DNA of 18,499 nt from Elusimicrobiota bacterium (GTDB taxonomy: Bacteria; CAYTYR01; UBA6262; DAOVJB01), in contig DAOVJB010000007.1 of assembly GCA_030673425.1 (NCBI GenBank), positions 1 through 18,499 of the forward strand. Reading direction: 5' to 3'. Numbering within the stretch: the first letter of the stretch is position 1; every line of letters starts with the position of its first letter. Below the pieces are notes generated by a model. That model saw only the letters and a list, made by a program, of their open reading frames with translations. It was not told where the DNA came from and made no database searches. Shown piece after piece: positions 1 through 18,499 of this stretch. Made by a program: the position numbers and the translations under genes.

Positions 1-57
1 CCTCGTTTTTTTTATGTTTAAAATATATTTAAAAAGTAAAAAGAAAGGAGTAATCTG
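1..57 (+). other. AT-rich leader before the HD-GYP gene
   Basis: The T-run at 6-13 directly after a short C/G-containing stretch looks like the tail of a rho-independent terminator whose stem would lie upstream of the window. This cannot be confirmed here. The rest is A/T-rich and ends in a good ribosome binding site, gaaaggag at 42-49, eight bases before the ATG at 58. Confidence 0.3.
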
Positions 58-870
58 ATGGGTTTTCCTGAAGAAGAGAAAATTCTAACCGCAAGAGAAG
101 CGGCAGATTTACTTAAGGTTACTGTACAGACTATTAAAAATTATATTTATCAGGGTAAGATTAAAGCTTTTAAGACCCCTGGCGGACATCATCGTATTTT
201 AGAGTCAGAGCTTCTGAGTCAGTTAGAAACACTTATGAGAGAAATCCAGCAAGACAAAGTGGCAGGAGAAGGATTTGATGTTCTTCAACAAGTAGATGTC
301 AAAACAAAAGGTGCTCAGTTTGTTGCGGTTAGGGCACTACTTCAAGTACTGGATAAAAGACAACATTTTCCGTGGAATCATTCTAAGAGAGTAGCTGATT
401 ATGTTACATCTATGTCTGAAAAAATTGGTCTTTCCTCTGACGAAACAAAGAAAATAGAACTGGCAGCACTATTGCACGATATTGGTAAGATAGAAATCAG
501 TGAAGATATTTTAAATAAGCCAGAAAGCTTAAGTGATGAAGAGTTTAATATAATCAGGCGACATCCGGAAATCGGAGAGAATATTGTAAAGGAAATAGAA
601 TCCTTGCAGGAAGCAGGCCCGTTAATCAGATCTCATCATGAAAGGTTTGATGGCAAAGGTTATCCTGCTGGATTAGCAGGAGATAGCATTCCCCTTGGAG
701 GTAGAATAATTGCGGTAGCTGAGATTTTTGACGGTCTTACCTCTAACACCCCGTTTCATTCTCCATTATCTCAACAAGAGGCAATTGATATTCTAAAAAG
801 GTACTCAGGGAAACAACTTGATCCGACATTAGTCCAAACGTTTATTGGGACTATTAGTAAGACCGCTTAA
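58..870 (+). CDS. HTH (excisionase/MerR-like) + HD-GYP domain phosphohydrolase
   Basis: A 270-residue predicted cytoplasmic protein with two domains. Residues 9-52 form an excisionase/MerR-type winged helix: the LTAREAADLLKVT start, the recognition segment QTIKNYIYQGKI and the wing PGGHHRI. Residues 85-262 are an HD-GYP domain. Its metal-binding and signature residues are present: H108, H140-D141 followed by GK (143-144), H169 in RRHPEIG, H193-H194, the full DGKGYP signature (198-203) and D225 in AEIFDGL. HD-GYP proteins typically hydrolyse cyclic di-GMP; with all key residues kept, activity is likely but not shown. The fused DNA-binding domain replaces the more usual receiver domain, so it may act as a DNA-bound regulator. 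It lies directly upstream of PEP-CTERM/exopolysaccharide genes, a plausible target set. The start is supported by gaaaggag eight bases upstream. Identification is firm; target and substrate are inferred. Confidence 0.9.
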   Translation: MGFPEEEKILTAREAADLLKVTVQTIKNYIYQGKIKAFKTPGGHHRILESELLSQLETLMREIQQDKVAGEGFDVLQQVDVKTKGAQFVAVRALLQVLDKRQHFPWNHSKRVADYVTSMSEKIGLSSDETKKIELAALLHDIGKIEISEDILNKPESLSDEEFNIIRRHPEIGENIVKEIESLQEAGPLIRSHHERFDGKGYPAGLAGDSIPLGGRIIAVAEIFDGLTSNTPFHSPLSQQEAIDILKRYSGKQLDPTLVQTFIGTISKTA

Positions 871-922
871 AGTCGTCTATTTCCGTAAAAAACAATAAAA
901 CTAAAAAAAACAAAAAAAAGAC

Positions 923-950
923 TTGACAAGATATGCCTATCTATGATAAT
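923..950 (+). promoter_or_regulatory. sigma70-type promoter for the small ORF
   Basis: A perfect -35 box TTGACA lies at 923-928 and a -10 box GATAAT (5 of 6) at 945-950, 16 bp apart. An A8 tract just upstream (912-919) could act as an UP element. Transcription would start near 957, about 41 nt before the ATG at 998. The 18 bases at 912-929 are identical to those of the rpoB promoter at 6242-6259. Confidence 0.75.
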
Positions 951-997
951 GTAAGAATTGTCACGTTTTAAGTTATATTTATATTGAAGGTGCGATC

Positions 998-1165
998 ATG
1001 AACACAGTTGGAGAGAGAACCTCACAACTACTCAGTGTCCAGCCGGATGAGATGGAAGTTTTAGAAACTTACCGTCGCGCCAAAACCCTGAAATTCGCTG
1101 ATATTAGCATTGCTATCCAGGAAGGTTTAAGGGTGAAACTTTGGCTTACTGAGAAGAAAAGGTGA
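998..1165 (+). CDS. small basic protein, 55 aa, unknown function
   Basis: An unrecognised small gene. ATG at 998 and TGA at 1163-1165 enclose 55 codons. A ribosome binding site, gaaggtg (986-992), is correctly spaced, and a strong promoter lies at 923-950. The product begins MNTVGERTSQLL and ends KLWLTEKKR. It has no signal peptide or membrane segment, carries a basic C-terminus, and looks largely helical. Its size and charge would fit a small DNA- or RNA-binding regulator or an antitoxin-like protein, but no family is recognised, so no function is assigned. It lies between the HD-GYP gene and the first PEP-CTERM gene. Support comes from promoter, ribosome binding site and ORF agreeing; without homologues a chance ORF cannot be fully excluded. 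Confidence 0.6.
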   Translation: MNTVGERTSQLLSVQPDEMEVLETYRRAKTLKFADISIAIQEGLRVKLWLTEKKR

Positions 1166-1273
1166 TCATAATTTAATCAAGGATGATAGTATAGAAGAGC
1201 ATAGATTGATAAGAAAGAATACTAAAACAAAAAGATTCTTCTTATTAAATCTGGGTGTTTATATATTGCTTTA

Positions 1274-1326
1274 GATTAATCAGGTGTTAATTGACACAAA
1301 GGCGTGAGATTAACCAAGCGTTAATT
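1274..1326 (+). repeat. tandem pair of 19-bp imperfect palindromes
   Basis: GATTAATCAGGTGTTAATT at 1274-1292 and GATTAACCAAGCGTTAATT at 1308-1326 match at 16 of 19 positions. Each has inverted ATTAA/TTAAT half-sites around a 7-bp centre. They are 34 bp apart start to start, about three helical turns. A paired, dyad-symmetric site ahead of a gene suggests a dimeric regulator binding twice; the regulator is unknown. Confidence 0.6.
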
Positions 1327-1338
1327 TTGCGCCTTTTT
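1298..1338 (+). terminator. rho-independent terminator or attenuator hairpin
   Basis: AAAGGCG (1298-1304) pairs with CGCCTTT (1330-1336), and ATTAAC (1309-1314) pairs with GTTAAT (1320-1325) around the loop CAAGC, with a symmetric TGAG/TTTG internal loop. T's run to 1338. It could end the small-ORF transcript or attenuate read-through into the PEP-CTERM gene. The upper stem is also the second palindrome of the tandem pair, so it may act as DNA rather than RNA. Confidence 0.6.
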
Positions 1339-1343
1339 ATATT
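1338..1343 (+). promoter_or_regulatory. possible -10 box of an activator-dependent promoter
   Basis: TATATT at 1338-1343 has no recognisable -35 box 16-18 bp upstream. The second palindrome (1308-1326) covers that place instead, centred near -33 if transcription starts near 1350, and the first is centred near -67. This is the layout expected of an activator-dependent promoter. Tentative. Confidence 0.3.
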
Positions 1344-1389
1344 TTACTCCGATGGAGTTAAATCCAAAAAAGAGAGGAGGTGATGAAAA

Positions 1390-2073
1390 TTGATTAAGGT
1401 AAAGAGAATGTTACCTTTAAGCTTACTAGTAGTAGCATTTACTTTGGTTATAGGGATTGGAAGCGCGAGTGCTTCATTGGTTGATGCTGTTCTGAATGTT
1501 ACGGCAGATAATGTCATAGCTATATGGTTGAATGATAGCCCTACAGCTCTGAGTCCTGGAGCAAATGCCGGTAATTGGCAAATAGCAGATACCTATAATA
1601 TCTCCCTTAACTGGTTGGGATTCAATTACTTGACCTTTCTTGTTAACAATGATGGGTATAACAGTGCACAAAATCCAGCTGGATTGCTGGCCAGTATAAG
1701 TCTTGTGGATAGTTCACAGCATTTTGCTGAGACCGGAACAAACACGATACTTAGCACATCGGCTGATTACTGGAGTATCACGCCGGGTCTTGTTGATAGT
1801 GTGACACCTACTTCATGGGCATCTAATGATTACGGAACATATGGCGGAGCTACAGATGTCTGGTGGAAAGCAAATGGATACAGTCCTGTTTCAGGTATTG
1901 ATGGCCAGGCAGAGTGGATATGGACAGCGAATAACTTGGTGACTGGTGGGGATAATCGCGGATTTATTTCAGTTAACATGACACCGGTTCCTGAACCAAG
2001 CAGTATGATGCTTTTAGGTTTTGGTCTACTTGGAATGGCTGGTTTTGCGAGAAGGAAGTTTTCTAGTAAGTAG
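1390..2073 (+). CDS. secreted PEP-CTERM sorting domain protein
   Basis: A 227-residue exported protein. Residues 1-28 are a signal peptide (basic start, hydrophobic core, GSASA before the likely cleavage site). Residues 29-198 are rich in Trp, Asn, Gly and Ser and look like an all-beta, possibly carbohydrate-binding domain; this is an impression, not a family match. Residues 199-227 are a PEP-CTERM tail: the PVPEPSS motif (PEP at 201-203), a short hydrophobic helix with LLGFGLLG, then RRK (221-223). Such tails are known targets of exosortase, which removes the tail during export to the surface or matrix. The start codon is TTG, chosen because AGGAGG (1375-1380) lies nine bases upstream. An ATG at 1383 is too close to that site and stops after four codons. 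The next in-frame ATG (1408) would shorten the signal peptide. No exosortase gene is in the window. Confidence 0.85.
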   Translation: MIKVKRMLPLSLLVVAFTLVIGIGSASASLVDAVLNVTADNVIAIWLNDSPTALSPGANAGNWQIADTYNISLNWLGFNYLTFLVNNDGYNSAQNPAGLLASISLVDSSQHFAETGTNTILSTSADYWSITPGLVDSVTPTSWASNDYGTYGGATDVWWKANGYSPVSGIDGQAEWIWTANNLVTGGDNRGFISVNMTPVPEPSSMMLLGFGLLGMAGFARRKFSSK

Positions 2074-2080
2074 TAAAAGG

Positions 2081-2120
2081 CCTAAAAAAACTGACTAGTT
2101 AGTCTTTTAAGGTAAAAGAC
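2081..2120 (+). terminator. weak overlapping hairpins after the PEP-CTERM gene
   Basis: GACTA (2093-2097) pairs with TAGTC (2100-2104), extended by flanking A-rich and TTTT/AGG bases. An alternative stem pairs GTCTTTT (2102-2108) with AAAAGAC (2114-2120). The two share bases, so only one can form at a time. This is a possible weak terminator of the 1390-2073 gene. Confidence 0.35.
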
Positions 2121-2129
2121 AAGAGTACT

Positions 2130-2164
2130 CTGGGAGTAACTGCTTTTTAAGGAGTTACTCCCAG
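2130..2164 (+). repeat. perfect 12-bp stem-loop
   Basis: CTGGGAGTAACT (2130-2141) and AGTTACTCCCAG (2153-2164) are exact reverse complements around an 11-nt loop. No T-run follows on either strand, so it is not a canonical terminator. It could be an RNA processing or stability element between the two PEP-CTERM genes, or a protein-binding site. Confidence 0.7.
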
Positions 2165-2180
2165 GGGAAATATTAATAAA

Positions 2181-2229
2181 GTTATTGAGGTAGTAAGTCA
2201 TTACGTAGATTACTTACTAACTGAATAAC
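2181..2229 (+). repeat. long imperfect stem-loop upstream of the fusion gene
   Basis: GTTATT (2181-2186) pairs with AATAAC (2224-2229) and TAGTAAGT (2191-2198) with ACTTACTA (2212-2219). Two further pairs form within the four-base internal loops. It ends 28 bases before the fusion gene. A -10-like TATAAA (2243-2248) follows without a good -35 box, so the repeat may be an operator as well as a possible RNA structure. Confidence 0.55.
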
Positions 2230-2256
2230 TTGGAGGCGACACTATAAATAAGGGAG

Positions 2257-3759
2257 ATGGTTAAAGTGAAAGAAAGAAAAATTAATTTATTACTTATGCT
2301 GTTAGTGATGTTAAGTCTTGTTATAATCAAGACTAACGTAGCAAGAGCATATGTAATAGACGGATACTTATTAGATGATTGGGGCATTGATCTTTCAAAG
2401 GCGACTTCCGCAGGACACCTCAATTCTGGTGAAAATTTTCCGTCAGGTGGATTTGATATTGATGCTATAACCGACGATAAGGCTGATTCCAGTAGTGGCT
2501 GGCTACATGTTGGGCCTGGTTGGACATACAATAATTACTTTGATGTTGAAGCCATCTATTTTGATAATGACGGGGCAAATGCGTATATTGCAATAATTCA
2601 AGGTTTACCTAAAGAAGGAGTGAAAATTCAGGGTAATCCATGGCTTCTTCCGGGTGATATTGCAATAGATGCTGATAATGACATGGGTACAGGAGATTAT
2701 GGTTTTGAGTACGGCTTGAGTATTTCAGATGGTCAGTTATATTCAGTAAGTAGCTGGAAGAATTCAATTTATCCAAAATATGGGATTGTTTCTGACCCAT
2801 GGGCAATTAATGTAGGGACTGTAATAAATTCCGTGAATTTTGTCTATAGCGGGAATCAAAACACTCATTATGTGCTGGAGGCAGCGATTCCTCTTGCTTA
2901 TTTAGGATTAAGTGCAGGGCATGGTGATACTGAACGTAATCTTCGGGTACATTGGACCCAGGAATGTGGAAATGATTATTTAACATTAAATGCTGACGTT
3001 AATCCTGTTGTTACTCCGGAACCAGCTAGCCTTATATTATTAGGCAGTGGTCTGTTAGGTTTAATAGGTACTTTCCTTAGAAAAAGATTCCAGGAGGCCA
3101 AGAGAATTTTTGATATAATTGCTTCGTTAATAGGAATAGTTATAACATTCCCTTTAATGTTAATTTTAGGTGGTTTGATAAGGCTTGATTCACGCGGTGA
3201 GATTTTATATAAACAGACACGTGTTGGTGAGAACAGAAGAGAGAAAAGAAATCGCAGGCTTAATAGTTTATTTAATGGTGTAGAACAGAGAAATACCGAG
3301 AGAAGAGAAGAATCATCTTTAGGCAGATTATTTACAATGTATAAACTGAGAACAATGAAAATGGATGCAGAGTCAGGAACCGGTCCTGTATGGGCAACAG
3401 AGGATGACCCGCGAGTGACCAGATTAGGTAAATTTTTGAGGAAATTTCATCTTGATGAAATACCGCAATTAATTAATATATTAAGAGGAGAGATGAGTTT
3501 AATCGGACCAAGACCAGAAAGGCCCAAAATCATAGATAGTTTTAATGGAGATATCCCGAATTATACCAGGAGACTCAGAGTAAAGCCGGGGATAACTGGA
3601 CTTGCTCAGGTTAGATACAGATATGACGAATCACTTGATGATGTAAAAAACAAATTAAGGTATGACCTTTTATATATAAGGAAAATGTGCTGGACATGGG
3701 ATATAAGAGTCATATTTTTGACAATAATAAAAATGCTTACAGGGAAAACAGCAAGATAA
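2257..3759 (+). CDS. PEP-CTERM exported domain fused to a polyprenyl-phosphate sugar transferase
   Basis: A 500-residue protein joining two usually separate families. Residues 1-31 are a signal peptide (cleavage likely after NVARA). Residues 32-250 form a beta-rich exported domain with stretches such as PGDIAIDADND and VLEAAIPLAYLGL, reminiscent of CBM9/DOMON-like folds (tentative). Residues 253-277 are a PEP-CTERM anchor: TPEPAS, a hydrophobic helix, then RKR. Residues 283-500 are a bacterial sugar transferase domain (PF02397 type): a membrane-embedded helix (284-308), YKLRTM (362-367), the catalytic pair D400-E401 in LDEIPQL, SLIGPRPE (414-421) and PGITGLAQV (444-452). Such enzymes move a sugar-phosphate onto undecaprenyl phosphate as the first step of exopolysaccharide synthesis. 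Predicted topology is consistent: the first part outside, the transferase in the cytoplasm. An arginine-rich insertion lies near 325-352. The start may be the ATG at 2257 or GTG at 2266; AGGGAG (2251-2256) is better spaced for the GTG. Confidence 0.9.
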   Translation: MVKVKERKINLLLMLLVMLSLVIIKTNVARAYVIDGYLLDDWGIDLSKATSAGHLNSGENFPSGGFDIDAITDDKADSSSGWLHVGPGWTYNNYFDVEAIYFDNDGANAYIAIIQGLPKEGVKIQGNPWLLPGDIAIDADNDMGTGDYGFEYGLSISDGQLYSVSSWKNSIYPKYGIVSDPWAINVGTVINSVNFVYSGNQNTHYVLEAAIPLAYLGLSAGHGDTERNLRVHWTQECGNDYLTLNADVNPVVTPEPASLILLGSGLLGLIGTFLRKRFQEAKRIFDIIASLIGIVITFPLMLILGGLIRLDSRGEILYKQTRVGENRREKRNRRLNSLFNGVEQRNTERREESSLGRLFTMYKLRTMKMDAESGTGPVWATEDDPRVTRLGKFLRKFHLDEIPQLINILRGEMSLIGPRPERPKIIDSFNGDIPNYTRRLRVKPGITGLAQVRYRYDESLDDVKNKLRYDLLYIRKMCWTWDIRVIFLTIIKMLTGKTAR

Positions 3760-3790
3760 AATTGAGCAAGAAAAAGAAAGCGTAGATAAT

Positions 3791-3813
3791 TGTAAACTTA
3801 CGTAAGTTATACA
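3791..3813 (+). repeat. near-perfect palindrome centred on TTACGTAA
   Basis: AACTTACGTAAGTT (3795-3808) is a perfect 14-bp palindrome, extended outward by TGTA (3791-3794) and TACA (3810-3813) with one unpaired A. It lies between the fusion gene's stop and its terminator. It may be an operator or a chance A/T-rich palindrome. Confidence 0.45.
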
Positions 3814-3854
3814 ATAAATAAAGGCAGGAGATTTCCCCTCCTGCCTTTATTTAT
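3814..3854 (+). terminator. strong, probably bidirectional terminator
   Basis: ATAAATAAAGGCAGGAG (3814-3830) and CTCCTGCCTTTATTTAT (3838-3854) are exact reverse complements, 17 bp, around a 7-nt loop. The GC-rich core is flanked by A/T-rich arms on both sides. It ends the PEP-CTERM/transferase block and insulates the next operon. Confidence 0.88.
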
Positions 3855-3865
3855 GTAAATTTTAC

Positions 3866-3894
3866 TTGATAAAGAATTAAAAAAGTTGTAAAAT
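3866..3894 (+). promoter_or_regulatory. sigma70-type promoter of the membrane protein-lipoprotein-plsY unit
   Basis: TTGATA (3866-3871, 5 of 6) and TAAAAT (3889-3894, 5 of 6) are 17 bp apart, just after the terminator at 3814-3854. Transcription would start near 3901, about 33 nt before the ATG at 3934. Confidence 0.65.
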
Positions 3895-3933
3895 TAAAGT
3901 CTAGGTATTAAAATATATTAAGAGGTAATTTTA

Positions 3934-4812
3934 ATGAGTGTGGGAAAGAAGATTAAAACTACTTTTTCAGTATGGGGAGAAAGTATCAGAACGATGAAGC
4001 GTTATCCGAAGGTGTTTCTGCCTTTCGGTATAGTTGCTCTTTTTCAAGTTGCTCTTCTGTTTCTTTTATTCTGGGCTCCTCGTTCTCCTATTTCTGTTGT
4101 AATGGCTCCGCCTATTAGAAAATTCTGGGGTGAGATGTATCTCCATTACCCCGTTAATTTTTTACTGCTTCCCAAACTTTTTAATTACGGAAATATAGTA
4201 TTGAGGATTATTCTTGAATCGCTGATGGCAGGTGTTACGGTAGCTATGGTTGTTCAGGCGCTTAAAAAATTTAGTCCCAGGTTCAGGACTAATTGCAAAA
4301 AAGGTATTAGGAAGTATATAACTTTAGTAGCAGTATGGGTGATGTTATTTGCGTTAATTACAATTGTTTTCAGAGTTCCTGTATTTTTAATCACAAAATA
4401 CTATTCTAATTATGTTGGTATTTTCAGGCAGGCGAATTTTCTTCGTGTAGCGGTGTTATCTAGTATATTTATAGCCATTATGATAGAGGCGCTGCTTGCC
4501 TATACTGTACCTGCGGTAATGATTGAACATAAAAGAACATTCAAGGCTATCAAGAGAAGTTTTTCTGTAGTAAGAGGTATATCTTTAGAAACATTTCTTT
4601 TAGTTTTAATACCCACATTGTTGACTTTAATTCCGGTCTTCTTAAAGTTGAAACTTCCTGCCTTGATAGACCGGTTCTTTCCCGAGGTTACATTATATGT
4701 TATAATCTTGGGTATCCTTATATCTTTATTCAGCAACTTTCTGCTTATTATTTCTGTTACAATATTATTTTTGAGGAAAACAGAGACATCAGATGAAGGA
4801 GCATCAAAGTGA
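3934..4812 (+). CDS. six-helix integral membrane protein, unknown function
   Basis: A 292-residue multi-pass inner-membrane protein. Hydrophobic segments lie near residues 28-48, 87-109, 127-153, 170-197, 218-239 and 253-280. The segment YTVPAVMIEHKRTFKAIKRS (190-209) resembles the P-x3-E-x-A-x-R-S pattern often seen in membrane domains of the GPDPase_memb/DUF-type family. That resemblance is only suggestive and no enzymatic domain is present. The ATG at 3934 has agaggt (3921-3926) seven bases upstream. The stop overlaps the GTG start of the lipoprotein gene (GTGA, 4809-4812), so the two are probably translationally coupled and may act together at the envelope. The role is unknown; transport or lipid handling would be guesses. 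Confidence 0.8.
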   Translation: MSVGKKIKTTFSVWGESIRTMKRYPKVFLPFGIVALFQVALLFLLFWAPRSPISVVMAPPIRKFWGEMYLHYPVNFLLLPKLFNYGNIVLRIILESLMAGVTVAMVVQALKKFSPRFRTNCKKGIRKYITLVAVWVMLFALITIVFRVPVFLITKYYSNYVGIFRQANFLRVAVLSSIFIAIMIEALLAYTVPAVMIEHKRTFKAIKRSFSVVRGISLETFLLVLIPTLLTLIPVFLKLKLPALIDRFFPEVTLYVIILGILISLFSNFLLIISVTILFLRKTETSDEGASK

Positions 4813-5639
4813 GAAGGTTTTTAATTTTAATATGCATGCTGTTTTTTATTGTTGGCTGTGGGAATCAGTATCCGGCAGAAAAATTATACTGGAAGGCGAA
4901 TAAATTCAGTGAACAAATTTTCCGTAATCCTAAAGGAACTCCTTTATCGCAGTATGAAAAAGCCATCTCCCGTTTTGAAAAAATTATCAGGAAATATCCT
5001 GATTTAACACAGGCCAAGGAGGCTCAGTTTAAGATAGCCCAGCTTTATGTGGCAAGAGAAGATTTTCCCGGAGCAATAAAGGAGTTTGAAAAAACTATAC
5101 GTAACTATCCTGATGATATTATGTTGTGTGCAAAGGCACAGTTTGCGATTGGTAATTGCTACCAGCAGCAGGGAGACTGGGATAAGGCTCTTATTGCATA
5201 CAGGAAAGTTTTTAGTGATTATAAAGATACGCCGTTTGGATTAGAGGTGCCTTTATATATTGCCCGATATTATGAACGTAACGAACAGAATGTCAATGCT
5301 CGCAAGGCTTTCCGGGAGGCTATTAAAGAGTACAAGAAAATCATTAAGGAACATCCCAAAAGCCAGGGTGCTTATATTGTTCAGGACTATATTGCATTCT
5401 GTTATCTCAGTCTCCAAGACTGGCCTAATGCGATTAAGTCCTTAAATAAATTGATCAATGATTTTCCCAAGACTCCTAAAACTGCCCAGGCTTTGATTAC
5501 CATGGGAGCACTTTATCAAAACCAACTTAAGCAACCTAAAAGAGCAATCTCGGTTTATCAGAAATTTCTAAAGGATTATCCTAAACATAAACTGGTATAT
5601 GCAATTCAGAAAAGATTAGATGAACTTAAAAGCAAGTAA
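4809..5639 (+). CDS. TPR repeat lipoprotein (BamD/YbgF-like)
   Basis: A 276-residue predicted lipoprotein. The signal peptide ends in the lipobox IVGC, so C17 would be the lipidated residue after signal peptidase II cleavage. The rest is a series of tetratricopeptide-type helical pairs, roughly five to seven between residues 45 and 272, with recurring patterns such as ALIAYRKVFSDYKD and AISVYQKFLKDYPK. This is the layout of outer-membrane assembly and periplasmic scaffold lipoproteins such as BamD; a BamD role is possible but not established. It starts with GTG at 4809, overlapping the upstream stop by four bases. The plsY-like gene follows after 28 bases. Such proteins work through protein contacts in the periplasm, and the membrane protein upstream is an obvious candidate partner. 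Confidence 0.85.
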   Translation: MRRFLILICMLFFIVGCGNQYPAEKLYWKANKFSEQIFRNPKGTPLSQYEKAISRFEKIIRKYPDLTQAKEAQFKIAQLYVAREDFPGAIKEFEKTIRNYPDDIMLCAKAQFAIGNCYQQQGDWDKALIAYRKVFSDYKDTPFGLEVPLYIARYYERNEQNVNARKAFREAIKEYKKIIKEHPKSQGAYIVQDYIAFCYLSLQDWPNAIKSLNKLINDFPKTPKTAQALITMGALYQNQLKQPKRAISVYQKFLKDYPKHKLVYAIQKRLDELKSK

Positions 5640-5667
5640 TGATAGATCTATTTAAGGTATATATAAT

Positions 5668-6243
5668 ATGATTAGGAATATTGTTCTAATAATAGGTGCT
5701 TACTTTTTTGGTTCCGTTTCTTTTGCGTATTTAGTGGTCAAGTGGAAAAAAGGCGTGGATGTCCGCCAGTTTGGTTCCGGTAACGCTGGTGCTGCTAATG
5801 TCAGACGCATATTAGGACGTAAGTACGGGATAATAGTAGCTGTTCTTGATATCATTAAAGGGATTATCCCTGTTATGTTAGGCTTTATTTTAAGGGTGCC
5901 AGGATATATGATTATCCTTATAGGGGCAGCTGTAATTGCCGGGCATAACTGGCCTGTTTATCTAAGCTTTAAGGGCGGAAACGGCATGGCTACCCTTATG
6001 GGTGTTCTTGTTTATGCAATGCCAGGAGAAACCTTTATTGCTTTTATAGTGGGATTTGTTATCGGCTTGATTGCTCGGAGTCTGAGGATGCCTTCCATAG
6101 AAACAGGAGCAATAACAGGTTATTTTCTATTGCCTGCTTTAGCTTATTACTCCAGCCAGCCTGTAAGTATGGTTATCCTTCCCCTTATTTTAGGGCCTCT
6201 GCTTGTTCCTTCCCGGATTACCTTTCTTAATAGAAAAAATTAA
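5668..6243 (+). CDS. plsY: PlsY-family glycerol-3-phosphate acyltransferase, divergent
   Basis: A 191-residue membrane protein of the PlsY family, which transfers an acyl group from acyl phosphate to glycerol-3-phosphate in the first step of phospholipid synthesis. Recognisable parts are FGSGNAGAAN (35-44; the family usually has GATN), the membrane segment with DIIKG (61-65), GHNWPVYLSF (92-101) and KGGNGMAT (102-109). Two departures matter: the usual GGKG lysine is asparagine (N105), and the C-terminal His-x2-Asn motif is absent, the protein ending SRITFLNRKN. It may be a variant clade with another way of holding substrate, or a paralogue with changed function. The start is ATG 5668 with a modest aagg ribosome binding site. 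No terminator separates it from the rpoB promoter, so some read-through is possible. Confidence 0.8.
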   Translation: MIRNIVLIIGAYFFGSVSFAYLVVKWKKGVDVRQFGSGNAGAANVRRILGRKYGIIVAVLDIIKGIIPVMLGFILRVPGYMIILIGAAVIAGHNWPVYLSFKGGNGMATLMGVLVYAMPGETFIAFIVGFVIGLIARSLRMPSIETGAITGYFLLPALAYYSSQPVSMVILPLILGPLLVPSRITFLNRKN

Positions 6244-6252
6244 AAAAAAGAC

Positions 6253-6280
6253 TTGACAAATTTTTTAATTATGTTATACT
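6253..6280 (+). promoter_or_regulatory. sigma70-type promoter of the rpoBC-str operon
   Basis: A perfect TTGACA (6253-6258) and TATACT (6275-6280, 5 of 6) lie 16 bp apart, preceded by an A8 tract (6242-6249). The start would be near 6287, leaving a leader of about 123 nt before rpoB. Confidence 0.78.
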
Positions 6281-6286
6281 TATGTT

Positions 6287-6409
6287 TTACATTACAGAAA
6301 ATTTAATTTATAGTTATATATTGCAGGTTTTTCAGGTGAGGTCGTAAAAATTGCTTCTGCAGTATGAGGGAGAGCTTTACGCTTTTTTTATTTTTAGGAG
6401 GGCCAAATA
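6287..6409 (+). promoter_or_regulatory. rpoB leader region
   Basis: The untranslated leader has possible structure: GCAG (6323-6326) can pair with CTGC (6357-6360), enclosing a TTTTT/AAAAA pairing. AGC...GCT then precedes a T-rich run (about 6375-6395). This would fit an attenuator or an autoregulation site, but pairing is weak. The rpoB ribosome binding site is aggaggg (6396-6402). Confidence 0.35.
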
Positions 6410-9400
6410 ATGGCTTCTAAAACAGTAAACTTTGCCAAGATTCCTAATATTTTAAAGATATCTGATCTCTTAGAGGTACAGAAAGATTCTTACGAGGAGT
6501 TCCTTCAGAAAAAAGTACCTCTCCCCAAGAGGCAGAACATAGGGCTGGAATCTTCTTTTCAGGATGTTTTCCCTATTGCTAATTCAGAAGGAACAATGTT
6601 CCTGGAATTTGTAAATTATACCTTGGGGGAACCCATATATACAGTAAGTGAATGCAGGGAGAAAGGATTGTCCTATTGTTCCGGGCTTAAGGCCAAGCTG
6701 AGGCTTTCGGTTAAGGAGAAGATCGGAAGTAGGGTTAAAGTGAAGCAGATTTCAGAGCAGGAAGTATTTATATGCGACTTGCCACTTATGAATGAAACAG
6801 GCTCTTTTGTTATAAACGGGGCTGAGAGGGTAATTGTAAGTCAGCTGCACCGTTCCCCCGGCGTTATATTCGAAGATGACGAAGAGAAAAAAATCTCATC
6901 CTACGGGAAAAAGCTTTATATAGCAAGAATCATCCCGTACCGCGGTGCATGGGTCGAGTTTGAGTTTGATATTAATAATATGGTCTATGTGAGAATCAAT
7001 AAGAAGAGAAAGTTGTTGATGACAACCATGCTTCGCGCTTTGGGGTATAAGAGCGATGCTGATATATTGAAACTTTTCTGTAAGGTTGAAGAAGTACACC
7101 TGAGGGGCTCGAAAGAGAAGTTGGTAGGGAAGGTAATTGCTGAGGATGTCGTTCATATCAAAACAGGCGAGGTGATAGCTGAGGTTAATCAGGAAATAAC
7201 AAAAGAATTAGTACATAAGATTAATAAAGCAAAAGTCAAGAAGATAAAAATCTTATCCCCTGATGCAACACAAAGAGATACAGCAGTAAGAAATACATTA
7301 AAGAAAGAGACCAATAAGTCCCAAGAAGAAGCTATGATAGAAATGTTCAAGAAATTGAGGCCATATGATTTTGTTAATGCCGAAATAGCCAAGACATATA
7401 TTAATGAACTTTTATTTACCAATCCTAAGAAATATAATTTGAGAAAAGTCGGGCGATATAAACTGAACAAGAAGCTCGGGCTCAATATTTCTGAAGATGT
7501 CATGACGTTAACCAAGCAGGATGTTGTAGCCACAATAAAATATTTGATAGACCTAAATAACGATATAATTGAAGAGACAGATGACATAGACCACCTGGGC
7601 AACCGTCGCATAAGGTCCGTAGGAGAGATGCTTGAAAACCAGATTAGGATAGGTCTCTCGCATATGGAACGGCTTGTCAAGGAGAAAATGAACCTCGTAA
7701 GAGACAACGATGCAGTAACCCCCCACGATATAGTCAACGTAGCCCCCGTAGCAGCAATCATAAAGAAATTTTTCGGGTCCAGTCAGCTTTCTCAGTTCAT
7801 GGACCAGACCAATCCTCTGGCCGAGCTTACCCATAAGAGGAGGCTCAGTGCTTTAGGACCTGGCGGTTTAGACAGGAAACGTGCCGGTTTTGAGGTAAGA
7901 GATGTACATCATACTCATTACGGCCGTATATGTCCTATTGAAACGCCTGAAGGTCCGAATATCGGGCTTATTACTTCTCTTTCAACCTATGCCAAGGTTA
8001 ACAAATACGGATTTTTAGAGACTCCTTACCGTAAAGTAAACAACGGAAGGGTAACTGATAAGATTGAATATTTAACAGCTGATGATGAGGATCCCAAGGT
8101 AGTCGCACAGGCTAATGCGGAACTCGATTCGCATGGAAGATTCAAGAAGGAATTGGTTCTGTCCAGATATTACAGCGATTTCCCTCTTGTCAACCCGAGA
8201 GAAGTGGATTATATGGATATTTCGCCTATGCAGGTGGTGAGTGTAGCAGCAGCGCTTATTCCGTTTTTAGAGCATGATGATGCAAACAGGGCACTTATGG
8301 GTTCTAACATGCAGAGACAGGCGGTCCCGTTGCTTTTTACAGAGAGGGCTCTTGTCGGAACAGGTATGGAGGGCAGAGTTGCCACAGATTCGGGCGCTGT
8401 TATTGTGGCAAGGCATGAGGGAATAGTCAGGAACGTTAATGCCCAGAGGATTGTAGTCTGGAGCAATAGTGCCGTCGGCAAGAAAGACGGCAAGTTAAAA
8501 GAAGAAGATATAGATGTATATAACTTAAGGAAATTCGCACGTTCTAATCAGGATACATGTATCAATCAGAGACCTCTGGTTGAAGTGGGCGAAAAAATTC
8601 ATAAAGGTCAGGTGATTGCTGACGGTGCCTCCACGGCAGACGGAGAGCTTGCTCTTGGAAGGAACCTGATTGTTGCTTTTATGCCATGGGGAGGATACAA
8701 TTTTGAAGATGCTGTCCTGATAAGCGAGAAACTGGTAAAAGAGGACATTTTCAGTTCAGTACATATTCAGGAATTTGAAATAGAAGCGCGTGAGCTTAAG
8801 ATAAGAGCCGAGGAGATAACAAGAGATATTCCCAATGTTGGTGAGGAAGCGCTTCGGAATTTAGATGAAAGCGGTGTTGTCCGCATAGGCGCTGAGGTAA
8901 GACCTGGGGATATCCTGGTAGGTAAGGTAACCCCTAAAGGGGAGACCCAGCTTACTCCTGAGGAGAGATTGCTCAGGGTAATATTCGGTGAAAAAGCCGA
9001 GGAGGTCCAGGATGCGTCTCTTTATGTTCCGCCGGGAGTTGAAGGCAAAATAATAGATGTTAAGGTGTTCTCCCGCAGAGAAAGAGGCAGGAGCAAGAGT
9101 GTTGAGACGAGGGAGATAGATAAAATAGAAAAAGCCTACAAGGCCGGGGTGTTAGAGGTAAAACAGGATGCCAAGAAGATGATTAAAGAAATTCAGGATG
9201 ATGCAAAGAAAAGCATTCCTTCAGCCAGGAAACAGCGTGTATCGGTTGATAAGATAAGAAAAGATGCAAAAGAGAAAATTAATACAATAAGTGTATTTAC
9301 CACACTTGAATTATCCGAGCTTAAACATGTCAAATCCAAAAAAATTGAAAGAGTAAAACGCGGAGATGAACTCCAGATTGGCATAAATAAGCTGGTAAAG

Positions 9401-10138
9401 GTTTATATAGCAATTAAACGCCAGATTGCGGTAGGTGATAAAATCGCAGGCCGCCATGGGAATAAAGGAGTCATTGCAAGAATCCTGCCTGAAGAGGATA
9501 TGCCTTATTTAGCCGACGGAACGCCTGTTGAGATAATTCTCAATCCTTTATCTGTTCCCTCAAGAATGAATGTAGGGCAGATTTTAGAGACCCAGTTAGG
9601 ATGGGCTGCTGATGTTTTAGGTGTTCACATGGTAAGCCCGATCTTTGACGGAGCGAAAGAGCAGGAGATAAAGCAGGCCCTGAAAAAAGCCGGTCTTCCA
9701 GAGAATAGCAAGGCTGTTCTTTATGACGGGCGCACAGGAAAAGCTTTTGATGAAAAAGTTACCGTAGGTTATATATATATAATGAAATTAGCGCATTTGG
9801 TAGCTGATAAAATCCATGCCCGTTCAGTAGGGCCGTATTCGCTCATCACCCGTCAGCCGTTAGGCGGAAAGGCGCAGTTCGGCGGACAGCGTTTCGGTGA
9901 AATGGAAGTATGGGCTATTGAAGGATATGGTGCTGCTTATACATTACAGGAATTCCTGACGGTCAAGAGTGATGACATCAATGGAAGGACAAAGATGTAC
10001 GAATCTATTATTAAAGGCGATACTCCTCCTTCACCCGGGATTCCGGAGTCGTTCAGGGTATTAGTAAGAGAGCTGCAGAGCCTGGGTTTAAATATAGAGC
10101 TTACAAACAAGAAAGAGAGCAAAAAAGAAAAGCAGTAA
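6410..10138 (+). CDS. rpoB: DNA-directed RNA polymerase subunit beta
   Basis: A 1242-residue beta subunit, which with beta-prime forms the catalytic centre of RNA polymerase. The rifampicin-binding region is clear: [11 protein letters not shown] (456-466), [13 protein letters not shown] (474-486) and [15 protein letters not shown]465, H475 and S480 correspond to E. coli D516, H526 and S531 and are wild type, so target-based rifampicin resistance is not indicated. The C-terminus has [15 protein letters not shown] and ends in the usual short region contacting beta-prime. A lysine-rich helical stretch (about 905-960) precedes the [13 protein letters not shown] motif; length is between those of B. 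subtilis and E. coli. It begins the operon, with an ATG seven bases after aggaggg and its own promoter. rplKAJL, which often precede rpoB, are absent upstream. Confidence 0.98.
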
Positions 10139-10161
10139 ATTAACCGGAGGAGTCATTAAAG

Positions 10162-13100
10162 ATGGCAAAGTCCAAAAAAGCACAAAAACAATTGAAAGCA
10201 CAGAAACTAAAACTGATTCAGAAGAAAAGCAAGTCAAGCAAGAAGATAGGGAAAGAGACGATCAGGTTTGATAACTTTGAGGTAATAAAAATAGGCCTGG
10301 CTTCTCCTGAACAGATGAGGTCGTGGTCTTATGGAGAGGTAAGAAAAGCCGAGACTATCAATTACAGGACGTTTAAGCCGGAGCGTGACGGATTGTTCTG
10401 CGAGAAGATATTCGGTCCGACCCGTGACTGGGAATGCAGTTGCGGTAAGTATAAATGGATAAAGCATAAGGGTATTGTCTGTGAGCGTTGCGGTGTTGAG
10501 GTTACAGAATCCAAGGTCAGAAGAGAAAGAATGGCGCATATAGAGCTTGCTGTTCCGGTAAGTCATATCTGGTATTTAAGAAGGTTACCCAACCGTATGG
10601 GAACTTTGCTTAATATGAAATTGAACGAGTTAGAAAAAGTCATCTACTATGTCAATTATGTTGTGCTTGATCCAGGCGATACGCCTTTAGCTAAAAAACA
10701 GTTGTTAACAGACGAGGAATACCAACGGTACCGGCAGGAGTACGGGAATAACTTCAAGGCAAGTATAGGGGCTGAGGCTATTAAGGAGCTGTTAAAGGGC
10801 GTAGATATTCATAAATTAGCGGTAGAGTTGAGGGTAAAGATAAAGGAGACTTCTTTTGAGGCTACCAGGAGAAAGATTATAAAGCAGGTACGTATTATTG
10901 ATACATTCTGTAAATCAAATAACAAGCCTGAATGGATGATTTTAGATTGTATACCGGTTATTCCGCCTGACCTGCGACCTTTGGTTCCGCTTGAGGGAGG
11001 TCGTTTTGCTACTTCTGATTTAAATGACCTTTACAGAAGAGTAATAAACCGCAATAACCGTCTTAAGCACATCCAGAATTTAGGTGCTCCCAGGGTAATG
11101 ATACACAACGAGAAAAGGTTACTTCAAGAGGCAGTGGATGCCCTGTTTGAAAACGGAGCAAGAGGTAAGGTAGTAACAGGTGCTGGAAACAGACCGCTTA
11201 AGTCATTAAGTGATATTTTAAGAGGTAAGCAGGGAAGATTCCGTCAGAACCTTTTAGGTAAAAGAGTAGATTATTCAGGAAGGTCGGTTATTGTTGTAGG
11301 ACCGGAATTAAAACATAATCAATGCGGCTTACCTAAGCAGATGGCGTTAGAGTTATTTAAACCTTTTATTATAAGAGAACTGATAAACAGGGGTCTTGTT
11401 CATACGGTTAAGAGTGCCAAGAAGATGGTTGACCAGGTTAAGCCCGAGATATGGGACGTATTGGAAGAGGTCATAAAGGATCATCCTGTACTGCTCAACC
11501 GTGCGCCCACACTCCACCGTTTGGGTATTCAGGCTTTTGATCCTGTGTTGATTGAGGGAGAGGCTATTCGCATACATCCGCTCGTCTGTGCTGCCTTCAA
11601 CGCTGATTTTGACGGAGATCAGATGGCTGTTCATGTACCTCTTTCGATAGAATCGCAGATAGAATCAAAGGTTTTAATGGCTTCGACACATAATATTCTT
11701 TCACCTGCCCACGGACGTCCTATTGTTACGCCTGCACAGGATATGGTTTTAGGATGCTGTTATCTTACGAAGGAAAAGCCGGGTGATAAGGGAGAGAATA
11801 AAATTTTCTCTGATACGGATGAGGTGATTATAGCTTATGATTCGAATGTTGTGGGACTGCATGCCAGGGTGAAAGTAAGAATAGATAAAGAGTTAATAGA
11901 AACAACCGTGGGGCGTGTAATATTCAACGAGATTATTCCTGAGAGGTTAGGATTTATTAATTATACTATTAATAAAAAGCAGCTATCAGATTTAATATAC
12001 AGGTGTTATACAGAACTTGCTAATTATCAGACCGTTGTACTACTTGATGCCCTTAAGGAGATGGGTTTTAAGTATGCCACCCTTTCGGGCCTGTCTATTT
12101 CTACAGATGACATGAAAATACCTTTGATAAAAGAAGAGCTAATCGCACGTGCGCGCAAGGAAGTCGTAGAAATAGAAAAACAGTATAAGAAGGGTATAAT
12201 TACTGATGTAGAACGATATAATAAGGTTATTGATATCTGGACGCATGTTACCGATAAGGTAGCTGAGAAACTGTTTGATGACTTAAAAGCAGAGGACTAT
12301 GTACCTTTTGAGGAGGGGAAAAGCAAGTTTAATCCTATATATATGATGGCTGACTCGGGTGCGCGCGGAAGCAAGCAGCAGATCAGACAGTTAGCCGGTA
12401 TGCGTGGATTGATGGCCAAGCCGCAGAAGAAACTTACAGGGCAGGTGGGAGAAATTATAGAATCACCGATTGCCTCTAATTTCAGGGAAGGGTTGACTGT
12501 CCTGGAATATTTTATATCAACTCACGGAGGCAGAAAAGGTTTAGCTGATACGGCATTAAAAACAGCTGATGCAGGATATCTTACGAGAAAGCTGGTTGAT
12601 GTTGCCCATGATGTTATTGTGACTGAAGAGGATTGCGGTACCTTAAACGGTATTCGTATAGGAGCCCTGAAGGAGGGTAACGAGGTTATAGAACCACTCA
12701 AGGAGAGGATCATAGGAAGGGTTTCTTTAGATAATGTGGTGAATCTTCTGACTGATGAGATAATTGTCAGTGTAGGGGATATGATTACAGAGGAACAGGC
12801 ACAGGCTGTGGAGGATGCAGGAATTGAAAGGATAAGGATTCGTTCAGTATTAACATGCGAGGCAGGAAAAGCTGTCTGTGGTTTATGTTACGGTAAAGAC
12901 CTGAGCACATCTGAAAAAGTAGAGGTAGGAGAAGCAGTAGGTATTATTGCAGCCCAGAGTATCGGTGAACCAGGTACACAGCTTACGCTAAGGACGTTCC
13001 ATATAGGAGGAATTGCAAGCCGTGTAATAAAACAGTCAAGGATTGTATCAAAGAAAAGCGGAAAAGTAGAATTTCATAACTTAAAGACAATTAAAAATAA

Positions 13101-14283
13101 AGAGAATGTATACATAATAATTAACCGTAACGGGGAAATCAGCATAAGGGATGAGGAAGGAAAAAGAAGAGAAAACTATTTTGTTCCTTACGGAGCTAAA
13201 TTAAGAGTTACCAGCGGCAAGAAGATTTCAGCGGGAGATCTTATTGTCGATTGGGATCCATATACAATGCCTATTGTAGTCGAGGTGAGCGGTAAGGTAG
13301 TATTTGAGGATATTATTCCGGGTATCACCATGCATGAAGAATTGAGCAGGGAAACCGGTTTAATAGAAAGAATTATCATAAGCCACCGCGAGGAAAAACA
13401 TCCCCAGTTTGGAATAATAAACAACAAAGGGAAAAAACTGGCTACATATCCTCTTCCGATAGATGCTCACATAGTAGTGGATAATAAACAGAAGGTATAC
13501 GCAGGGGATATACTGGCCAAGATCCCCCAGGAGGTTAGCAAGACAAAGGATATTACAGGAGGATTACCGAGAGTATCAGAGTTATTTGAAGCCCGCAAGC
13601 CGAAAAATTGTGCTGTGATTACCGAGATAAGCGGTATAGTAAAGCTGGCCGAACAGGTTAAAGGTATGAGCAAGATAGTCGTAAAGAACGAAACGGGTAT
13701 GCAGAGAGAGTACTTTATACCTCATGGGAAACACCTGATGATTTATGAAGGAGATGCTGTTGAGGCCGGTGATTCTCTGACTGACGGTTCTGTAAACCCT
13801 CATGATATATTAAAAGTTAAAGGTGATAAAGAAGTCCAGGAACATCTGGTAAACGAGATACAGGAAGTGTATCGTCTGCAGGGTGTTGGTATCAATGACA
13901 AACATATTGAGATTATTGTCCGGCAGATGCTTAGAAATATTGTTGTAACAAACCCGGGCGATACGGATACGTTGACTGGTGAACAGATAAATAAATTCAG
14001 ATTCACAAAAGAAAATGACAAAGTCATTGCTAAAGGAGGAGAACCTGCAACGGCAAAGCCTATCCTGTTAGGAATTACGAAAGCCTCCCTAGCCAGCGAT
14101 AGTTTTATTTCCTCTGCAAGTTTCCAGGAAACAACAAGAATTTTAACTGAAGCGGCTATGAACGGAGCTTCTGATATATTAAGCGGACTGAAGGAGAACG
14201 TAATTATAGGGCATCTTATTCCGGCAGGTACAGGATTGACAAAAGAACTTATATCCAGGAAAGCAGCATTAAAAACAAAGTAA
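10162..14283 (+). CDS. rpoC: DNA-directed RNA polymerase subunit beta-prime
   Basis: A 1373-residue beta-prime subunit carrying the polymerase active site. The first zinc site is C92, C94, C107 and C110 (CSCG...CERCG). The magnesium-binding motif is NADFDGDQM (480-488). A second cysteine set, EEDC and [11 protein letters not shown], forms the usual later zinc site. [18 protein letters not shown] and [13 protein letters not shown] are the expected conserved blocks. The protein starts with about 30 mostly Lys/Gln/Ser residues before [10 protein letters not shown], around 20 more than E. coli. The ATG at 10162 is the only ATG before Met-52 and has ggaggag (10146-10152) upstream, so the extension appears real. 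It follows rpoB by 23 bases. Confidence 0.98.
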
Positions 14284-14305
14284 AAATATAGTTGAAGAGG
14301 TGAAT

Positions 14306-14683
14306 ATGCCTACAATATCACAGTTAGTAAGAAAAGGGAGAAAAAAACCCAAGAAGAAAGGTAAAACTCCTGCTTTGGGACGCTGCCCGCAGAAACGCGG
14401 TGTCTGTATACGTGTTTATACCACAACTCCTAAGAAGCCGAATTCTGCATTAAGAAAAGTAGCAAGGGTAAAGCTGACCAACGGAATGGAAGTTACTGCT
14501 TATATCCCGGGTATAGGACATAATCTGCAGGAGCACTCGATAGTGATTATCAGAGGAGGAAGAGTTAAGGACTTACCGGGAGTGCGCTACCATATTGTAA
14601 GAGGTGCGCTTGATACTATGGGTGTTAGTGATAGGAAACAGGGCCGTTCGAAATACGGTGCTAAACTGCCTAAATCTAAATAA
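14306..14683 (+). CDS. rpsL: 30S ribosomal protein S12
   Basis: A 125-residue small-subunit protein that lines the decoding centre. The sequence begins [12 protein letters not shown] as expected, so the ATG at 14306 is chosen over an in-frame GTG at 14300 that would add two residues. Agagg lies just upstream. The conserved loops [13 protein letters not shown] (K43, K44) and [14 protein letters not shown] are unaltered, so the usual streptomycin-resistance changes are not present. It follows rpoC by 22 bases, directly, with no L7Ae-type gene between. Confidence 0.97.
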
Positions 14684-14737
14684 TATATATAAGAGATATA
14701 CAATATATAAAATATATATATAAGGGAAGGTGAAAAG
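14684..14737 (+). other. AT-alternating gap between rpsL and rpsG
   Basis: Fifty-four bases of mostly alternating T and A ending in the ribosome binding site ggaagg. No promoter or terminator is convincing; the alternation can form unstable self-complementary stems. Confidence 0.4.
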
Positions 14738-15208
14738 ATGTCCAGAAAAAGAAGCGCCCAGAGGAGAGAGAGACTGCCGGATGCAAAGTATAATGATGTA
14801 ATGTTAGGTGAATTTATAAACAAGATAATGCTTAGCGGTAAGAAAAGCGTTGCCCGCGGCATAGTCTATGATGCTTTGGATATAGTCAAGGAAAAAATGA
14901 AGGAAGACCCTTTGGGTGTTTTCAATAGAGCGATAAAAAATATAAAACCTGTTCTTGAAGTAAAATCAAGAAGGGTCGGAGGAGCTACTTACCAGGTTCC
15001 TATAGAAGTTAAACCGGAACGCTCGTTTGCGCTGGCTTTTCGTTGGATGATAAACTTCTCCCGTGCCCGCACGGGCAGGGCAATGGCTGAGAGGTTAGCA
15101 CAGGAAATAATGGATGCGGCGAAGAATGAAGGGACTTCGGTTAAGAAGAAGGAAGATACTCATAAAATGGCGGAGGCGAACAAAGCTTTTGCTCATTATC
15201 GTTGGTAA
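14738..15208 (+). CDS. rpsG: 30S ribosomal protein S7
   Basis: A 156-residue protein that nucleates assembly of the 30S head. It shows the expected conserved features: [10 protein letters not shown] start, [28 protein letters not shown], and the C-terminal [15 protein letters not shown]. Length is normal for the family. In many bacteria S7 represses the str operon by binding its own mRNA; no such site could be recognised here. The fusA gene starts 12 bases downstream. Confidence 0.97.
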
Positions 15209-15220
15209 TCAGGAGCAGGA

Positions 15221-17335
15221 ATGAGCGCAACTTTATGCATGTTAGAGAAGGATATAGAAGTTATGAGAGAATTTAATATAGATAAAATAAGAAATATAGG
15301 TATAGTCGCACATATAGATGCCGGCAAGACCACTACGACAGAACGTATCCTCTATTATACGGGAAAGACATACAAAATAGGCGAAGTTCACGAGGGTACT
15401 GCTGTAATGGACTGGATGGAGCAGGAGAGAGAAAGGGGCATTACCATTACTTCGGCGGCTACCACGTGCGAGTGGCATGACCATGAGATAAACATTATTG
15501 ATACGCCCGGGCACGTTGATTTTACGGTAGAGGTGGAAAGGTCTTTAAGGGTTCTTGACGGAGGTGTGGTAATTTTTTGTGCAGTGGGCGGAGTTGAGCC
15601 GCAGTCAGAGACCGTATGGCGTCAGGCAGACAGGTACAAGGTACCGAGAGTTACTTTTATTAATAAGATGGATAGAGTCGGAGCCAATTTCTTTCATGTG
15701 GTCAGTATGATGAAGAAAAGGCTTCATACAAATCCTGTCCCTATTCAGATTCCCTTAGGCGCTGAGGATAATTTTAACGGCGTTATTGATTTAATAAAGA
15801 TGAAAGCTGTTATCTGGGAGGGAGAGGAATTAGGTGTTAAGTTTCACGAAGAAGAGATTCCTGATGAATTAGAAAAACAGGCTAATAAATACCGTCACAG
15901 GTTATTGGAAGCTATAGCCGATACGAGCGAGGAATTACTTGAGAAATATGTTCATAACGAACCTATAAGTGAAGATGAGATAAAGGAAGGCATCAGACAG
16001 GCTACCGTAAAAGGTAAGATAGTAGCTGTTTTATGCGGTTCGGCATTTAAGAATAAGGGGATACAGTTACTGCTTAATGCTGTTGTTGATTTTCTCCCTT
16101 CGCCGATTGATGTAACGTCCATTCAGGGATTGAATCCAAAAACCAATAAAAAAGAAACAAGACAGGCAAAAGATTCAGAAGCATTTTCGGCTCTTGCTTT
16201 TAAGATTATGGCAGACCCTTACGTTGGTAAATTAACGTTCTTCAGAGTCTATTCAGGAACCTTGAAAACAGGTTCTTATGTATATAATGCAACAAAAGGC
16301 GCAAAAGAAAGAATCGGCAGGATTCTTCAGATGCACGCTAACCGCAGGGAGGAGATAGATGCGGTTTATGCTGGTGATATTGCTTCGGCGGTAGGGTTAA
16401 AGGATACAACTACCGGGGACACACTGTGTGATGAAAAACACCAGATTATATTAGAAGCGATGGAGTTTCCGAATCCGGTTATCTCAGTGGCAATTGAACC
16501 GAAGACCAAACAGGATGAAGAAAAGATGAGCATAGCTTTGGGCAAGCTTGCTGAAGAGGACCCGACGTTCAAGATAAAAAGTGACGCAGAAACAGGGCAG
16601 ACAATAATATCAGGAATGGGAGAACTCCACTTAGAGGTGCTTGTTGACAGGATGCTCAGGGAATTCAAGGTGCAGGCAAATGTCGGCAAACCGCAGGTTG
16701 CATATAAGGAAACGATTAAAAAGAAAATAAAACAGGAATCAAAATTTATTCGTCAGTCAGGCGGGCGCGGTCAGTACGGACATGTTGTACTGGAAATAGA
16801 GCCAAATACACAAGGTAAAGGCTACGAATTCATCAACAAAATTGTCGGGGGAAAGATTCCCAGGGAATATATTCCTTCAGTCGATAAAGGTATCAAAGGT
16901 GCTGTAGAAGACGGCGTATTAGCAGGCTATCCTATAGTTGATATAAAGGTAACGTTAAAAGACGGTTCGTATCACGAGGTTGATTCTTCTGATTTAGCGT
17001 TTAAGATAGCCGGTTCAATGGCTTTACATGAAGGGGTGAAGAAAGCTTATCCTGTATTGCTTGAACCTATAATGAAAATAGAGATAGTAGTCCCTGAGGA
17101 ATATATGGGAGCAGTAATGGGGGATTTAACAAGCAGGAGAGGAAGGATAGAAGGCATGCAGCCACGTGGGGAGATACAGGTTATAAAAGGTTTTGCGCCT
17201 TTATCGGAGATGTTCGGTTACGCAACGAACCTGCGTTCCATTACCCAGGGAAGAGCAAGCTATACTATGGAACCTTTCTATTACGAACAGGTTCCTAAAC
17301 ATATATCAGAACGCATCGTGGGGAAGAGCGAATAG
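15221..17335 (+). CDS. fusA: translation elongation factor G
   Basis: A 704-residue GTPase that drives ribosomal translocation. All GTPase motifs are present: [12 protein letters not shown] (30-41), [10 protein letters not shown] (72-81), DTPGH (94-98, with the catalytic His98), NKMD and CGSAF. Later domains are full length and the end ([18 protein letters not shown]) is normal. The start is uncertain: ATG 15221 has AGGAG (15211-15215) close upstream and gives a 14-residue extension, while ATG 15263 starts [13 protein letters not shown], the more canonical N-terminus, with a weaker ribosome binding site. The upstream ATG is kept here on ribosome-binding-site strength. Confidence 0.97.
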
Positions 17336-17363
17336 AGAAACATATTTAACAAGGAGGAAGAAA

Positions 17364-18499
17364 ATGGCAAAGGAAAAATTCCAGCGGACAAAGCCGCACG
17401 TTAACGTAGGAACGATAGGACACGTAGATCATGGAAAGACGACCCGGACAGCAGCAATATGCACGATTTTGTCGAAGAAGGGTAATGCGCAGGCAAGGGG
17501 AGTATGGGACATAGACAATGCGCCTGAAGAGAAAGAGCGGGGATTAACGATAGCGATAGCGCACGTTGAGTACGAGACGGATAAGAGGCACTATGCGCAT
17601 ATAGACTGTCCGGGACACGCAGACTACATCAAGAACATGATAACAGGAAGCGCACAGATGGACGGTGCGGTACTTGTGGTAAGCGCAGCAGACGGGCCAA
17701 TGCCGCAGACAAGGGAGCACATATTGTTAGCGAGGCAGGTAGGGGTACCGTATATAGTGGTATTCTTAAACAAGTGCGACCAGGTAGAAGATACAGAGCT
17801 TATAGACCTGGTAGAGATGGAAGTAAGGGACCTGTTAAGCAAGTATGAGTTTCCGGGAGAGAAGATACCTGTGATAAAGGGTAGTGCTACAGAGGCATTG
17901 AGCTGTGGCTGCGGAAAGGAAGATTGCCCGAAGTGCAAGCCGCTGTTGGATTTGTTAGAGGCACTTGATACATATATGCCAGAGCCCAAGAGGGATATAG
18001 ACAAGTCATTTTTGATGAGTGTAGAGGATGTATTCACAATAACAGGGAGGGGTACGGTAGCAACGGGAAGGATAGAGCGAGGGAAGGTAAAGGTAGGAGA
18101 CGAGGTAGAGATAGTAGGAATACATCCTACGAGGAAGAGCGTGGTAACAGGGGTAGAGATGTTCAGGAAGAGTCTGGATGAAGGACAGGCAGGAGACAAT
18201 GTAGGAGTATTGCTAAGGGGGATAGAGAAGACGGATATAGAGAGAGGACAAGTGATAGCGAAACCCGGGAGCATAACGCCGCACACAAAGTTCAAGGGGC
18301 AGGTATATGTACTGAAGAAGGAAGAAGGCGGAAGACATACACCGTTCTTTAAGGGATACAGGCCGCAGTTCTATTTCAGGACAACTGATGTAACAGGAGT
18401 GGCCAATCTACCTGAAGGGGTAGAGATGGTGATGCCCGGGGATAACATAGAGATGGAAGTAGAGTTAATTACGCCTATAGCGATGGAGAAGGAATTAAG
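17364..18499 (+). CDS. tuf: translation elongation factor Tu (partial, 3' end outside window)
   Basis: EF-Tu, the GTPase that brings aminoacyl-tRNA to the ribosome. The start is ATG 17364 with aaggagg six bases upstream; the window ends in codon 379, so roughly 20 C-terminal residues are missing. Motifs visible are [30 protein letters not shown] and KGSA. Domains 2 and 3 read normally ([21 protein letters not shown] region, split here only by its wording; GYRPQF). After the last GTPase motif there is a four-cysteine cluster, C181, C183, C188 and C191, in a region where E. coli EF-Tu has none. Arginine is encoded mostly by AGG (13 of 19), unlike neighbouring genes. It follows fusA by 28 bases. 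Confidence 0.97.

Follow-up and report, generated by a model that had tools for sequence, protein, structure and literature searches.

The link between exosortases and exopolysaccharides has so far rested on gene neighbourhood and co-occurrence. In the PEP-CTERM proteins sorted by exosortase (PF07589/TIGR02595), a signal peptide is combined with a PEP tripeptide, a short helix and basic residues. This segment was described as lying near the C-terminus ‘virtually without exception’, with the suggestion that the few cases with longer tails may be non-functional (Haft et al. 2006; PMC1569441), and the partner to which exosortase attaches proteins is still termed an ‘unidentified compound’ (PMC7468200). 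Monotopic phosphoglycosyl transferases (PGTs) include small and bifunctional members, exemplified by PglC and the Bi-PGTs (PMC10942596), as well as large enzymes such as WbaP and WcaJ.

The window analysed here, a whole stretch of 18,499 nucleotides from a draft metagenome bin (199 contigs, 88% complete), combines the two kinds of protein in a single gene. An uninterrupted frame at 2257–3759 begins with ATG and encodes 500 amino acids (ORF reading of the window), arranged from N- to C-terminus as a signal peptide, an exported domain, a PEP-CTERM segment and a complete monotopic PGT. The frame reading and the Pfam and NCBIfam scores bear out the original prediction of one such frame that includes the DE pair of the transferase (D400-E401), and the fusion is confirmed as genuine; we refer to the family of PEP-CTERM/PGT fusions as PEP-PGTs. 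All features given below for the window lie on the + strand. The signal peptide comprises residues 1–31 (MVKVKERKINLLLMLLVMLSLVIIKTNVARA/Y; 2257–2349) and was read by eye from the sequence as KVKERK followed by 16 hydrophobic residues and ARA/Y. It is followed by the exported domain (residues 32–250; 2350–3006), which was delimited with tblastn and alignment and belongs to a family with the pattern ‘YVIDG..DWG’. The PEP-CTERM segment (residues 254–278, PEPASLILLGSGLLGLIGTFLRKR...; 3016–3090) consists of PEP, a short hydrophobic helix and a basic RKR. PF07589 matches at residues 253–275 with 21.6 bits (gathering cut-off 20.7) and TIGR02595 with 19.4 bits (cut-off 16), so that both curated cut-offs are passed by the full tail that had been predicted inside the frame. 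The fused tails closely resemble, and are near-identical to, those of free PEP-CTERM proteins within the same genomes. Unlike sorted PEP-CTERM proteins, however, PEP-PGTs carry the segment inside the chain or right at its N-terminal end, and in the window protein it is followed by 222 residues.

The transferase part (about residues 282–500) matches PF02397 with 202 bits. It begins with the reentrant membrane helix of monotopic PGTs (residues 282–311, broken at P299; 3100–3189), as indicated by alignments and by an AlphaFold helix at 266–311, and ends with the catalytic domain (residues 356–500; 3322–3756; PF02397 and TIGR03025, PglC and WbaP structures), in which the DE dyad (3454–3459) is near-invariant over 64 aligned sequences. 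AlphaFold produced a good model of this part, with structural matches to PglC (8g1n/8e37, E about 1e-12) and to WbaP (8t53). Between the RVG and RTM motifs lies a charged, Arg/Glu-rich insert of low pLDDT (residues 329–355 by alignment; 3241–3321) that exceeds the inserts of class relatives by 8 residues. Shorter RR..ERR inserts are seen in class relatives, G028 and Latescibacterota (L031), and not in the carriers outside the class (G178, G233 and G388). On the basis of its core, reentrant helix and DE dyad, the enzyme can be assigned to the monotopic PGT superfamily, and its putative activity, on a putative sugar, would be the transfer of sugar-1-phosphate onto undecaprenyl phosphate. The same core, helix and dyad are found in PglC and the Bi-PGTs, and the latter likewise bear an extra N-terminal module, but their module is a sugar-modifying cytoplasmic enzyme rather than an exosortase recognition segment with or without an exported domain. 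The catalytic core is also shared with WbaP and WcaJ, in which a four-helix bundle and a CoA-binding-like domain occupy the place of the PEP segment; a Pfam scan of the window protein gave no match to PF13727. The exosortase-associated glycosyltransferase of the XrtA/PEP-CTERM system (EpsB, TIGR03013) is the second or third best NCBIfam match to PEP-PGTs, yet EpsB belongs to the large PGTs and lacks the PEP segment, and PEP-PGTs score 223–257 bits (226 bits for the window protein) against a curated cut-off of 393.

The domain order was sought in four other genomes of the same class (G001–G004; the genome of the window is G000). The fusion joint is present in all four, at five further loci, and thus with the window in five of five genomes and at six loci. 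The class PEP-PGTs comprise 484 aa in G001, 440 aa in G003, and 308 and about 300 aa in the two copies of G004, whereas in G002 the N-terminal part is interrupted by a contig gap. A 77-residue profile of the joint detected two more PEP-PGTs among 386 genomes, and a phylum search a third; the searches around G178 and G090 covered 2 and 4 genomes, respectively. These three proteins from outside the class (G178, G233 and G388) have the same core and bring the total to nine proteins from eight genomes in three lineages, probably three phyla, which branch deeply and apparently are uncultured. Searched against plasmid records, the joint gave no match. Two full-length matches to the junction, in G096 and G364, were rejected as ordinary large PGTs without PEP, and the tripeptide is missing from the otherwise close PGTs of G028, G029 and Latescibacterota.

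In all nine PEP-PGTs the PEP tripeptide is invariant, and its distance to the RVG motif is exactly 68 residues, without insertion or deletion; none of the 72 other PGTs collected has PEP at this place. In each class pair compared, change in the PEP segment is mostly synonymous (dN/dS about 0.1–0.2). The joint is thus true coding sequence under selection. The frame across 3050–3120, for which long-read confirmation had been proposed, is open in all nine proteins and credible without such a read, and a frameshift hidden near 3060–3110 is ruled out by the conservation of the joint without indels. Although a draft bin of 199 contigs invites the suspicion of an assembly or frameshift artefact, relatives bearing a joint of identical spacing rule this out, and we regard its probability as negligible.

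The three genes outside the class start with ATG-CCN-GAR-CCN, i.e. with Met-PEP, such that PEP forms residues 2–4 and a signal peptide is missing. The start is preceded by a ribosome site of GGAGG or GGGGGG in G233 and G388, and by a weaker one (AGGGAAAG) in G178. PF07589 scores above its cut-off for G233 (residues 2–20), and below it for G178 and G388 on their own sequences (13–14 bits). As relatives thus occur as a PGT alone from ATG-PEP, the PGT of the window might be translated mostly from an internal start, giving two proteins and no functional fusion. An AGGAGG at 3092–3097 would suit such a start, but at the spacing needed the frame offers no codon other than ATT. Furthermore, no internal ATG, GTG or TTG is conserved: the window has ACT immediately ahead of PEP, and relatives vary between Phe, Ile and Met just before the DI motif. 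The PEP segment within the fused frame is, in addition, under purifying selection. An internal start is therefore highly improbable.

When 81 PGT catalytic segments, each starting after the PEP segment so that the tag was left out, were placed in a tree, the nine PEP-PGTs grouped together, joined by just one protein without PEP, that of G028 (L006; branch support 98/95). The PEP label requires 2 changes on this tree, compared with a mean of 8.7 for shuffled labels and with none of 500 shuffles as low, and a topology uniting the nine PEP-PGTs in one clade withstands the test (p-AU 0.25). G001, G002 and G004 also have larger-PGT paralogues, which are placed elsewhere in the tree, implying that the PEP-PGT is an extra, dedicated PGT in these genomes. 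The simplest reading of these patterns is a single fusion event whose product later spread vertically or horizontally, while recombination within the common tail added or removed exported domains. In G002, G003 and G004 the fusion is adjoined by arrays of free PEP-CTERM genes, which would favour such an exchange.

The region ahead of the PEP-PGT core is far less uniform. Across the class loci the exported domain is homologous in three, replaced in one, and vestigial or absent in two. That of the window is common to G001 and G002, and equivalents of its signal peptide occur at the matching position in G001 (AHA/Y) and G004 (AQA/Y). The exported domain of G003 is unrelated, with a weak likeness to the ‘cistern’ PEP-CTERM family. 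One PEP-PGT copy of G004 retains only ∼40 residues of the domain, and the adjoining gene is a free PEP-CTERM protein with an intact homologous exported domain (tblastn); in the second copy a leader and a short linker stand in its place. A free PEP-CTERM protein of a distant genome (G046, L143 1364–2218) also carries the exported-domain family of the window. The domain had been predicted to be exported and beta-rich; ‘beta-rich’ stands on weak evidence (pLDDT about 40). The AlphaFold models of this domain are poor, with two attempts unusable for structure search, and for this reason we give it no fold name. The conserved part of the family is hence the PEP-PGT core, and the exported domain is its variable part.

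These differences bear on the cleavage model of the original prediction when it is taken as the main function, so that the purpose of the fusion would be to make, by exosortase cleavage of one polypeptide, a surface domain for release together with a transferase tethered in the membrane. Signal peptide and exported domain occur together in the window, G001, G002 and G003, the N-terminal domain is exchangeable and cargo-like (including the weak ‘cistern’ likeness in G003), and the separate PEP-CTERM gene beside the G004 PEP-PGT is what a ‘separable cargo’ predicts. Against this, two in-class loci almost lack the exported domain and three relatives begin at Met-PEP, leaving them nothing to release, yet PEP and the spacing are still kept; in addition, exosortase was not found in G000. 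Release of cargo alone cannot explain a family of this make-up. Co-production is doubtful as the purpose of the fusion and does not hold as its general function, although such a split may take place in the window protein.

Exosortase was found in five carriers, namely two of the four class relatives (G001 and G004) and all three carriers outside the class. Against a background of 69 of 386 sampled genomes this amounts to an enrichment with p about 0.02–0.03, drawn from few independent lineages. Neither Pfam nor a class profile detected exosortase in G000, G002 or G003, though all three bear PEP-CTERM proteins (with seven matches in G002 (L038, L102) and three in G003 (L039)). A candidate in G002 was dropped, as it sits in a phosphate-transporter-like frame. 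Incompleteness (88–95% complete) may not explain the missing exosortase in all three genomes, and the tails of G002 and G003 may be served either by an exosortase on missing contigs or by a different protease. Conversely, the fusion is the only PEP-CTERM protein detected in G001, yet exosortase is present (others may have escaped the short model). The fusion is not adjacent to exosortase in the class of the window. The PEP-PGT gene of G178 has on one side the gene for PrsT (TIGR02917 above cut-off, opposite strand) and on the other a PilZ-like gene followed by exosortase, which is two genes away. Polysaccharide genes abound in the exosortase clusters of G001, G004 and G233, and no PGT was found in the 18–19 kb read from each, which would leave room for the PEP-PGT as the initiating enzyme. 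A papain-like peptidase gene (C1-type by eye) adjoins the fusion region of G001 (L037 11131–11904, −) and another directly precedes the exosortase of G004 (L099 16095–16871, +), and thus ties the fusion locus of the one to the exosortase locus of the other.

The absence of detected exosortase from three carrier genomes would suit a reading in which the PEP-CTERM helix is a plain membrane anchor of the PGT, with exosortase irrelevant and PEP a leftover. Large PGTs likewise bear membrane helices ahead of the reentrant helix, and in the PEP-less relative of G028 (L006) the PGT is preceded by two short membrane segments. An anchor, however, needs no PEP, and the tripeptide is invariant across distant lineages, even as residues 2–4 of a cytoplasmic enzyme; moreover, the G178 protein resides within a PrsT/exosortase locus and all three carriers outside the class encode exosortase. 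The mere anchor, which had been offered as the alternative to cleavage, is thus disfavoured, and we consider it unlikely.

Linkage to PEP-CTERM genes is also evident in the window, where a free PEP-CTERM protein (1390–2073, +; Pfam/NCBIfam matches) is encoded directly upstream of the fusion; these two are the only PEP-CTERM proteins found in G000. Further upstream lies a gene for an HTH-plus-HD regulator resembling c-di-GMP phosphodiesterases (58–870, +), with relatives upstream of the fusion in G001 (L037 10199–10981), G003 (L039 6508–7329) and G004 (L040 3752–4642), and this protein may regulate the fusion gene. An intrinsic terminator (3814–3854, +) is located just 3′ of the fusion gene, and an Rfam scan of the window gave no match. 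The conserved neighbours downstream (3934–5639, +), a membrane protein with a weak GPDPase_memb match and a TPR lipoprotein, are also found downstream in G001, G002 and G004. Beta-propeller-like proteins with ‘GVATDSSGNIYVTG’ repeats are encoded near the fusion in G002 (L038 5880–7632) and G004 (L041 10314–12023).

The most likely common function, to which we give an even chance, is docking, in which the PEP tag holds a dedicated PGT at the exosortase machinery. The recognition segment (PEP, short helix and basic residues) would stand at a fixed distance before a glycan-starting PGT and lie N-out/C-in, with PEP toward exosortase and the enzyme toward the cytoplasm. This orientation, with PEP on the outer face and RKR on the inner one, is inferred from the positive-inside rule; it would suit an exosortase client as well as a PGT, whose core is cytoplasmic, and agrees with the originally predicted arrangement, in which a membrane helix joins an exported part to a basic cytoplasmic flank followed by the enzyme in the cytoplasm. 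Docking would couple the sorting of PEP-CTERM proteins to the synthesis of their glycan partner, and the proposed link of protein sorting to the start of polysaccharide synthesis is supported in this respect. In the class of the window, an exported domain bearing a signal peptide has been added ahead of the PEP-PGT; exosortase would cut at PEP and free this domain as an ordinary surface protein, while the helix and enzyme would stay in the membrane. Against docking stand the failure to detect exosortase in G000, G002 and G003, the distance between fusion and exosortase in the class of the window, the low PF07589 scores of G178 and G388, and the clade member of G028 (L006), which has no PEP. 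A bolder proposal, to which we assign a low probability, is that the glycolipid begun by PEP-PGTs is itself what exosortase joins PEP-CTERM proteins to. If so, the exosortase acceptor would be an undecaprenyl-linked glycan, and the tag would hold acceptor synthesis at exosortase; a loose analogy for a glycan acceptor is the type IX sortase, which joins cargo to A-LPS.

The papers searched contained no PEP-CTERM/PGT fusion, and the PGT papers among them name other fused domains, PEP-CTERM not included. PEP-PGTs are, against this literature, a previously unrecognised family. They illustrate that a PEP-CTERM tag need not be C-terminal, and annotation rules that require such a place would therefore miss them. 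The conserved covalent fusion of a recognition segment to a glycan-starting enzyme counts as ‘Rosetta stone’ evidence that the two are directly linked, and the small PEP-PGT protein of G388 (222 aa) is an object on which the exosortase–glycan link can be tested. The fusion thereby offers a handle on what it is that exosortase attaches proteins to.
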